DNA of 64,000 nucleotides from positions 399,041 through 463,040 of the forward strand of contig NZ_JAMTCO010000002.1 of NCBI RefSeq assembly GCF_024171925.1, read 5' to 3'. The stretch comes from Actinokineospora diospyrosa (GTDB lineage Bacteria > Actinomycetota > Actinomycetes > Mycobacteriales > Pseudonocardiaceae). Positions 1 to 64,000 of the stretch are shown one piece after another. The position numbers and the translations under genes are program-made. Under the pieces are notes generated by a model, which was not told the origin of the DNA, made no database searches, and worked only from the letters and a program-made list of their open reading frames with translations. Position 1 is the stretch's first letter. Each line of letters opens with the position of its first letter.

Positions 1-363
1 CAAGCCGTCTACGGCAACCCGTCGGTCAAGTCCCCGTGGACCGGCGGCCTGGACTGGTGGAAGACCCGCGACCTGGCCCGCCTCGTCCGCCAGTCCGGCG
101 CCTCGACCGTGTCCGCCAACTGGCAGGTCCACGACCCGGCCCAGACGACGGTGTCCAACCCGGACTGGTACCTCCGCCAAGACCCGACCTACTTCCACGG
201 CCCCGACGTCGCGGGTCTGCACCGCAAGGGCCTCAAGGTCGTCCCCTACACCGTGAACGACGAGCCGACCCTCGAGCGCGTCATCGCCTTGGGCGTCGAC
301 GGCATCATCTCCGACGACCCGGACCTGCTGATCGCCGTGGCCAAGCGCAACGGCCTCCGGTAG
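1..363 (+). CDS. glycerophosphodiester phosphodiesterase, C-terminal part (5' end outside window)
   Basis: The frame is open from base 1 to a TAG at 361-363, so only the last 120 residues are present. The ending, with 'YTVNDE' followed by 'LGVDGIISDDPD', is the typical last strand-helix part of a GDPD TIM barrel, where a Tyr-Thr-Val-Asn motif precedes the Gly-(Val/Ala)-Asp-Gly-Ile-Ile-(S/T)-Asp signature. The family hydrolyses glycerophosphodiesters to glycerol 3-phosphate and an alcohol. The N-terminal catalytic HD motif and any signal peptide lie outside the window, so location cannot be judged. It converges on the pentose-phosphate operon and ends just before a strong hairpin. Confidence 0.85.
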   Translation, partial: QAVYGNPSVKSPWTGGLDWWKTRDLARLVRQSGASTVSANWQVHDPAQTTVSNPDWYLRQDPTYFHGPDVAGLHRKGLKVVPYTVNDEPTLERVIALGVDGIISDDPDLLIAVAKRNGLR

Positions 364-378
364 GTCTCCCCGCAACGA

Positions 379-414
379 CTTCGGCCGCGTCCCGGGAACG
401 GGACGCGGCCGAAG
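379..414. terminator. bidirectional terminator hairpin between convergent genes
   Basis: A perfect 16-bp stem (CTTCGGCCGCGTCCCG at 379-394 against 399-414) closes a GGAA loop. It lies between the stop of the glycerophosphodiesterase and the stop of pgl, which face each other. No clear T tract follows, as is common for actinobacterial terminators. Confidence 0.8.
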
Positions 415-450
415 CTGCCTTACGGGCTTATCGCTATTCACCTTGTCGGG

Positions 451-1164
451 CTATCGCCCGGCGGCCGCCTTGTCGAGCAGCCACAACGTCAACTCCGACC
501 CCCGTGCCCCGGCCGCCGGGAGGTCCACTTCGGACGCGCCGGACAGGGCTGTGGTGACGGCTTCCGCTTTGGCGGCGCCGGTGGTCAGCAGCCAGACCTG
601 CCGGGCCTCGCGGGCCGCGGGCAGGGTCAGGCTGATCCGGGTGGGCGGCGGCTTGGGGCAGTCGTGCACCGCGACCACCGTCGCCTCCACCTCGTGGACG
701 GCGGGGGAGTCCGGGAACACCGACAGGGTGTGGCCCTCTTCCCCCACCCCGGCCAGCAGGATGTCCAAGGTCGTGCCGAACAGCTCCTTGGCGTACGCCG
801 CGGCGGCCAGTTCCGGGTCGTCACCGAAGGGGCCGTCGGACGGGGGGATGGCGTGGATGTTGGCCTTGGGGATGGTGATGTGGTCGAGCAGCGCCGCCCT
901 GGCCTGGGTCTCGTTGCGGTCCGGGTGCTTGCCCGGCAGGAACCGCTCGTCGCCCCAGAAGACGTCCACTGTGGACCAGTCGATGGCGGTGGCCGCGGTG
1001 TTGACCCGCAGGTGCTCCAGCACCGCGGTGCCGGTGCGGCCGCCGGTCAGCGCGATGGCGACCCTGGGCTGGGTCGCCTGCAGGTCGGTGATGGCCGTGA
1101 CCAACCTGGCCGCGGTGGCGCTGGCCAGCAGTGGGGGATCGGTGTAGACGATGACCCGCTTCAT
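451..1164 (-). CDS. pgl: 6-phosphogluconolactonase
   Basis: A protein of 237 residues that hydrolyses 6-phosphogluconolactone to 6-phosphogluconate, the second step of the oxidative pentose-phosphate pathway. Visible family motifs are 'LTGGRTG' near residue 43, 'FWGDERF' near residue 73, and 'GVGEEGHTLSVFP', matching the family's G-x-G-x-D-G-H-x-A-S-L-F-P. The ATG start overlaps the opcA stop in an ATGA tetranucleotide (1161-1164), so the two are translationally coupled. It is the last gene of the leftward operon tkt-tal-pgi-zwf-opcA-pgl. Length and motifs are normal. Confidence 0.93.
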   Translation of the reverse strand: MKRVIVYTDPPLLASATAARLVTAITDLQATQPRVAIALTGGRTGTAVLEHLRVNTAATAIDWSTVDVFWGDERFLPGKHPDRNETQARAALLDHITIPKANIHAIPPSDGPFGDDPELAAAAYAKELFGTTLDILLAGVGEEGHTLSVFPDSPAVHEVEATVVAVHDCPKPPPTRISLTLPAAREARQVWLLTTGAAKAEAVTTALSGASEVDLPAAGARGSELTLWLLDKAAAGR

Positions 1165-2255
1165 GACTTCCCCTTGGCTGGTTGCCGCGATGTCGCACGG
1201 GGTTTCTTCGCGGTGGCCGCGGTCTTGGCCTTCGGACCGTCCTTCTTGGACAGCACGGCCTCCGCCTCGGCCGCCGAGACCACCGGGGTGTCGTCGGGGG
1301 CGGCGGGGGCCTTGGTCGGGGTCTTGACCGGGGTGCGGCCGCGCACGATCTTGGTGAGGCCCTTGAGGGTCTCCTCGAACGGCTCGTCCGGGTCCAGCCT
1401 GCGCAGCTCCTCGGCCAGGCAGTCCCGGTTCGCGCGGCGCTGCAGCGCCACCCGGCGGGCGGGCTGACCGGGTTGGGTCAGGGTGCCCACCTTGCCGTCC
1501 GGGCGCAGCAGCTCCACCGGGCCGGACTTGCGCTCCAGCACGACCGAGATGATCCCCTGGCCGTTGACCGCCTTCGCCCGCCGGACCGGGATCTTCAGCC
1601 GGGCGGCGAGCCAGCCTGCCAGCAGGTCGGTCGACGGGGAGTCGCCCTCGCCGGTGACGGTGGCGTCGGTGATCTTCTCGTACGGGGGCAGGTCCAGGGA
1701 CGCGGCCAGCACCGCGCGCCACAGCGTCAACCGGGTCCAGGCGAGGTCGGTGTCGCCTGCCGCGTAGTGCTTCTGGCGCACCTCCAGCGCCTTGATCGGG
1801 TTGCGCTCGGCGGCGGAGTCGGTGATGCGGCGCTGGGCGAGGCGGCCGATCGGGTCGTCCGCGGGCTTGGCGGGCGCCTCGAAGGGCCACCACGCCACGA
1901 CCGGGGCGTCGGGCAGCAGCAGCGGGATCACGCAGCTGGCACCCTCGTCGGCGAGCGGGCCGTAGAGCCGCAGCACCACGACCTCGCTGGCGCCGGCGTC
2001 GCCGCCGACCCGGATCTGCGCGTCCAACCGGGCAGCCGCCTTGCGCGCCCCCCGGGCGACCACGATCACCCGGCACGGGTGCTCGCGGCTCGCGTCGTTC
2101 GCGGCGTCTATCGCGTCCTCGGTCTTGGCGCCGTCGTCGGTGACGATCACCAGCGTGAGCACCCGGCCAAGGGCGGTCGCGCCGCCCTGCTCGCGCAGGT
2201 GCACCAACTTCGAGTTGACCTGCGAGGTGGTGGTCGAGGGCAGGTCGATGATCAC
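1161..2255 (-). CDS. opcA: glucose-6-phosphate dehydrogenase assembly protein OpcA
   Basis: A 364-residue protein of the actinobacterial/cyanobacterial OpcA family, an accessory factor needed for full activity of the Zwf dehydrogenase encoded just upstream. The start is the GTG at 2253-2255: an AGGAGG at 2261-2266 lies five bases before it, and 'MIIDLPSTTT' then begins as in family members. A longer frame runs to 2330 but adds residues that are not family-like. Conserved features include 'PDAPVVAWWPFEAP' and 'ERNPIKALEVRQKHYAAGDTDLAW'. The last 60 residues are a Lys/Ala/Pro-rich tail, probably disordered. The 111-bp gap to zwf contains short duplicated segments. Confidence 0.93.
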   Translation of the reverse strand: MIIDLPSTTTSQVNSKLVHLREQGGATALGRVLTLVIVTDDGAKTEDAIDAANDASREHPCRVIVVARGARKAAARLDAQIRVGGDAGASEVVVLRLYGPLADEGASCVIPLLLPDAPVVAWWPFEAPAKPADDPIGRLAQRRITDSAAERNPIKALEVRQKHYAAGDTDLAWTRLTLWRAVLAASLDLPPYEKITDATVTGEGDSPSTDLLAGWLAARLKIPVRRAKAVNGQGIISVVLERKSGPVELLRPDGKVGTLTQPGQPARRVALQRRANRDCLAEELRRLDPDEPFEETLKGLTKIVRGRTPVKTPTKAPAAPDDTPVVSAAEAEAVLSKKDGPKAKTAATAKKPRATSRQPAKGKS

Positions 2256-2259
2256 GGTC

Positions 2260-2366
2260 GCCTCCTGTGCGATCGCGGGGTTCGAGCGGCGCTCACGGGC
2301 GCCTCCTGTGCGCTTGCGGGGCACCCGCACCCGGTCGGCAGCCGTGGTGGGGGGCGTGGGCGGCGC

Positions 2367-2378
<12 letters not shown>
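2260..2378. repeat. short duplications in the zwf-opcA intergenic region
   Basis: The 21-base stretch at 2260-2280 is repeated at 2301-2321 with few differences, including a second AGGAGG. An 18-base stretch at 2286-2303 recurs across the zwf stop codon at 2361-2378. The result is a duplicated ribosome-binding site and a copy of the zwf 3' end upstream of opcA, as expected from a small local duplication. Confidence 0.6.
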
Positions 2379-3895
<1,517 letters not shown>

Positions 3896-3899
<4 letters not shown>

Positions 3900-5521
3900 G
3901 AGCCCACCTCGGCGAGGGCCTCGACCAACCGGGCCAACCCGGCGGCGCGGTCGGTGAAGTGCAGCCGCAGCACGGGCCTGCCGTGCTCGACGAGCACCTG
4001 CCCGTCGCCCAGCGCCTGCGCGACCTGCAACCCGCCCAGGGTGTACGGGCGGTCCGGTACCGCGAGGTCCTGCTCCACCGCGCCGGTGATCTGCAGGAAC
4101 ACGCCGTTCTGGTGGCCGCCCTTGTGGTACTGCCCGGTGGAGTGCAGGAACCGCGGCCCCCAGCCGAACGTGGTCTGCAGCCCGGACACCCGGGCCAACC
4201 CGGTCCGCAGCAGCACCGCGGACGCGTCGTCGAGCCGGTCGAGGTAGACCTGGATCGAGAGGTACCCGGCCGCCGGGGCCGCGGCCAGCAGCGCGTGCAC
4301 CGCGCCCGCCACCGAGTCCGTCCCCTCCGGCAAGAAACCCTCGGACGGGTGAACCTCGATCGGGCCGGACACGAACGCGGGCACCGGCACCGGCGCGTCG
4401 GTGGAATCCAGCAGCGCCCGCGCCGCCTTCTTCGCCGCCTCCACGTCGGGCTGGTCGAACGGGTTGATCGCGAGCAACCGGCCCGCCACCGCCGTGGCGT
4501 ACTCCCACAGCAGGATCAGCCCGCCCAGCGGACCCGTGGTGCCCAGCTTCGCGCCGTCGGACGGCGGGCCGATGGACACCGCGGTCGCGTCGTCACCGGC
4601 GTTCGCGAAACCGGGCGACTGCGGGCTCTCCACGACCACCGGCAGCAGACCGGTGCCGTTCTTGCCGGTCGACTCGGCCACCAACTGCTCGGCCCAGTCG
4701 CCGAACCCCTTGATGCCCGAACCGGTGTCGGCCAGCACGACCTTCTCCGCGCCCCGCGCGTGCGCCGCGCCCAGGGCGGACGCCAGCAGCAGGGCCGGGT
4801 TGTCGGGGGAGTCCGCGCCCAGCACCGCGGCGGCGCTCTCGGCGTCGTCGAGCAGCGCGGCCACGTCGGCACCGGCCAACCCGGCGGGCACCAGGCCGAA
4901 CGCGGTCAGCGCGGAGTAGCGGCCACCCACGTCGGGGTCGGCCTGGAACACCCTGCGGTAGCCCGCCTCGACGGCGGTCCGCTCCAGGGGTGAGCCCGGG
5001 TCGGTGACCACGACGATGTGCGCGGCCGGGTCCAAGCCCTCCTCGGCGAACGCCGCCGCGAAGACCCGCCGGTGGCTGTCGGTCTCCACAGTGGACCCGG
5101 ACTTGGACGACACCACCAGCACGGTACGGGCAAGCTCGCCCGCCAGCGCGTCGGCGACCTGACCGGGATCGGTCGTGTCCAGCACGACCAGGGGGACCCC
5201 GGCGGTGGCGGTGATGACCTCCGGGGCCAGCGACGACCCGCCCATGCCCGCCAGCACCACCCGATCGATGCCCTCGGCGGCCAATTCCGCGCGGAGGGCA
5301 TCGATCTCGGCGAGCAGCGGGCGCGACGTGGTCGCGAGGGCGGTCCAGGAGAGGCGGACGCGCGCCTCCGACTCGGCCTCAGGTCCCCACAGCGCGGGGT
5401 CTTGAGCGGCGAGCCGGGACGCCACCCGGTCCTCGACCAGTTGGTGCACGAGCGGCGACGCCTCCTCGGCGAGCCGCTCGTCAACGATGGAAATTGCGAC
5501 TTCTCCGGGGTGCGCTGCCAT
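3896..5521 (-). CDS. pgi: glucose-6-phosphate isomerase, long actinobacterial type
   Basis: A 541-residue protein converting glucose 6-phosphate and fructose 6-phosphate. SIS-domain sugar-phosphate motifs are present: 'GMGGSSLAPEV' near residue 92 and 'SSKSGSTVET' near residue 138; 'GWGPRFLHSTGQYHKGGHQNG' lies near the C terminus. It is only distantly related to the standard E. coli-type Pgi and resembles the form that in some bacteria is fused to transaldolase, which fits its place directly between tal and zwf. AGGAGAGG lies 12 bases before the ATG, a little far. Placing it in this operon links glycolysis to both branches of the pentose-phosphate pathway. Confidence 0.9.
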
Positions 5522-5547
5522 CTGCGGCGTCAGCCTCTCCTGGGTCC

Positions 5548-6657
5548 CTAGCTCTTCGCTGCGTCTATCTGGCCCTGGACCGTCTCAAGCAGTTCGGCCC
5601 ACGACTTGTCGAACTTCTCCACGCCCTCGGTCTCGAGGACGCGGTAGACATCGTCGATGTCGATCCCGACCGCGCTGAGGCGGTCGTAGACGGACTGGGC
5701 AGCGTCGGCGGTGCCCGTGACCGTGTCACCGGTGATCTTGCCGTGTTCGGCCACCGCGTGCAGCGTCTTCTCGGGCATCGTGTTGACCGTGTCGGCCACC
5801 ACCAGCTCGTCGACGTACAGGGTGGGGGAGTAGTCCGGGTTCTTCACCCCGGTGGACGCCCACAGTGGACGCTGCCGGTTGGCGCCGTCCGCGGCGAGGG
5901 CGTCCCAGCGGGGGCCCCGGAAGACCTCCAGGAACGCCGCGTAGGCGAGCCGGGCGTTGGCCACGGCCGCCTGGCCGCGCAGCGCCTTCGCCTCATCGGT
6001 GCCGATCGCGTCCAGCCGCCCGTCCACCTCGGAGTCCACACGGGACACGAAGAAGGACGCGACCGAGTGGATCGAGCGCAGGTCGTGCCCGTTGGCCTTC
6101 GCCTGCTCCAACCCGGCCAGGTAGGCGTCCATGACCGCCCGGTACCGCTCGACGGAGAAGATCAGCGTCACGTTCACGCTGACCCCCTCGGCGAGGGTGC
6201 TGGTGATCGAGGGCAGGCCCTCCTCGGTCGCCGGGATCTTCACCAGCAGGTTCGGCCGGTCCACGGTCTTCCACAGGTCCAGCGCCTCGGCCGTGGTGGC
6301 GTCGGTGTCGCGGGCCAGGCCCGGGTCGACCTCGATGGACACCCGGCCGTCGACGCCCCCGCTGCGCTGGTGCACCTCGCGGAACAGGTCGCACGCGTTG
6401 CGCACGTCGGTGGTGGTCAGCTCGCGGACCACCTCCGAGAGCGACGCCCCGCGCGCGGCGAGCTCGCGGACCTGCGCGTCGTAGGCCTGCCCGTCCGACA
6501 GCGCGCCCGCGAAGATCGTCGGGTTGGTGGTGACGCCCACCACGTGCTTGTCGCGGATCAGCTCGGCGAGGTTGCCGGAGGTCAGCCGCTCGCGGGACAG
6601 GTCGTCCAGCCAGACGGACACCCCGGCGTCGGAGAGCTGCTTGAGGGGATCGGTCAC
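5548..6657 (-). CDS. tal: transaldolase
   Basis: A 369-residue transaldolase exchanging a dihydroxyacetone unit between sedoheptulose 7-phosphate and glyceraldehyde 3-phosphate. The Schiff-base lysine lies in 'LLVKIPAT' at residue 140, with 'GVTTNPTIF' at 41-49 and 'VSIEVDP' at 106-112, as in the long actinobacterial family. The GTG start overlaps the tkt stop as GTGA (6654-6657). It is followed by pgi after 26 bases. Confidence 0.95.
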
Positions 6658-8771
6658 TTGTCGCCTCCAGCCTTGTCGATGGAGCGCTTGGCCGCGGCCA
6701 CGACGGCCTCGGTGGTGATGCCGAACTCGCGGTACAGGGTCTGGTAGTCCGCCGAGGCGCCGAAGTGCTCCAGGGACACGATCTCGCCCGCGTCGCCGGT
6801 GAACCGGTGCCACGGCTGGGCGATCCCGGCCTCGACGACCACGCGCGCCTTGACCGACGGCGGCAGCACCGAGTCCCGGTAGGACTGGTCCTGCGCGTCG
6901 AACAGCTCGATCGAGGGAACCGAGACCACCCGGGCGGCCACGCCGTCCTTGGCCAGCACCTCGCGCGCCTCGGCCGCGATCTGCAACTCGGAGCCGGTGC
7001 CGATCAGCACGATGTCCGGAGTGCCCTCGGTGTCGTACAGCACGTAGGCACCCTTGGCGACGCCCTCGCGGGCCTTCTCCTTGGTGCCTTCCAGCACCGG
7101 CAGGTTCTGGCGGGTCAGCGCCAGGCCGACCGGGGCGTCGTGCTGCGACAGGGTCGCGCGCCACGCCGCGGCGGTCTCGTTCGCGTCACCCGGGCGCAGG
7201 ACGACCAGACCCGGGATCGCGCGCAGCGCGGCCAGGTGCTCCACCGGCTGGTGGGTCGGACCGTCCTCGCCGAGCCCGATCGAGTCGTGCGTCCACACGT
7301 AGGTGACCGGCAGCTTGCTCAGCGCGGCCAACCGGACCGCGGGTCGCATGTAGTCGCTGAACACCAGGAACGTGCCGCCGTAGGGCCGGGTCGGGCCGTG
7401 CAGCACGATGCCGTTGAGGATCGAGCCCATCGCGTGCTCGCGGACCCCGAAGTGCAGCGTGCGGCCGTACGGGGTGGTGTTCCAGTGCGCGGTCTTGGCC
7501 GAGGGCGGGCCGAACGAGTCGGCGCCCTTGATCGTGGTGTTGTTGCTCTCGGCCAGGTCGGCCGAGCCGCCCCACAGCTCCGGCAGCAGAGCGCCGATGG
7601 CGTTGAGCACGTCGCCGGAGGCCTTGCGGGTCGCGACGCCCTTGGGGTCCGGGTCCCAGCTGGGCAGCGCCTCGTCGAAGCCCTCCGGCAGCCGGTAGGC
7701 CTGGGCCCGCTCCAGCAGCGCGTTGCGCTCCGGGTTGGCCGCCTTCCAGGCGTCGAACGCCTTCTGCCACTCGCCGTGCGCCGCCTCGCCGCGCTTGACG
7801 ACCTCGCGGGCGTGCGCGAGCACCTCGGGCTCCACCGCGAAGTTCTGCTCCGGGTCGAAGCCCAGGATCTTCTTGACCGCGGCGACCTCGTCGACACCCA
7901 GCGCGGCGCCGTGCGCCTTGCCGGTGTTCTGCAGCGTGGGCGCCGGGAAGCCGATCACCGTGCGCAGCAGGATGAACGACGGCCGCTCGGTCTCGGCCTT
8001 CGCGGCCTCCAGCGCGGCCAGGATCCCGGTGACGTTCTCGCCGCCCACGACGACCTGCACGTGCCAGCCGTAGGACTCGTACCGCTTGGCGGTGTCCTCC
8101 GACAGGGCGACGGCCGTGTCGTCCTCGATCGAGATCTTGTTGTCGTCGTAGATGACCGTGAGGTTGCCCAGCTCCTGGCGGCCCGCCAGCGACGAGGCCT
8201 CGGAGGTGACGCCCTCCTCGATGTCGCCGTCGGAGGCGATCACGAAGACGTGGTGGTCGAACACGCTCTCGCCCGGCGCGGTGTCCGGGTCGAACAGGCC
8301 GCGCTCGCGCCGCGCCGCCATCGCCATGCCCACCGCCGAGGCCAGGCCCTGGCCGAGCGGGCCGGTGGTGATCTCCACCCCCTTGGTGTGGTTCACCTCC
8401 GGGTGACCCGGGGTCTTGGAGCCCCAGGTGCGCAGCGCCTTGATGTCCTCGATCTCCAGGCCGTAGCCGGAGAAGAACAGCTGCAGGTACTGGGTGAGGC
8501 TCGAGTGCCCGGCGGAGAGCACGAACCGGTCGCGGCCGATCCAGTGCGGGTCGGTCGGGTCGTGCCGCAGGACGCGCTGGTAGAGCGCGTACGCGACCGG
8601 GGCGAGGCTCATGGCCGTACCCGGGTGGCCGTTGCCGACGTTCTGCACCGCGTCCGCGGCCAGCACCCGGAGCGTGTCGACGGCGCGGCGGTCGAGGTCC
8701 GTCCAGTCCTCCGGCAGCGTCGCTCGGGTCAGTTCGGTCAGGTCGGCGGGTAGTTCACTACTGGCGGACAC
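6654..8771 (-). CDS. tkt: transketolase
   Basis: A 705-residue thiamine-diphosphate enzyme of the non-oxidative pentose-phosphate pathway and first gene of the six-gene operon. Conserved blocks are '[13 protein letters not shown]' (substrate/ThDP site), '[12 protein letters not shown]', the ThDP/Mg site 'SDGDIEEG...YDDNKISIE', and in the second half 'GVREHAMG' with the ThDP-activating Glu region and '[16 protein letters not shown]'. The start is the GTG at 8769-8771, with GGGAG nine bases upstream. The operon promoter must lie in the gap shared with divergent ctaB. Confidence 0.96.
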
Positions 8772-9099
8772 GGACTTAGGCTCCCACTTCCACGTCTGGC
8801 GGACTCCGCACCCACGGTCTCCCGCTCCCGGGCTGGATCGATCCCGGAAACCGGCGACGTGGCGGGTCCGCGTGTCATCCCTGGTCCGGTGACCAGCCTA
8901 GTCGGCGTGGCACGGCGGTGTGATCTCCGAGGGCCTCCCGTCGACACCCGGCCACCCGATACGGGTACCCCGATCCCGCGCGGTTAACATTTCCCTCGGT
9001 GCCGCGGCCGTCCCGCGGCGGCGGACGAGCGGCAGCGGTGACCGCCGTGACCCGGGTAACACCAGGTCCGGCCGGGTCCCGCGGACCAAGAGGAGCGAG
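8772..9099. promoter_or_regulatory. divergent promoter region of tkt operon and ctaB
   Basis: A 328-base gap between the divergent tkt and ctaB starts with no convincing gene. TAACAT at 8985-8990 is a plausible -10 hexamer for ctaB, giving a leader of roughly 100 bases. Just upstream, 8960-8976 holds an imperfect dyad around GGGTACCC that could be an operator. A frame open upstream of ctaB has no family match and is not taken as coding. Confidence 0.4.
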
Positions 9100-10083
9100 A
9101 TGTCGTCGGTGACCCCCGTGCCCGCCGACGCCGTACCCGCCGACCCCACGCCCTCCGGCGGCACGTCCACCCGCACCTCCCCGCGCCGCGACGCGGGCGC
9201 GGTGGTCCGGGCCTACGTGGCGCTGACCAAGCCGCGCATCATCGAGCTCCTGCTGGTCACCACCGTGCCCGCGATGCTGCTGGCCGCGCGCGGGATCCCG
9301 TCGCCGTGGCTGGTGCTCAACACCCTCATCGGCGGCACCATGGCCGCGGGCAGCGCCAACGCGCTCAACTGCGTGGTCGACGCCGACATCGACGCGGTGA
9401 TGAAGCGCACCTCGGCCCGCCCGCTGGCCCGCCACGCCGTGCCCACCCGCAACGCCCTGGTGTTCGGGGTGGTGCTCGGGATCCTGTCCTTCGGCTGGCT
9501 CTACGCCACCACGAACCTGCTCGCCGCGGCCATGGCCGTCGGCGCGATCCTGTTCTACGTGCTGGTCTACACGATGCTCCTCAAGCGACGGACGTCGCAG
9601 AACATCGTGTGGGGCGGCGCGGCTGGCTGCATGCCGGTGGTCATCGGCTGGTCCGCGGTCACCGGCGACGTCGGCTGGCAGGCGCTGGTCATGTTCGGGG
9701 TGATCTTCTTCTGGACCCCGCCGCACTTCTGGGCGCTGGCCATGAAGTTCCGCGACGACTACGCCAAGGCGGGCGTGCCGATGCTGCCCGTGGTGGCCAC
9801 CGCGGCGCACGTGGCCAAGCAGATCGTCGTCTACTCCTGGGTCATGGTCGTCTGGACCGCCCTGCTGATCCCGGCGACCGGGTGGGTCTACACCGCGTTC
9901 GCCCTCCTGGCGGGTGGCTGGTTCCTGGTGTTCGCCCACCGGCTGTACGGCTCGGTGCGCCGCGACGAACCCGCGAACCCGATGAAGTTGTTCCACATGT
10001 CCAACACGTACCTCACCGCCGTGTTCGTGGCGCTCGCGGTCGACTCGGCCCTGTCCCTGCCGGTCACCGGCTGGCCGTTCTAA
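9100..10083 (+). CDS. ctaB: protohaem IX farnesyltransferase (haem O synthase)
   Basis: A 327-residue UbiA-family prenyltransferase adding a farnesyl group to haem B, making haem O for cytochrome aa3 oxidase. The Asp-rich prenyl-diphosphate site '[20 protein letters not shown]' and the second site near '[15 protein letters not shown]' are present among about eight hydrophobic segments. The start at 9100 is chosen because AGGAG lies at 9091-9095 and a 40-residue Pro/Thr-rich tail then leads into the first membrane segment. It pairs functionally with ctaA at 16267. Divergence from tkt matches other actinobacteria. Confidence 0.95.
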
Positions 10084-10084
10084 C

Positions 10085-10195
10085 AAGATCAAACCGAACC
10101 GAGCAGCCCCCGATATACAGCTTACCGAGCGGGGCGGACGTTTCTGGTGCCGCCAAAGGCGGCCTGTGGACAACTCGGCGGGCTTGGCGCCGCGA
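10085..10195 (+). repeat. degenerate copy of the ~124-bp DnaA-box repeat unit
   Basis: It starts with AAGATC and contains CCCCCGATATACAG followed by CTTACCG, the core shared by the intact units at 18668, 44477, 44601 and 52834-53193. One perfect TGTGGACAA remains at 10165-10173. The second nonamer expected 19 bases on (10184-10192) has decayed. A small hairpin (GCCGCC/GGCGGC, 10149-10163) sits in the middle. The copy lies between the convergent 3' ends of ctaB and the HD gene and occupies nearly the whole gap. Confidence 0.7.
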
Positions 10196-10218
10196 GGGTG
10201 GCGTTCGGCGGGTGACCG

Positions 10219-10926
10219 CTAGGCGACCGCGGTGAGCAGCCGTTCCACCGTGGGGTCGTCGAGGGACTCCTTGATGCACTGCCACAGCTCCAGGTTCGCC
10301 GTCGCCCAGCGGGAGTAGGCGGCGGCCGCGGCGGGGGAGTAGAAGTAGAAGCCCTCGTCGTGCGGGTCGCGCTGCTCGCCGACGATCTTGTCGGCCAGTT
10401 CGCGCAGGCTCACCCCGTTCTCCGCCAGGTAGCGGTGCGCCAGCACCACCGGGGTCACCGGCAGCGCCTTGAACAGGGTGTCCGCGTCGCTGAGCGCCTG
10501 CGCCTCGCGGGAGATGTCGCGGTGGCGGGTGCGCATCTCGGCCTCGTCGACGAGCGCGTCGACCCACTCGGCCACCGGGTCCGGCACGCCGGCGTCGGCC
10601 AGGATCGCCATCCGCAGACCGCTGCCCGCCGCCGCGGTGGAGTTGCGCCGCACCAGGTAGTTGACGTCGTGCACCAGGGCGGCGACCTCCACCACGGACA
10701 CGTCGGAGCCGTTCACCGCGGCGAACTCCACCGCCTTGTCGCGCACGAAGCTGACGTGGTGCCAGCCGTGGAACTGCAACCGCTTCGCGTGCCGCTCGCA
10801 CAGGGTGCGCACCCGGTGCTCGACGTAGGTGACCGCGGACCGCTCGACCGTGCTGGGCAGCCCGGGCGTGGACATTGCGGACATGGCGGACGTGGTGGGC
10901 CTGGTGGGCCTGGTGGGCGTGGACAT
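10219..10926 (-). CDS. HD-domain protein, putative metal-dependent phosphohydrolase
   Basis: A 235-residue protein with an HD-type metal site: 'GWHHVSFV' (His56/57), 'LVHDVNY' (His86-Asp87) and 'LSDADTLF' (Asp near 148). The superfamily hydrolyses phosphomonoesters or diesters, often of nucleotides; the substrate here is unknown. The start at 10926 has GGAAGG five bases upstream, so the Thr-Arg-Pro-repeated N terminus, encoded by short direct repeats at 10873-10925, is part of the protein. The conserved domain begins near residue 30. It follows the cupin-like gene by 76 bases on the same strand and may be the third gene of that cluster. Confidence 0.7.
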   Translation of the reverse strand: MSTPTRPTRPTTSAMSAMSTPGLPSTVERSAVTYVEHRVRTLCERHAKRLQFHGWHHVSFVRDKAVEFAAVNGSDVSVVEVAALVHDVNYLVRRNSTAAAGSGLRMAILADAGVPDPVAEWVDALVDEAEMRTRHRDISREAQALSDADTLFKALPVTPVVLAHRYLAENGVSLRELADKIVGEQRDPHDEGFYFYSPAAAAAYSRWATANLELWQCIKESLDDPTVERLLTAVA

Positions 10927-11002
10927 GGCGACCTTCCCCTTCCGTTGGACAAACGGGTGGGGCGATGGTAGTGGCCGCCGCGAGCGGACGCGGTCGCCTT
11001 CG

Positions 11003-11686
11003 TCACAGTCGCCGGGTGAGCTCCTCCAGCCGCGACTCGACCGGCACGTGCCGGTGCCCGGTCCCGGTCGCCGGGTCCCAGGACAGGCTCGACCGCCGCA
11101 CCGGGCGCGACTTGACCAGGAAGGTCATCGTGCCGTCCGCCGCGCGCGGGATCCGGTGGAAGTCCGCCGCGGTGAGGAAACCGGAGTCGCCCGCGCGGCA
11201 CTCGGTGCGCCGGGTGAGCCGCACCGCGGTGATCAACCCGGTCTCCGGGTCGGTGCTGGTGCGGTAGCGCTCGTGCCGGTAGCCGCCCTGCAGGATCACC
11301 GTGCAGAAGTGGTAGCGGTGGTTGTGCACCGAGTCCGCGTAGCCCGGCCGCCACTCGTGCCGGGGCTTGTACTCGTGCAGCCAGAAGGTGAACGGCTCGC
11401 CGGGGTCGTCGCGCAGGCACCAGGCGAAGTGCGTGGTGGTCTCCCGCGACCGGGCGACCAGCGCGTCGGCGCGGACCGGGTCGAGGTCGGCGAAGTGGCG
11501 GCGCAGCACGGTGCGCAGTGCTGCTCCGTCCACCCAGGACTTGACGCCGGAGTGCACCTGGGCCCAGCCGAGCGGCCGCGCGAGGGCGTCGGATCTCGGG
11601 GGGTGGGCGGTCGGGGGGCGGAGATCGATCGCGCGCATGCGCTGTGCCAGTTGCGACAGCGCGGGCACCGCGGGGGACACGGGCAT
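11003..11686 (-). CDS. uncharacterised cupin-like protein
   Basis: A protein of 227 residues. The middle holds 'HNHRYHFCTVILQGGYRHERY', the spacing of His and Gly expected for the metal-binding strand pair of a cupin or dioxygenase-like double-stranded beta helix, followed by 'GDSGFLTAADFHRI', which resembles the second cupin motif. No signal peptide or membrane segment is seen. The ATG overlaps the stop of the upstream membrane-protein gene (TGATG, 11684-11688), so the two are co-translated. The substrate is unknown; fold by motif only. Confidence 0.55.
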   Translation of the reverse strand: MPVSPAVPALSQLAQRMRAIDLRPPTAHPPRSDALARPLGWAQVHSGVKSWVDGAALRTVLRRHFADLDPVRADALVARSRETTTHFAWCLRDDPGEPFTFWLHEYKPRHEWRPGYADSVHNHRYHFCTVILQGGYRHERYRTSTDPETGLITAVRLTRRTECRAGDSGFLTAADFHRIPRAADGTMTFLVKSRPVRRSSLSWDPATGTGHRHVPVESRLEELTRRL

Positions 11687-12690
11687 CAGCTCCCAAGCTC
11701 GGCTTTGGTGGAGAACTCGTGGCGGAAGCGGTGGAACCCGGCTTCCAGTTCGGCGAACTCGGTGTCCGACAGCGCGGAGCCGGTGATCGCGCCGACGTGC
11801 TCGCGGAACTCGGCGCGGCTGGTGTCGGGGGTGAGGGTGAAGCGGTGCGCGTCGCGGGCGGCGTGCACCCTGGCGAACTCGGCGCGCTGCATGTCGTAGA
11901 TGAAGGACCCCTCGGAGAAGCGCAGCGTGCGCGGGTACAGCGACGGCGCGCCCGCGACCGCGCTGTAGAGGGTGATCCACACGCAGTCGTCGAACAGCTC
12001 CACCCGGTCCAGCGGCGGGTCGGCGATGACGGTGACGTCGATGCCCGCGCAGCGCCCGCGCGCCAGGTACAGCCCCACCAGGCCGATCCGGATCTCCTGG
12101 TGCAGGGTCCGCTGGATCTCCTCGTAGTCCGCGCTCGCGCCCTGGTGGCGGGCCAGGTGCCGGGCCCGGCCGCTGATCGCGCCGCGCTCGCGCGGGTCGG
12201 CCAGCACCGCGCGCACCTCCCACTGGGCGGGGGAGAGCAGCATCCTGGCCGCGGCGTAGCGGCCGGAGAAGCCGCGGAACCACAGCTGCCTGGTCTGCCG
12301 CAGGTCCGACATGATCAGCGCGTTGAACGCGGGATCGGGCTCGGTGCTCGCCTCGAACACGTGCGTGGGGAAGAACTCCTGGTTCAGCGACCGGTACTCC
12401 GCGGACAGCTCGCGCAGGGCCTTGCGGCTCTCCTCGATCACCGGGGTGACCATGGCGCGCTGGGCGGCGGAGGCGGTGATCAGGGTCTGGCCGAAGCCGA
12501 CCACCGAGGAGACCAGGGTTCCGGTGCCCAGGGCGGTGAGCAGGTTCTTGGCCAGGCCGGGGTCTAGCTCGCTGGACACCCACATCGATAGCCCGGACAC
12601 GACGAGCAGCACGAGCAGCAGCAGGCCGGTGCGGGTCCAGAACAGGTCCTGGATGGGATGGGTGCGGATGCCCTTGGCGTCCGCGGGCAC
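11686..12690 (-). CDS. uncharacterised two-TM protein with PLD-like cytoplasmic domain
   Basis: A 334-residue protein with two predicted membrane helices at about residues 21-40 and 52-75, then a soluble domain. The pattern 'VRAVLADPRERG', an Arg/His-rich helix, 'IDVTVIADPP', 'DDCVWITLYS' and 'GSFIYDMQRAEFARV' resembles widespread phospholipase-D-like domains that have lost the HKD residues; no HxK motif is visible. This points to a sensor or effector rather than a lipase, by inference. The GTG start has AGGAGGTGA just upstream. It is coupled to the cupin-like gene by a 1-nt overlap. Confidence 0.55.
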   Translation of the reverse strand: MPADAKGIRTHPIQDLFWTRTGLLLLVLLVVSGLSMWVSSELDPGLAKNLLTALGTGTLVSSVVGFGQTLITASAAQRAMVTPVIEESRKALRELSAEYRSLNQEFFPTHVFEASTEPDPAFNALIMSDLRQTRQLWFRGFSGRYAAARMLLSPAQWEVRAVLADPRERGAISGRARHLARHQGASADYEEIQRTLHQEIRIGLVGLYLARGRCAGIDVTVIADPPLDRVELFDDCVWITLYSAVAGAPSLYPRTLRFSEGSFIYDMQRAEFARVHAARDAHRFTLTPDTSRAEFREHVGAITGSALSDTEFAELEAGFHRFRHEFSTKAELGS

Positions 12691-12834
12691 GGCAGGTCAC
12701 CTCCTAGGCGTACCCGCACGGCCGCGATGGGTATCCGAACGGGCGCTCACGGTCACTTTACGCCTACCGGCCGGTAAGTGGATTGCGAACATCGGGTGAG
12801 GGAGGTGCCTCGCGCCGGGTGCGCCAGCCCCACC

Positions 12835-12840
12835 TAAGCT
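12835..12840 (+). promoter_or_regulatory. -10 box TAAGCT, probable leaderless transcript of the FKBP gene
   Basis: TAAGCT ends seven bases before the ATG at 12848, the spacing that puts transcription start at the start codon. No ribosome-binding site is seen between them. Confidence 0.5.
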
Positions 12841-12847
12841 GCCGGCC

Positions 12848-13456
12848 ATGCGCAACGTCGGCAAGTTCATGATCGCGGTAGCCGTGGGGGTCAGCCTCAC
12901 CGCCTGCGCCAACTCCGAGCAGGCCTCGACCCAGGGCCCCGGTGACGCCACTGTGAGCGCCAAAGCGCGCCCCACCAGCAGCAGCGCCGCACCCACCACC
13001 ACGGTCGCCCCCTCGGCGACCCAGCCCCAGGGTGGCGGCGGCCAGGAGTGCTCGGTCGACGACGTGCTGGTCGAGGGTGCCGCTGGCAGCAAGCCGAAGA
13101 TCACCATCCCGCCCGCGTGCGGGGCACCCAAGGGCCTGCAGAGCAAGGACCTCATCGAGGGCACCGGCCCGGACGTCAAGGCCGGGGTCACCCTCGACAC
13201 CCACTACGTGCTGGTGGCCTGGTCGGACAAGCAGCAGAAGGACTCCTCGTGGGACCGCGGTGAGCCGTACCCGCTGGAGAACGTGGGCAAGGCCCAGGTC
13301 ATCGACGGCTGGAACGAGGGCCTGCTCGGGATGAAGCAGGGTGGCCGCAGGCTGCTCATCGTCCCGCCGGAGAAGGGCTACGGCGCGCAGGGCAACTCCG
13401 GCATCGTGCCCAACGAGACCCTGGTGTTCGTCATCGACGCGGTGAAGGTCTCCTGA
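12848..13456 (+). CDS. FKBP-type peptidyl-prolyl isomerase lipoprotein
   Basis: A 202-residue exported protein. The signal peptide ends in a lipobox, 'LTAC' with Cys20, so it should be lipid-anchored outside the membrane. A Ser/Thr/Pro linker (about 21-65) leads to an FKBP domain from about residue 95: 'VTLDTHYVLVAW', 'VIDGWNEGLLGMKQGGRRLLIVPPEKGYG' and 'NETLVFVIDAVKV' are the usual core. The family isomerises Xaa-Pro bonds and helps fold secreted proteins. It is divergent from the two-TM gene and ends before a strong hairpin. Confidence 0.9.
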   Translation: MRNVGKFMIAVAVGVSLTACANSEQASTQGPGDATVSAKARPTSSSAAPTTTVAPSATQPQGGGGQECSVDDVLVEGAAGSKPKITIPPACGAPKGLQSKDLIEGTGPDVKAGVTLDTHYVLVAWSDKQQKDSSWDRGEPYPLENVGKAQVIDGWNEGLLGMKQGGRRLLIVPPEKGYGAQGNSGIVPNETLVFVIDAVKVS

Positions 13457-13472
13457 CAACTCGACTTCCCCA

Positions 13473-13499
13473 GGGGCGCGCCCGATCCGGGCGCGCCCC
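13473..13499. terminator. terminator hairpin
   Basis: A perfect 12-bp GC stem (GGGGCGCGCCCG, 13473-13484, against 13488-13499) with a 3-base loop, between the convergent ends of the FKBP and MMPL genes. Confidence 0.75.
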
Positions 13500-13516
13500 T
13501 CGTGCTTTCCTGGCCG

Positions 13517-15565
13517 CTAGCCCACCTTGCTAGGCCACCAGATCTTGCGTCCTATGTCGACGGTCAGCGCGGGCACCAGCAGCGACCGCACCAGCAGCGT
13601 GTCGAGCAGGACCCCGAAGGCGACCAGGAACGCGATCTGCGCCAGGAACAGGATCGGCAGCACCGCGAGCGCGGCGAAGGTGGCCGCCAGCACCACCCCC
13701 GCCGAGGTGATCACGCCGCCGGTGACGGTGAGCCCGCGCAACGCGCCGTCGCGGGTGCCGTGCGCCAGCGCCTCCTCGCGGACCCGGGTCATCAGGAAGA
13801 TGTTGTAGTCGATGCCCAGGGCCACCAGGAACACGAACGCGAACAGCGGCACGCTCGGGTCCGCGCCGGGGAAGTCGAACAGGTTGTTGAACACCAGCGC
13901 GCTCACCCCCAGCGTCGCGGCGAACGAGAGCACCACGGTGGCGATCAGCAGCAGCGGGGCCAGCAGCGCGCGCAGCAGCAGCGCCAGGATGGCGAAGATC
14001 ACCGCGAGCACCACCGGGATGATGATCTTGCGGTCGTGCAGCGAGCTGGTGCGCACGTCGAGCTGGCTGGCGCTCGGCCCGCCGACCAGGGTGCCGCCGA
14101 CCCCGTGGGTCCGCTCGCGCAGCCGCTGCACGGTGTCGAGCGCGGTGGGGCTGTCGGCCGCGTCCTTGAGCAGCGCGGTGATCTCGATCCGGCCGTCCAC
14201 GATGCGGGCCGTGCGCGGTCCCGCGTCGGCCACCCCCTCGGTGCCCTTGGCCAGCCGCACGACCTCCTCCGCCGAGTCCGCCGCGGTGATCAGGATGGCG
14301 GGGGAGCCGGTGCCCGCCGGGAAGTGGCGGGCCAGCACCTGCTGACCGGTCACCGAGTCGACCTCGGTGAGGAACAGCTCGCTCTGCGCCACCCCCTCGG
14401 AGCGCAGCTGCGGCAGGAACCCGACGCCGATCGCGAGCAGCAGCGTGCTCAGCAGCCAGACCGCGCGCGGGCGCCTGCCGACCAGACCGGCGACCTTCGG
14501 CCACACCCCGCGCTCGGGCTGCTCCTCGTCGGCCGTCCCGTACCGGGGGCGCGACGGCCAGAAAGCGGCCCGCCCCAACAACACCAGCACCGCGGGCAGG
14601 AACGTCAGCGCCGCCGCCAGCGAGGCTGCGATACCGATCGCGGCGACCGGACCCAGGCTCGAGTTGGACCGCAGGTCGGAGATCAGCAGGCAGAGCAACC
14701 CGGCGATCACCGTCCCCGCCGACGCGGCGATCGGCCCCGCCGCCGCCCGCAACGCGGCCTTGGTCGCCGCCACCTTGGACTCGTGGCGGCGCAATTCCTC
14801 GCGCAGGCGGGCGATGAGCAGCAGCGCGTAATCGGTGGCCGCGCCGAAAACCAGGATGAACAGGATGCCCTGGCTCTGCCCGTTGAGCGTCAGCACCTCG
14901 GCCTTGGCCAGCGCGTACACGACCGCCACCGCCAGGCACAGCGCGAGCCCGGCGGTCAGCAGCACCACGAACGGCAGCAGCGGACTGCGGTAGACCACCA
15001 CCAGGATCAGCGCGACGACCGCCGCGGTCACCCCGAGCAGCAGCCCGTCGATCCCGCCGAAGGCCGCCGTGAAGTCCGCGATCAGGCCCCCGGGACCGGT
15101 CACGTGCGCGGCCAGCCCGGCGGGCAACCCGGCGAGCTCCGCCCGGATGTCGGCGACCACCTCGCGCGGCTTCTCCCCGCCGGTCGGCAGCAGCGCGACC
15201 GACTGGGCGGCGTCCTTGTCCTGTGTGGAGAGCTTCAGCGGGGTCACCGGGCCGACCCCGGGCACCTTCGCCACCTCGGCGAGCGCGGCCGTGATGGCCC
15301 GCTGGTCCTCGCCGGTCAGCCCGCCGGGGCGTTCGAACACCAGCACCGCGGGCAGCGAGCTCTGCTCGGCGAACCCCTTCTGCAGCTCGGCCACCCTGGT
15401 CGACTCCGCCGACTCGGGCAGGAAGGCGGCGTTGTCGTTGCGCTGGACGGTGCTCAGCTGCCCCTGCAGGGGCCCGCCTATCCCGCCGACCACCAACCAG
15501 GCGACGATGAGCAGGGCGGGCAGGATCCAGCGCGCCGCCGTGGCGCGGGTACGGTTGTCTGTCAT
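13517..15565 (-). CDS. MMPL-family RND transporter
   Basis: A 682-residue RND-type exporter with two repeats, each one membrane helix, a large extracellular loop and five further helices. The first helix is near residues 14-34; the second block of helices near 170-330 contains 'FGAATDYALLLIARLREE' and the third block near 520-660 contains 'LVALGIDYNIFLMTRVREE', the paired acidic/Tyr motifs of the proton pathway. MmpL proteins export lipids or drugs; the substrate is not evident. The ATG at 15565 has AGGGA just upstream. It diverges from a marR gene with a palindromic operator between them. Confidence 0.9.
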   Translation of the reverse strand: MTDNRTRATAARWILPALLIVAWLVVGGIGGPLQGQLSTVQRNDNAAFLPESAESTRVAELQKGFAEQSSLPAVLVFERPGGLTGEDQRAITAALAEVAKVPGVGPVTPLKLSTQDKDAAQSVALLPTGGEKPREVVADIRAELAGLPAGLAAHVTGPGGLIADFTAAFGGIDGLLLGVTAAVVALILVVVYRSPLLPFVVLLTAGLALCLAVAVVYALAKAEVLTLNGQSQGILFILVFGAATDYALLLIARLREELRRHESKVAATKAALRAAAGPIAASAGTVIAGLLCLLISDLRSNSSLGPVAAIGIAASLAAALTFLPAVLVLLGRAAFWPSRPRYGTADEEQPERGVWPKVAGLVGRRPRAVWLLSTLLLAIGVGFLPQLRSEGVAQSELFLTEVDSVTGQQVLARHFPAGTGSPAILITAADSAEEVVRLAKGTEGVADAGPRTARIVDGRIEITALLKDAADSPTALDTVQRLRERTHGVGGTLVGGPSASQLDVRTSSLHDRKIIIPVVLAVIFAILALLLRALLAPLLLIATVVLSFAATLGVSALVFNNLFDFPGADPSVPLFAFVFLVALGIDYNIFLMTRVREEALAHGTRDGALRGLTVTGGVITSAGVVLAATFAALAVLPILFLAQIAFLVAFGVLLDTLLVRSLLVPALTVDIGRKIWWPSKVG

Positions 15566-15609
15566 CGCGTCCCTAGTTACGGGTACCGGAGTGGGGTCGC
15601 GACACATGA

Positions 15610-15629
15610 TTGTTCAGCACGCTGAACAA
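15610..15629. promoter_or_regulatory. MarR-type operator palindrome
   Basis: Perfect 9-bp inverted repeat TTGTTCAGC / GCTGAACAA with a 2-base centre, midway in the 102-base gap between divergent MMPL and marR starts. The size and symmetry are those of MarR-family binding sites, so one regulator dimer could control both genes. Confidence 0.75.
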
Positions 15630-15667
15630 CGCAACTCGGGTGGTCAGACCCGCTGAGGAGGATGGAC

Positions 15668-16111
15668 ATGCCCGACCCGGTGGCCTCCTGGCCGACCGGC
15701 CGCCTGCTCTCGGTCGCGGCGCGGTTGGTCGAGCACTCCTGGCAGGAGTTCCTCGCCACCCGGGGCCTCACCCACGCCGGGCTGATCGCGCTGCACCTGC
15801 TGCTGGACGGCCCGCGCACCCAGCGGGCACTCGCGCACGGCGCGAAGGTCACCGACCAGACGATGAGCCGAACGGTGGAGCGGTTGCACCGCGCTGGGTT
15901 CGTCGAGCGCGGCACGGATCCGTCGGACCGGCGCCGGACGCTGGTCACGCTGACGGAAGCCGGGCGGGGCGTGCACGGGGAGGCGTTGCGGGCGGAGCGG
16001 GAAGCGCCGGGGGTGTTGGGGGCGGTGCGGGATTACGAGGGGTTCCGGTTGCAGTTGGTGGAACTGGTGACGACGTTGGGGATCGACCGGGCGGTACGAC
16101 CCGAGCGGTGA
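15668..16111 (+). CDS. MarR-family transcriptional regulator
   Basis: A 147-residue winged-helix regulator. The recognition region 'TQRALAHGAKVTDQTMSRTVERLHRAGFVER' is followed by the wing 'DPSDRRRTLVTLTEAG', the MarR signature. The second of two ATGs is taken as the start because GAGGAGG at 15655-15661 is six bases before it and touches the first. It probably represses itself and the divergent MMPL exporter; the inducer is unknown. Confidence 0.9.
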   Translation: MPDPVASWPTGRLLSVAARLVEHSWQEFLATRGLTHAGLIALHLLLDGPRTQRALAHGAKVTDQTMSRTVERLHRAGFVERGTDPSDRRRTLVTLTEAGRGVHGEALRAEREAPGVLGAVRDYEGFRLQLVELVTTLGIDRAVRPER

Positions 16112-16254
16112 GCTTGGTCCCCCGGAGCGGGCGATCGTGGACTGCGACACCGCTGGCGACCAGTTGGGTGGGCTAGCAGTGCAGCCAAGGGCGAGCGGGG
16201 TTCTGGGGCGAGCCGGTAGTCGAGGGGTGGTCACGACTCTCAGTGACGCGGGCC

Positions 16255-16260
16255 TACCAT
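16255..16260 (+). promoter_or_regulatory. -10 box TACCAT, probable leaderless ctaA transcript
   Basis: TACCAT ends six bases before the GTG at 16267. There is no Shine-Dalgarno sequence in front of this GTG or of the alternative GTG at 16243. Confidence 0.45.
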
Positions 16261-16266
16261 CGGCGG

Positions 16267-17217
16267 GTGCCGCTGGAGACGCTGAGAGCCCGTATTGACG
16301 CCCTGCCGACCCCGGGGATCCGGTTGCAGCGGGCGGTCGCGATCGCGGTCGTGGTGACGCAGGCGCTGATCGCGGTCACCGGGTCGGTCGTGCGGGTGAC
16401 CGGGTCCGGGCTGGGCTGCACGACGTGGCCGCAGTGCCAGCCGGGAAGTCTGGTGCCGGTGTCGCACCCGGAGTTCGCGGCGCTCAACCAGTGGATCGAG
16501 TTCGGCAACCGGCTGCTGACCGGCGTGGTGGGCATCGCCGCGGTCGCCGCGTTCGCCTTGGCCTACCTGGCCCGGCCCCGGCGGCGGCACTACGTGCGAT
16601 TGGCGCTGGCCATGCCGCTCGGGGTGGTCGTGCAGGCGGTCCTCGGCGGCATCACGGTCCGGCTGGACCTGCTGTGGTGGACCGTCGCGGTGCACTTCAT
16701 GGTGTCGGCGGTGATGATCTGGCTGTCGGTGATGCTGGTCGACGCGGTGGACCCGGAGCCGGAGCCCGGGAGCCTGGTCCCGGCGGCGCTGCCCGGGCTG
16801 CTGACCGGGTCGGTGGTCGTGCTCGTGGGCCTGCTGGTCGCCGGGACGATGGTGACCGGCGCCGGTCCGCACGCGGGCGACCCGGAGACGCCGCGGTTGG
16901 CCCTACCGGTGGAGACGTTGGCGCACGTGCACGCGGCGTTCCTGTTCGTGTACCTGGGGATGGTGCTGGCGGCCGGTGTCCTGCTGCGCACCGGCGGCGT
17001 CGACCGGCGGCTGTGGCGGCGGTACTGGGTGCTGGTCGCCGTCGTGCTGGCGCAGGGCGCGCTCGGGTTCGTGCAGTTCTGGACCGGGGTCCCGGAACTG
17101 CTGGTGTCGCTGCACGTCCTCGGCGCCACCGCCGTGATCGTGGCGACGTCGGCTTTGTGGTGCGGCACCCGGGACCGCGCGCTGGTCGCCGCCCCGGGTG
17201 AGCGCGTGTCCGCCTAG
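16267..17217 (+). CDS. ctaA: haem A synthase
   Basis: A 316-residue eight-helix membrane protein of the CtaA/COX15 family that oxidises haem O to haem A for cytochrome aa3 oxidase. The first extracellular loop carries the cysteine pair 'CTTWPQC' at residues 51-57, and haem-binding His positions appear in 'NQWIEFGNRLLTG', 'TVAVHFMVSA', 'VETLAHVHAAFLF' and 'LLVSLHVLGA'. The GTG at 16267 fits a leaderless start; an upstream GTG at 16243 would add eight residues. The stop overlaps the stop of the convergent small gene by three bases. Confidence 0.92.
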   Translation: MPLETLRARIDALPTPGIRLQRAVAIAVVVTQALIAVTGSVVRVTGSGLGCTTWPQCQPGSLVPVSHPEFAALNQWIEFGNRLLTGVVGIAAVAAFALAYLARPRRRHYVRLALAMPLGVVVQAVLGGITVRLDLLWWTVAVHFMVSAVMIWLSVMLVDAVDPEPEPGSLVPAALPGLLTGSVVVLVGLLVAGTMVTGAGPHAGDPETPRLALPVETLAHVHAAFLFVYLGMVLAAGVLLRTGGVDRRLWRRYWVLVAVVLAQGALGFVQFWTGVPELLVSLHVLGATAVIVATSALWCGTRDRALVAAPGERVSA

Positions 17218-17522
17218 CCCCGGGCCCTGGCCGCCATCTTGGCCCGGTGACCGGCGCCGATGCGGGTGGCCGCCACGGTCTCGCGGTCCCACTCGGTCTG
17301 CTCCAAGCCCTCGACCTGCTCGACCAAGGCCGCGCCGACCTCGGTGCTGGGGACGACCACGTCCCCCATCGAGCCGTCCTCGCCGACGAGCACCACCCGG
17401 GCCCCCGCCCGACCGATAGCCTCGACCACGGCGCGCGAGGGCTGCCCGTGCGCCGCGACGAAGGCCGTGGCCGCACGCAGCGCGGCGGCCGGGACCTGCG
17501 GGTTCTCCTCAGAGTTCGCCAT
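17214..17522 (-). CDS. small conserved hypothetical protein
   Basis: A 102-residue soluble protein beginning 'MANSEENPQ'. A helix-strand pattern with 'RVVLVGEDGSMGDVVVPSTEVGAALVEQVEGL' and an Arg/Lys-rich C terminus is visible; no catalytic motif is recognised. The start at 17522 is preferred to the longer frame because TAGGCT (17530-17535) lies seven bases upstream, a leaderless arrangement. It converges on ctaA with overlapping stops. I recall similar small genes near ctaA and qor in related actinomycetes, but no function. Confidence 0.6.
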   Translation of the reverse strand: MANSEENPQVPAAALRAATAFVAAHGQPSRAVVEAIGRAGARVVLVGEDGSMGDVVVPSTEVGAALVEQVEGLEQTEWDRETVAATRIGAGHRAKMAARARG

Positions 17523-17529
17523 GGGCAGG

Positions 17530-17535
17530 AGCCTA
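17530..17535 (-). promoter_or_regulatory. -10 box TAGGCT, probable leaderless transcript
   Basis: Read on the minus strand, TAGGCT is separated by seven bases from the ATG at 17520-17522. Confidence 0.45.
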
Positions 17536-17656
17536 GTGGGCCGGGTAGCACACCCGCTGGCGGTGAGCGGGCGCACTCCCGGATGACGGGAGCGGGCGGC
17601 CCGGGCAGGCTCGCGGGTGATAAGACAGGACTCTCGACGCAGTAAGGAGAACGCCC

Positions 17657-18628
17657 GTGCCCCAGGCGATCGTGGTCTCGGTGAACGGTGGACCCGAGGT
17701 ACTCGTGCCCACCGAAGTCCCCTCGCGCGAACCCGGCGCGGGCGAGGTCCTGGTCCGCGTCGCCGCGGCAGGCGTCAACTTCATCGACACCTACCAGCGC
17801 GGCGGCGTCTACAAGGTCCCGCTGCCGTTCACCCCCGGCCTGGAGGGCGCGGGCACCGTCGAGGCCGTCGGCCCGGAGGTCACCACCCTCGCCGTCGGCG
17901 ACCGCGTCGCCTGGGCCCAGTCGATCGGCAGCTACGCCGACCAGGTCATCGTCCCAGCCGCGTGGGCGGTCCCCGTCCCCGCCGCCGTGACCGACGAAAC
18001 CGCGGCGGCCACCCTCCTGCAGGGCCTCACCGCCCACTACCTCGTGACCTCCACCCACCCCGTCCGCGAAGGCGACACGGTCTTGGTGCACGCCGCGGCA
18101 GGCGGCGTCGGTCTGCTCCTGGTCCAACTGGCGAAGTCCCGCGGCGCCCGGGTGATCGGCACGGTGTCCACACCGGACAAGGAACGCCTGGCCCGCGAGG
18201 CAGGCGCCGACGAGGTGATCCGCTACACCGAGGAAGACTTCGTCACCCGCACCAAAGCCCTCACCGACGGCACCGGCGTAGCAGCCGTGTACGACGGCGT
18301 AGGAGCCACCACCTTCGACGGAAGCCTCGCCGTCCTCAAACCCCGAGGCGTCCTAGCCCTCTTCGGCGGCTCCAGCGGCCCCGTACCCCCGGTCGACCCA
18401 CAACGACTGAACGCAGCGGGATCGGTGTTCCTAACCCGACCGACGCTGGCCCACCACCTGGCCACACCGGAGGAAAACCGGTGGCGAGTGGACGAGGTAT
18501 TCGGGGCAGTAGCCAGCGGTGATCTGCGAGTGAGCATCACCGGCCGCTACGCCCTATCAGACGCTCGGCAGGCGCATGAGGACCTGGAAAGCCGGAAGAC
18601 CACAGGAAAGCTCCTCCTACTTCCCTAG
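17657..18628 (+). CDS. qor: NADPH:quinone oxidoreductase, zinc-free MDR family
   Basis: A 323-residue medium-chain reductase of the quinone oxidoreductase group. The N-terminal GroES-like fold has 'AAGVNFIDTYQRGGVYKVPLPFTPGLEGAGTV' near 36-67, the nucleotide site 'HAAAGGVGLLLVQLAK' is near 150, and no zinc-ligand cysteines are present. The family transfers electrons from NADPH to quinones. GTG start with AAGGAGA six bases upstream. It lies downstream of ctaA as in mycobacteria. The following 1 kb is a repeat region. Confidence 0.9.
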   Translation: MPQAIVVSVNGGPEVLVPTEVPSREPGAGEVLVRVAAAGVNFIDTYQRGGVYKVPLPFTPGLEGAGTVEAVGPEVTTLAVGDRVAWAQSIGSYADQVIVPAAWAVPVPAAVTDETAAATLLQGLTAHYLVTSTHPVREGDTVLVHAAAGGVGLLLVQLAKSRGARVIGTVSTPDKERLAREAGADEVIRYTEEDFVTRTKALTDGTGVAAVYDGVGATTFDGSLAVLKPRGVLALFGGSSGPVPPVDPQRLNAAGSVFLTRPTLAHHLATPEENRWRVDEVFGAVASGDLRVSITGRYALSDARQAHEDLESRKTTGKLLLLP

Positions 18629-18667
18629 CCCTTACCCGCCGCTGGATCCCCCAGCTCCACCCCCCGG

Positions 18668-18783
18668 GCAAGATCATCTGCCGCAAGAGCCCCCGATATA
18701 CAGCCTATTGACGGATCCCGACAGATCCGGGGCAGCGATCAGGGCCTGTGGACAACAGAACACGTTGTGGACAACCACCCGCC
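18668..18783 (+). repeat. DnaA-box repeat unit (composite A, one copy)
   Basis: One copy of the ~124-bp unit: AAGATCATCTGCC, then CCCCCGATATACAGCCTA, then two identical nonamers TGTGGACAA at 18747-18755 and 18766-18774, start-to-start 19 bases, same orientation. The nonamer is the reverse complement of TTGTCCACA, the consensus DnaA box of high-GC actinomycetes. It directly precedes the 69-bp array. Confidence 0.75.
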
Positions 18784-18799
18784 GACCCACCCGGCCCGG

Positions 18800-19080
18800 C
18801 GGTGCCAACCCGCCCCCCGTCAGGCTCGCCCCAACCCACAGCGCCAGCCCGTGGACACTCGGAAGCTGGCGGTGCCAACCTGCCCCCCGTCAGGTCCGCC
18901 CCGACCCACAGTGCCAGCCCCTCGACAGTCGGACCCGCCGGTGCCAACCCGGCTGCCGTCAGGTCCGCCTCAGCCCACCTTCCCAGCCCGTGGACAGTCG
19001 GAAGGTCCGGTGCCATCCCAGCCCGCTCTCGGCTGCCCTGCCAACCCAGCCCGGCGGCCGTCGGAGTCGCTGGTGCCAAG
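18800..19080 (+). repeat. tandem ~69-bp repeat array (composite A)
   Basis: About 4.2 imperfect units starting at 18800, 18870, 18939 and 19008, with spacing 70, 69, 69 and a final 63 bases. Each has GGTGCCAACC, CGTCAGGTCCGCCC and GTGGACAGTCGG-type segments. The last, shorter unit next to the hairpin carries CGCTCTCGGCTGCCCTGCCA, found in the same place in the other two composites. Unit lengths break any reading frame and there is no start site. Confidence 0.8.
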
Positions 19081-19081
19081 T

Positions 19082-19226
19082 GCTCGATGGGGTGGACCTG
19101 TTTTGCGTGGGGGGACGGCACCCGTAGCGTTGTTCACGCGGCAGGGCCTGCTTTTGGGCCCCTGCTTTGCGGTTCTGCCACGGGTGTCGTAGGGGCCCCG
19201 CGCAAAACAGGTCCACCCCATCGAGC
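19082..19226. repeat. 145-bp structured hairpin element (composite A)
   Basis: Perfect 26-bp inverted repeats at 19082-19107 and 19201-19226 enclose an inner arm, ACGGCACCCGT (19115-19125) against ACGGGTGTCGT (19180-19190), and a GC-rich terminal hairpin near 19144-19165. Related copies are at 44217-44360 and 53351-53497. It lies between convergent qor and the ABC permease gene. It could be a structured RNA, a large terminator or a miniature mobile element; no flanking target duplication is seen. Confidence 0.75.
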
Positions 19227-19257
19227 AAAGCTCGAAAATCGCGGATCGGGCCCGATG

Positions 19258-19314
19258 TTGCCGCCAGGCAACGAGGCGTCCGATCCCGGGGTCGCCGAGC
19301 TCGCCGCCAGGCGA
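19258..19314 (+). repeat. twin REP-like mini-hairpins (composite A)
   Basis: Two 14-base hairpins with the same GCCA loop: TTGCC/GGCAA at 19258-19271 and TCGCC/GGCGA at 19301-19314, each followed by CGAGGC. The stems differ by a compensatory base-pair change. Confidence 0.65.
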
Positions 19315-19326
19315 CGAGGCCGACCG

Positions 19327-19656
19327 TTCTGGGTCGCGATGCCGCAGGCGAGCCCCCGACCCACCACCCGAGCCCTATCGCGCCCCGCCCCCCACCGATG
19401 CCCAATCGGCGAAAGTGTGGGCATGCTCGCGAAAGGACCCCACGCAGTGATCACGGCGAACTACACTCCGTCGCGGAAGGTGGACTCCCCCACCGCCTTC
19501 CCGGCTGCCGTCGGACCGGTTAATCCCCCACGACCGTCCGGCGGCAGCCACCCCCGCCCGCGCCAGACGTCGATGGCGGGGGCAGAGCAGGGACCGCGTC
19601 AGACCAGGGACCGCATCAGACGAGCCCCCCGCCAGCCGAGAGGACGAAGGCCAGCG
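19327..19656. other. non-coding tail of composite A
   Basis: No gene is supported here. The first part looks like decayed repeat sequence. A 17-base direct repeat (GGGACCGCGTCAGAC / GGGACCGCATCAGAC type) is at about 19590-19620 next to the permease 3' end. Confidence 0.4.
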
Positions 19657-20436
19657 TCAGACGAGTTTCGTGGTTCGCGTCGCGAGCAGTCCCGCCGCCG
19701 CGCCCCAGCCGAGCAGTGTGACCACTGTGGACAGTGCGGGTGCCGTCCCGCGCACCAGCGCGTCGGTGAGCCCCTCGGTCAGCGCCGCCGAGGGCAGCAG
19801 TCGCACCACTTCGGCCATCCCGGCGGGCAGCGCGTCCACGGTCAACACGACGCCACCGGCGAGCAGCAGTACCAGCCAGATGACGTTCGCCAGCGCCAGC
19901 ACGACCTCGGCCTTGAGCGACCCGCCGAGCAGCACGCCGAGCGCCCCGAACACCAGTGTGCCGAGCACCACCAGCACGACCGTCCACACCAGAGCGCCCA
20001 CGGTGGGGGTCCACCCCAGCAGCGCTCCGGTCACGCCGAGCACGACCAGTTGCAGCGCCACCACCGCGAGGCAGCCCACGACCCGGCCGGCGACCAGCAG
20101 CCACCGGGGCAGTGCCGTGGCGGCCAGCCGCTTGAGCACCCCGTAGCGGCGGTCGAACCCGAGGGCGATCGCCTGCCCGGTGAACGCCGTCGACATCACC
20201 GCGAGCGCGAACACCCGCGGTACCAGCGAGTCGACCCTCGGCTCCGGCAGGTCGACGACCGTCACGTAGGTCAGGCCGATCAGCAGGGCCAACGGGATCA
20301 ACAGGGTGAGCAGCACCTGCTCGCCGTTGCGCAGCGTCAGCATCGCCTCGGTGCGCGCGTGGGTCAGCAGCATCCGCGCCGGGGCGCCCGCGCCGGGTGC
20401 CGGGGTGAACGTGCCGGGGGCGAACCGCCCGCTCAT
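19657..20436 (-). CDS. ABC transporter permease (ABC-2 type)
   Basis: A 259-residue integral membrane protein with six predicted helices, the first near residues 40-58, followed by 'AVMSTAFTGQAIALGFDRRYGVLKRLAATALPRW', the cytoplasmic coupling motif of ABC-2 exporters. It forms an exporter with the ATPase encoded immediately upstream; the ATG overlaps its stop (ATGA, 20433-20436). The pair sits where M. tuberculosis has Rv1457c-Rv1458c. Substrate unknown. Confidence 0.88.
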   Translation of the reverse strand: MSGRFAPGTFTPAPGAGAPARMLLTHARTEAMLTLRNGEQVLLTLLIPLALLIGLTYVTVVDLPEPRVDSLVPRVFALAVMSTAFTGQAIALGFDRRYGVLKRLAATALPRWLLVAGRVVGCLAVVALQLVVLGVTGALLGWTPTVGALVWTVVLVVLGTLVFGALGVLLGGSLKAEVVLALANVIWLVLLLAGGVVLTVDALPAGMAEVVRLLPSAALTEGLTDALVRGTAPALSTVVTLLGWGAAAGLLATRTTKLV

Positions 20437-21359
20437 GAGCGCAACTCCCGTCCGGTCAGGTCGAGGAAGACGTCTTCGAGGCTGCGTCGACCCACCCGCA
20501 GCTCCTCGGCGAGCACGCCCTGCTGCGCGCACCACGCCGTCACCGTGGACACCACCTGCGGGTCCACCGTCCCGGTCACCAGGTAGCCGCCGGGGGAGGG
20601 CTCCGACACCGCGCAGCCCTCGGGCAGCGCCGCGACCAGTAAACCCGTGTCCATGCCCGACTTGGCCCGGAACCGCAGCGCCTGCGTCTCCGGGCGCTCC
20701 TCGGTCAGCTGCGCCGGGGTGCCCTCGGCCACCACCCGACCGCCGTCGACGATCACCACCTGGTCGGCCAGCGCCTCGGCCTCCTCCATCAGGTGCGTGG
20801 TCAGCAGCACCGCGACGCCGTCGGCGCGCAGCGCGGCCACCAGTTCCCACACCAGCCGCCGCGCCTGCGGGTCCATGCCCGCGGTCGGTTCGTCGAGGAA
20901 CACCAGCTCCGGGCGGCCGACCAGGGCGCAGGCCAGCGACAGCCGCTGCTGCTGGCCGCCGGAGAGCCGCTTGTACGGGGTCCGCGCGCACGAGCCCAAC
21001 CCCAGGGTGTCGATCAGCCACGCCGGGTCCAGCGGGTTCGCCGCGCAGGCCGCTACCAGCCGCAGCATCTCGCCAGCGCGCACGCCGGGGTAGGCGCCGC
21101 CGCCCTGGGGCATCACGCCGATCCGGGGTCGCAGCCGGGCGCCGTCGGTGTGCGGGTCGAGCCCCAGCACCCGCACCGTCCCGGCGTCCGCGCGCCGGAA
21201 GCCCTCGCAGATCTCGACCGTGGTCGTCTTGCCCGCGCCGTTGGGGCCGAGCAGCGCCAGCACCGAGCCGGGCGCCATCGCGAAGCCGATGCCGTCGACG
21301 GCCGTGCTGGACCCGTAGGTCTTGACCAGGTCGGACACCTCGACGGCGGGCGTGTTCAC
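20433..21359 (-). CDS. ABC transporter ATP-binding protein
   Basis: A 308-residue ATPase: Walker A 'GPNGAGKT' at 38-45, Q-loop 'VMPQGGGAYPG', signature 'LSGGQQQRL', Walker B 'LVFLDEPTAGMDP' and switch 'TTHLMEEA', then a C-terminal extension of about 80 residues typical of DrrA-like multidrug/antibiotic exporters. The GTG at 21359 lies 11 bases after the stop of the MptB-like gene, so co-transcription is likely. It partners the permease downstream. Confidence 0.9.
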   Translation of the reverse strand: MNTPAVEVSDLVKTYGSSTAVDGIGFAMAPGSVLALLGPNGAGKTTTVEICEGFRRADAGTVRVLGLDPHTDGARLRPRIGVMPQGGGAYPGVRAGEMLRLVAACAANPLDPAWLIDTLGLGSCARTPYKRLSGGQQQRLSLACALVGRPELVFLDEPTAGMDPQARRLVWELVAALRADGVAVLLTTHLMEEAEALADQVVIVDGGRVVAEGTPAQLTEERPETQALRFRAKSGMDTGLLVAALPEGCAVSEPSPGGYLVTGTVDPQVVSTVTAWCAQQGVLAEELRVGRRSLEDVFLDLTGRELRS

Positions 21360-21370
21360 AGCGGCCAAGC

Positions 21371-22987
21371 CTAGGGCGTGGGCGCCGTCACGGCCCCGGC
21401 GGGCGTCCACTCGGTACGCGGGATGTGCTTGCGGACCAGGGTCACCGCGACCAGGGTCACCGTGATCGCCCCGATGTAGGCGTAGGGCAGCACGAACACC
21501 CGGCCGTCGAAGGTCGCGCCGGTGGGGCCGAGTGCCACCGCCAGCGCCGCGCTGACGACCATCGCCGCGGTGCGGAACCGGGTGTTCCCGGCGCCCGCGG
21601 CCAGCGGGACGGCGGCCCACAGCAGGTACCACGGCTGCACCGTCGCGCCGAACACCAGCACCGCGCCCAGGCCGACCCCGAGCCCGGTCAGCGGCCGCAG
21701 CTTCCAGCGGAAGCTGTCCATCAGCAGCTTCGCCGCGATCAGCGGGCCGATCACCGCGCCGACCAGCCGACCGGCGGTGATCGCCGCCTCGATGTGGTTG
21801 CCCAGGCCGAGCACGATGCCCAGCCAGCCCGCGCCGAAACCGAGCGCGGTCATCGGCGCCATCCAGCTCTTGATGGTCGCCGCCGTGTTCAGCGTCGCCA
21901 CCCAGCCGTAGCCCAGGCCGCTGCCCAGCGAGGTCGCGGTCAGCACGACGCCGAAGACCACGCCGAGCCCGCCCGCCACCAGGAACAGGTGCTTGTAGGA
22001 CCCGCCCATCCGGCGCGCGATCATCACCCCGAGGAAGCCCAGCGCCAGCGCGGCCGGGATCTTCACCGCCGCGCCCAGGGTGATCACCGCGGCGCCGGTG
22101 GCGTACCAGAGCAGCTCACCGCGCTGCCACGGCGGGAACGGCCCGTCCGGGGTGACCCGCGGCATCCCGCGCAGCGCCAACTCGAACCCGACCAGCATCA
22201 GCCCGATCGCCAGCGCCTCGTTGTGCACGCCGACGACCAGGTGGAACAGCACCAGCGGGTTCGCCGCGCCCAGCCACAGCGCGCTGACCGGGCTCACCCC
22301 GAAGCGGCGCGCCAGCCGCGGCAGCGCCCAGATGACCATCGCCAGGCCCAGCAGCGCCAGCGCCCGGTGCGCGGCCACGCCGAGCACCACGTGGTCGCCG
22401 GTGAGCCAGTTGATCGCCTTGCCCAGGGTGAGGAACAGCGGCCCGTACGGCGACGGCGTCTCCCGCCACATCGTCGGCACGCCCTGGGTGAGCGGGTGGT
22501 TGACCCCCAGCGCCTGCGCCGGGCCGACCGTGTACGGGTCCTGGCCCATCGCCACGATCTCGCTCTGCGCCAGGTAGCTGTAGACGTCGCGGCTGAAGCT
22601 GGGCACGGTGAACACCAGCGGCGCGATCCACATCACCAGCGTGCGGGCCATCTGCGGCACCGACACCGCGCGCGCCCGGCCCGGCCGCGACAGCCTGCCC
22701 AGCGCCAGCCAGGCCAGCACGATCATGAAGACGCCGGTGAACGCGAACGCCAGCGCCACCGTGGTCATCCGGCTGAACAGCCCGAGCACCGGGATGCGGA
22801 ACACCGGGTTGAACACCGGCGCCGCGCCCGCGCCGAGCGAGCCGATGGTCAGCAGCAGCGACCCGACCGTGCCGAACCGGCGCACCACGTCCAGTTGCCG
22901 CCGCTCGCGCTCGTCGAGCGGGCCGGACTCAGCCCGACCCGGCTCGTCCCGCGCGCGCGTCACCCGCGTCGTGTCTCCCGCCACCAC
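21371..22987 (-). CDS. mptB: polyprenol-phosphate-mannose alpha-1,6-mannosyltransferase, MptB type
   Basis: A 538-residue multi-pass protein. After about 25 residues come 12 or more hydrophobic helices; the first extracellular loop holds 'SFSRDVYSYLAQSEIVAMGQDPY', with the Asp typical of GT-C mannosyltransferases, and 'PSPYGPLFLTLGKAIN'. MptB-type enzymes start the alpha-1,6-mannan core of lipomannan from polyprenyl-phosphomannose outside the membrane. The neighbourhood (ABC pair downstream, SUF operon nearby) matches Rv1459c. The start is uncertain: GTG at 22987 follows a TACCCT box by seven bases (leaderless); the frame stays open to 23119 but overlaps the divergent gene. Confidence 0.85.
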   Translation of the reverse strand: MVAGDTTRVTRARDEPGRAESGPLDERERRQLDVVRRFGTVGSLLLTIGSLGAGAAPVFNPVFRIPVLGLFSRMTTVALAFAFTGVFMIVLAWLALGRLSRPGRARAVSVPQMARTLVMWIAPLVFTVPSFSRDVYSYLAQSEIVAMGQDPYTVGPAQALGVNHPLTQGVPTMWRETPSPYGPLFLTLGKAINWLTGDHVVLGVAAHRALALLGLAMVIWALPRLARRFGVSPVSALWLGAANPLVLFHLVVGVHNEALAIGLMLVGFELALRGMPRVTPDGPFPPWQRGELLWYATGAAVITLGAAVKIPAALALGFLGVMIARRMGGSYKHLFLVAGGLGVVFGVVLTATSLGSGLGYGWVATLNTAATIKSWMAPMTALGFGAGWLGIVLGLGNHIEAAITAGRLVGAVIGPLIAAKLLMDSFRWKLRPLTGLGVGLGAVLVFGATVQPWYLLWAAVPLAAGAGNTRFRTAAMVVSAALAVALGPTGATFDGRVFVLPYAYIGAITVTLVAVTLVRKHIPRTEWTPAGAVTAPTP

Positions 22988-22994
22988 GTCGGGA

Positions 22995-23000
22995 AGGGTA
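22995..23000 (-). promoter_or_regulatory. -10 box TACCCT, probable leaderless mptB transcript
   Basis: On the minus strand TACCCT is followed by seven bases and the GTG at 22985-22987; no ribosome-binding site is present. Confidence 0.4.
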
Positions 23001-23103
23001 GCGGCAGGCCGATCCGGCGGAACCGGACCTGGGCGCGGGGCGCTAGCGCTACCGTCATGATCAACCGTGCCACCGGGGCCGGCGACCGCTCCTAGGGGCA
23101 CCG

Positions 23104-24810
23104 ATGCCTGAGCCCACAACGTTGTCGATCGTCCTGGCCGCCGCCGCGGGTCTGCTCTCGATCGGCCGCAGGCTCTGGCGCGCGGACTGGACCGGCCTGC
23201 CGCCCTGGCTCGACCTCGCCGCGGCCGTGGTGCTGGGGATCTTCGCCGACGCGCTGGCCGACACCCTCGACGAGGCGGGCTGGTGGGTCGTCGCGGCCGC
23301 GCTCGTGCTCGGGTTCTGCGGGTTCGGCTTCCTGGCGGGCGCCGCCGCGCTGACCGTCCTGCGGCTGCCCGACCCCGGGTTCCTGTCCTGGGTCGTCGTG
23401 CCGCTGCTGATCGGGTTCGCCTTCGGCTACTTCCTGCGGACCACCCGGGGCAGCGACCTGCCGGTCGCGGCGGCGGCCAAGGACGGCCGGCGGCCGGACA
23501 AGCGCTGGGGCCTCGCCGCCGTGGTGCTGCCCTACCTGCCCATGGTCTGCGTGCTGGCCGTCCCGCTGCCCGGCGGCGACTACGGCGACACCGCGGTGCG
23601 GATCATGGGCGCCGCCATGGTCACCACCTACCTGGTGGACGCCGAGCGGACCAGGTACGCGCTGCTGCGGCCGCGCCGGTGGACCACCAGGGCGGCGGAG
23701 ATCTCGATGGTCCTCGCCTACACCGCGTTCGCGGCGAGCCCGGCGGGGGAGCGGGCCGCGCTGTGGTGGGCGGAGACCCCCGGCTTGGCCGGGTGGGGGT
23801 ACTACCGGGTCGTCCTGGGCGCCGCCGTGGTGTTCGTGGCGCTGGCCTGGTTGATCGCCAACCAGGTCGTGCGGGGTCCGCTGATGGCGCTCGCGGTCAT
23901 CGGTGCCTTCGCCACCAGGCTCGTGATGCTCGCCGCGCTGCTGCTCACCGCGTGCGTCTCCCTGTTCCACCCGCACCACGACCTGCTGGTCATGGCGGCC
24001 GTCGGTGGGCTCCCGGCGGCGCTGGTCGCCACCCGGTCCACCCGGCTCGGCCTGATCAACCGCCAGTTCGGCGACGTCGGCATGCTGGTCGCGCTCGACG
24101 ACGCGACCAGGAACCGGCTGATCGACGACTGGGTCACCGACACCGCGACCGCCTCGCCGCCGGACCTGTCCCTGTCGGACGTGGCGGGCGCGCTGGCCTA
24201 CCAGACGCTGCACAAGGAGCAGCCCGCCCCGCCCTGGCGGCCGAACACCGCCGGGGCGCTCGGCGTCGCCGAGGTCCTGCTCGACGCGGTCGACCGGCGG
24301 GTCGTCGCCGCGGCGGTCACCGACGAGCGGCTCGACCGGGCCCGCCGCGCCGCCCGCGGCGACCTCGCCCTGTGGCAGGCCAAGATCAGCGGCGAGCGGG
24401 ACGACCCGGCGGCGGCGCTCGCGGCGGCCAAGGACGCGCTGGCCGCCTTCGAGTCCCTCGGCGCGCCGTTCGCCACGGCGCTGGCCTGGTCGGCCATCGT
24501 CGACCATGCGGGGGCCGACCCCGACCTCGACCCGGTGGCCGAGATCGACGGCTGGATCGCCGCGCACGAGCTGCCCACCGCCGCCCACCGGCACGTGCTC
24601 GGGTCCGCGGCCAGGGCCGCGCTCGACCGGGCCGACCCGGCCTCGGCCCGCGACCACCTGCAGCGCGCGGTCGCCCTGGCCGGTGGTGTCGCCGCCGTCA
24701 CGTCGGCCATGCGCGCCGACCGGGTGCACTTCGGCGCCACCCCGCGCGAGCTGTGCGGCATGATGATCATGGTCGAGCGCCGGGTCGCGCTCGCCCTGCC
24801 GCCCGGTTAG
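23104..24810 (+). CDS. uncharacterised integral membrane protein with cytoplasmic C-terminal domain
   Basis: A protein of 568 residues. About eight to ten hydrophobic helices fill the first 300 residues; after 'STRLGLINRQFGDVGM' the remaining 260 residues are soluble, Ala-rich and helical, resembling helical repeats ('AALAAAKDALAAFESLG', 'SARDHLQRAVALAGG'). No catalytic motif is recognised. AGGGG lies six bases before the ATG. It is divergent from mptB and precedes sufR, a slot with no counterpart I recall in mycobacteria. The layout suggests a membrane sensor, but that is a guess. Confidence 0.6.
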   Translation: MPEPTTLSIVLAAAAGLLSIGRRLWRADWTGLPPWLDLAAAVVLGIFADALADTLDEAGWWVVAAALVLGFCGFGFLAGAAALTVLRLPDPGFLSWVVVPLLIGFAFGYFLRTTRGSDLPVAAAAKDGRRPDKRWGLAAVVLPYLPMVCVLAVPLPGGDYGDTAVRIMGAAMVTTYLVDAERTRYALLRPRRWTTRAAEISMVLAYTAFAASPAGERAALWWAETPGLAGWGYYRVVLGAAVVFVALAWLIANQVVRGPLMALAVIGAFATRLVMLAALLLTACVSLFHPHHDLLVMAAVGGLPAALVATRSTRLGLINRQFGDVGMLVALDDATRNRLIDDWVTDTATASPPDLSLSDVAGALAYQTLHKEQPAPPWRPNTAGALGVAEVLLDAVDRRVVAAAVTDERLDRARRAARGDLALWQAKISGERDDPAAALAAAKDALAAFESLGAPFATALAWSAIVDHAGADPDLDPVAEIDGWIAAHELPTAAHRHVLGSAARAALDRADPASARDHLQRAVALAGGVAAVTSAMRADRVHFGATPRELCGMMIMVERRVALALPPG

Positions 24811-24935
24811 CCGGGCGGGCCGATCGCGGTGGCGCTGCCGATCGGCGTAGTCCGGTCGAGGGTCACTCGAACGGGTCTTGTGACTCGGCTCACCGCTACT
24901 GACCCCCGTCTTTGCCAGGCGCCGGGAAATAAGAC

Positions 24936-24950
24936 ACACTTGTGTTGTGA
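24936..24950. promoter_or_regulatory. SufR operator overlapping the sufR start
   Basis: ACACT-TGTGT-TGTGA matches the ACACT-N5-TGTGA palindrome I recall for M. tuberculosis SufR. It overlaps the GTG start (24947), so bound SufR would block its own operon. Confidence 0.65.
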
Positions 24951-25672
24951 AAAAGACCGCTCCCGCTCCGCGGGCCGCTGCGGAGGCCGACGCCCCCGCC
25001 TCGGCCGGGCAGCAGGCCGAGCGCCGCACCCGCGAGGGTGTGGCCAGGCTGCTGCTGGAACGGGGACCGGTCGCGGCGGTCGCGATCGCCGAGGCGCTGG
25101 GGTTGAGCTCGACCGCCGTCCGCAGGCACTTGGACGCACTGGTCGCCGACGGGGAGGCGTACACCCGTGACGCGCCCCGCCTCGGTGCCCGGGGCCGCGG
25201 CCGACCGGCGAAGCTCTTCCTGCTCACCGAGACCGGGCGGTCGCGGTTCGGGCACGCCTACGACGACCTCGCGATCTCCGCTCTGCGCTTCCTCGCTGAG
25301 AGCGGGGGGGAGCAGGCGGTGCGCGCGTTCGCCGAGCGCCGGGTGGCCACCCTGGTCGACCGGCACCGCGACGCGGTCACCGCGCCGGTGGATCCCGCCG
25401 GTCGAGCCGAGGCCCTGGCCGCGGCGCTGACCAGGGAGGGCTACGCCTCCTCGACGCGCAGCGTCGGGGCGGGGGAGCAGCTGTGCCAGCACCACTGCCC
25501 GGTGGCGCACGTCGCGGCGGAGTTCCCCCAGCTGTGCGAGGTCGAGACGGCGGCGTTCGCCGACCTGCTCGGCACCCACGTGCAGCGGCTGGCCACGATC
25601 GCCAGGGGCGACGCGGCGTGCACCACGCACGTCCCGCACCAGCCCCACGCACCCGGCACCAAGACGAGTTAG
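24947..25672 (+). CDS. sufR: Fe-S cluster-sensing transcriptional repressor SufR
   Basis: A 241-residue DeoR/ArsR-like winged-helix regulator. The HTH is at about residues 43-65 ('[20 protein letters not shown]') with a wing ending '[12 protein letters not shown]'. Three C-terminal cysteines, Cys180, Cys184 and Cys197 ('[11 protein letters not shown]...PQLCEVE'), are the expected cluster ligands. SufR represses the suf operon while its [4Fe-4S] or [2Fe-2S] cluster is intact. The GTG start lies within a SufR-like operator. The position before sufB equals Rv1460. Confidence 0.93.
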
Positions 25673-25694
25673 ATCCGGACGGAGGGAAGTCCCC

Positions 25695-27143
25695 ATGACT
25701 GCCGCTGCGCAGCAGCGCACCACCACACCCCAGCCGCTCACCCAGGACGAGACCCTGGCGACGCTCGGGCGGTACGAGTACGGCTGGGCCGACTCCGACA
25801 GCGCGGGCGCCAGCGCCCAGCGCGGTTTGTCGGAGGCCGTGGTCCGGGACATCTCGGCCAAGAAGAACGAGCCCGCCTGGATGCTCGAGTCCCGGCTCAA
25901 GGCGCTGCGCCTGTTCGACCGCAAGCCGATGCCCAGCTGGGGCGCCGACCTCTCCGGCATCGACTTCGACAACATCAAGTACTTCGTGCGCTCCACCGAG
26001 AAGCAGGCCCAGTCCTGGGAGGACCTGCCGGAGGACATCAAGAACACCTACGACCGGCTGGGCATCCCGGAGGCGGAGAAGGCCCGCCTGGTCGCCGGGG
26101 TCGCCGCGCAGTACGAGTCCGAAGTGGTCTACCACAAGATCAACGAGGAGCTCGAGAAGCAGGGTGTCATCTTCCTCGACACCGACACCGCGCTCAAGGA
26201 GCACCCGGAGCTGTTCGAGGAGTACTACGGCTCGGTGATCCCGCACGGGGACAACAAGTTCTCCGCGCTCAACGGCGCGGTGTGGTCGGGTGGCTCGTTC
26301 ATCTACGTCCCCAAGGGCGTGCACGTCGAGATCCCGCTGCAGGCCTACTTCCGGATCAACACCGAGAACATGGGCCAGTTCGAGCGCACCCTGATCATCG
26401 TCGACGAAGACGCCTACGTGCACTACGTCGAGGGCTGCACCGCCCCGATCTACTCCTCGGACTCGCTGCACTCGGCGGTCGTGGAGATCGTGGTCAAGAA
26501 GGGCGCGCGCTGCCGGTACACGACCATCCAGAACTGGTCGAACAACGTGTACAACCTGGTCACCAAGCGGGCCAAGGCCGAGGCGGGCGCGACCATGGAG
26601 TGGGTCGACGGCAACATCGGCTCCAAGGTGACCATGAAGTACCCGGCGGTGTTCCTGATGGGCGAGCACGCCAAGGGGGAGGTGCTCTCCATCGCCTTCG
26701 CCGGTGAGGGCCAGCACCAGGACGCGGGCGCCAAGATGGTCCACATGGCACCGCACACCTCCTCGACGATCATCTCCAAGTCGGTGGCGCGCGGCGGTGG
26801 CCGCACCTCCTACCGCGGTCTCGTGCAGGTCAACAAGCGGGCGCACCACTCGAAGTCCACGGTGAAGTGCGACGCGCTGCTGGTCGACCAGATCAGCCGG
26901 TCCGACACCTACCCCTACGTCGACGTCCGCGAGGACGACGTGGCGATGGGCCACGAGGCGACGGTGTCCAAGGTCAGCGACGACCAGCTGTTCTACCTGA
27001 TGTCGCGCGGCCTGACCGAGGACGAGGCCATGGCCATGATCGTGCGCGGGTTCGTCGAACCCATCGCGCGTGAGCTGCCCATGGAGTACGCGCTTGAACT
27101 CAACCGGCTGATCGAGCTTCAGATGGAAGGAGCGGTCGGTTAA
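25695..27143 (+). CDS. sufB: Fe-S cluster assembly protein SufB
   Basis: A 482-residue scaffold subunit of the SufBCD complex, building Fe-S clusters from cysteine-derived sulphur. Family blocks are clear: '[43 protein letters not shown]', '[13 protein letters not shown]' with a conserved Cys, and '[35 protein letters not shown]'. No intein is present, unlike the M. tuberculosis orthologue. GGAGGGA precedes the ATG. The stop overlaps the sufD start by one base. Confidence 0.97.
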
Positions 27144-28303
27144 TGACCGCGGCTGTTGACAAGCCCCACTCGCACGGGGCTGTGGTGCCCGAGTCGTCTC
27201 GAGCGGAGTGGTTCACGTCCTTCGACGTGAACGCGTTCGAGGTGCCGTCCGGGCGCGAGGAGATCTGGCGCTTCACCCCGATGAAGCGGCTCGCCGGTCT
27301 GCACACCGGGGTCGAGGCGACCGGCTCGGCGACCGTCGAGGTCGACGCGCCCGCCGAGGTCACCGTGGAGACCGTCGAGCGCGGGGATGCCCGGCTCGGC
27401 GCGGCGGGCACGCCCGCCGACCGGGTCGCGGCCCAGGCGTACAGCTCGTTCACCGCGGCCACGGTCCTCACCGTGGCCAAGGAGACCCAGGCGTCCGCGC
27501 CGGTCCTGGTCACCGTGACCGGGCCGGGCGCGGGGCAGGTCGCCTACGGGCACCTGCAGGTCCGCGCCGAGCGGTTCGCCGAGGCCGTCGTCGTGCTCGA
27601 CCACCGCGGGTCCGGCGTGTACGCCGACAACGTGGAGTTCGTGCTGGCCGACGGCGCGAAGCTGACCGTGGTGTCCATCCAGGACTGGGCGGACGACGCG
27701 GTGCACGTCTCCGCGCAGCACGCCAGCATCGGTCGCGACGCGCTGTTGCGGCACACGGTGGTCACCCTCGGCGGCGACCTGGTCCGGGTGTCGCCGACGG
27801 CGGCGTTCGCCGACAAGGGCGGTGAGGTCGAGCTCAACGGGCTCTACTTCGCCGACGCGGGGCAGCACTTCGAGCACCGCACCTTCGTCGACCACTCGCA
27901 GGCGAACTGTACGTCCAATGTGGTCTACAAGGGTGCGCTGCAGGGGAACGACGCGCACACGGTGTGGATCGGCGATGTGCTGATCCGCGCGGCGGCCGAG
28001 GGAACGCAGACCTACGAGCTGAACCGGAACCTGCTGCTGACCGACGGCGCCCGCGCCGACTCGGTGCCGAACCTGGAGATCGAGACCGGCGAGATCGCCG
28101 GTGCCGGTCACGCCAGCGCGACGGGCCGCTTCGACGACGAGCAGCTGTTCTACTTGCAGGCCCGCGGGATCCCCGAGGACCAGGCCCGCCGCTTGGTGGT
28201 GCGCGGCTTCTTCCACGAGCTGCTGATGAAGATCCAGGTCCCCGAGGTGCGCGAGCGCCTCGAGGCGGCCATCGAGGCCGAACTGGAAGCCGTAGGCGTA
28301 TGA
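27143..28303 (+). CDS. sufD: Fe-S cluster assembly protein SufD
   Basis: A 386-residue paralogue of SufB and partner in SufBC2D. The C-terminal half contains 'LYFADAGQHFEHRTFVDHSQANCTSNVVYKGALQG' and 'GHASATGRFDDEQLFYLQARGIPEDQARRLVVRGFFHELL', the usual SufD core including the His used in cluster assembly. TAATG overlap with sufB and ATGA overlap with the Rieske gene show tight coupling. Confidence 0.95.
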   Translation: MTAAVDKPHSHGAVVPESSRAEWFTSFDVNAFEVPSGREEIWRFTPMKRLAGLHTGVEATGSATVEVDAPAEVTVETVERGDARLGAAGTPADRVAAQAYSSFTAATVLTVAKETQASAPVLVTVTGPGAGQVAYGHLQVRAERFAEAVVVLDHRGSGVYADNVEFVLADGAKLTVVSIQDWADDAVHVSAQHASIGRDALLRHTVVTLGGDLVRVSPTAAFADKGGEVELNGLYFADAGQHFEHRTFVDHSQANCTSNVVYKGALQGNDAHTVWIGDVLIRAAAEGTQTYELNRNLLLTDGARADSVPNLEIETGEIAGAGHASATGRFDDEQLFYLQARGIPEDQARRLVVRGFFHELLMKIQVPEVRERLEAAIEAELEAVGV

Positions 28304-28626
28304 GACGGGCTTGTGCGCTGTCCGATTTGGACGACGACAAGCCGTTCGCCGTCGAGGTCGACGACGTCGCCGTGGTGCTGGTGCGCCGCGGCGACGAGGT
28401 CCACGCGCTGCGCGACGAGTGCTCGCACGCCGCGGTGGCGCTGTCGGAGGGCGAACTGTCCCGCAAGGGGCTGGAGTGCTGGCTGCACGGGTCGTGCTTC
28501 GACCTGCGCACCGGCGCCCCCTCCGCGCCACCGGCCACCGAACCGGTCGACGTGTACGCGGTGACCATCACCGGTGACGACGTGCTCGTCGACGTCACCC
28601 GCGCCGTGAACCACCCCCCGAACTGA
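28300..28626 (+). CDS. Rieske-type [2Fe-2S] ferredoxin in the suf operon
   Basis: A 108-residue Rieske protein. The cluster motif is complete: Cys41-x-His43 and Cys60-x2-His63, with 16 residues between the pairs. It resembles the ferredoxin subunits of non-haem oxygenases, yet no oxygenase is near; it is inserted between sufD and sufC, overlapping sufD by four bases. This placement is common in actinomycetes as I recall, and suggests electron supply to cluster assembly or a simple client. Role inferred only. Confidence 0.88.
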   Translation: MRRACALSDLDDDKPFAVEVDDVAVVLVRRGDEVHALRDECSHAAVALSEGELSRKGLECWLHGSCFDLRTGAPSAPPATEPVDVYAVTITGDDVLVDVTRAVNHPPN

Positions 28627-28662
28627 CTGAGCTCTTTCCCGCACAGGAGAAGAAGAACCACC

Positions 28663-30756
<2,094 letters not shown>

Positions 30757-30757
<1 letters not shown>

Positions 30758-31197
30758 TGCAGCTGCAGCAGATGTACCAGGAGATCATCCTGGACCACTA
30801 CAAGAACCCGCACGGGCGCGGCTTGCGCGACCCGTTCGACGCCGAGTCCTTCCAGGTCAACCCGACCTGCGGCGACGAGGTGACCCTGCGGGTCAAGCTC
30901 GACGGCGACCAGGTCGCCGACGTCTCCTACGACGGGCAGGGCTGCTCCATCAGCCAGGCGTCCACCTCGGTGCTGACCGACCTGGTGGTCGGCCGCCCGC
31001 TGGCCGAGGCGCTGACCAAGTTCGAGGCCTTCGTGGAGCTGATGCACGGCCGCGGCACCGTCGAGCCGGACGAGGACGTCCTGGAGGACGGCATCGCTTT
31101 CGCGGGCGTGGCCAAGTACCCCGCTAGAGTGAAGTGCGCCCTACTCGGCTGGATGGCTTTCAAGGACGCCGTCGCCCGCACCGGAGGATCGACATGA
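30757..31197 (+). CDS. sufU: sulphur-transfer protein SufU
   Basis: A 146-residue Zn-dependent SufU that accepts sulphur from SufS. The zinc and acceptor ligands are visible: Cys38 and Asp40 ('NPTCGDEV'), Cys63 ('GQGCSIS') and Cys127 ('RVKCALL'). Length and placement right after sufS are standard for Gram-positive systems. Its stop overlaps the next start as ATGA. Confidence 0.95.
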
Positions 31198-31571
31198 CCG
31201 AGCCAGAAATCCAGCGCGGCGCCGCCGGGATGCCCACCCAGGCCCCCCGCGCCGATGTCGCCTCCTTGGACGACCTCGAGGAGGCCATGCGCGACGTGGT
31301 CGACCCGGAACTCGGCATCAACGTCGTGGACCTGGGCCTGGTCTACGACATCCGGGTGGAGGCGGACAACACCGCGACGCTGGACATGACCCTGACGTCG
31401 GCGGCGTGCCCGCTGACCGATGTGATCGAGGACCAGACGCGCGCCGCGCTGACCGGCGGCGGACTGGTGGACGACTTCCGGATCAACTGGGTGTGGATGC
31501 CGCCCTGGGGTCCGGAGAAGATCACCGAGGACGGGCGCGAGCAGTTGCGCGCCCTCGGTTTCACCGTCTGA
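31194..31571 (+). CDS. sufT: SufT-like DUF59 / MIP18-family Fe-S maturation protein
   Basis: A 125-residue protein with a DUF59 domain from about residue 28: 'MRDVVDPELGINVVDLGLVYDI' and 'LTSAACPLTDVIEDQTRAAL', including the reactive cysteine. Family members help carry or insert Fe-S clusters. It is the last gene of the suf operon (position of Rv1466) and is followed by a strong terminator. Confidence 0.93.
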   Translation: MTEPEIQRGAAGMPTQAPRADVASLDDLEEAMRDVVDPELGINVVDLGLVYDIRVEADNTATLDMTLTSAACPLTDVIEDQTRAALTGGGLVDDFRINWVWMPPWGPEKITEDGREQLRALGFTV

Positions 31572-31584
31572 CCCCGCGTTTTCC

Positions 31585-31619
31585 CGGCGGCCCGCCCCCA
31601 CTCCGGGGGCGGGCCGCCG
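31585..31619 (+). terminator. suf operon terminator
   Basis: Perfect 15-bp GC stem (31585-31599 with 31605-31619) and a 5-base loop, 14 bases after the sufT stop. Confidence 0.85.
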
Positions 31620-31846
31620 TGCTGTGCGGGCACGGCGGTCGCGCCCGGTGGGGGCGGTCGGCAACTGGTGGTTAGCGGGGTGGCCCGAGCACCGCCGAGC
31701 ACCGCGACCGGGACCGGGTCAGGCCGCTCGGGCGGCGGGGAATGCCTGGTGGGCAACGGATCCGGGCCGAAAGTCCCGGTGGTGTGCTGCGGGCACATCG
31801 ACGTTCGTCGGTGGCGGCGGTGATCGACTTCTGTTCCCATGGTCGC

Positions 31847-32389
31847 GTGCCCCGACCCACTCGCGCCGAGCTCGCGGCGGCCAACGACCGGACCATCGCC
31901 GATGTCCTCGGCCCCGGCCTCGAGGTCCTGTTCTGCGGGATCAACCCCAGCCTGTACTCCGGTGCCACCGGCCACCACTTCGCCCGCCCGGGCAACCGTT
32001 TCTGGCCCGCCCTGCACCTGTCCGGGTTCACCCCCCGGCTGCTCGCCCCGCACGAGCAGCACCTGCTGCCCGACCACGGGCTCGGCATCACCAACCTGGT
32101 CGCCAGGGCCACCGCCCGGGCCGACGAGCTCGACGACCACGAGCTCAAGGTCGGCGGCGACCGGTTGCGCGGGCTGGTGGCCGAGTACGCGCCGAAGGTG
32201 GTCGCGGTCGTCGGGATCACCGCCTACCGGACCGCGTTCACCGCGCCGAAGGCGGTGGTCGGCCCCCAGGCGGAGCTGGTCGAGTCGGTGCGGGTCTGGG
32301 TGCTGCCCAACCCCAGCGGCCTCAACGCGCACTACCAACTCGACGACCTCGCCGCCGAGTTCGGCCACCTCCGGGCCTCGCTCGGCTGA
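31847..32389 (+). CDS. mug: G:T/U mismatch-specific DNA glycosylase, Mug family
   Basis: A 180-residue uracil/thymine-DNA glycosylase of the Mug/TDG type. The catalytic motif 'CGINPSLYSGATGHHFARPGNRFWPALHLSGF' holds the G-I-N-P of the family, and the DNA-intercalating motif 'LPNPSGLNAHY' lies near the C terminus. It excises uracil or thymine opposite guanine, which suits a GC-rich genome. The start is uncertain: GTG at 31847 gives the usual family length; the frame is open to an ATG at 31742. Confidence 0.85.
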   Translation: MPRPTRAELAAANDRTIADVLGPGLEVLFCGINPSLYSGATGHHFARPGNRFWPALHLSGFTPRLLAPHEQHLLPDHGLGITNLVARATARADELDDHELKVGGDRLRGLVAEYAPKVVAVVGITAYRTAFTAPKAVVGPQAELVESVRVWVLPNPSGLNAHYQLDDLAAEFGHLRASLG

Positions 32390-32393
32390 ACCC

Positions 32394-32409
32394 TGCCCGA
32401 TATCGGGCA
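32394..32409. promoter_or_regulatory. perfect 16-bp palindrome TGCCCGATATCGGGCA
   Basis: The palindrome lies 42 bases before the small gene at 32451 and directly after mug. With no loop it is better suited as a protein-binding site than as a terminator. Confidence 0.4.
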
Positions 32410-32450
32410 CAGGAGTTGCCTCGGCCGTCGAGTCAATGCCAGGGTCGTGC

Positions 32451-32717
32451 GTGACCGAACCACCCGCCGAGCTGGTCCGCTACGTCGTGGGCACCACCGG
32501 GTTGCCCGCCGGGGTCGCGGCCAGGCTCGTGGCGGACGTGGTGGCGTACTTCGGCGAGAGCGTCGAGGAGTTCGTGCGGCGCAGGCACGGCGAGTTGCGG
32601 CGCAAGCAGGTGCGCAACGCCGACATCTGGGTGCGCATCGGCGCTGAGCTCGCGGCGCGGCCGGTGCGCGCGCCCGCGCTGAGCGAACGCCAGCTGCGCC
32701 GGATCATCTACGGCTAG
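32451..32717 (+). CDS. small conserved-looking hypothetical protein
   Basis: An 88-residue helical, Arg-rich soluble protein starting 'VTEPPAELVRYVVG' and ending 'LSERQLRRIIYG'. GTG start with AGGG six bases upstream. No domain is recognised. It ends 13 bases before glmS and is probably co-transcribed with it. Confidence 0.55.
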   Translation: MTEPPAELVRYVVGTTGLPAGVAARLVADVVAYFGESVEEFVRRRHGELRRKQVRNADIWVRIGAELAARPVRAPALSERQLRRIIYG

Positions 32718-32730
32718 GGAGAGACGGGCT

Positions 32731-34545
32731 ATGTGCGGAATCGTGGGCTACCTGGGGGCCCGACCGGCGACGCCGGTGCTGGTGGAGGGGTTGCTCCGGC
32801 TGGAGTACCGGGGGTACGACTCCGCCGGGGTCGCGGTGCTGCGCGCGGGCAAGATCGCGGTGACCAAGACCGCGGGCCGGGTGCGCGACCTGCGCGACAA
32901 GCTCACCGACGACCCGGCCACGGTCGGCATCGCGCACACCAGGTGGGCCACCCACGGTGAGCCGTCGGACCGCAACGCGCACCCGCACCTGGACGCGGAC
33001 CTGCGCATCGCGGTGGTGCACAACGGGATCATCGAGAACGCCGAGCAGTTGCGCGCCCAGCTCACCGCCGAGGGGGTCGAGTTCGCCTCCGAGACCGACA
33101 CCGAGGCCCTGGCGCACCTCATCGCCCGCCAGGACGCCGCCACCCTGGAGGACGCCGTCCGCGCCGCCCTGCGCGGGGTGGAGGGCACCTACGGCCTCGT
33201 CGTCCTCGACCGCGCCCGGCCCGGCGAGCTGGTGGTCGCCCGCAACGGCAGCCCCATCGTGCTGGGCATCGGGGACGGCGAGATGTTCATCGCCTCCGAC
33301 GTCGCCGCGCTGGTGCACCACACCCAGCAGGTCGTGTTCCTCGACGACGGCGAGCTCGCCACGGTGACCGCCGCGGGCTTCCGGACGTCCACTTTGGAGG
33401 CCCGGCTCACCAACAAGACCCCCACCACCGTCGACCTCGCCGCCGACGACTACGAACTCGGCGGCCACACCGACTTCATGCGCAAGGAGATGGCCGAGCA
33501 GCCCGAGGCGATCGCCAGGGCGCTGCGCGGCCGCCTCGACGAGCGGTTCGCCACCGCGCACCTGGGCGGGCTGGGTCTGGACCCGATGGCGCTGCGGGCG
33601 GTCAAGCGGGTCAAGTTCCTCGGCTGCGGCTCGGCCTACTACGCGGGCCAGATGGGCGCGACCCTGGTCGAGGAGTTGGCGCGCATCCCCGCCGACGCCG
33701 AGCCCGCCTCGGAGTTCCGCTACCGCAACCCGGTGGTGGACCCGGACGCGCTCTACGTCGCGGTGAGCCAGTCCGGCGAGACCCTGGACACCCTCGCCGC
33801 CGTGCAGGAGCTCAGGCGCAAGGGCGGCCGGGTCATCGGCGCGGTCAACGTCGTCGGCAGCGCGATCGCCCGCGAGTGCGGCAGCGGGCTGTTCCTGCAC
33901 GCAGGCCCGGAGGTGTCGGTGGCCTCCACCAAGGCGCTGACGAACATGACCGTCTCGTTCGCGATGCTCGCCCTGCTGCTGGGCCGCGTGCGCGACCTCA
34001 GCGCGTCCGCCGGGCAACGGATCGTGACCGGGTTGCGCGCGCTGCCCGGGCACGTGGAGCGCGTCCTGGCCGACGACGCCGACATCGCCCGGATCGCCAA
34101 GCGCTTCGCGCACGCCGAGCACATGTTCTTCCTCGGCCGGGTGCGCGGCTGGCCGGTGGCCCGCGAAGGCGCGCAGAAGCTCAAGGAGATCTCCTACGTG
34201 CACGCGGAGGCCTACCAGTCCGCGGAGCTCAAGCACGGCCCGCTCGCCCTGGTCGACGCGAACATGCCCAGCGTGGTCATCGTCCCGGCCGACGACCTGC
34301 TGGCCAAGAACCTGGCCACCATCGAGCAGGTCAAGGCCCGCGGCGGCCCCGTCATCGCGATCACCAACGCCGAGCTCCCGAGTGGACTGGCCGACGAGGT
34401 CATCCGGGTTCCGCGCGGGGAACCGGAGCTGGACCCGATCCTGCTCACCATCCCGCTGCAGCTGCTGGCCTACCACACCGCGTCGGCGCTCGGCCGCGAC
34501 ATCGACAAACCGCGCAATCTGGCCAAAAGCGTCACCGTGGAGTGA
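32731..34545 (+). CDS. glmS: glutamine--fructose-6-phosphate aminotransferase (isomerising)
   Basis: A 604-residue enzyme making glucosamine 6-phosphate for cell-wall precursors. Cys2 in 'MCGIVGYLG' is the glutaminase nucleophile; 'HTRWATHGEPSD' and 'HNGIIEN' complete that domain. Two SIS domains follow ('SQSGETLDTL', 'VSVASTKALTNM', 'AYQSAELKHGPLALV'), and it ends with the invariant-type 'DIDKPRNLAKSVTVE'. AGGGAGAG precedes the ATG. No glmS ribozyme is evident upstream. Confidence 0.97.
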   Translation: MCGIVGYLGARPATPVLVEGLLRLEYRGYDSAGVAVLRAGKIAVTKTAGRVRDLRDKLTDDPATVGIAHTRWATHGEPSDRNAHPHLDADLRIAVVHNGIIENAEQLRAQLTAEGVEFASETDTEALAHLIARQDAATLEDAVRAALRGVEGTYGLVVLDRARPGELVVARNGSPIVLGIGDGEMFIASDVAALVHHTQQVVFLDDGELATVTAAGFRTSTLEARLTNKTPTTVDLAADDYELGGHTDFMRKEMAEQPEAIARALRGRLDERFATAHLGGLGLDPMALRAVKRVKFLGCGSAYYAGQMGATLVEELARIPADAEPASEFRYRNPVVDPDALYVAVSQSGETLDTLAAVQELRRKGGRVIGAVNVVGSAIARECGSGLFLHAGPEVSVASTKALTNMTVSFAMLALLLGRVRDLSASAGQRIVTGLRALPGHVERVLADDADIARIAKRFAHAEHMFFLGRVRGWPVAREGAQKLKEISYVHAEAYQSAELKHGPLALVDANMPSVVIVPADDLLAKNLATIEQVKARGGPVIAITNAELPSGLADEVIRVPRGEPELDPILLTIPLQLLAYHTASALGRDIDKPRNLAKSVTVE

Positions 34546-34710
34546 TCTCCGCGGCCCCTTGAGCACCCCTTGCCGACCCCTTGCCGGGCAATCCACGTAT
34601 TCATTCACGCGGATGTGACACCTAGTTTTCCGCCCACCGGTCCGCTAGCCCTCGTCCACTCCACCGTGGACAGTGGGTCCCTGTCCTCCCGGGCCGGTGG
34701 AGGAGACGTC

Positions 34711-36888
34711 ATGTCACGCAAGGGTCGCAAGGCTCTCGTCGCCGCGGCCGTCGCCGCGGCGACGGCCGTCGGCGCGACGGTCATCGCGGTCACCGCCACC
34801 CAGGCCGGTGCCGCGCAGGACCAGTTCGCCCCCGGCGCCCGGGCGCTGAGCCCGCAGCAGCGCACCGCCGAGCTCGACCGGGCCGGTGCCGAGGCCACCT
34901 CGGCCGCCAAGGAACTCGGCCTGGGCGCCAAGGAGAAGCTGGTCGCCAAGGACGTCGTCGTCGACAACAACGGCAGCCGCCACGTGCGCTACGACCGCAC
35001 GTTCGACAAGCTGCCGGTCGTCGGCGGCGACCTGGTGGTGCACCGCAACGCCGACGGCCGGATCACCGCCGTCGACAAGGCGACCACCGAGGCAATCACC
35101 GTCCCGTCGGTCACCCCCACGATCGCCTCGACCAAGGCCGCCGCGCTCGCGCCCGCGCTCACCGCGGAGAACAAGGACGGCGCGGCCAAGCCGGAATTAG
35201 TCATCTACGCGATCAACCGCAAGCCGGTCCTGGCCTACCGCACCACCGTCGAGGGCGGCGGCGCCGAGGTCGTCGTCACCGACGCGGGCACCGGCTCCCT
35301 GCTCGACCGCTACGAGAAGCGGCACAAGGCGACCGGCAACGGCTACCACGTCGGCACCGTCGACATCTCCACCAGCTCCGCCTCCGGCGGCTACACCCTC
35401 ACCGACACCACCCGGGGCAACACCCGCGTGCTCGACGGCAACGGCGGCTCCGAGAACAGCCCCGCCGCCCGCGCGACCGCCTACACCGACGCCGACAACG
35501 TGTGGGGCACCGGCCAGCTCAGCAACCGGCAGACCATCGCCGTCGACGCCTACTACGGCCTGGCCAAGACCTGGGACTTCTACAAGAACGCCTACGGCCG
35601 CAACGGCATCCGCAACAACGGCCAGGGCCACACGATGTACGTCCACATCGGATCCGGCCTGCTCAACGCCTTCTACGACGACAGCTGCTTCTGCATGGTC
35701 TTCGGCGACGGCAGCTCCACCAACCAGAACACCCCGCTGACCCAGCTCGACGTCGTCGGCCACGAGATGACCCACGGCGTCACCGCGGCCACCGCGAACC
35801 TCAACTACTCCGGGGAGTCGGGCGGTCTCAACGAGTCCGCGAGCGACATCTTCGGCACCATGGTCGAGTTCTCCGCGAACAACGCCAACGACCCCGCCGA
35901 CTACTACATCGGCGAGAAGCTGCGCATGCCCACCGGCTACTTCCGCCGGATGGACAACCCCGCCGCCGACGGCAACTCGCTGAGCTGCTGGCGCTCCACC
36001 GCGGGCCAGGTCGACGTGCACTACTCCTCGGGCATCGGCAACCACTGGTTCTACCTGGCTTCCGAGGGCACCGGCAACAAGACCATCGGCGGCCTCGCGC
36101 ACTCCGGCGGCACCTGCAACAGCACCACCTTCGCAGGCATCGGCCGGGACAAGGCCGCCGCGGTCTTCTACCGGGCGCTGAGCACGTACATGACCTCGAC
36201 GACCAACTACGCCGGGGCGCGCACCGCGACCCTGCAGGCCGCCGCGGACCTGTACGGCACCAACAGCCAGGAGCGCTACCTGGTCAGCGTCGCCTGGGCC
36301 GCGGTCAGCGTCGGCACCGCCCTGCCGCCGCCCAGCACGACCACCACCCGCCCCACCACGACGACCAGCCCGACCGGTCCGACCACCACGACCCGGCCGA
36401 CCACGACCACGCCGCCCACCACGACGCCGCCCACCACGACGACGAATCCGCCGTCGGGCAACGCGGTCACCAACGGCGGCTTCGAGTCCGGCCAGACCGG
36501 GTGGAGCGAGTCCGCCGTGGTCACCAACGGCACCCAGCAGGCGCCGCGCTCCGGCTCGTACTACGCGTGGCTGCTCGGCAACGGGCGCGCCGCCAGTGAG
36601 GCGATCAGCCAGCAGGTCCGGGTGCCCAGCACCGGTGCCCCCGCGCTGCGGTTCTGGCTGAAGGTCACCACCCAGGAGACCGGCAGCACCGCCTACGACG
36701 TCCTGCGGGTCCAGCTCAACGGCACCACGGCGGTCACCTACTCGAACGCCAACGCGGGCACCGCCTACGTCCAGCGGACGGTGGACCTCTCGGCGTACCG
36801 GGGCCAGACCGTCACGATCCGCTTCTCCGGCGTGGAGGACGCCTACCTCGCGACCAACTTCCTCCTCGACGACGTCAGCGTGAGCTGA
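34711..36888 (+). CDS. secreted M4 (thermolysin-type) metallopeptidase with C-terminal binding domain
   Basis: A 725-residue preproprotein. A signal peptide (about 1-35, cut after 'QAGA') precedes an FTP-type propeptide to about 200. The catalytic domain has the zinc motif 'HEMTH' at 351-355 and third ligand Glu375 in 'NESASD', with the C-terminal catalytic His in 'VHYSSGIGNHWFYL'. A Thr/Pro linker (about 543-590) joins a beta-sandwich module beginning 'NGGFESGQTGW', of the carbohydrate- or cell-surface-binding kind. GGTGGAGGAG sits before the ATG. Confidence 0.93.
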   Translation: MSRKGRKALVAAAVAAATAVGATVIAVTATQAGAAQDQFAPGARALSPQQRTAELDRAGAEATSAAKELGLGAKEKLVAKDVVVDNNGSRHVRYDRTFDKLPVVGGDLVVHRNADGRITAVDKATTEAITVPSVTPTIASTKAAALAPALTAENKDGAAKPELVIYAINRKPVLAYRTTVEGGGAEVVVTDAGTGSLLDRYEKRHKATGNGYHVGTVDISTSSASGGYTLTDTTRGNTRVLDGNGGSENSPAARATAYTDADNVWGTGQLSNRQTIAVDAYYGLAKTWDFYKNAYGRNGIRNNGQGHTMYVHIGSGLLNAFYDDSCFCMVFGDGSSTNQNTPLTQLDVVGHEMTHGVTAATANLNYSGESGGLNESASDIFGTMVEFSANNANDPADYYIGEKLRMPTGYFRRMDNPAADGNSLSCWRSTAGQVDVHYSSGIGNHWFYLASEGTGNKTIGGLAHSGGTCNSTTFAGIGRDKAAAVFYRALSTYMTSTTNYAGARTATLQAAADLYGTNSQERYLVSVAWAAVSVGTALPPPSTTTTRPTTTTSPTGPTTTTRPTTTTPPTTTPPTTTTNPPSGNAVTNGGFESGQTGWSESAVVTNGTQQAPRSGSYYAWLLGNGRAASEAISQQVRVPSTGAPALRFWLKVTTQETGSTAYDVLRVQLNGTTAVTYSNANAGTAYVQRTVDLSAYRGQTVTIRFSGVEDAYLATNFLLDDVSVS

Positions 36889-36901
36889 CCCGTCCGCGAA
36901 C

Positions 36902-37021
36902 CTCCTCCCCGGCGTGTTGGCCCCCGCCGGGGAGGAGCCGACCTCGGCGACCCAGGACCACTGCGCTGGGTCGCCGAGGTCATCGCCGTGTCCACAGTGG
37001 CCGGTGGGCCACTGTGGACAC
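36902..37021. terminator. three consecutive hairpins between convergent genes
   Basis: Three perfect stems in a row: 13 bp (36902-36914 with 36925-36937), 13 bp (36943-36955 with 36966-36978) and 15 bp (36988-37002 with 37007-37021). The last abuts the 3' end of the esterase gene. Together they should stop transcription from both sides. Confidence 0.75.
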
Positions 37022-37028
37022 GGGCCGC

Positions 37029-37985
37029 TCAGGGGATGAGCGGGTGGTTGCTCAAGAAGCTCCAGATCGTGGTGGTCGCCCCGATCTGCTGGGTGGTCTT
37101 GCCGGGGCCGCTGGACACCGGGGCGCCCGGCCAGGTGTGGTCACCGGTGACGATCTTCAGGTGCAGGACGTCCTTGTGCGGCAGGCACGACCCCCAGGTG
37201 ACCCCGACGACCTCGCTGCTGAGCTGCGCGGTGACCGGCGTCGGCGCGCACGAGGCGCGGTTGGCCCAGGCCTGCGCCCAACTCATGACCGTGGGCAGCG
37301 GCTGCCCGTGGTTGCTGCTGTCGCCGGTGTAGGCGATGACCGAGTCCGCGGTGCCGTGGAAGTCGATGATCGGCACCGGCGCGGTCGGGTTGCCGCAGGC
37401 GGAGAGGGTGCCCGGGTAGAAGGCCCCCGCGACGACACCGAAGGCCGCGATGCGCTGGGGGAGTTGGCAAGCGAGCAGGGACACGAACCCACCGCCGTTG
37501 GACTTGCCGACCGCGAAGATCCGGTTCGGGTCGACGCACAGCGTCGCCTGCAGCGAGTCGAGCAGGTCGCGGACGAACTGGACGTCGTCGACCGCGGCCG
37601 CGTACGGCGCGCCCTGCCAGGCGCGCTCGTCGTCCTCGCCCTTGGCGCCCACCGGGTACACCGCGATGGTGTTGAGGTCGTCGATCTCCGAGTAGGCCTC
37701 GATGTCGTGGCCGTCCCCCTTGCGCCCGTGGAACGCCAGCACCAGCGGCTTGAGCTGACCCGGCTGGTAGGTGGTGGGCAGGTGGATCAGGTACTGGCGG
37801 GTCAGTCCACCCGAGACGATGGTCCGCGCCACCGACTGGCCGAGCGGCAGGGTGGTCGAGGTGTACTGGCACCCCGTCGAGGGGATGGCGGAGTTGTGCG
37901 GGGCGTCAGCGGCCGCGGTGTGCGGAAAGGCCAGCGCGGTGGCCGCGCAGAGCGTGGTGACGAGCGTGGTGGTGAGCGATCTCAT
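37029..37985 (-). CDS. secreted CE1/PHB-depolymerase-type esterase
   Basis: A 318-residue exported alpha/beta hydrolase. Signal peptide about 1-26. The nucleophile is Ser162 in 'VGKSNGGG', with the acid in 'IIDFHGTADSVIAY' and the His in 'GDHTWPG', a pattern shared by feruloyl/acetyl xylan esterases and extracellular PHB depolymerases (also LpqC-like). The substrate cannot be chosen from motifs. AGGTG precedes the ATG. It lies between a secreted protease and a secreted polysaccharide lyase. Confidence 0.85.
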   Translation of the reverse strand: MRSLTTTLVTTLCAATALAFPHTAAADAPHNSAIPSTGCQYTSTTLPLGQSVARTIVSGGLTRQYLIHLPTTYQPGQLKPLVLAFHGRKGDGHDIEAYSEIDDLNTIAVYPVGAKGEDDERAWQGAPYAAAVDDVQFVRDLLDSLQATLCVDPNRIFAVGKSNGGGFVSLLACQLPQRIAAFGVVAGAFYPGTLSACGNPTAPVPIIDFHGTADSVIAYTGDSSNHGQPLPTVMSWAQAWANRASCAPTPVTAQLSSEVVGVTWGSCLPHKDVLHLKIVTGDHTWPGAPVSSGPGKTTQQIGATTTIWSFLSNHPLIP

Positions 37986-38053
37986 GGCACCTCATGGGAA
38001 TGGACCTGCGGTGGGCGCCCCCGGTCGGGAGCGTCCTGGTTGGACCGGTGCGG

Positions 38054-40882
38054 TCAGGTCACGACCTGCAGCACCGGTTGGTTCGCGGCGGCCTCGCGGC
38101 TGTCCAGCTGGACGGCGAACTGGCCCGCGGACAGCCCGAAGGTCGCCACGGCCGGGTTCGCGGTCAGCGCGGCGGTGACGTCGAGCCCGATCCAGTCCGG
38201 TGTGCGGCTGATCCGGGCGGTGGCCAGCGCCGAGCCGAGGGTGGGCTGGTTGTCCCACGTCACGCCGGTCTCGGTCCACGACCCGGTGACCCGGTGCGCG
38301 GTCACCGTCGAGTGGACGTTGTCGTCGTCGTTGACCCTGCCGTGCAACCACAGCACCGCCCGCTTCGGCGCGCTGGGCAGGGCGAGGTCGAACCGGACGA
38401 ACGCCCGCCGGTTGTACCCGGTCGCCGCTGTCTTGACCGTGAGCGCTCCGGTGCCGAAGTTCTGGTTCGAGGAGGCGCCGTCGCGCACGTAGGCGTCGGC
38501 GACCGGGGCCAGTGCCCAGGCCGTCCGCGGCGACACCGTAGACCCGATGCCGAGGCGGACCGTCCGACTGCCGCCCAGCGAGCCGCCGACCTCGACCAGC
38601 AGTGCGGTGGTGGGCGAGGTGCGCAGCACCGTCACACCCGGATCGGCCGCCGCCGCGGTGAAACCGCTGTCCGGCAGGGTGACGAGCACCGTCGGCGCCG
38701 ATCGGGTCGGGTCGGCGACGGTGACCGACAGCACCGGTCCGTCCTGGCGGGCCAGCACCGAACACGGGCCGTTCGCGCTGATCGCCCCGCAGGCACCCGC
38801 GGCGAAGAAGTTCGCTCCGCGCACCTGCCCCGCTGTGACTCCCTGCACCGTTGCCGTGTTCGCCACCACCGTCACACCGGGCGACGCGCTTCGAGCGGAG
38901 GTGGTGGCCGCGGACGCGCCGGGCAGGAGCAGGTAGGCGTAGGACGCGTCGACGGGGTTGGTGCCGTGGTCGTACCACAGCGCGAGGTAGCGGCGGGTGA
39001 TCGCGTCGCTCGAGCCGGAGCTGTCGATGGCGCTCCACGAACCCGTGCGCGCGGCGCGGGACGCGGTGACGGTCGCCCCGCCGAGGAACACGTACCCGCC
39101 GAACCCGGCGATCGCCGCCCAGTGCGCCCCGACGAACTTCTTCGACCAGGGCAGCGACGCGGGTTGGGTCGTGCCGTCCACCACCAGCGCGTGCGTGCCC
39201 GCCGCGCCGAGGTTGCGGTTGTCCACAACGGAATCGACGGACGAGCCGTCGGTGGCGGTGATGCCCGCGCCGAGGCACACCACGGCGTCGTCGAGGAAGA
39301 ACCACGACTTGCGGCCGGTGAGGGTCGACTGCAACCCGGTGACGTGCTGGCCGACGGCGGACGCGACGCCGTCGCAGGCGCCGCCCGCCCAGGTGCTGGT
39401 CGGCCGGGTCGCGTTCCAGGTGCCGCCCGCCGCGTCGGCCAGCGGCTTGCGCGAAGCGGTGACCCCCGGCAGCCGGTAGGGGTCGACCGTGGGCCAGAAC
39501 CCGTCGGTGTACTGGTCGAGGCCGTAGTCGCCGCCCCACCAGTACGTCATGCCGCTGCCGGTGTGCCAGCCGCGCAGGTTCTCGCCGTTGCCGGTCTCGT
39601 AGAACGTGGTCCGCGCGGAGTGCATCGCCACCGCCATCGTCCACAGTGGACGTCTGTGCACGGACCGGTCCATCGCCGCGAACACCCGGCTCGTCGGCGA
39701 TTGCGCCGCAGCGGGCACTCCCGCGTCGGCGAGCAGCGCCACCGCGCGCGCCAGGTCCGGTACCGGCATGTCGGCCAGGTACGGCGCGTGGGTGTCGCGG
39801 GTGATCCAGCCCTTCACCAGCCCGCGCCAGCGGTCCGCCTCGGTCGCCGTGGCCAGCCCGGTGGTCGCCAGCAGCAGGGTCGAGGCCATGATGTTGTGCC
39901 CGCGCTGGTGGTCGTCCTGGTCCTCGCGGGCGATCCCGCGCCCCGAGACGGCGTCCACCACCAGTCCGTTGTGGAGGAACGGGGCGAACGCCGTGTCGAC
40001 CGAGTCGAAGAGCACCTGACGGTTCGGGTCGGTCACCGCCCACGCCGACCCGGACAGCAGGTGCAACACCTCGGCCAACCCGCCGAGCAGCACGGCGCCG
40101 TAGCCGCCCGCGTAGGGCACGCAGGTGTGCTGCAGGAACGAGCCGTCGGCGTAGAGCCCGTCCCCGGTGAGGACCGGGGGGAACACCGGCGACAGCCCGT
40201 CGCGGGCGGCGGCGATGCTCGCGGACTGAGCGCCCAGCACCCCGCGCAGCGCGATCACCTGGCACAGGTCCACCCGGTTCGCGCCGGTGCTCGTGTCCTT
40301 GTACGCCGCCAATCGCGAGAGCGGCACGTGGTTGTCCACCGCGGCGAGGGCGTCCGACAACTCCGCGGCGGGCACGGTCACCAAGCAGCAGATGTCGAGC
40401 AACCGCTGCGGTGAGCCGATCTCCCAGTCCCACCAGTTGTCGTACGGTTCCCCGGTCGCGCTGTACGCGTTGTCCAGCATCCACCGCAGCCCGTCGAGCA
40501 CCGCGGTGGCCGTGGTCGACGAGCCGGTGTGCCCCGTCCCCGGCTGCGCCCAGGCCAGCGCCATCGTGCGCAACCGCGTGAAGCAAGCCGTCACGTTGCC
40601 CGAATCCCCGTCGATCGGGTGGTCGTCCCAGAGCGCGTCGCCCCCGGGCGTCATGTCGTCGAGGTACCTCGTCGCCGAGGCGCCGGTCGCGGCCAGCGCG
40701 CCGGTGAAGGGAGCGGCACCCGGGTCGTACCCGACGCCGGTGAGCAGGTCCCGCCACCGCCCGCGCATCGCGTCGTAGGGCGCCGCGGCCCCAGCGGGCA
40801 GTTCGAATCCCACCGCGAGCACTGCTGCTGATCCCATTGCTGCCGATCCGATGACCAGGAAATCCCGTCGGGACACCGCCAT
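38054..40882 (-). CDS. polysaccharide lyase family 8 (hyaluronate/chondroitin/xanthan lyase-like), Tat-exported
   Basis: A 942-residue protein with twin-arginine signal 'SRRDFLVIGSAA' at 4-15. The alpha/alpha-toroid domain (about 35-380) contains 'NWWDWEIGSPQRLLD' near 149, Asn202, and 'QHTCVPYAGGYG' with His252 and Tyr261, matching the Asn-His-Tyr catalytic set of PL8. A central beta-sandwich domain follows. The last 165 residues ('NQNFGTGALTVK...WTETGVTWDNQP') form a CBM96/DNRLRE-like module. PL8 enzymes cleave uronic-acid polysaccharides by beta-elimination. The start has GAGGCGGAG upstream. Confidence 0.92.
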   Translation of the reverse strand: MAVSRRDFLVIGSAAMGSAAVLAVGFELPAGAAAPYDAMRGRWRDLLTGVGYDPGAAPFTGALAATGASATRYLDDMTPGGDALWDDHPIDGDSGNVTACFTRLRTMALAWAQPGTGHTGSSTTATAVLDGLRWMLDNAYSATGEPYDNWWDWEIGSPQRLLDICCLVTVPAAELSDALAAVDNHVPLSRLAAYKDTSTGANRVDLCQVIALRGVLGAQSASIAAARDGLSPVFPPVLTGDGLYADGSFLQHTCVPYAGGYGAVLLGGLAEVLHLLSGSAWAVTDPNRQVLFDSVDTAFAPFLHNGLVVDAVSGRGIAREDQDDHQRGHNIMASTLLLATTGLATATEADRWRGLVKGWITRDTHAPYLADMPVPDLARAVALLADAGVPAAAQSPTSRVFAAMDRSVHRRPLWTMAVAMHSARTTFYETGNGENLRGWHTGSGMTYWWGGDYGLDQYTDGFWPTVDPYRLPGVTASRKPLADAAGGTWNATRPTSTWAGGACDGVASAVGQHVTGLQSTLTGRKSWFFLDDAVVCLGAGITATDGSSVDSVVDNRNLGAAGTHALVVDGTTQPASLPWSKKFVGAHWAAIAGFGGYVFLGGATVTASRAARTGSWSAIDSSGSSDAITRRYLALWYDHGTNPVDASYAYLLLPGASAATTSARSASPGVTVVANTATVQGVTAGQVRGANFFAAGACGAISANGPCSVLARQDGPVLSVTVADPTRSAPTVLVTLPDSGFTAAAADPGVTVLRTSPTTALLVEVGGSLGGSRTVRLGIGSTVSPRTAWALAPVADAYVRDGASSNQNFGTGALTVKTAATGYNRRAFVRFDLALPSAPKRAVLWLHGRVNDDDNVHSTVTAHRVTGSWTETGVTWDNQPTLGSALATARISRTPDWIGLDVTAALTANPAVATFGLSAGQFAVQLDSREAAANQPVLQVVT

Positions 40883-41101
40883 GCGCTCCGCCTCACGCTC
40901 ACCCACCGCCGCGCCCATGATCAACGCCTGCCACCGCTAACACGCGGGGTCCCCCGGCCGGGGTTGCAGCACATAAGGATCTTGTTTGTGACCACCACCA
41001 CCGCCGCCGAGCTGGTGCTCCAGCCGCTCCGCGGCGCGAGCGCCATGTCCCAGTTCCGCCGATGACGTACTTCGGTCTCGCCGGATCGTCGCGGGGTTGG
41101 G

Positions 41102-41107
41102 TAAGTT
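41102..41107 (+). promoter_or_regulatory. -10 box TAAGTT, probable leaderless transcript of LuxR-type regulator
   Basis: TAAGTT ends six bases before the ATG at 41114; no ribosome-binding site lies between. The 231-base gap to the divergent PL8 gene shows nothing else clear. Confidence 0.5.
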
Positions 41108-41113
41108 CTGTGT

Positions 41114-43786
41114 ATGGCGACCGTCCCCCCGGTACTGGGCCGGGCACAGGTGATCGCCCGGTGCCGGGGCGCGCTCGCCGACGGCGGTGGCGTGCTGCTG
41201 CACGGGCCCGCCGGGATCGGCAAATCCCTGTTGCTCGACTCGCTGGTCGCCGAGGCCGGGGCCGAGCAGGTGCTGCGGACCGGACCGGCCTCGGCCGACC
41301 GGAACCTGCCGCACGTCGCGCTCTACGACCTGTTCGCCAAGGTGCTGCCGCTGGTCGAGCTGCCAGCGCACCTGCGGGCCGCGCTGGACACCGCGCTGCT
41401 GCGCGCCGCGCCCGAGCACCCGGTCGACCCGCTCGCGCTGCGGCTGGCGGTGGTCGAACTGCTGCGCGGCCTCGCCGAACGGCACTCGGTGCTGCTGGTG
41501 CTCGACGACGCGCAGTGGGTCGACCCGGCCAGCGCCGAGGTGCTGGCGTTCGCGGCGCGCAGGATGACCGGGCACCGGGTGCGGGTGCTGATCGCCGAGC
41601 GGACCGACGGGCCACCCACCTGCGCGGGCCTCGCCCCGTCGGTGGTCGAGGTGGAGGTCACCGGGATCGACGCCGAGTCGGTCGCGGAGCTGCTGCGCAC
41701 CCGGTTGGTCCGCCCGCTGTCGTCGGCGACGGTCGGCCGCGTCGTCGCCGCCAGCGGCGGGAACCCGTTCTACGCGCTGGAGCTGGGGCGCGCGCTGGCC
41801 CGGCACGGCGGTTCGGTCGGTGTGGACGAACCGCTGCCGGTGCCGGACAAGCTGCGCGGCCTGGTGCTCGCCCGGCTCGCGCCGCTGCCCGCGGCCGCCT
41901 GGGACGTGCTCAGGCTGGTGACCGTCGCGGTCCGACCGGGGCTGGACCTGCTGCCCCTGGGCGACCCCGGGCTCGACCCCGCGGTGGCCGCGGGGGTACT
42001 GGTCGCCGACGAGGACGGGGCGCTGCGCTTCAGCCACGCGCTGGTCGCCGAGGTGGTCGCCGCCGAGGCGACGGCCGCGCAGTGGACCGCGGCGCACGCC
42101 AGGATGGCCGCCCTGGTCACCGACCCGATCGAACGCGCGCGGCACCGCGCGCTGGCCACCCCCCGACCGGACGCGTCGATCGCCGCGGAGCTGGTGGAGG
42201 CGGCCCGGCTGGCCACCACCCGAGGCGCCCCCGCGACCGCGGCCGACCTGCTGCGGCTGGCCGCGCACCGCACGCCCGCGCCGAGCATCCGCGCCGAACG
42301 CCTGCTCGGCGCCGCCCGCGCCGCTGCGGAGGCCGGGTTGACGGCTTCGGCCGCCGACCTGTGCCGCGCCGTCGTGCGCATCGCCGTCGGTCCGACCAGG
42401 GCGTGGGCCAGGCTGCTGCTGTTCGACCTGGCCGGGCGCGACATCGTGGCCTTCGCCGGGCTGCTCGACGAGGTCGCCGCCGACGCGGGGGAGGACCCGG
42501 GGCTGCGCTGCGCGCTGGTGCTGCGCCGCGCCGAACTCGCCACCCACCTCGGCCGCACCGCCGAGGCCCTGGTCCACCTCGACCAGGCCGACGCGCTCGC
42601 CGCCCGCGCCGACGACCCGACCCTGCTGATCCGGTCGCTGATCATGCGCATCCCGTTCGCCGCGGCGTCCGGACCCGACACCGAGACCGACCTGTGCCGC
42701 AGGCTGACCCGGCACGCCGCGGGCCTGCCGCTGTCGGAACCGGTGGTCTACGCCCGCGTCTACCTCGCGGTGATCAGCCTGCGCCGCGGCGACACCACCG
42801 AGGCCGTCGACATGCTCGACCGCCTGCGCCACGAAACCGAGGCGGCGGGCCGCATCCGCGACCTGATCATGGTCCTGTACTCGCTCACCTCCGCCTACGA
42901 ACGCGCGGGCCGCTGCGCCGACGCCCGCCGCACCGCCCTGCGCGGCGCCCACCTGCGCGTGGACGTCGACCAGAACCCCGGTATCGGCCTGACCCTGCGC
43001 GCGGTGGCCGAACTCAACACCGGCAGCCTCACCGAGGCGACCACCCTGCTCGAACAGGCCGAACGCGCCGACGAACAAGCCAGGGACGCCGAATGGGCCG
43101 CCTACGCCAGCGGCCTGCGAGCCCGCGTCGCCGCCCTGCGCGGCGAACACCGGGCCGCCGCCCGCCTGTTCGGCAGCTGCCTGGCCACCCTGCGCGAAGT
43201 CGGCTACACCGACCCGGCAATGTTCCTAGTGGACGCCGACTTGGCGGAATCCCTTGCCTGGGCAGGACAACCCGACCAAGCGGAAGCCGTCCTGCGCGAC
43301 GCCCGCACCCGCGTAGTCGCCCAGGGCAGACCCGTGGTGACGCTCGGCCTCGACCGCGCCGCCGCCGTGATCGCCGCCACCGCAGGCGACCCCAGGGGCG
43401 CCGCCGACACCCTGCGCTCCAGCCTGCCCCCAACCCACCCGTACCCCCTGGAACTGGCCAAATCCTGGTTCACCCTAGGCCTCCTGGAACGCCGCGCCCG
43501 CCGCAAAGCCGCCGCCCGAGAAGCCCTAACCGAATCCCTCCGCCGCTTCAGCACCGCGGGCTGCGTCCCCTGGTCCGACCGAGCAGAGATCGAGCTGTCC
43601 AAACTGGACACCCAGGACGCGCCACTCACCGACCTGGAACACCAGATCGTCGCACAACTGCGCGAGGGCGCCACAAACCGGCAGATCGCCACGGCTCTGC
43701 ACTTGTCGGTGAAGGCGGTGGAGGCCAACTTGACTCGCATCTACCGCAAACTAGGCATCCGCAACCGCGCCGAACTGTCCACATAG
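41114..43786 (+). CDS. LAL-type LuxR-family transcriptional regulator with AAA ATPase domain
   Basis: An 890-residue MalT/LAL-like activator. Walker A 'GPAGIGKS' is at 31-38 and Walker B 'VLLVLDDAQWVDP' near 137. The middle 500 residues are helical TPR-like repeats and the C terminus carries a LuxR helix-turn-helix: 'LTDLEHQIVAQLREGATNRQIATALHLSVKAVEANLTRIYRKLGIRNRAEL'. Such proteins usually activate catabolic or secondary-metabolite genes in response to a ligand. It is divergent from the PL8 lyase and may control the secreted enzymes; that is inference. Composite repeat B follows its 3' end. Confidence 0.9.
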   Translation: MATVPPVLGRAQVIARCRGALADGGGVLLHGPAGIGKSLLLDSLVAEAGAEQVLRTGPASADRNLPHVALYDLFAKVLPLVELPAHLRAALDTALLRAAPEHPVDPLALRLAVVELLRGLAERHSVLLVLDDAQWVDPASAEVLAFAARRMTGHRVRVLIAERTDGPPTCAGLAPSVVEVEVTGIDAESVAELLRTRLVRPLSSATVGRVVAASGGNPFYALELGRALARHGGSVGVDEPLPVPDKLRGLVLARLAPLPAAAWDVLRLVTVAVRPGLDLLPLGDPGLDPAVAAGVLVADEDGALRFSHALVAEVVAAEATAAQWTAAHARMAALVTDPIERARHRALATPRPDASIAAELVEAARLATTRGAPATAADLLRLAAHRTPAPSIRAERLLGAARAAAEAGLTASAADLCRAVVRIAVGPTRAWARLLLFDLAGRDIVAFAGLLDEVAADAGEDPGLRCALVLRRAELATHLGRTAEALVHLDQADALAARADDPTLLIRSLIMRIPFAAASGPDTETDLCRRLTRHAAGLPLSEPVVYARVYLAVISLRRGDTTEAVDMLDRLRHETEAAGRIRDLIMVLYSLTSAYERAGRCADARRTALRGAHLRVDVDQNPGIGLTLRAVAELNTGSLTEATTLLEQAERADEQARDAEWAAYASGLRARVAALRGEHRAAARLFGSCLATLREVGYTDPAMFLVDADLAESLAWAGQPDQAEAVLRDARTRVVAQGRPVVTLGLDRAAAVIAATAGDPRGAADTLRSSLPPTHPYPLELAKSWFTLGLLERRARRKAAAREALTESLRRFSTAGCVPWSDRAEIELSKLDTQDAPLTDLEHQIVAQLREGATNRQIATALHLSVKAVEANLTRIYRKLGIRNRAELST

Positions 43787-43825
43787 CCACTTCGCCCGGT
43801 GACCACTGGCCCCCGGAACTCCCCG

Positions 43826-44215
43826 GCTCCCGTCAGGTCCGCCCCACCTGCCCGGCCGACCATTAAACACTCGAACCCCAGCAGTGCCAACTGGACTTCC
43901 GCCAGCTCCCGCCCCAACCCACCCGGCCCCTGGACACTCGGACCAGTCGCCGCCATCCCAACCCGCCGACCCACCCCTGCCAACCCCTGGACACTCGAAC
44001 CCGGCGGTGTCAGCCTGCCCCCGTCGGGTTCGCCCCAATCCACCTGCCTAGCTCGTGGACATTCGGACTTAGCGGTGCCAACTCGGCTGCCGTCAGGTCC
44101 GCCCCAACTCACCCACCCAGCACCTGGACACTCGGAACGGCCGGTGCCAACCCAGCCCCGCTCTCGGCTGCCCTGCCAATCCAGCGCCTGGACAGTCGGA
44201 CTCGCTGGTGCCAAA
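43826..44215 (+). repeat. tandem ~60-69-bp repeat array (composite B)
   Basis: About six diverged units with the same GGTGCCAAC, CGTCAGGTCCGCCC and CTGGACACTCGGA segments as composite A. The last full unit, starting at 44143, is 64 bases and again carries CGCTCTCGGCTGCCCTGCCA next to the hairpin. Confidence 0.75.
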
Positions 44216-44216
44216 T

Positions 44217-44360
44217 GCTCGATGGGGTGGACCTGTTTTGTGTGGGGGGACGGCAGCCGTAGCGTCGTTCAGCGGCAGGGCCTGCTTTTGGGCCCCTGCT
44301 TTGCGGTTCTGCCACGGGTGTCGTAGGGGCCCCGCGCAAAACAGGTCCACCGCATCGAGC
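44217..44360. repeat. 144-bp structured hairpin element (composite B)
   Basis: Arms at 44217-44242 and 44335-44360 match the 26-bp arms of composite A with two mismatched positions. The interior is nearly identical to copy A, including the GCAGGGCCTGCTTTTGGGCC terminal hairpin. The inner arm has one extra mismatch. It lies between the convergent LuxR-type and EAL-GGDEF genes. Confidence 0.75.
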
Positions 44361-44390
44361 TTTTCGCATTGTCGCGGATCGGGCCCGAGG

Positions 44391-44404
44391 TCGCCGCCAG
44401 GCGA
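44391..44404 (+). repeat. REP-like mini-hairpin (composite B)
   Basis: TCGCC-GCCA-GGCGA followed by CGAGGCCGACC, identical to the second mini-hairpin of composite A; only this one of the pair is kept here. Confidence 0.6.
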
Positions 44405-44476
44405 CGAGGCCGACCACCGGAGCCGAAGGCGGAGGCCCGAATCCCTTGCCCCGCACTCCCAGCAACGGCCTACGCC

Positions 44477-44717
44477 AAGATCAACCTGATCGAAAGCCCC
44501 CAAATACACAGCCTACCGCCGCACCCCGACAATCCGGCAGCAGCGACCAACGCCCTGTGGACACCCAGAACCGTTGTGGACAACCAACAACCAGCCCCAC
44601 AAGATCATCTGCCACAAGAGCCCCCGATATACAGCCTACCGATGCGCACCGACAAACCGGCAGCAGCAACCAGAGCCTGTGGACAACCAACAGCATTGTG
44701 GACAACTCACCACACCA
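44477..44717 (+). repeat. two tandem DnaA-box repeat units (composite B)
   Basis: Units begin AAGATCA at 44477 and 44601, a 124-base period. Nonamer pairs: 44556-44564 (TGTGGACAC, one mismatch) with 44575-44583, and 44678-44686 with 44697-44705; both pairs are exactly 19 bases apart, same orientation. Unit 1 resembles the hairpin-proximal unit of composite C; unit 2 resembles its second unit and the unit of composite A. Confidence 0.75.
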
Positions 44718-44744
44718 GCGCCAAGCTCACCCAACGCGCGAAAC

Positions 44745-46523
44745 TCACCCAACCCGCGCATGAGCCCCCCGAACCCCCCTCAACACCTCCACCCGATCAC
44801 TCCCCGGCCGCCCCAGCACCCAGCTCGACCCAGGCACCCCCTTGGCCCGCTTCTTCAACGGCGCCAACAACCGCGATGCCTCCCGGTACGACCCCACCGA
44901 TCCCACCGCGCACACCAGCGACGCCAGTGACACGCTCACCGACATCCCCTCGGTCACCCACTGCCGGTCGACCAGCCGCGCGGCCAGCGCGCTGACCTCA
45001 TCCAGATCGGTGACCACCAGGAAGTCGTCCCCACCAACGTGCGCTACCCGCGTGCTAGGCAGATCCCGTTCAGCGTCAGCGAGTTCGCGCCCGATGTGGC
45101 GGATCAGGTCGTCGCCCGCGGCGAAACCCACGGTGTCGTTGACGAGTTTGAACGAGTCGACGTCGAGCCAGGCGACGACGAACATCTCGGCGTTGTGGAT
45201 GCGGCGGTCGATGTCGCGGTCGACGACGTCGCTGCCGGGCAGGCGGGTCAGCGGGTTGAGGGCGGCGGCCTGCTCGATCTTGGCCTCGGCGACGCCGCGG
45301 ACGACCTCGGAGAGGCGGACGACGCCGATGCAGACGCGGTCGGCGTCGACGACGACCACCTCGTCGCCGTGGCGGTCCCAGTCGGTGTCGCCGACCAGGT
45401 CGAGCAGCTGCAGGCAGGTCGCGTCGGCGCGGATGGTGCGCGGGATGTCGCCGTGGCGGACCGCGGGCTTCTTGGCGTTGAGGGCGTGGCCGTAGGGACC
45501 GGTGACGGCGAGCAGGAAACGGCTGCGCGGCAACGTGCTCACCGGTCTGCCCTCGACGTCGACCAGCACCACGCCGCTGATCGTCGGGCTCTCGGCGAAG
45601 GTGTCGCGGACCTCCTCGGCGATCGCGTCCTGCGCCATCGTCGTCGCGGGCCGCAGGTAGTCCGACACCACCGGGATCGGCGCCGCGCCGGTGGTCGCGT
45701 TGAGCTCGATGATCTCGGCGACCGGCCGGGGCAGCGGCAGCGCTATCCCGCCCTCCTGGCTCGCCCCGGCGAGCAGGTTCCCCTGCGCCAACCGCACCCC
45801 GACGCGGTTGAGGCACAGCAGCTGCTCCTCGGACTCCACGCCCACCGCGGCGAGCCGGGTCCCGGTGCGGGTGCAGTACTGGGCCAGGCACTCGACCACC
45901 GCCAGGCACGCGGCGTCCTCGGGCAGCCCGGCGATCAGGTGCGCGTCCAGCTTGATCAGGTCCGGGCCGACGTCGGTCAGCAGCGACAGCGGCAGGTCCC
46001 CGTCCCCGATGGCGTCGAAGGCGATCCCGTAGCCCGCCTCCCGCAGCACCCCGAGGCCGTTGATCAGCTCGGCCCGGTGCACCCGGCTGAACGGCGGGGT
46101 GATCTCCAGGACGATGTCGCGCGGCTTGCGCCCGGTCTGGTTGAGCGCGGGGCGCAGGAACCGCAGCAGTTCCTCGGGGGCCGTCGCGGTGGCGGCGACG
46201 ATGTTGACGTGCAACGGCAGTGGCGGGTCCTGCCGCACGGACGCCAACACGGCGCGGCTGGCCAGCGAGATGTCGGTCTGCACCAGCCTTCCCGCCTTGC
46301 CTGCGGCGCGGAGCAGGTCGTAGATGTCGCCGGTGCGCGGTCGGGCCAGGGCCTCGACGGCTATTGGCTCACCGGTACGGGTGCTGAGCAACGGCTGGAA
46401 AGCGAACCTGACGTCCGGCGCGACGGTCACCCTGACATCGTGCCTGGTCCACCAGCTCAGGTGATAGTTGGTCACCATCTGTTCACCCAGCTGTACCCGG
46501 AAGAATGAAACCTGGCTCAGCAC
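44745..46523 (-). CDS. EAL-CBS-GGDEF protein, cyclic-di-GMP metabolism or sensing
   Basis: A 592-residue soluble protein. The EAL domain (about 40-285) has 'VEALARPR' with Glu57, 'LHVNIVAA', 'LEITPP', 'FDAIGDG' and 'LIKLDAHL'; the usual second Asp of the DDFGTG loop is Ala, so phosphodiesterase activity is doubtful. A CBS pair (about 295-415) is followed by a GGDEF domain (from about 440) with 'LDVDSFKLVNDTVGFAAGDDLI' and the variant site 'GGDDF' near 505. The GTG at 46523 is used; an ATG at 46478 is an alternative. It follows the lycopene cyclase gene closely. Confidence 0.85.
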   Translation of the reverse strand: MLSQVSFFRVQLGEQMVTNYHLSWWTRHDVRVTVAPDVRFAFQPLLSTRTGEPIAVEALARPRTGDIYDLLRAAGKAGRLVQTDISLASRAVLASVRQDPPLPLHVNIVAATATAPEELLRFLRPALNQTGRKPRDIVLEITPPFSRVHRAELINGLGVLREAGYGIAFDAIGDGDLPLSLLTDVGPDLIKLDAHLIAGLPEDAACLAVVECLAQYCTRTGTRLAAVGVESEEQLLCLNRVGVRLAQGNLLAGASQEGGIALPLPRPVAEIIELNATTGAAPIPVVSDYLRPATTMAQDAIAEEVRDTFAESPTISGVVLVDVEGRPVSTLPRSRFLLAVTGPYGHALNAKKPAVRHGDIPRTIRADATCLQLLDLVGDTDWDRHGDEVVVVDADRVCIGVVRLSEVVRGVAEAKIEQAAALNPLTRLPGSDVVDRDIDRRIHNAEMFVVAWLDVDSFKLVNDTVGFAAGDDLIRHIGRELADAERDLPSTRVAHVGGDDFLVVTDLDEVSALAARLVDRQWVTEGMSVSVSLASLVCAVGSVGSYREASRLLAPLKKRAKGVPGSSWVLGRPGSDRVEVLRGVRGAHARVG

Positions 46524-46538
46524 CGGTCATCCCGGTGG

Positions 46539-47657
46539 TCAATACCGCGATAGGACCAATTTCCGGCGAATCTCCCACGAGGCGCCGCGGAACACCCGGG
46601 CCATCGCGGCCGCCGTCCCCGCGACGTCCTCCCGGCCGCTCAGGTAAGCCCACCGCAGGTCAGGGGGCAGGGTAAAGAACGCCTCGAAGAACTCCGGCAG
46701 TCGATCTGGCGGTAGAGCCAACAGTGCGTGCAGGCCGTGCATCCGCATGCTGTGCACCACCCGTGCGCGGGGCGACCACACCGCCGCCCGCCCCGCCGCC
46801 GCCGCTGCGACCGGGCCGCGCGGCCACGCGTCGCTGATCGCCTCGGCCACAACGGGTGCGAGAGTCAGCGCGTCGCCCACGCTGTAGCCCGTCGCCGGGT
46901 GGACCATCCCGGCCGCCGCGCCGAACGGGATCGATCCCCGGTGCCACAACGGGGTCGCGGGTAGGTCTACCGGGAACCGCACCCGCTCGACGGCCAATGC
47001 CTCCGGCTCGCGTCCCAACCGCTGGTGCAACCGCCGCCGCAGAACGTCCCACCCGACCCCGGGGCGCGCCGCCAACGACGTCTCCTCGAGCAACACCCGG
47101 TCGGCCGACACCCCGACGGCGTAGAGGAACGTCGGCGGGCGCCCCCAGTCCATCAGCACCGCGTCACCCGATCGGACAATCCCGTCGGCGGCGGCCGAAG
47201 GCACCACAACCCCGTAGGCCGTCTGCTCCACGCACATCCTCCGGAGGGGTCCTCCGGACACCACCCGCCGCGGCCCGCTCGCGTCCACCACCACCGCGCA
47301 CGCCACCCGCCGACCGGAGCCCAGCCGCACCGTCGCCCCGCGTCGGCCGAACTCGGCCCCCACCGCCTCGTCGTCCACCGCGACCGCGGGCCCGGCCCAC
47401 AGCTCGGCGCACACCGCCGCGTTGTCCAAGACCGCGTAGTCCCGGCCCAACTCGTGACCGCTCCCGAACACCCGGGTGCTCACCGCCCCGGGGAACCGCC
47501 CCGGCAATTGATCGACCCACACCCCGTACGTCGCGGGCCACACCCGCTTCCCGCCCGGTGCGACCACCGCCGTGCTCAGCCCGACCCGTGCGCAAGCGTC
47601 CCCAATCGCCCACCCCGCAGGCCCACCCCCGACGACCACCACGTCAACCCGCCGCAT
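46539..47657 (-). CDS. lycopene cyclase family protein (FAD/NAD-binding)
   Basis: A 372-residue flavoprotein of the CrtL/CrtY type. The N-terminal dinucleotide motif is 'VDVVVVGGGPAGWAIGDACARVGL' and the family hallmark 'GMVHPATGYSVGDALTLAP' lies near 280. Such enzymes cyclise lycopene ends to beta-ionone rings. No other carotenoid gene (crtE, crtB, crtI) is in the window, so the pathway must be completed elsewhere or the substrate differs. GGAGAGGAGGG precedes the ATG at 47657. Confidence 0.82.
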   Translation of the reverse strand: MRRVDVVVVGGGPAGWAIGDACARVGLSTAVVAPGGKRVWPATYGVWVDQLPGRFPGAVSTRVFGSGHELGRDYAVLDNAAVCAELWAGPAVAVDDEAVGAEFGRRGATVRLGSGRRVACAVVVDASGPRRVVSGGPLRRMCVEQTAYGVVVPSAAADGIVRSGDAVLMDWGRPPTFLYAVGVSADRVLLEETSLAARPGVGWDVLRRRLHQRLGREPEALAVERVRFPVDLPATPLWHRGSIPFGAAAGMVHPATGYSVGDALTLAPVVAEAISDAWPRGPVAAAAAGRAAVWSPRARVVHSMRMHGLHALLALPPDRLPEFFEAFFTLPPDLRWAYLSGREDVAGTAAAMARVFRGASWEIRRKLVLSRY

Positions 47658-48092
47658 GGCCCTCCTCTCCGCCGCTCGCCGTCGCGGGCGACCTACTTCT
47701 ACGAGATCGTGCCCATCACCTGCGGCCACCTGCTCGACCTGGCACGGCTGCCGCTGTGCCTGCCCATCTGCGCGAGCTGCTCCGGTCACCGGCTCCCCGT
47801 CCAGCCCGCTCCGGGTCCTCTCCGCCGACCGGCACCGTTATCTTGATCGGCTGCCGATTCACCCGGTCCAGCGACAGAAGTTATCCACAGAAGACCCTCC
47901 CCGCTTCCCCGGTCAAGATCAACTGTCCGCCCCCGCTGGTAGACTGGGCCTGGGGACGCCCCCCGGAGAGGGTGGGGGCTGGGGTCCGGCGGGGCGCGGA
48001 GCGCGCGGTCGGGTTTGTGCTGGTGGCGGGGCATTTCCGGGGCGCATCGGGGGAGTGGGTCGGGGTGGGCCGGGTGGCCTAGGCTCGCTGGC
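47658..48092. other. 435-base divergent intergenic region
   Basis: No convincing gene. It holds an isolated perfect TTATCCACA nonamer (47881-47889) without the 19-base partner, an unassigned TAGACT box (47941-47946), and a G-rich stretch (47950-48070). A 45-codon frame from GTG 47709 encodes a Cys/Pro-rich peptide but lacks a ribosome-binding site. Confidence 0.4.
48080..48085 (+). promoter_or_regulatory. -10 box TAGGCT, probable leaderless dgt transcript
   Basis: TAGGCT is seven bases before the ATG at 48093; no ribosome-binding site is visible. Confidence 0.5.
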
Positions 48093-49676
48093 ATGTCCGA
48101 TCTTCACCGGCGCCGGGTCGAGCGGCGCGACGGGGTCCAGGGTGTCGGGGGCCAGGGTGTCGGGGTCAAGGGCAGCGGGGATCTGACCACCAACCCGTTC
48201 CGCGCCGACCGGGACCGGATCGTCGCCTCGCCGTTCTTCGCCCGGCTCGGCGGGGTCACCCAGGTGGTCAGCGCGGGTGGGTCCGGGGTCCTGCACAACC
48301 GGCTCACGCACAGCCTCAAGGTGGCCCAGATCGCCCGCGCGATCGCCGAGCGGCTGACCGCCGACGCCACCTCGGCCGGTCTGCTCGACCGGCTCGGCGG
48401 GTGCGACCCCGACGTGGTGGAGGCGGCCGCGCTCGCGCACGACCTGGGCCACCCGCCGTTCGGCCACCTCGGCGAGCAGGTCCTCGACCGGCTCGCCCGG
48501 CACCGGTTCGGCCTGCCGGACGGGTTCGAGGGCAACGCGCAGAGCTTCCGGATCATCACCACCACCGACACCAGGGGGCCCGCCGCCGCCGGGCTCGACC
48601 TCACCGCCGCGGTGCGCGCCGCGACCCTGAAGTACCCGTGGACCAGGCTGTCGCACCCCGCCGAGCACCCCCGGCACATGGCCGACCCGCCGCGCGGCGC
48701 CGCCGAGCCGCCGGACTCGCCCGCGACCGGGTCGAGCAAGTTCTCCGCCTACGTCACCGAACTCGACGACCTGTGGCAGGCGCGCGCGGTGTTCGACGGG
48801 CTGGTGCCGCCGTGGCAGCAGACCGTGGAGGCGTCCGTGATGGACAACGCCGACGACATCGCCTACGCGATCCACGACCTGGAGGACTTCCACCGCATCG
48901 GCGTCCTGCAGCACGCGCCGGTGTCGGCCGAGTTGGGCCTGTGGGAGGCCGACCGCGCCGAGTTCGCCAAGCTCGACGCCGATGAGCTGGACGCGAGCCG
49001 CCGCCCGGGGCAGTCGCTGGAGCGGCTGCGCAGGCGGCTGCACGCGCGCGACTCCTGGGTGGTCGACGACGACGCGTTCGCCGCCGCGGTGTCGCGGGTG
49101 CGCGCGGAACTGGTGGACGACCTGCTGTCCATGCCCTTCGACGGGTCCGTCGCCGCCGAGCAGGCCTTCGGCCGGTTCTCCTCCGGGTGGACCGCGCGAC
49201 TGGTCGCGGGCGTGCACGTGGTGGCCGACCCGCCGACCCGCTCGGGGCACGTGCTGCTCGGACCCCAGCAGTGGCACGAGGTGCAGGTGCTCAAGTTCGT
49301 GCACCGCCGGTTCGTGCTGCTGCGCCCGGACCTGGCGCTGCACCAGCGCGGCCAGGCCCGGCTGCTGACCAAACTGGTCGAGGCGCTGGAGCAGTGGCTC
49401 GGCGACCGCTACGAGGCGGACCGGTTGCCGCGCAGGCTGCACGACCTGGTCGAGTTGGCCCGCGTCGAGTACGGGCGGTTGGCCCAGGACAACCCGGCGG
49501 CGCTGGTCGGCGCGACCGGGGAGTGGCCCGAGGGCGCCGCGACGGTGCTCGCGCTCGCCCGCGGCCGGGCCGTCATCGACTTCGCCGCCTCGCTCGGCGA
49601 CGGCCAGGCGGCGAGCCTGCTGGAGGCGTTGTCCGGCCGGACCGGACAGTTCTGGTCGGACGCTTTTGTGCTGTAA
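48093..49676 (+). CDS. dgt: deoxyguanosinetriphosphate triphosphohydrolase-like protein
   Basis: A 527-residue HD-domain enzyme of the dGTPase family, which removes triphosphate from dNTPs and limits their pools. The metal site is 'LHNRLTHSLKVAQ' (His68/His73), 'LAHDLGHPPFGHLGE' (His116-Asp117) and 'MDNADDIAYAIHDLEDF'. The first 28 residues are Gly/Val-rich repeats encoded by short direct repeats and are not part of the fold. In many actinomycetes dgt neighbours dnaG; dnaG is absent here. Confidence 0.92.
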   Translation: MSDLHRRRVERRDGVQGVGGQGVGVKGSGDLTTNPFRADRDRIVASPFFARLGGVTQVVSAGGSGVLHNRLTHSLKVAQIARAIAERLTADATSAGLLDRLGGCDPDVVEAAALAHDLGHPPFGHLGEQVLDRLARHRFGLPDGFEGNAQSFRIITTTDTRGPAAAGLDLTAAVRAATLKYPWTRLSHPAEHPRHMADPPRGAAEPPDSPATGSSKFSAYVTELDDLWQARAVFDGLVPPWQQTVEASVMDNADDIAYAIHDLEDFHRIGVLQHAPVSAELGLWEADRAEFAKLDADELDASRRPGQSLERLRRRLHARDSWVVDDDAFAAAVSRVRAELVDDLLSMPFDGSVAAEQAFGRFSSGWTARLVAGVHVVADPPTRSGHVLLGPQQWHEVQVLKFVHRRFVLLRPDLALHQRGQARLLTKLVEALEQWLGDRYEADRLPRRLHDLVELARVEYGRLAQDNPAALVGATGEWPEGAATVLALARGRAVIDFAASLGDGQAASLLEALSGRTGQFWSDAFVL

Positions 49677-49742
49677 GAAAAATACCGAGCGTTACAACTG
49701 GACGGTGACTATCACTCGAACGGTAGATGTCACCTCGTTGGT

Positions 49743-49759
49743 GTGAACCATACGTTCAC
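49743..49759. promoter_or_regulatory. inverted repeat GTGAAC-N5-GTTCAC upstream of the S8 protease
   Basis: A 6-bp dyad with 5-base spacer, 66 bases before the GTG start, in an otherwise AT-enriched 148-base gap; a candidate operator. Confidence 0.4.
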
Positions 49760-49824
49760 CAGGTCGGGAGTACTCCCGGCGTTGGGCGGCGTGGGTCGGG
49801 GCACGCACTAGCGGGGGAGGACCC

Positions 49825-52680
49825 GTGCGTTCGTCCGATCGCTCGTTCTTATCCAAACGCGCCTCGACCGGCTTGATCGCGGGGATGTCGGCGCTCGCGC
49901 TCGTCGCGGGCATGACCACGCCCGCCGCGGCGCAGGCCCTGCCCGCGGGGCAACCCGCCGCGCAGGACACCGCGGCCCGCCAGATCAGCGCACTGCAGCG
50001 GCTCAAGCAGAACCAGAGCAAGGCCGAGTCCAAATTGGACAGCAAGCTCGCCGTTGAGCAGCGGCTGCGCACCGACCGCGCCGCAGCGGCTGCCCTCCCG
50101 CAGCTGCGCAGCGGCGTCAAGCTCTCCGCGACCGGCAGCGTCTTGGTCGACATCAGTGTCGACAAGGTCACTGACGACCTGCTCGGCGCGCTGACCAAGT
50201 CCGGCGCGGGCATCCGCGCGGTGTCCACCGGTCTGGGCGAGATCCGCGCCGACGTGCCCTTCGCCGCCCTCACCGGCATCTCCGGCCGCGCCGACGTGCG
50301 CCGGGTCGACACCGCGAGCGGCGCCATCACCGCCTCCGCCCGGTCGAGCAAGGCCCCGGCGCGGCAGGAAACCAAGGAGCAGAAGGAGGCCAGGGTCGCC
50401 GCGGCCGTCCAGTCCGCCGTCGCGCAGCGCGGTTCGGCCGCGCTGGTCACCAGCGAGGGCGACCGCGCGCACAACGCCGACACCGCCCGGGCCGAGTTCG
50501 GGGTCACCGGCGTCGGGGTGAAGATCTGCGCCCTGTCCGACGGTGTCGACTCCCTCGCCGCCTCCCAGGCCGCGGGTGAGCTGCCCGCCGTCGACGTGCT
50601 GCCCACCCAGGAGGGCGACGGCGACGAGGGCACCGCGATGCTGGAGATCCTGCACGACCTCGCCCCCGGCGCCGCGCTCGGTTTCGCGTCGGCGTTCAAC
50701 AGCGAGGCCAGCTTCGCCGACAACATCCGCGCCCTGCGCCAGCAGTTGCACTGCGACATCATCGTCGACGACGTGCTCTACTTCGTCGAGTCGCCGTTCC
50801 AGGACGGCCTGATCGCCCGCGCGGTCAACGACGTCACCGCCGACGGCGCGCTCTACTTCTCCTCCGCGGGCAACGAGGGCAACGTCGCCGACGGCACCGC
50901 GGGCCACTGGGAGGGCGACTTCCGCGACTCCGGCCGCATCGTCGGCAAGTTCGCGGGCACCGCGCACGACTGGGACCCCTCGGCCACCACGCAGGTGTTC
51001 CAGCCGATCTCCAACGCGTCCTCGGCGCAGGTGCCGGTGACGCTGCACTGGTCGGACCCGTTGGGCGCCTCGGCCAACGACTACGACCTGTACCTGTTCG
51101 ACCGCACCGGCAACGTCGTGACCTTCAGCCAGGACGTGCAGGACGGCGAGCAGGACCCGTACGAGATCCTGCAGACGCCGACCTTCGGCGGCACCGGCCT
51201 GCGGCTGGCGGTCGTGAAGTTCCACGGCGAGAACCGCTACCTGTCGCTCTCGGCGCTGCGCGGCCGGTTCACCGACTCCGCCGACGGCCTCAAGGCGTTC
51301 AACACCCCCGGTGTGACCGTCGGGCACTCCGCGGCCAAGCAGGCCTTCAGCGTCGCCGCCGCGCCCGCGGCCGGTCCGCTGCCCTTCGACCTGGAGCCGG
51401 GCGACCCGGCCAACCCGCGCGGCCCGTACCCGGGCTCGTTCAGCGCGAGCTCCGCGCTGGAGCGCTTCTCCTCCGACGGCCCCCGCCGGGTCTTCTACCA
51501 CGCCAACGGCACCCCGATCACCCCCGGCAACGTCGGCTCCACCGGCGGCGAGGTCCGCGCCAAGCCCGACATCACCGCCGCCGACGGCGTCCTCACCAGC
51601 GTCGACGGCTTCGACCCGTTCTTCGGCACCTCGGCCGCGGCCCCGCACGCCGCCGCGATCGCGGGCCTCGTGCTCTCCGGCAACCCGGGCATCGCCCCGG
51701 CGGAGGTGCGGGAGGCGCTGGTCAACACCGCGCTCGACCTCGGTCCGGCGGGCTTCGACGGCCGCACCGGCGCCGGGATCATCCTCGCCGACCGGGTGCT
51801 CGCCTACACCGGCGCCAGCCCGCAACCGCGGGCCCTGGCCCAGAACCCGACCATCGCCCCCACCGACGGCGGCGACCTGGTCGACCCGGGCGACACCGTC
51901 TCGGTGACCCTCCCGGTCGCCAACACCGGCGACGCCGACGCGGTCTCGACCAGCGTGGTCCTCACCTCCCCGACGGCCAACGTCGTGGTGACCCCGCGGT
52001 CGCAGAACTACGGCACCATCCCGAAGGGACAGACCGTCAGCCGCGTCTTCACCGTCCGCGTCCCGCTGAGCCACCCGGTCGGCACCCCGGTCGTCCTCGA
52101 CGCCCGAGTCACCTTCGCGGCCGCCGCGTCCCCGACCCGAGCGTCGTTCAGCTTCTCCGTCGGACGTCCTTCGCCGGTGGCACAGGACTTCGCGTACTCC
52201 GGCGCGCCGGTCGCCATCCCGGACAACAACCCACTCGGCGCCAGCGTCTCGATCCCGGTCAGCGGGGTTGGCCGCGCGTCACGGGTGACGTTCTCGGTGG
52301 ACGGGGCCACTTGCAGCACCGCTACCGGGGCCACGACCGTGGGCCTGGACCACACGTTCGTGGGTGACCTGGTGGGGACACTAACCGCGCCCAACGGTGC
52401 GGTAGCGACCCTGCACAGCCGCAGTGGTGGCGGCGGCAACAACTTCTGCCAGGTCGTGTTCGCCGACTCCGCCACCGCCGCGTTCTCAACGGTGACCTCG
52501 GCCAACGCACCGTTCACAGGAGCCTGGCGCCCGGTGACGGCGCTAAGCGGATTCGCAGCTGTGGCAGCGGATGGCGTGTGGACGTACAAGGTAGTAGACG
52601 CCGCAGGCGGTGACGCCGGTGCGATTCGGGCGGTGTCGCTGCACGTGAACGGATACTTGACGCCGCCGCCTGGCGGCTGA
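49825..52680 (+). CDS. secreted S8-like serine peptidase with atypical acidic residue at the His position
   Basis: A 951-residue exported protein. Signal peptide about 1-36; a helical propeptide region to about 215. The subtilase-like core has Asp239 ('CALSDGVD'), the nucleophile Ser603 in 'FGTSAAAPHAAAIAGL', and 'YFSSAGNEG' near 345. Where subtilases have His-Gly-Thr-His, this protein has 'DEGTAMLEI' with Glu268, recalling the Ser-Glu-Asp set of sedolisins. A beta-domain insert (about 375-500), an Ig/CARDB-like segment (about 680-780) and a C-terminal P/HomoB-like domain (about 790-945) follow. GTG start with GGGGGAGG upstream. Confidence 0.85.
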   Translation: MRSSDRSFLSKRASTGLIAGMSALALVAGMTTPAAAQALPAGQPAAQDTAARQISALQRLKQNQSKAESKLDSKLAVEQRLRTDRAAAAALPQLRSGVKLSATGSVLVDISVDKVTDDLLGALTKSGAGIRAVSTGLGEIRADVPFAALTGISGRADVRRVDTASGAITASARSSKAPARQETKEQKEARVAAAVQSAVAQRGSAALVTSEGDRAHNADTARAEFGVTGVGVKICALSDGVDSLAASQAAGELPAVDVLPTQEGDGDEGTAMLEILHDLAPGAALGFASAFNSEASFADNIRALRQQLHCDIIVDDVLYFVESPFQDGLIARAVNDVTADGALYFSSAGNEGNVADGTAGHWEGDFRDSGRIVGKFAGTAHDWDPSATTQVFQPISNASSAQVPVTLHWSDPLGASANDYDLYLFDRTGNVVTFSQDVQDGEQDPYEILQTPTFGGTGLRLAVVKFHGENRYLSLSALRGRFTDSADGLKAFNTPGVTVGHSAAKQAFSVAAAPAAGPLPFDLEPGDPANPRGPYPGSFSASSALERFSSDGPRRVFYHANGTPITPGNVGSTGGEVRAKPDITAADGVLTSVDGFDPFFGTSAAAPHAAAIAGLVLSGNPGIAPAEVREALVNTALDLGPAGFDGRTGAGIILADRVLAYTGASPQPRALAQNPTIAPTDGGDLVDPGDTVSVTLPVANTGDADAVSTSVVLTSPTANVVVTPRSQNYGTIPKGQTVSRVFTVRVPLSHPVGTPVVLDARVTFAAAASPTRASFSFSVGRPSPVAQDFAYSGAPVAIPDNNPLGASVSIPVSGVGRASRVTFSVDGATCSTATGATTVGLDHTFVGDLVGTLTAPNGAVATLHSRSGGGGNNFCQVVFADSATAAFSTVTSANAPFTGAWRPVTALSGFAAVAADGVWTYKVVDAAGGDAGAIRAVSLHVNGYLTPPPGG

Positions 52681-52833
52681 TCAAGGGGGGTGGAACGGCC
52701 GCTCGGCACTATGTGCCGGGCGGCCGTGCCCGTTGTGCCTCATGGTGTTCTTGCCGTTGCCGCTGCTTTGGGTTGTTGCTTGTGGTGGCTGCGGTTGGCG
52801 GTGTTCGTGTCGGATCTATCGCTGCTGAGCTCT
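52681..52833. other. unassigned intergenic sequence before composite C
   Basis: The 153 bases between the S8 protease stop and the first DnaA-box unit contain no gene. A GCCGCTCGGCAC...GTGCCGGGCGGC-like dyad at about 52699-52724 could terminate the protease transcript. Confidence 0.35.
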
Positions 52834-53193
52834 GGTTATCCACAATGGGCCTGGTTGTCCACAGACGCTGGTCGGCGCTGTTGTTCTGTTGGTGTGTCTC
52901 GGTAAGCTGTGTATTGGGGGGTCTTTCGCACGGTTGATCTTGAGTTGTCGGCTGCGGGGGTTGTTTGTCTACAACGGTTCTGGTTGTCCACAGGCTTCCG
53001 TCGCTGCTGCCGTTCTGTAGGTGCCCGCCGGTAGGCTGTGTATCGGGGGCTCTTGCGTCAGATGATCTTGCGGGGCTGGTTGTTGTTTGTCCACAACGTC
53101 TTCTGTTGTCCACAGGGCGTCGTTCGCTGCTGCCGGTGTGTCGGGGTGCGGCGGTAGGCTGTGTATTTGGGGGCTTTCGATCAGGTTGATCTT
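52834..53193 (-). repeat. three tandem DnaA-box repeat units (composite C)
   Basis: Three units on the minus strand, periods 128 and 124 bases. Nonamer pairs on the plus strand: TTATCCACA 52836-52844 with TTGTCCACA 52855-52863; TTGTCTACA 52965-52973 with TTGTCCACA 52984-52992; TTGTCCACA 53087-53095 with TTGTCCACA 53106-53114. All three pairs are exactly 19 bases apart. The units also share the CGGTAGGCTGTGTAT core and end in TGATCTT. Confidence 0.8.
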
Positions 53194-53265
53194 GACGTCA
53201 GCCGTGGTTGGGAGTGCGGGGCAAGGGATTCGGGCCTCCGCCTTCGGCTCCGGTGGTCGGCCTCG

Positions 53266-53320
53266 TCGCCTGGCGGCGAGCTCGGCCACCGGGATCGGAC
53301 GCCTCGTTGCCTGGCGGCAA
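53266..53320 (-). repeat. twin REP-like mini-hairpins (composite C)
   Basis: TCGCC-TGGC-GGCGA at 53266-53279 and TTGCC-TGGC-GGCAA at 53307-53320, the reverse complement of the pair in composite A with the same compensatory difference. Confidence 0.65.
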
Positions 53321-53350
53321 CCTCGGGCCCGATCCGCGACAATGCGAAGA

Positions 53351-53497
53351 GCTCGATGGGGTGGACCTGTTTTGCGCGGGGCCCCTACAACACCCGTGCT
53401 GGGCCTAAAAGCTGGGGGCCAAAGAGCCGGCCCAGCCAGCCGCCAACGAGGCTACGGGTGTTGTCCCCCCACGCAAAACAGGTCCACCCCATCGAGC
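53351..53497. repeat. 147-bp structured hairpin element (composite C)
   Basis: Perfect 26-bp arms at 53351-53376 and 53472-53497, identical to copy A and in inverted orientation. The inner arm ACAACACCCGT (53387-53397) pairs perfectly with ACGGGTGTTGT (53454-53464). Compared with copy A a G-C pair has become A-T and a G-T pair has become A-T, so pairing is kept. The loop has diverged most. Confidence 0.75.
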
Positions 53498-53500
53498 ATT

Positions 53501-53740
53501 TGGCACCAGCGAGTCCGACTGTCCAGGCGCTGGGTTGGCAGGGCAGCCGAGAGCGGGCTGAGATGGCACCGACGGGTCCGACTGTCCAGTGGTTGGCACT
53601 GTGGGTTGGGGCGGACCTGACGGGGGACGGGATGGCACCGGCGGGTCCGAGTGTCCAGTGGTTGGCACTGTGGGTTGGGGCGGACCTGACGGAAGGTCAG
53701 TGGCACCGCTGGGTCTGAGTGTCCAGGGGCTGGGGCGTGG
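53501..53740 (-). repeat. tandem ~69-bp repeat array (composite C)
   Basis: About 3.5 units with TGGCACC landmarks at 53501, 53564, 53633 and 53701, spacing 63, 69 and 68. The 63-base unit again lies next to the hairpin. The second and third units are nearly identical, so amplification is recent. The array ends 38 bases before the acVLRF1 start. Confidence 0.8.
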
Positions 53741-53778
53741 TGGGATGAGGACAAACGGAGAGGTTGGGGAGGTGGGCG

Positions 53779-54447
53779 ATGAGTAGGACTTGGACCGTCC
53801 CGGGGGGAGGGCGGGCGGTTGAGGTTGAGGTGGGGCGGGTTGGTGGGTGGTTCGCTCGCTTCGGTGATCGGCATGGTGGGGTTGTGGGGACGCGGCTTGG
53901 GGAGACTGAGGTTGTGTGCACCGCCGCCGATGGGGCGACTGCGAGCGTCAAGGTGCCCTTTCCGCCTCTAGTGGCAACAGGACAGCTGCCGGGGCTTGCC
54001 ATAGAGCCTCTGCTCGAGCATCTCGCCGTTCCACGCAAGGTTGGGTTGATCCTCGTAAGGCGCGGCGGCCACAGCTTGGGAGTGGTGGAGCCTGGCAAGG
54101 TCCTGTTGTCCCGAACCGACCGTCACCACGTGCAAGGGCGTAGTGCGGCAGGGGGCTGGTCTCAGCAGCGGTTCGCCAGGCGGAGGGAAGGGCAAGCGCG
54201 GCAGGCGCTAGAGGCGGCGGCGAAGGACATTGTGGAGGTGTTGTTGCCGCGCATTGGTGAGCTTGACGCGGTTGTGGTGGGGGGTGATCGGCAGGCGGTA
54301 GAGGTGTTGCGGGGTGATCGGCGGCTTGAGGCGGTCTTCGCGATCGCGCAGGAGCGGGTGTTGGATGTGGCCGAACCCCGCCGATCCGTTTTGGAGGATG
54401 CGGGGGAGCGGGTGTTCGCGGTGGAGATCGTGGTGTGGGACGCCTGA
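53779..54447 (+). CDS. acVLRF1-type peptidyl-tRNA hydrolase (Vms1/eRF1-like release factor)
   Basis: A 222-residue protein with the VLRF1 core. The catalytic loop 'AAGGWSQQRFARRREGQARQALE' holds Gly125-Gly126-x-Ser128-Gln129, equivalent to the GSQ/GGQ glutamine that cleaves peptidyl-tRNA on stalled large subunits. The flanking 'LGVVEPGKVLLSRTDRHHVQGR' and 'LDAVVVGGDRQAVEVLRGDRRL' fit the eRF1 middle-domain fold. GGGGAGGTGGG precedes the ATG at 53779. It probably acts in ribosome rescue. Its upstream region is repeat composite C. Confidence 0.85.
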   Translation: MSRTWTVPGGGRAVEVEVGRVGGWFARFGDRHGGVVGTRLGETEVVCTAADGATASVKVPFPPLVATGQLPGLAIEPLLEHLAVPRKVGLILVRRGGHSLGVVEPGKVLLSRTDRHHVQGRSAAGGWSQQRFARRREGQARQALEAAAKDIVEVLLPRIGELDAVVVGGDRQAVEVLRGDRRLEAVFAIAQERVLDVAEPRRSVLEDAGERVFAVEIVVWDA

Positions 54448-54491
54448 GGGGCTCACAGCGGACGCACAGGTTCGTGGCGCACAGTGGGGGC

Positions 54492-54755
54492 GTGACAGAG
54501 ACACCTGCGACGGGTCGGAGCGTCAGCTTGGTGGTGGCGGGGCTCGCGGGGGCCGTCCTGCTGCTCGTCGGTGGCATCGTCGGGTACGCGATCGGCCACG
54601 ACGCGGGGCCGGACCGGCCCGGACACTCACGGCACGACCGCCCGCCCATGCCGCGAGACGCACAGCCGCGCGGCCAGCGCCCGCACAGCCCACCCAGCCA
54701 AACCCCGACCAGCGTCCCGCTGCCGACGCCGACCACCCAGACCCCCACCAGCTAG
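54492..54755 (+). CDS. small single-pass membrane protein, Pro/Thr-rich tail
   Basis: An 87-residue protein with one membrane helix at about 12-34 ('LVVAGLAGAVLLLVGGIVGYAIG') and a His/Pro/Arg/Thr-rich disordered tail. GTG start after a GGGGG run. No family recognised; membrane anchor type is all that can be said. Confidence 0.45.
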   Translation: MTETPATGRSVSLVVAGLAGAVLLLVGGIVGYAIGHDAGPDRPGHSRHDRPPMPRDAQPRGQRPHSPPSQTPTSVPLPTPTTQTPTS

Positions 54756-54837
54756 ACCCCCGGGGACCAGTTCCAGACCATCGCCCAGCCCTTCAGGGCC
54801 TGACCCGGCGGGCCACACCCAGCAGACCCGCCAGCTG

Positions 54838-54857
54838 GACTCCGAGTGCCCGGAGTC
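54838..54857. terminator. small hairpin between convergent genes
   Basis: GACTCCG-AGTGCC-CGGAGTC followed by TTG, in the 184-base gap between the small membrane protein and the SDR 3' end. Confidence 0.45.
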
Positions 54858-54939
54858 TTGATCCGGCGGGCCTGCCTTGGGCTGGATCCATCCAGCTGGG
54901 CGCCGAGTGGTCAGACCCCGGCAGTCAGGCGCCGGGCGG

Positions 54940-55710
54940 CTAGCCCAGGGTTCCGGTCGCGAGCAGGCCGCCGTCCACGCGGATGGTCTCGCCGGTGATC
55001 CAGGACGCGTTCGGCGAGGCCAGGAAGGCGACCAGGTCGGCGACGTCCTGGGGGGTGCCGAGGCGTTTCATCGGGTAGACGGCCGCGGCTTCTTCTTCGC
55101 GGGTGGCGTACAGGGCCGTGGCGAACCTCGTCTTGACCACGCCCGGCGCGATCGCGTTCACCCGGATCCCCGGGCCCAGTTGCCACGCCAGCTCCTCGGT
55201 GAGCCGCACCAGGGCCGCCTTGCTCGCCCCGTACGCCCCGATCACCCCGGTCGAGCGCAGCCCGGCCACCGAGGCGATGTTGATCACGGAGCCGCCGTGC
55301 TCGGCCAGCCACGCGTGGTAGGCCAGCTGGGTGAACCCCAGGGCCGCGACCACGTTGGTGTCGAAGACCTTGCGCACCGCGTCCAGGTCGGCGTCCATCA
55401 GCGGGCCGTACACCGGGTTGATGCCGGTGTTGTTCACCAGCACGTCCAGCCCGCCCAGCTCGGCCACGGTCCTGGCCACGACCTCGGCGCGGTCCTCGCC
55501 CACCCCGGTGTTGCCCGCCACGGCCAGCACCCGCGCGCCGGGCACCTCGGCCGCGATCGACTCGGCGGCCCGGTCCAGGTCGGCCTGGGTGCGCGAGCTG
55601 ATCGCCACCGCCGCCCCCCGCCTGGCGAGCTCGGTGGCGATGGCCAGGCCGATCCCCCTGCTCGCGCCGGTGACCAGTGCGGCCTTGCCGGTGAACTCCG
55701 CGGTCTCCAT
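54940..55710 (-). CDS. short-chain dehydrogenase/reductase, FabG-like
   Basis: A 256-residue classical SDR: cofactor motif 'TGASRGIG' at about 15-22, 'NNTGINP' near 92, catalytic Ser in 'INIASVAGL', 'YGASK' with Tyr and Lys near 158/162, and 'GGLLATG' at the end. The Arg after the first Gly motif and 'SSRTQADLD' suggest NADPH. The substrate is not evident; FabG-type 3-ketoacyl reduction is one option. TACAGT six bases before the ATG suggests a leaderless transcript. Confidence 0.88.
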   Translation of the reverse strand: METAEFTGKAALVTGASRGIGLAIATELARRGAAVAISSRTQADLDRAAESIAAEVPGARVLAVAGNTGVGEDRAEVVARTVAELGGLDVLVNNTGINPVYGPLMDADLDAVRKVFDTNVVAALGFTQLAYHAWLAEHGGSVINIASVAGLRSTGVIGAYGASKAALVRLTEELAWQLGPGIRVNAIAPGVVKTRFATALYATREEEAAAVYPMKRLGTPQDVADLVAFLASPNASWITGETIRVDGGLLATGTLG

Positions 55711-55716
55711 GACCCG

Positions 55717-55722
55717 ACTGTA
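55717..55722 (-). promoter_or_regulatory. -10 box TACAGT, probable leaderless SDR transcript
   Basis: On the minus strand TACAGT is six bases before the ATG at 55708-55710. It is back to back with the leader promoter of the ABC-F gene. Confidence 0.45.
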
Positions 55723-55752
55723 GCCGGCGGAATCGGGGTGGCGCGCCACGGT

Positions 55753-55758
55753 TAGACT
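55753..55758 (+). promoter_or_regulatory. -10 box TAGACT of the ABC-F leader transcript
   Basis: TAGACT is six bases before the GTG of a 16-codon leader ORF, so the transcript would start at or next to that codon. Confidence 0.55.
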
Positions 55759-55764
55759 GGACCC

Positions 55765-55815
55765 GTGGTTCTCGCCGCAGGGTTGCAGGAAGTCTGGGCT
55801 GTGCTCATCGACTGA
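55765..55815 (+). CDS. leader peptide of the ABC-F gene, candidate regulatory uORF
   Basis: A 16-codon ORF, GTG to TGA, encoding MVLAAGLQEVWAVLID. It follows a -10 box directly and is followed at once by a large hairpin and then the ABC-F gene. Leader peptides of this kind control antibiotic-resistance ABC-F and whiB7 genes through ribosome stalling or attenuation. Too short to judge by homology; the case rests on position and spacing. Confidence 0.5.
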   Translation: MVLAAGLQEVWAVLID

Positions 55816-55866
55816 TGGGCAGGCGGGCTCGCGGGTCACGGCACGCGAGCGGATCACCCCTGCCCA
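55816..55866 (+). promoter_or_regulatory. attenuator-like hairpin in the ABC-F leader
   Basis: Outer 8-bp stem TGGGCAGG (55816-55823) with CCTGCCCA (55859-55866), inner 7-bp stem GCTCGCG (55827-55833) with CGCGAGC (55844-55850). It starts next to the leader stop codon, so a ribosome paused in the leader would cover or alter it. Confidence 0.55.
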
Positions 55867-55893
55867 CGACCACCCCACCCACGGAGCTTCGCC

Positions 55894-57522
<1,629 letters not shown>

Positions 57523-57674
57523 AATTGGCCGTTTTGCTGGGATCTTGTATTCAGAGATCACGCTGAGTCCCGCCTTCGGCATCGGCGGTGATCACCGGTT
57601 CGGGCAACCATTTGCTCGTCTCGTCTGGCATTTCGCGCGGCGGTGTTCGATCATTGCGGCGGTGGGGGCCACCC

Positions 57675-57682
57675 GTGGCCCC
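57675..57682 (+). promoter_or_regulatory. right arm of a small hairpin in the leader of the small HTH gene
   Basis: GTGGCCCC here pairs with GGGGCCAC at 57665-57672 across a 2-base loop, 28 bases before the GTG. The rest of the 187-base gap is richer in AT and should hold the promoter. Confidence 0.35.
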
Positions 57683-57709
57683 AGCCACTCGCGATGGAAG
57701 GCGGACAAC

Positions 57710-57919
57710 GTGGCTGACCTCAAGAAAGGCGCCAGGATCACCGGCGCCCTGCGCGACAAGCTCGCCACCGACTTGAAGAAGAAGTACGAGAAGGGCGCCA
57801 GCATCAGGGCGCTCGCGGAAAGCACCGGCCGTTCCTATGGATTCGTGCACAGAGTGCTCTCCGAGTCGGGTGTGACGCTGCGCGGGCGGGGCGGGGCGAC
57901 CCGGACGAAGAAGAAGTAA
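57710..57919 (+). CDS. small helix-turn-helix protein (Rv1473A-like)
   Basis: A 69-residue basic protein. The HTH at about 29-54 is 'GASIRALAESTGRSYGFVHRVLSESG', followed by 'VTLRGRGGATRTKKK'. This sequence is strongly conserved across actinomycetes from memory and usually follows an ABC-F gene. Probably DNA-binding; its targets are unknown. GTG start with GGAAGGCGG upstream. Confidence 0.85.
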   Translation: MADLKKGARITGALRDKLATDLKKKYEKGASIRALAESTGRSYGFVHRVLSESGVTLRGRGGATRTKKK

Positions 57920-57945
57920 CCCCGCCGGGGCGCGGCGGCGGCGGC

Positions 57946-59241
57946 TCAGGCCGCGCGCGGTCCGCCCGGCGGGCTGTCCACACCGGAGTCATCGGCCGGT
58001 GCGGACACCCCGGTTCCCACCAGGACCTGTCCACCCCGGCCGCCCAGGCCGAGGGCGATCGCGGCGCCCGCCAACACCACGGGGTACACCAAGTAGCCCC
58101 AGCGGGTCGCGGGCGCGAGCAGGATGGCCAGGCCGAGGCCGACCGCGGTGCGCGTCAGCGCGTCCCGTGCCGTCCTCGGTGGACGGACCAGGACCCAGGT
58201 CGTCGTGGCGGCGGCGGCCAGTCCCAACAGGACCAGAGCGGCGGCGTGACCGGCGGGACCCAACCCCGCGACCAGGTGCCCGGGCAGGGGACTGGACGCG
58301 GGCGAGGACGCCTGGCCGAGGCCGACCGGGAACTTGATGACGTGCTCGACGAACGACGTCGGGTCGGCCAGCAGCACGGGTAGCACCAGGGCCGAACCGA
58401 CCGCGGCGAGCGCGGCGGTGAACGCGCCCAGCGCCCGCCACCCCCGGGTGGCGGCGATCCCGACGGCGAGCACCGCCACCGCGGGCAACGCGGTCAACTT
58501 CATCGTCACCACCACCGCGCCGAGCGCGCCAGCCCACAGCGGCGTGGCGGGACCGGCGCGGTAGGCGAGCGCGGTGGCCAGCACGACCAGCGCGATCACC
58601 GCGACGTCGTCCCCGGCCACGGCGAGGGTGAGCGCGGTCAACGGGCAGGCCAGCACCAGGTGCGCGGCCCGCACCGGCACGTCCGGCCTGCCCAGCGCGC
58701 GCCAGGCCAGCAGCAGGGCGACCGCGGTGACCACCAGGAACGCCACCCGGGAGTCGGTCAGCGGGTGCTCGCCCAGCAGCGCGCGCGGGAACCCGAAGAC
58801 GGTCATCGACGGGCCGTAAGGGGTGTAGTCGTCGGGGTGCGGTGCCCGGCCCAGCGTGCTGAGGTCCAGGTACGGGGTGCCGTGCGTGACCAGCGCCCGC
58901 GCCGACCGCTCAATTACCCACACCTCGGGCTGCGCCGGGAACGACCACGGCCACGGACCCCAGGTGAACGTCGGCGAGCGGCGCCACGCCAGGTAGAGCA
59001 AGGGCGCCACGGTCGCGACCACGGTCACCACCCACACCGGCAGCCAGCGGGAACCGCGCCCGGTGAGCGCGATCCGCGTGGTGAGCAGCAGGGCGGCGAG
59101 GTAACCGGCGGTGGCGAAGTTGCCCCACACGCGGTAGCCGTAGAACTCCGAGCCGAACGCGGAGACGAGGGCGAAGGCGAGGAAACCGCCGTAGACGGCG
59201 AGGTCCAGCGAGAGCGAACGACGTGCGGGAGCGCCCTGCAT
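57946..59241 (-). CDS. polyprenol-phosphate-dependent mannosyltransferase-like membrane protein (GT87-type)
   Basis: A 431-residue protein with about ten membrane helices and the GT-C layout. A large first loop ends in 'PYLDLSTLGRAPHPDDYTPYGPSMTVFGFPRALLG', with the acidic and 'YGPS' features of DUF2029/GT87 mannosyltransferases such as PimE. It likely adds mannose to lipid-linked glycans outside the membrane. AGGAGG lies upstream of the ATG. It converges on the small HTH gene 26 bases away. Confidence 0.75.
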   Translation of the reverse strand: MQGAPARRSLSLDLAVYGGFLAFALVSAFGSEFYGYRVWGNFATAGYLAALLLTTRIALTGRGSRWLPVWVVTVVATVAPLLYLAWRRSPTFTWGPWPWSFPAQPEVWVIERSARALVTHGTPYLDLSTLGRAPHPDDYTPYGPSMTVFGFPRALLGEHPLTDSRVAFLVVTAVALLLAWRALGRPDVPVRAAHLVLACPLTALTLAVAGDDVAVIALVVLATALAYRAGPATPLWAGALGAVVVTMKLTALPAVAVLAVGIAATRGWRALGAFTAALAAVGSALVLPVLLADPTSFVEHVIKFPVGLGQASSPASSPLPGHLVAGLGPAGHAAALVLLGLAAAATTTWVLVRPPRTARDALTRTAVGLGLAILLAPATRWGYLVYPVVLAGAAIALGLGGRGGQVLVGTGVSAPADDSGVDSPPGGPRAA

Positions 59242-59387
59242 TCCTCCGCCGTCCTCCTAGTTCGCGTCGGACCCAGGCTACCGATCCCCCGATTGGCCCT
59301 GCCGCGGGGGCGTGGTGGGAACGTCTGGACCACCCACGGCGTTGGATGTCCTCGGCTGGGTGTGCTGGATGGTGGGGAGGGGGAACC

Positions 59388-61283
59388 GTGGACAGTCCGC
59401 GCAGGTTGATGGCCGGGGCGGTGCGGGCGGCCGACGCGCCCAAGGGGGTGCGCCGCGGGACCGTGCGGCGGGTGTGGCGGTTCAGCGCGCGGCACCGGCC
59501 CCGGCTGGCGCTGTTCCTGGCGTTGACCGTGGCGATCGCCGCGCTCGGCGTGACGACCCCGCTGCTGGCCGGTCGGGTGGTCGACGCGATCGTGGGCCGG
59601 GCGCCGGTGGGCACGGTGGTGTGGTTGGCCGTGCTGATCGCGGCGCTCGCCGTGGTGGGCGCCGCGCTGGGGCTGGCCGAGCGCGCCCAGTCGTCGGTCG
59701 TGGGCGAGGGCCTGATCTACGACCTGCGGTGCGCGGTCTACGCGCACGTGCAGCGGATGCCGGTGGCGTTCTTCACCCGGACCAGGACTGGCGCGCTGGT
59801 CAGCAGGCTCAACAACGACGTGATCGGTGCCCAGCGGACCTTCACCTCGACACTGTCCGGGCTGGTCGGCAACCTCATCCAGCTGATCCTCTCGCTCGGG
59901 GTGATGTTGACGCTGTCCTGGCAGGTGACCGTGCTCGCGCTGGTCCTGCTGCCGGTGTTCGTGCTGCCGACCCGGCGGATGGGGCGGCGGATGGCGGACC
60001 TGCAGCGCGAGTCGGCGGGGCTGAGCGCGTCGATGACCACGCAGATGACCGAGCGGTTCTCCGCGCCGGGGGCGACCCTGGTGAAGCTGTTCGGGCGGCC
60101 GGACGCCGAGTCGGCCGAGTTCGGCGCGCGGGCCGCCCGGGTGCGCGACATCGGGGTGCGCACGGCCATGGCGAGCCGTTGGTTCATGACCGGGCTGCAG
60201 TTGGTGTCGGCCTTGGCGCAGGCGCTGGTCTACGGCCTGGGCGGCTATCTGGCGCTGACGGGGCGCATCGCGCCGGGCACGGTCGTGGCGCTGGCGCTGC
60301 TGCTGACCCGGCTCTACTCGCCGCTGACCGCGTTGGCGAACGTCCGGGTGGACGTGATGACGGCGTTGGTGTCGTTCGAACGGGTCTTCGAGGTGCTCGA
60401 CCTGGAACCAATGGTCGCGCAGAAGGCGGATCCGACGCCGCTCCCCACGGGGCCGGTGTCGGTTGAGTTCGCCGACGTGCGGTTCGGTTACCCGGCGGCG
60501 GACAAGGTGTCGCTGGCCTCGCTGGAGGACGTCGCTGTGCTCGATAGGCGCGGTGGGCATGAGGTGCTGCACGGGGTGTCTTTCCGTGCAGAACCCGGGC
60601 AGATGATCGCGCTGGTAGGGCCATCAGGCGCCGGTAAGTCCACCATCGCCAGCTTGGTCCCACGGCTCTACGACGTCGAGTCCGGCGCAGTGAAGTTGTC
60701 TGGTGTGGACGTGCGGGATCTCTCGTTCGCCGACTTGCGTACCGCGGTCGGCGTCGTCACCCAGGACGGGCACCTGTTCCACGACACCATCCTCGCCAAC
60801 CTGCGCTACGCCCGGCCCGACGCGACCGACGCCGAGGTGCGGACCGCGATCGAGCAGTCCCGACTGTCCACTGTGGTGGACTCGCTGCCCGACGGCCTGG
60901 ACACCGTGGTCGGCGAGCGCGGTTACCGGCTCTCCGGCGGTGAACGCCAACGGCTGACCATCGCCCGGCTGCTGCTGGCCCAGCCCGCGGTGGTGATCCT
61001 CGACGAGGCCACCGCGCACCTCGACTCCGAGTCGGAGGTCGCGGTCCAAGAGGCCCTCGCCGACGCGCTGCGCGGCCGGACGGCCCTGGTGATCGCGCAC
61101 CGGCTGTCGACGATCCGCGCGGCTGACCTGATCCTGGTCGTCGAGGACGGCGAGATCACCGAGCGCGGGACCCACGACGCGCTGCTGGCCGCCGGTGGCC
61201 GGTACGCCGACCTGCACCGCACCCAGTTCACCCGCTCAGATCCAGCCCTCCTCCCAGGCGATGCGGGCGGCGTCGTGGCGTGA
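59388..61283 (+). CDS. ABC transporter, fused permease-ATPase (exporter type)
   Basis: A 631-residue half-transporter. A six-helix exporter domain (about 35-330) contains 'HVQRMPVAFFTRTRTGALVSRLNNDV', then a nucleotide-binding domain with Walker A 'GPSGAGKS' at 411-418, signature 'LSGGERQRLTIARLLL', Walker B 'AVVILDEATAHLDSES' and 'IAHRLSTI'. It should act as a homodimer exporting an unknown substrate. GTG at 59388 with a strong GGGGAGGGGG site. Its last 48 bases overlap the 3' end of the convergent response-regulator gene. Confidence 0.9.
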   Translation: MDSPRRLMAGAVRAADAPKGVRRGTVRRVWRFSARHRPRLALFLALTVAIAALGVTTPLLAGRVVDAIVGRAPVGTVVWLAVLIAALAVVGAALGLAERAQSSVVGEGLIYDLRCAVYAHVQRMPVAFFTRTRTGALVSRLNNDVIGAQRTFTSTLSGLVGNLIQLILSLGVMLTLSWQVTVLALVLLPVFVLPTRRMGRRMADLQRESAGLSASMTTQMTERFSAPGATLVKLFGRPDAESAEFGARAARVRDIGVRTAMASRWFMTGLQLVSALAQALVYGLGGYLALTGRIAPGTVVALALLLTRLYSPLTALANVRVDVMTALVSFERVFEVLDLEPMVAQKADPTPLPTGPVSVEFADVRFGYPAADKVSLASLEDVAVLDRRGGHEVLHGVSFRAEPGQMIALVGPSGAGKSTIASLVPRLYDVESGAVKLSGVDVRDLSFADLRTAVGVVTQDGHLFHDTILANLRYARPDATDAEVRTAIEQSRLSTVVDSLPDGLDTVVGERGYRLSGGERQRLTIARLLLAQPAVVILDEATAHLDSESEVAVQEALADALRGRTALVIAHRLSTIRAADLILVVEDGEITERGTHDALLAAGGRYADLHRTQFTRSDPALLPGDAGGVVA

Positions 61284-61832
61284 GGTGACGCCCAGCTTCG
61301 TCATCGCCGAGGACAGGTAGTTGCGGACCGTCCCGTGGGCCAGGTGCACGGCGGTGGCGATGTCGAGCACCGAACCGCCCGCCCTGGTGTGCCGCAAGAC
61401 CTCCAGTTCGCGGGCGGTCAACGGGCAGGCGTCCTCGGTGAGCGCGCTCGCGGCGATCTCGGAGTCGACGTAGCGGGCACCCGCGTGCACGTCGCGCAGG
61501 ATCGCGGCGAGCCGGGCGGCCGGGGTCGTCTTGGGGACGAACCCGCGCACCCCGGCGGCGAGCGCGCGGCGCAGCACCCCGGGGCGGGCGTGCCGGGTCA
61601 CGATCACCACGGCGGTGCCCGGGCCGATCGCCCCCGCGGCCGCGATCCCGTCCCGGCCGGGCATCTCCAGGTCCAGCAGGGCGATGTCGGGGCGGTGGGT
61701 GGCGACCGCGGCCACCGCCGCGTTCCCGTCGCTGGCCTGGGCGACGACCGAGATGTCCGGTTCCAGCTCCAGCAGGGCCGCCAGCGCGCCGCGGATGAGG
61801 TCCTCGTCGTCGGCCAGTACCACCCGGATCAC
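61236..61832 (-). CDS. NarL/LuxR-type two-component response regulator
   Basis: A 198-residue regulator. The receiver has acidic pocket 'ADDED' at 7-11, phospho-acceptor Asp54 in 'LLDLEMPG' and Lys near 105 in 'VPKTT'. The LuxR HTH (about 138-192) includes 'LTARELEVLRHTRAGGSVLDIATAVHLAHGTVRNYLSSAMTKLGV'. The GTG start overlaps the kinase stop (GTGA, 61829-61832). DesR-like pairing with a DesK-like kinase. Confidence 0.92.
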   Translation of the reverse strand: MIRVVLADDEDLIRGALAALLELEPDISVVAQASDGNAAVAAVATHRPDIALLDLEMPGRDGIAAAGAIGPGTAVVIVTRHARPGVLRRALAAGVRGFVPKTTPAARLAAILRDVHAGARYVDSEIAASALTEDACPLTARELEVLRHTRAGGSVLDIATAVHLAHGTVRNYLSSAMTKLGVTSRHDAARIAWEEGWI

Positions 61833-63046
61833 GGGATCCCCGCCTCGCCGACCAGGTGGAAGCCGCCCGGCTCGCGGTGGGTCCGCACGGAACCGCCGAC
61901 CACGGCGAACCGCTCCCGCAGCCCCTGCAAGCCGCTCCCGGGTTCGGTGTCGCGCTCCTCCACGCCGTCGTTGGTCAACTCGACCCGCACCCGGCCCGCG
62001 TCGACCTCGACGGTCAATGAGCACTCCGCCGCAGCACTGTGCCGGAGGATGTTCGTCGTCCCTTCTCGCACGAGGATCCCGAACAAAGGCTGCAGCGGCG
62101 GCGGGACCTCGGTAGCGCTACCGCGCACAGTCGCGTTGATGCCTGCCGCGCGCAGGATGTCGACCGCGTTGCCTATCTCCGTGGAGAGACTCGACCTGCG
62201 GTAGCCATGAACGACTGCGCGGGTCTCTTTAAGTGCGGTCCTGGCCAACTCGCCCACCTCGGTCGCCTGCACTCGGGCAGCCTCGTCGTCGTGCCCGATC
62301 AATCGCGCCGCCAGCTCGCCTTTAAGCGCGATCGCCTGGAGGTGGTGGCCCTGGATGTCGTGTAGTTCCGCGGCGAACCGCAAGCGCTCCTCGGCCACGG
62401 CGAGCTCGCCCGCGACCCGACGGGCGCTGTCGAGTTGGCGAACCATGGACCACAGCCACACCTGCAGGACGTTGCAGAACAAGACGAACGGCACCAGCAA
62501 CGCCAGCACCAGCACCCAAGCCTCCGAAGCGGCGCCGCTCGGTTGCCCCGACAGCTGCTCCACCCCGTAGCCGGACAGCCCGACCGCCAGCCCGCTGGCC
62601 ACCGCCAGCGGCCACCGCCACCAGCCGCTGACCACCGGCAGGTACGCGCCGATCACCATGCTGCACGGCAGCGCCCAGCCGATGCCCAGCGGTGCCTGCC
62701 ACTGCGCCAGCCACCACGCGGCCGTCGTGATCACCACCGTCGCCGCGACCTCCCCGCGCCGCCGGGTGGCCGTGCGCAGGTCCGGCATGCTGAACCCGCT
62801 GATCCGCACGTACTGGACGAGCCCGAGCACCCCCGCCGGGACCAGCACCGCGGTCGTGGTGCCGCCGTAGCGCAGGCTCATCAGGTCCAGCAACAGGACC
62901 AGCGCGGTCATCGACGCGGTGAACACCAGGGTGACCACGATGTAGCGCCGGACCCGGTCGAGGAGGTTGTGCGCCAGTCGGTCCACGGGGTGAATGTAGG
63001 GGGAAAGCGCGGCGAGCGTGGTGGGGGCGCGGCGGACTGCTGACAT
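61829..63046 (-). CDS. sensor histidine kinase, HisKA_3 (DesK-like)
   Basis: A 405-residue membrane kinase. About six helices fill residues 35-200, then the dimerisation/phospho-acceptor motif 'AAELHDIQGHHLQAIALKGELA' with His229 and an ATPase domain with 'NILRHSAAAECSLTVEVDAGRVRVELTNDG' and 'GSGLQGLRERF'. No large external sensor loop, as in DesK-type membrane-state sensors. It is divergent from an ABC ATPase gene that may be its target. Confidence 0.9.
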   Translation of the reverse strand: MSAVRRAPTTLAALSPYIHPVDRLAHNLLDRVRRYIVVTLVFTASMTALVLLLDLMSLRYGGTTTAVLVPAGVLGLVQYVRISGFSMPDLRTATRRRGEVAATVVITTAAWWLAQWQAPLGIGWALPCSMVIGAYLPVVSGWWRWPLAVASGLAVGLSGYGVEQLSGQPSGAASEAWVLVLALLVPFVLFCNVLQVWLWSMVRQLDSARRVAGELAVAEERLRFAAELHDIQGHHLQAIALKGELAARLIGHDDEAARVQATEVGELARTALKETRAVVHGYRRSSLSTEIGNAVDILRAAGINATVRGSATEVPPPLQPLFGILVREGTTNILRHSAAAECSLTVEVDAGRVRVELTNDGVEERDTEPGSGLQGLRERFAVVGGSVRTHREPGGFHLVGEAGIP

Positions 63047-63133
63047 TTGTCACGCCGTGGCCGTGCGGATCACCCGACGAGCGCTGACCGGTAGTCCTAC
63101 CGGGCGCACCCATGCCGGCGCACACTTCGGTCC

Positions 63134-64000
63134 ATGAGGGAACCAATCATCGAGGTGCGCGGGCTGCGCTACCGGCACGGCGCGTTCGAGGCCGTGCGGG
63201 GCATCGACCTCGACGTGGCTCAGGGGGAGCTGTTCGCGTTGCTGGGCACCAACGGCGCCGGGAAGACGACGGCGCTGGAGGTCCTCGAGGGGCACCGCGC
63301 GCCGAGCGAGGGCACGGTCCGGGTGTTCGGCTTGCGCCCGGACGCCGACCGGGCCCGGATCCGCCCGCGCACCGGGGTCCTGCTGCAGGACAGCGGCCCG
63401 GGTGCCGAGCTGACCGTGCTGGAGACCCTGCGGCTGTGGCGGTCGCTCACCTCCCGACCATCCGAAGTGGACGCCGCGCTCGCCCAGGCCGGTCTCGAGC
63501 GCCGCGCCGACGTCCGCACGAGCAAGCTCTCCGGGGGTGAGCGCAGGCGCCTCGACCTCGCTGTCGCCACCCTGGGTGAGCCGGAACTGCTGTTCCTCGA
63601 CGAACCGACCACCGGCCTCGACCCCGAGTCGCGGCGGCGAACCTGGGACCTGCTGCGCGGCATGGTCGCCCGCGGCACCACCGTGCTGCTGACCACGCAC
63701 TACCTCGAGGAAGCCGAACACCTCGCGCACCGGCTCGCGATCCTGCACGACGGGGCGGTCGCGGTCACCGGGACCCTGGTCGACGTGCTCGAACGCGAGG
63801 CATCCCGCATCGCGTTCGTTGTCCCGCCCGGGGTTGTCGCGGCAGATCTACCGGTGCTCGTCGGCACCCTTGACCCTGCCGCGTTCGCGGCGGGTCGCGT
63901 CGAGATCCGCACTAGGGCTCTCCAGGACGATCTAGCGGCCCTGCTCAGTTGGGCAGCGGCCCGTGATCTGCAACTGGCCCGGCTGCGGGCGAGTCACGCC
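63134..64000 (+). CDS. ABC transporter ATP-binding protein (3' end outside window)
   Basis: Open to the last base; 289 codons are present. Walker A 'GTNGAGKT' is at 38-45, Q-loop 'GVLLQDSGPGAELTVLE', signature '[12 protein letters not shown]', Walker B 'LLFLDEPTTGLDPES' and switch 'TTHYLEEAE'. A C-terminal extension follows, typical of DrrA-like exporters whose permease is the next gene. Such pairs are commonly controlled by a divergent DesK/DesR-like system, as here. Confidence 0.9.
   Translation, partial: MREPIIEVRGLRYRHGAFEAVRGIDLDVAQGELFALLGTNGAGKTTALEVLEGHRAPSEGTVRVFGLRPDADRARIRPRTGVLLQDSGPGAELTVLETLRLWRSLTSRPSEVDAALAQAGLERRADVRTSKLSGGERRRLDLAVATLGEPELLFLDEPTTGLDPESRRRTWDLLRGMVARGTTVLLTTHYLEEAEHLAHRLAILHDGAVAVTGTLVDVLEREASRIAFVVPPGVVAADLPVLVGTLDPAAFAAGRVEIRTRALQDDLAALLSWAAARDLQLARLRASHA

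Follow-up and report, generated by a model that had tools for sequence, protein, structure and literature searches.

Paired DnaA-type boxes at a fixed distance from a -10-like hexamer: probable promoters of a DNA-uptake regulon, amplified in Actinokineospora diospyrosa

The window, by which we mean the whole stretch of 64,000 nucleotides analysed (C2:399041-463040), comes from the 8.11-Mb genome of Actinokineospora diospyrosa, assembled in 29 contigs, of which contig C1 (696 kb) was read completely. Six pairs of the form TTGTCCACA-N10-TTGTCCACA were found in it at up to three mismatches, against a mean of 0.02 in 100 shuffles. They are the six units that an earlier note on this DNA had described as holding paired nonamers with a fixed 19-bp spacing and the same orientation, and all six were recovered. 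The box starts are separated by 19 nt in every pair, each locus keeps one orientation, and neighbouring pairs follow one another in steps of 122, 129 and 122 bp. The box variants in the window are TTATCCACA (52836), TTGTCTACA (52965) and GTGTCCACA (44556). All six units carry a -10-like TANNNT hexamer at an offset of 39 or 40 nt from box 2, and the parts of each unit are as follows.

18747..18774, minus strand: unit 1, box pair (TTGTCCACA / TTGTCCACA)
18716-18724, minus strand: unit 1, PafBC-like -26 9-mer CTGTCGGGA (element span 18702..18724)
18702-18707, minus strand: unit 1, -10-like TAGGCT, 39 nt after box 2
44678..44705, minus strand: unit 2a, box pair
44647-44655, minus strand: unit 2a, -26 9-mer TTGTCGGTG (element span 44633..44655)
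44633-44638, minus strand: unit 2a, -10-like TAGGCT, offset 39
44556..44583, minus strand: unit 2b, box pair (box 2 is GTGTCCACA)
44524-44532, minus strand: unit 2b, -26 9-mer TTGTCGGGG (element span 44510..44532)
44510-44515, minus strand: unit 2b, -10-like TAGGCT, offset 40
52836..52863, plus strand: unit 3a, box pair (box 1 is TTATCCACA)
52886-52894, plus strand: unit 3a, -26-like 9-mer CTGTTGGTG (element span 52886..52908)
52903-52908, plus strand: unit 3a, -10-like TAAGCT, offset 39
52965..52992, plus strand: unit 3b, box pair (box 1 is TTGTCTACA)
53015-53023, plus strand: unit 3b, -26-like 9-mer CTGTAGGTG (element span 53015..53037)
53032-53037, plus strand: unit 3b, -10-like TAGGCT, offset 39
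53087..53114, plus strand: unit 3c, box pair
53138-53146, plus strand: unit 3c, -26 9-mer GTGTCGGGG (element span 53138..53160)
53155-53160, plus strand: unit 3c, -10-like TAGGCT, offset 40

The units belong to a composite of constant order: first the units, then short palindromes, a hairpin whose arms measure 39 nt, and repeats in steps of ~69 bp. This order recurs at all three loci in the window and at many places on C1. Its larger downstream parts in the window are the following.

53343..53505, unstranded: long inverted repeat behind units 3a-c, with arms of 39 nt that lie 85 nt apart
19074-19234 and 44209-44368: homologous long inverted repeats
53501..53733, unstranded: four repeats in steps of ~63-69 bp, the terminal part of the composite
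18815-19024 and 43917-44158: related repeats in ~69-bp steps, beside the hairpins

The arms of the inverted repeat (GCTCGATGGGGTGGACCTGTTTTGCG...) enclose a variable middle and have 33 matches on C1 (696 kb); altered copies are present in G005 and G006 (genomes are given by our own numbers, the present one being G000). The family of ~69-bp-step repeats has 41 matches on C1. On this contig, where genes were called with a custom G+C-frame script, 30 of the 37 pairs lie between called genes, five inside called ORFs and two lack a neighbour. The 30 intergenic pairs divide into 14 convergent, 15 tandem and one divergent, the background of intergenic regions of at least 150 bp into 37, 78 and 41, respectively, and 23 of the 30 lie downstream of a same-strand gene's 3′ end. 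Most copies thus look like noncoding promoters.

The remainder of the unit had been described in the earlier note as less conserved. This holds across relatives, whose spacers differ, but not for every part within the A. diospyrosa genome, where three features return from unit to unit: the TAGGCT-type hexamer, the TTGTCGG element that precedes it by 8 nt, and a GGGGGC...GATCTTG tail. A known RNA family was rejected as the identity of the units, since Rfam gave no match within the window; in seven related loci it reported only tRNAs and a SAM riboswitch. We also rejected a short hairpin RNA conserved downstream of the promoter. Strong folding of the 40 nt that follow the presumed start is seen in several genomes before comparison with shuffles; against dinucleotide shuffles the pooled z over 157 units was -0.11 (13% below -1.5), the strongest values being those of G002 (-1.58) and G158 (-1.20), with about zero here.

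The pairs are numerous well beyond the window. The whole genome holds 373 at up to three mismatches, compared with two for the pattern read backwards, and 253 at up to one mismatch, with none for the reversed control. At the same threshold there are 90-100 in G005, G009, G016 and G147 and 0-5 in most of 150 genomes of the family; the exact pair is present in four of 296 genomes sampled from the class, two of these being of the same genus. Among the 76 exact boxes on C1, same-strand distances peak sharply at 19 nt (13 cases; the runner-up has 3). When exact boxes with a gap of 0-30 nt were considered in relatives, the spacing was exactly 19 nt in 44 of 47 pairs of G005, 38 of 41 of G016 and 28 of 34 of G009, and the preference was weaker in G013 (3/15) and G012 (2/5). 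Because relatives keep both the boxes and the 19-bp spacing in spite of different spacers, we consider both to be under selection, as had been suggested before from the window alone.

Some copies depart from the standard layout. At C14:128200-128284 of the present genome five boxes stand in series in 19-bp steps, as if the step itself had expanded. At C1:329252-334489 there are arrays of single TTGTCCACA boxes with the GATCTTG tail and alternating orientation, each box separated from a TAGACT-type hexamer by the distance typical of box 2, which makes them a second, single-box variant. In G048, the first box is CTGTCCACA in 14 of 31 pairs, and these may be a divergent variant or another repeat.

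The position of the -10-like hexamer is fixed also outside this genome. Of 152 pairs from seven genomes (up to three mismatches), 138 have a TANNNT whose first base lies 37-40 nt behind box 2, with only four occurrences at all remaining offsets within 0-99. In ten further genomes (up to two mismatches) it was found at 38-40 in 41 of 66 rows, with three matches elsewhere in 0-99; the 66 rows represent 64 distinct places, two G048 places being counted twice in overlapping loci. The strict hexamer is absent from 25 of these rows, and it is scarce in G069 (3 of 17 pairs), G158 (1 of 15) and G048 (none of the five exact places read). The looser NANNNT occurs at 38-40 in 16 of the 17 G069 pairs and is common in G158 and G048, too. 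On C1, 55 of the 76 exact boxes occupy the box-1 or the box-2 position relative to such a hexamer. The recA gene of this genome has a pair of its own, whose boxes show 3 and 0 mismatches and are followed by TAGCGT at offset 39. A fixed distance between an activating pair and a -10-like hexamer is the geometry expected of a promoter's upstream activator site, and we regard it as a real, selected and shared promoter signature, from which promoter activity and DnaA binding are predicted.

The element upstream of the hexamer is more restricted. A TTGTCGG-type 9-mer, scoring at least 6 of 9 and separated by a spacer of exactly 8 from the hexamer, occurs in 36 of 40 units here but in only 19 of 139 pairs of the set's other genomes, some of which have TTGAC at 17-20. 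This -26 9-mer matches the RecA-NDp/PafBC promoter motif. The name of that motif, its -26 position and its occurrence in DNA-damage promoters of Actinobacteria are given in the available text of the respective papers (PMC6789036, PMC8223512, PMC11804915).

The genes behind the pair bear on its role. All 17 pairs of the G069 genome (up to one mismatch) were read. Behind ten of them a gene plausibly begins, namely comEA, ssd, a SAF/CpaB-like gene, yraN, ssb, DUF4192, an M23 peptidase, an AbiEi-like gene, a PD-(D/E)XK nuclease and one gene of unknown family; the other seven have no clear gene behind them. Five of the ten genes start at +51/52, and such start codons in com genes would fit leaderless mRNAs. 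Gene families were confirmed by Pfam or NCBIfam where models exist. ComEA stands behind the pair also in G122, G147 and a Pseudonocardiales MAG, Ssd in G048, G064, G147 and G006, and the M23 peptidase in G006 and G158. Further downstream, ComEC is next after ComEA and a T2SSE-type ATPase next after Ssd in G147, and ComM is next after yraN in G006, so that in relatives the promoter would precede comEA-comEC, ssd-tadA (Tad pilus) and yraN-comM. In loci mostly chosen for the pair, it lies upstream of comEA in 4/4, ssd in 5/5, the CpaB-like gene in 3/3, the M23 peptidase in 3/3 and SSB in 1/2, the SSB gene of G005 having none.

An AbiEi-like family (L222, L221, L337, L203, L210, L349, L154), named by eye, is a candidate new member of the uptake regulon. 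It is found behind the pair in five genomes and in Saccharopolyspora sp. HNM0986, whose single pair (up to one mismatch) is located before such a gene. Two of its members had no Pfam match and one had no NCBIfam match.

Most loci of other genera were selected by the pair and their gene lists are biased accordingly, except for the complete G069 list and a set of loci chosen by gene family. In the latter, yraN gave matches in 36 genomes and DUF4192 in 35, and 30 loci of each were examined. A pair (up to four mismatches) was present in 15 of 30 yraN and 13 of 30 DUF4192 upstream regions, with 0 and 0 for the reversed control; at this threshold no recognisable pair was seen in half of the 30 former and over half of the 30 latter. 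In A. diospyrosa itself the yraN pair has 1 and 1 mismatches and the DUF4192 pair 0 and 3. Sites, spacing, geometry, conservation at orthologous promoters and linkage to uptake genes are all direct observations. The fixed distance to the -10-like hexamer, together with the genes that follow the pair in relatives, leads us to assign the pairs to promoters of a predicted DNA-uptake regulon, to which these genes would belong. The uptake-gene link is the main new result and goes well beyond the reading of the earlier note.

Taken together, the units are probably promoters with paired DnaA-type boxes as the upstream activating site, belonging to a DNA-uptake regulon and amplified in this genome. 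The layout would be box 1, 19 bp, box 2, 37-40 nt and the -10 hexamer TANNNT. With a transcription start 7 nt behind the -10, the boxes would lie near -79 to -52. The genes that such a promoter would precede in relatives serve DNA uptake and DNA processing. The box reader, most likely DnaA, would occupy both boxes, contact RNA polymerase and turn the genes on, for example upon a disturbance of replication or of the DNA. In A. diospyrosa, copying of the promoter seems to have produced hundreds of noncoding units, mostly intergenic, inside composite repeats and with a PafBC/RecA-NDp-like -26 element. The amplified copies might be transcribed into short noncoding RNAs and act as competitors for DnaA and RNA polymerase. 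What we infer from these sequences is promoter activity, DnaA binding, activation and any effect of the amplified copies.

Under this promoter reading, DnaA is the likely reader of the boxes. The nonamer had been recognised in the earlier note as a DnaA box, and TTGTCCACA is indeed identical to the high-affinity DnaA box of M. tuberculosis and S. coelicolor, as given in the available part of the publication (PMC4285127). An exact box is located 92 nt upstream of the dnaA gene of this genome. Kutzneria albida reportedly has an oriC without classic DnaA boxes (PMC4210621, available text), an observation that bears on DnaA specificity within the family.

A different reader, an as yet unknown competence activator with a DnaA-box-like site, would leave the promoter explanation otherwise unchanged, and we consider it possible but rather unlikely. 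A dedicated activator fits a 19-bp direct repeat held at a fixed distance to the -10. Among oriC-side boxes in 25 actinobacterial flanks, none of 44 same-strand spacings up to 45 bp was 19 bp, and these boxes vary at other positions (led by C>G at position 5, A>C at position 9 and G>C at position 3) than those of the mostly near-perfect pairs, whose variation falls mostly on positions 1-3 (led by T>C at position 1 and G>A at position 3). In addition, the available text of a 2026 paper calls the competence regulon of Micrococcus luteus, an actinobacterial model, currently unknown (PMC12849477). Against such a reader, it would make the identity over 9 bp to the high-affinity DnaA box coincidental, and the main position-3 variant in the pairs is TTATCCACA, the second classic DnaA box. 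Moreover, DnaA is the sole protein with the DnaA DNA-binding domain (PF08299) that a domain search detected in this genome, the one Bac_DnaA and the one Bac_DnaA_C match both falling in dnaA.

About equally doubtful is the view that the units are part of a non-autonomous composite repeat without host function, spread by transposition or recombination, which captured a com/recA-type promoter. The order of the composite, which is conserved at all three loci of the window and at many on C1, the related downstream modules in G005 and G006 and the mostly intergenic placement behind same-strand 3′ ends (23/30) agree with it. However, boxes, spacing and -10 are intact in species whose units are otherwise different.

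It is less likely still that the units act mainly as a datA-like sink that buffers free DnaA and times initiation, with the promoter parts as leftovers. The 76 exact boxes per 696 kb extrapolate to roughly 885 per genome, and in three single-contig relatives the pairs are denser towards oriC: the 95 pairs distribute as 31/35/23/6 per quarter from oriC to the terminus (KS p 0.0002). By genome, the quarters hold 12/16/14/5 in G006, 10/12/8/1 in G048 and 9/7/1/0 in G069, lengths being rounded for the last two, and G006 alone gave a KS p of 0.067. Since core genes cluster near oriC in this family regardless (PMC3469384, available text), this density is not proof of a DnaA role. Furthermore, titration would have no need of the -10 hexamer, yet 34 of the 37 C1 units retain it and it is kept across species; many relatives have no or few copies. 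With so many consensus boxes, titration of DnaA may nevertheless occur incidentally.

Identity with datA or DARS, which would be a single special locus per chromosome, finds no support beyond the boxes, given the 373 pairs. The datA/DARS-like or chromosome-organising role that the earlier note had considered is not supported either; the -10-like geometry and the genes behind the pair point to uptake promoters. Its statement that the loci are not oriC stands: dnaA is on contig C7 and the window on C2, no dnaA adjoins the units, and the same-strand spacings beside the genome's own oriC (up to one mismatch) are 12 and 20, not 19.

More broadly, and only as a tentative proposal that we would not yet favour, DnaA could be the competence activator of Mycobacteriales, with paired boxes driving comEA-comEC, yraN-comM(-dprA), the Tad pilus, ssb and recA, and with the Pseudonocardiaceae copies forming a genome-wide DnaA-responsive RNA or decoy layer. 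If this were true, DNA uptake would be coupled to the replication initiator, and several Pseudonocardiaceae would carry dozens to hundreds of noncoding copies. Among the matches listed in a search of mostly open-access literature, as far as their available text goes, no paper connects DnaA boxes to actinobacterial competence genes or reports the present repeat, and the available text of two M. luteus competence papers (PMC8467076, PMC12849477) does not mention DnaA. Control of competence in Actinobacteria is open, as the M. luteus case cited above illustrates. A conserved signature that unites comEA-comEC, the Tad pilus, yraN-comM, ssb and DUF4192 makes a competence regulon testable, and predicts the M23 peptidase and the AbiEi-like family as new members. 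It also hints at a connection of the replication initiator with DNA uptake. With its amplified copies, this genome offers a natural experiment, namely a chromosome with hundreds of extra DnaA-type sites.

Several known systems resemble parts of this picture. In the ComK, ComX/SigX and Sxy-CRP competence systems of other bacteria, a short site marks uptake, processing and pilus genes jointly, as the pair appears to do; the site differs here, being composed of DnaA-type boxes, found in Mycobacteriales and amplified in noncoding copies. datA, DARS and the Streptomyces DnaA-box cluster likewise have DnaA boxes distant from oriC, but they are single loci holding box clusters, whereas here there are hundreds of pairs, each fixed to a -10. 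With PafBC/RecA-NDp promoters the units of this genome share a TTGTCGGTG-like element 8 nt before TANNNT, a likeness that is less exact in the recA promoter of this genome. Unlike those promoters, the units here have an upstream DnaA-type pair and are mostly noncoding, and most pairs in other genomes lack a -26 element of this type. Finally, DnaA-regulated promoters, such as that of the autoregulated dnaA, also have consensus DnaA boxes in their promoter regions, and DnaA can activate or repress promoters with such boxes, according to the available text of a review (PMC8203912). The units described here differ from them in that the pair is fixed at 19 bp and at 37-40 nt to the -10, is present in hundreds of copies and stands before uptake genes.
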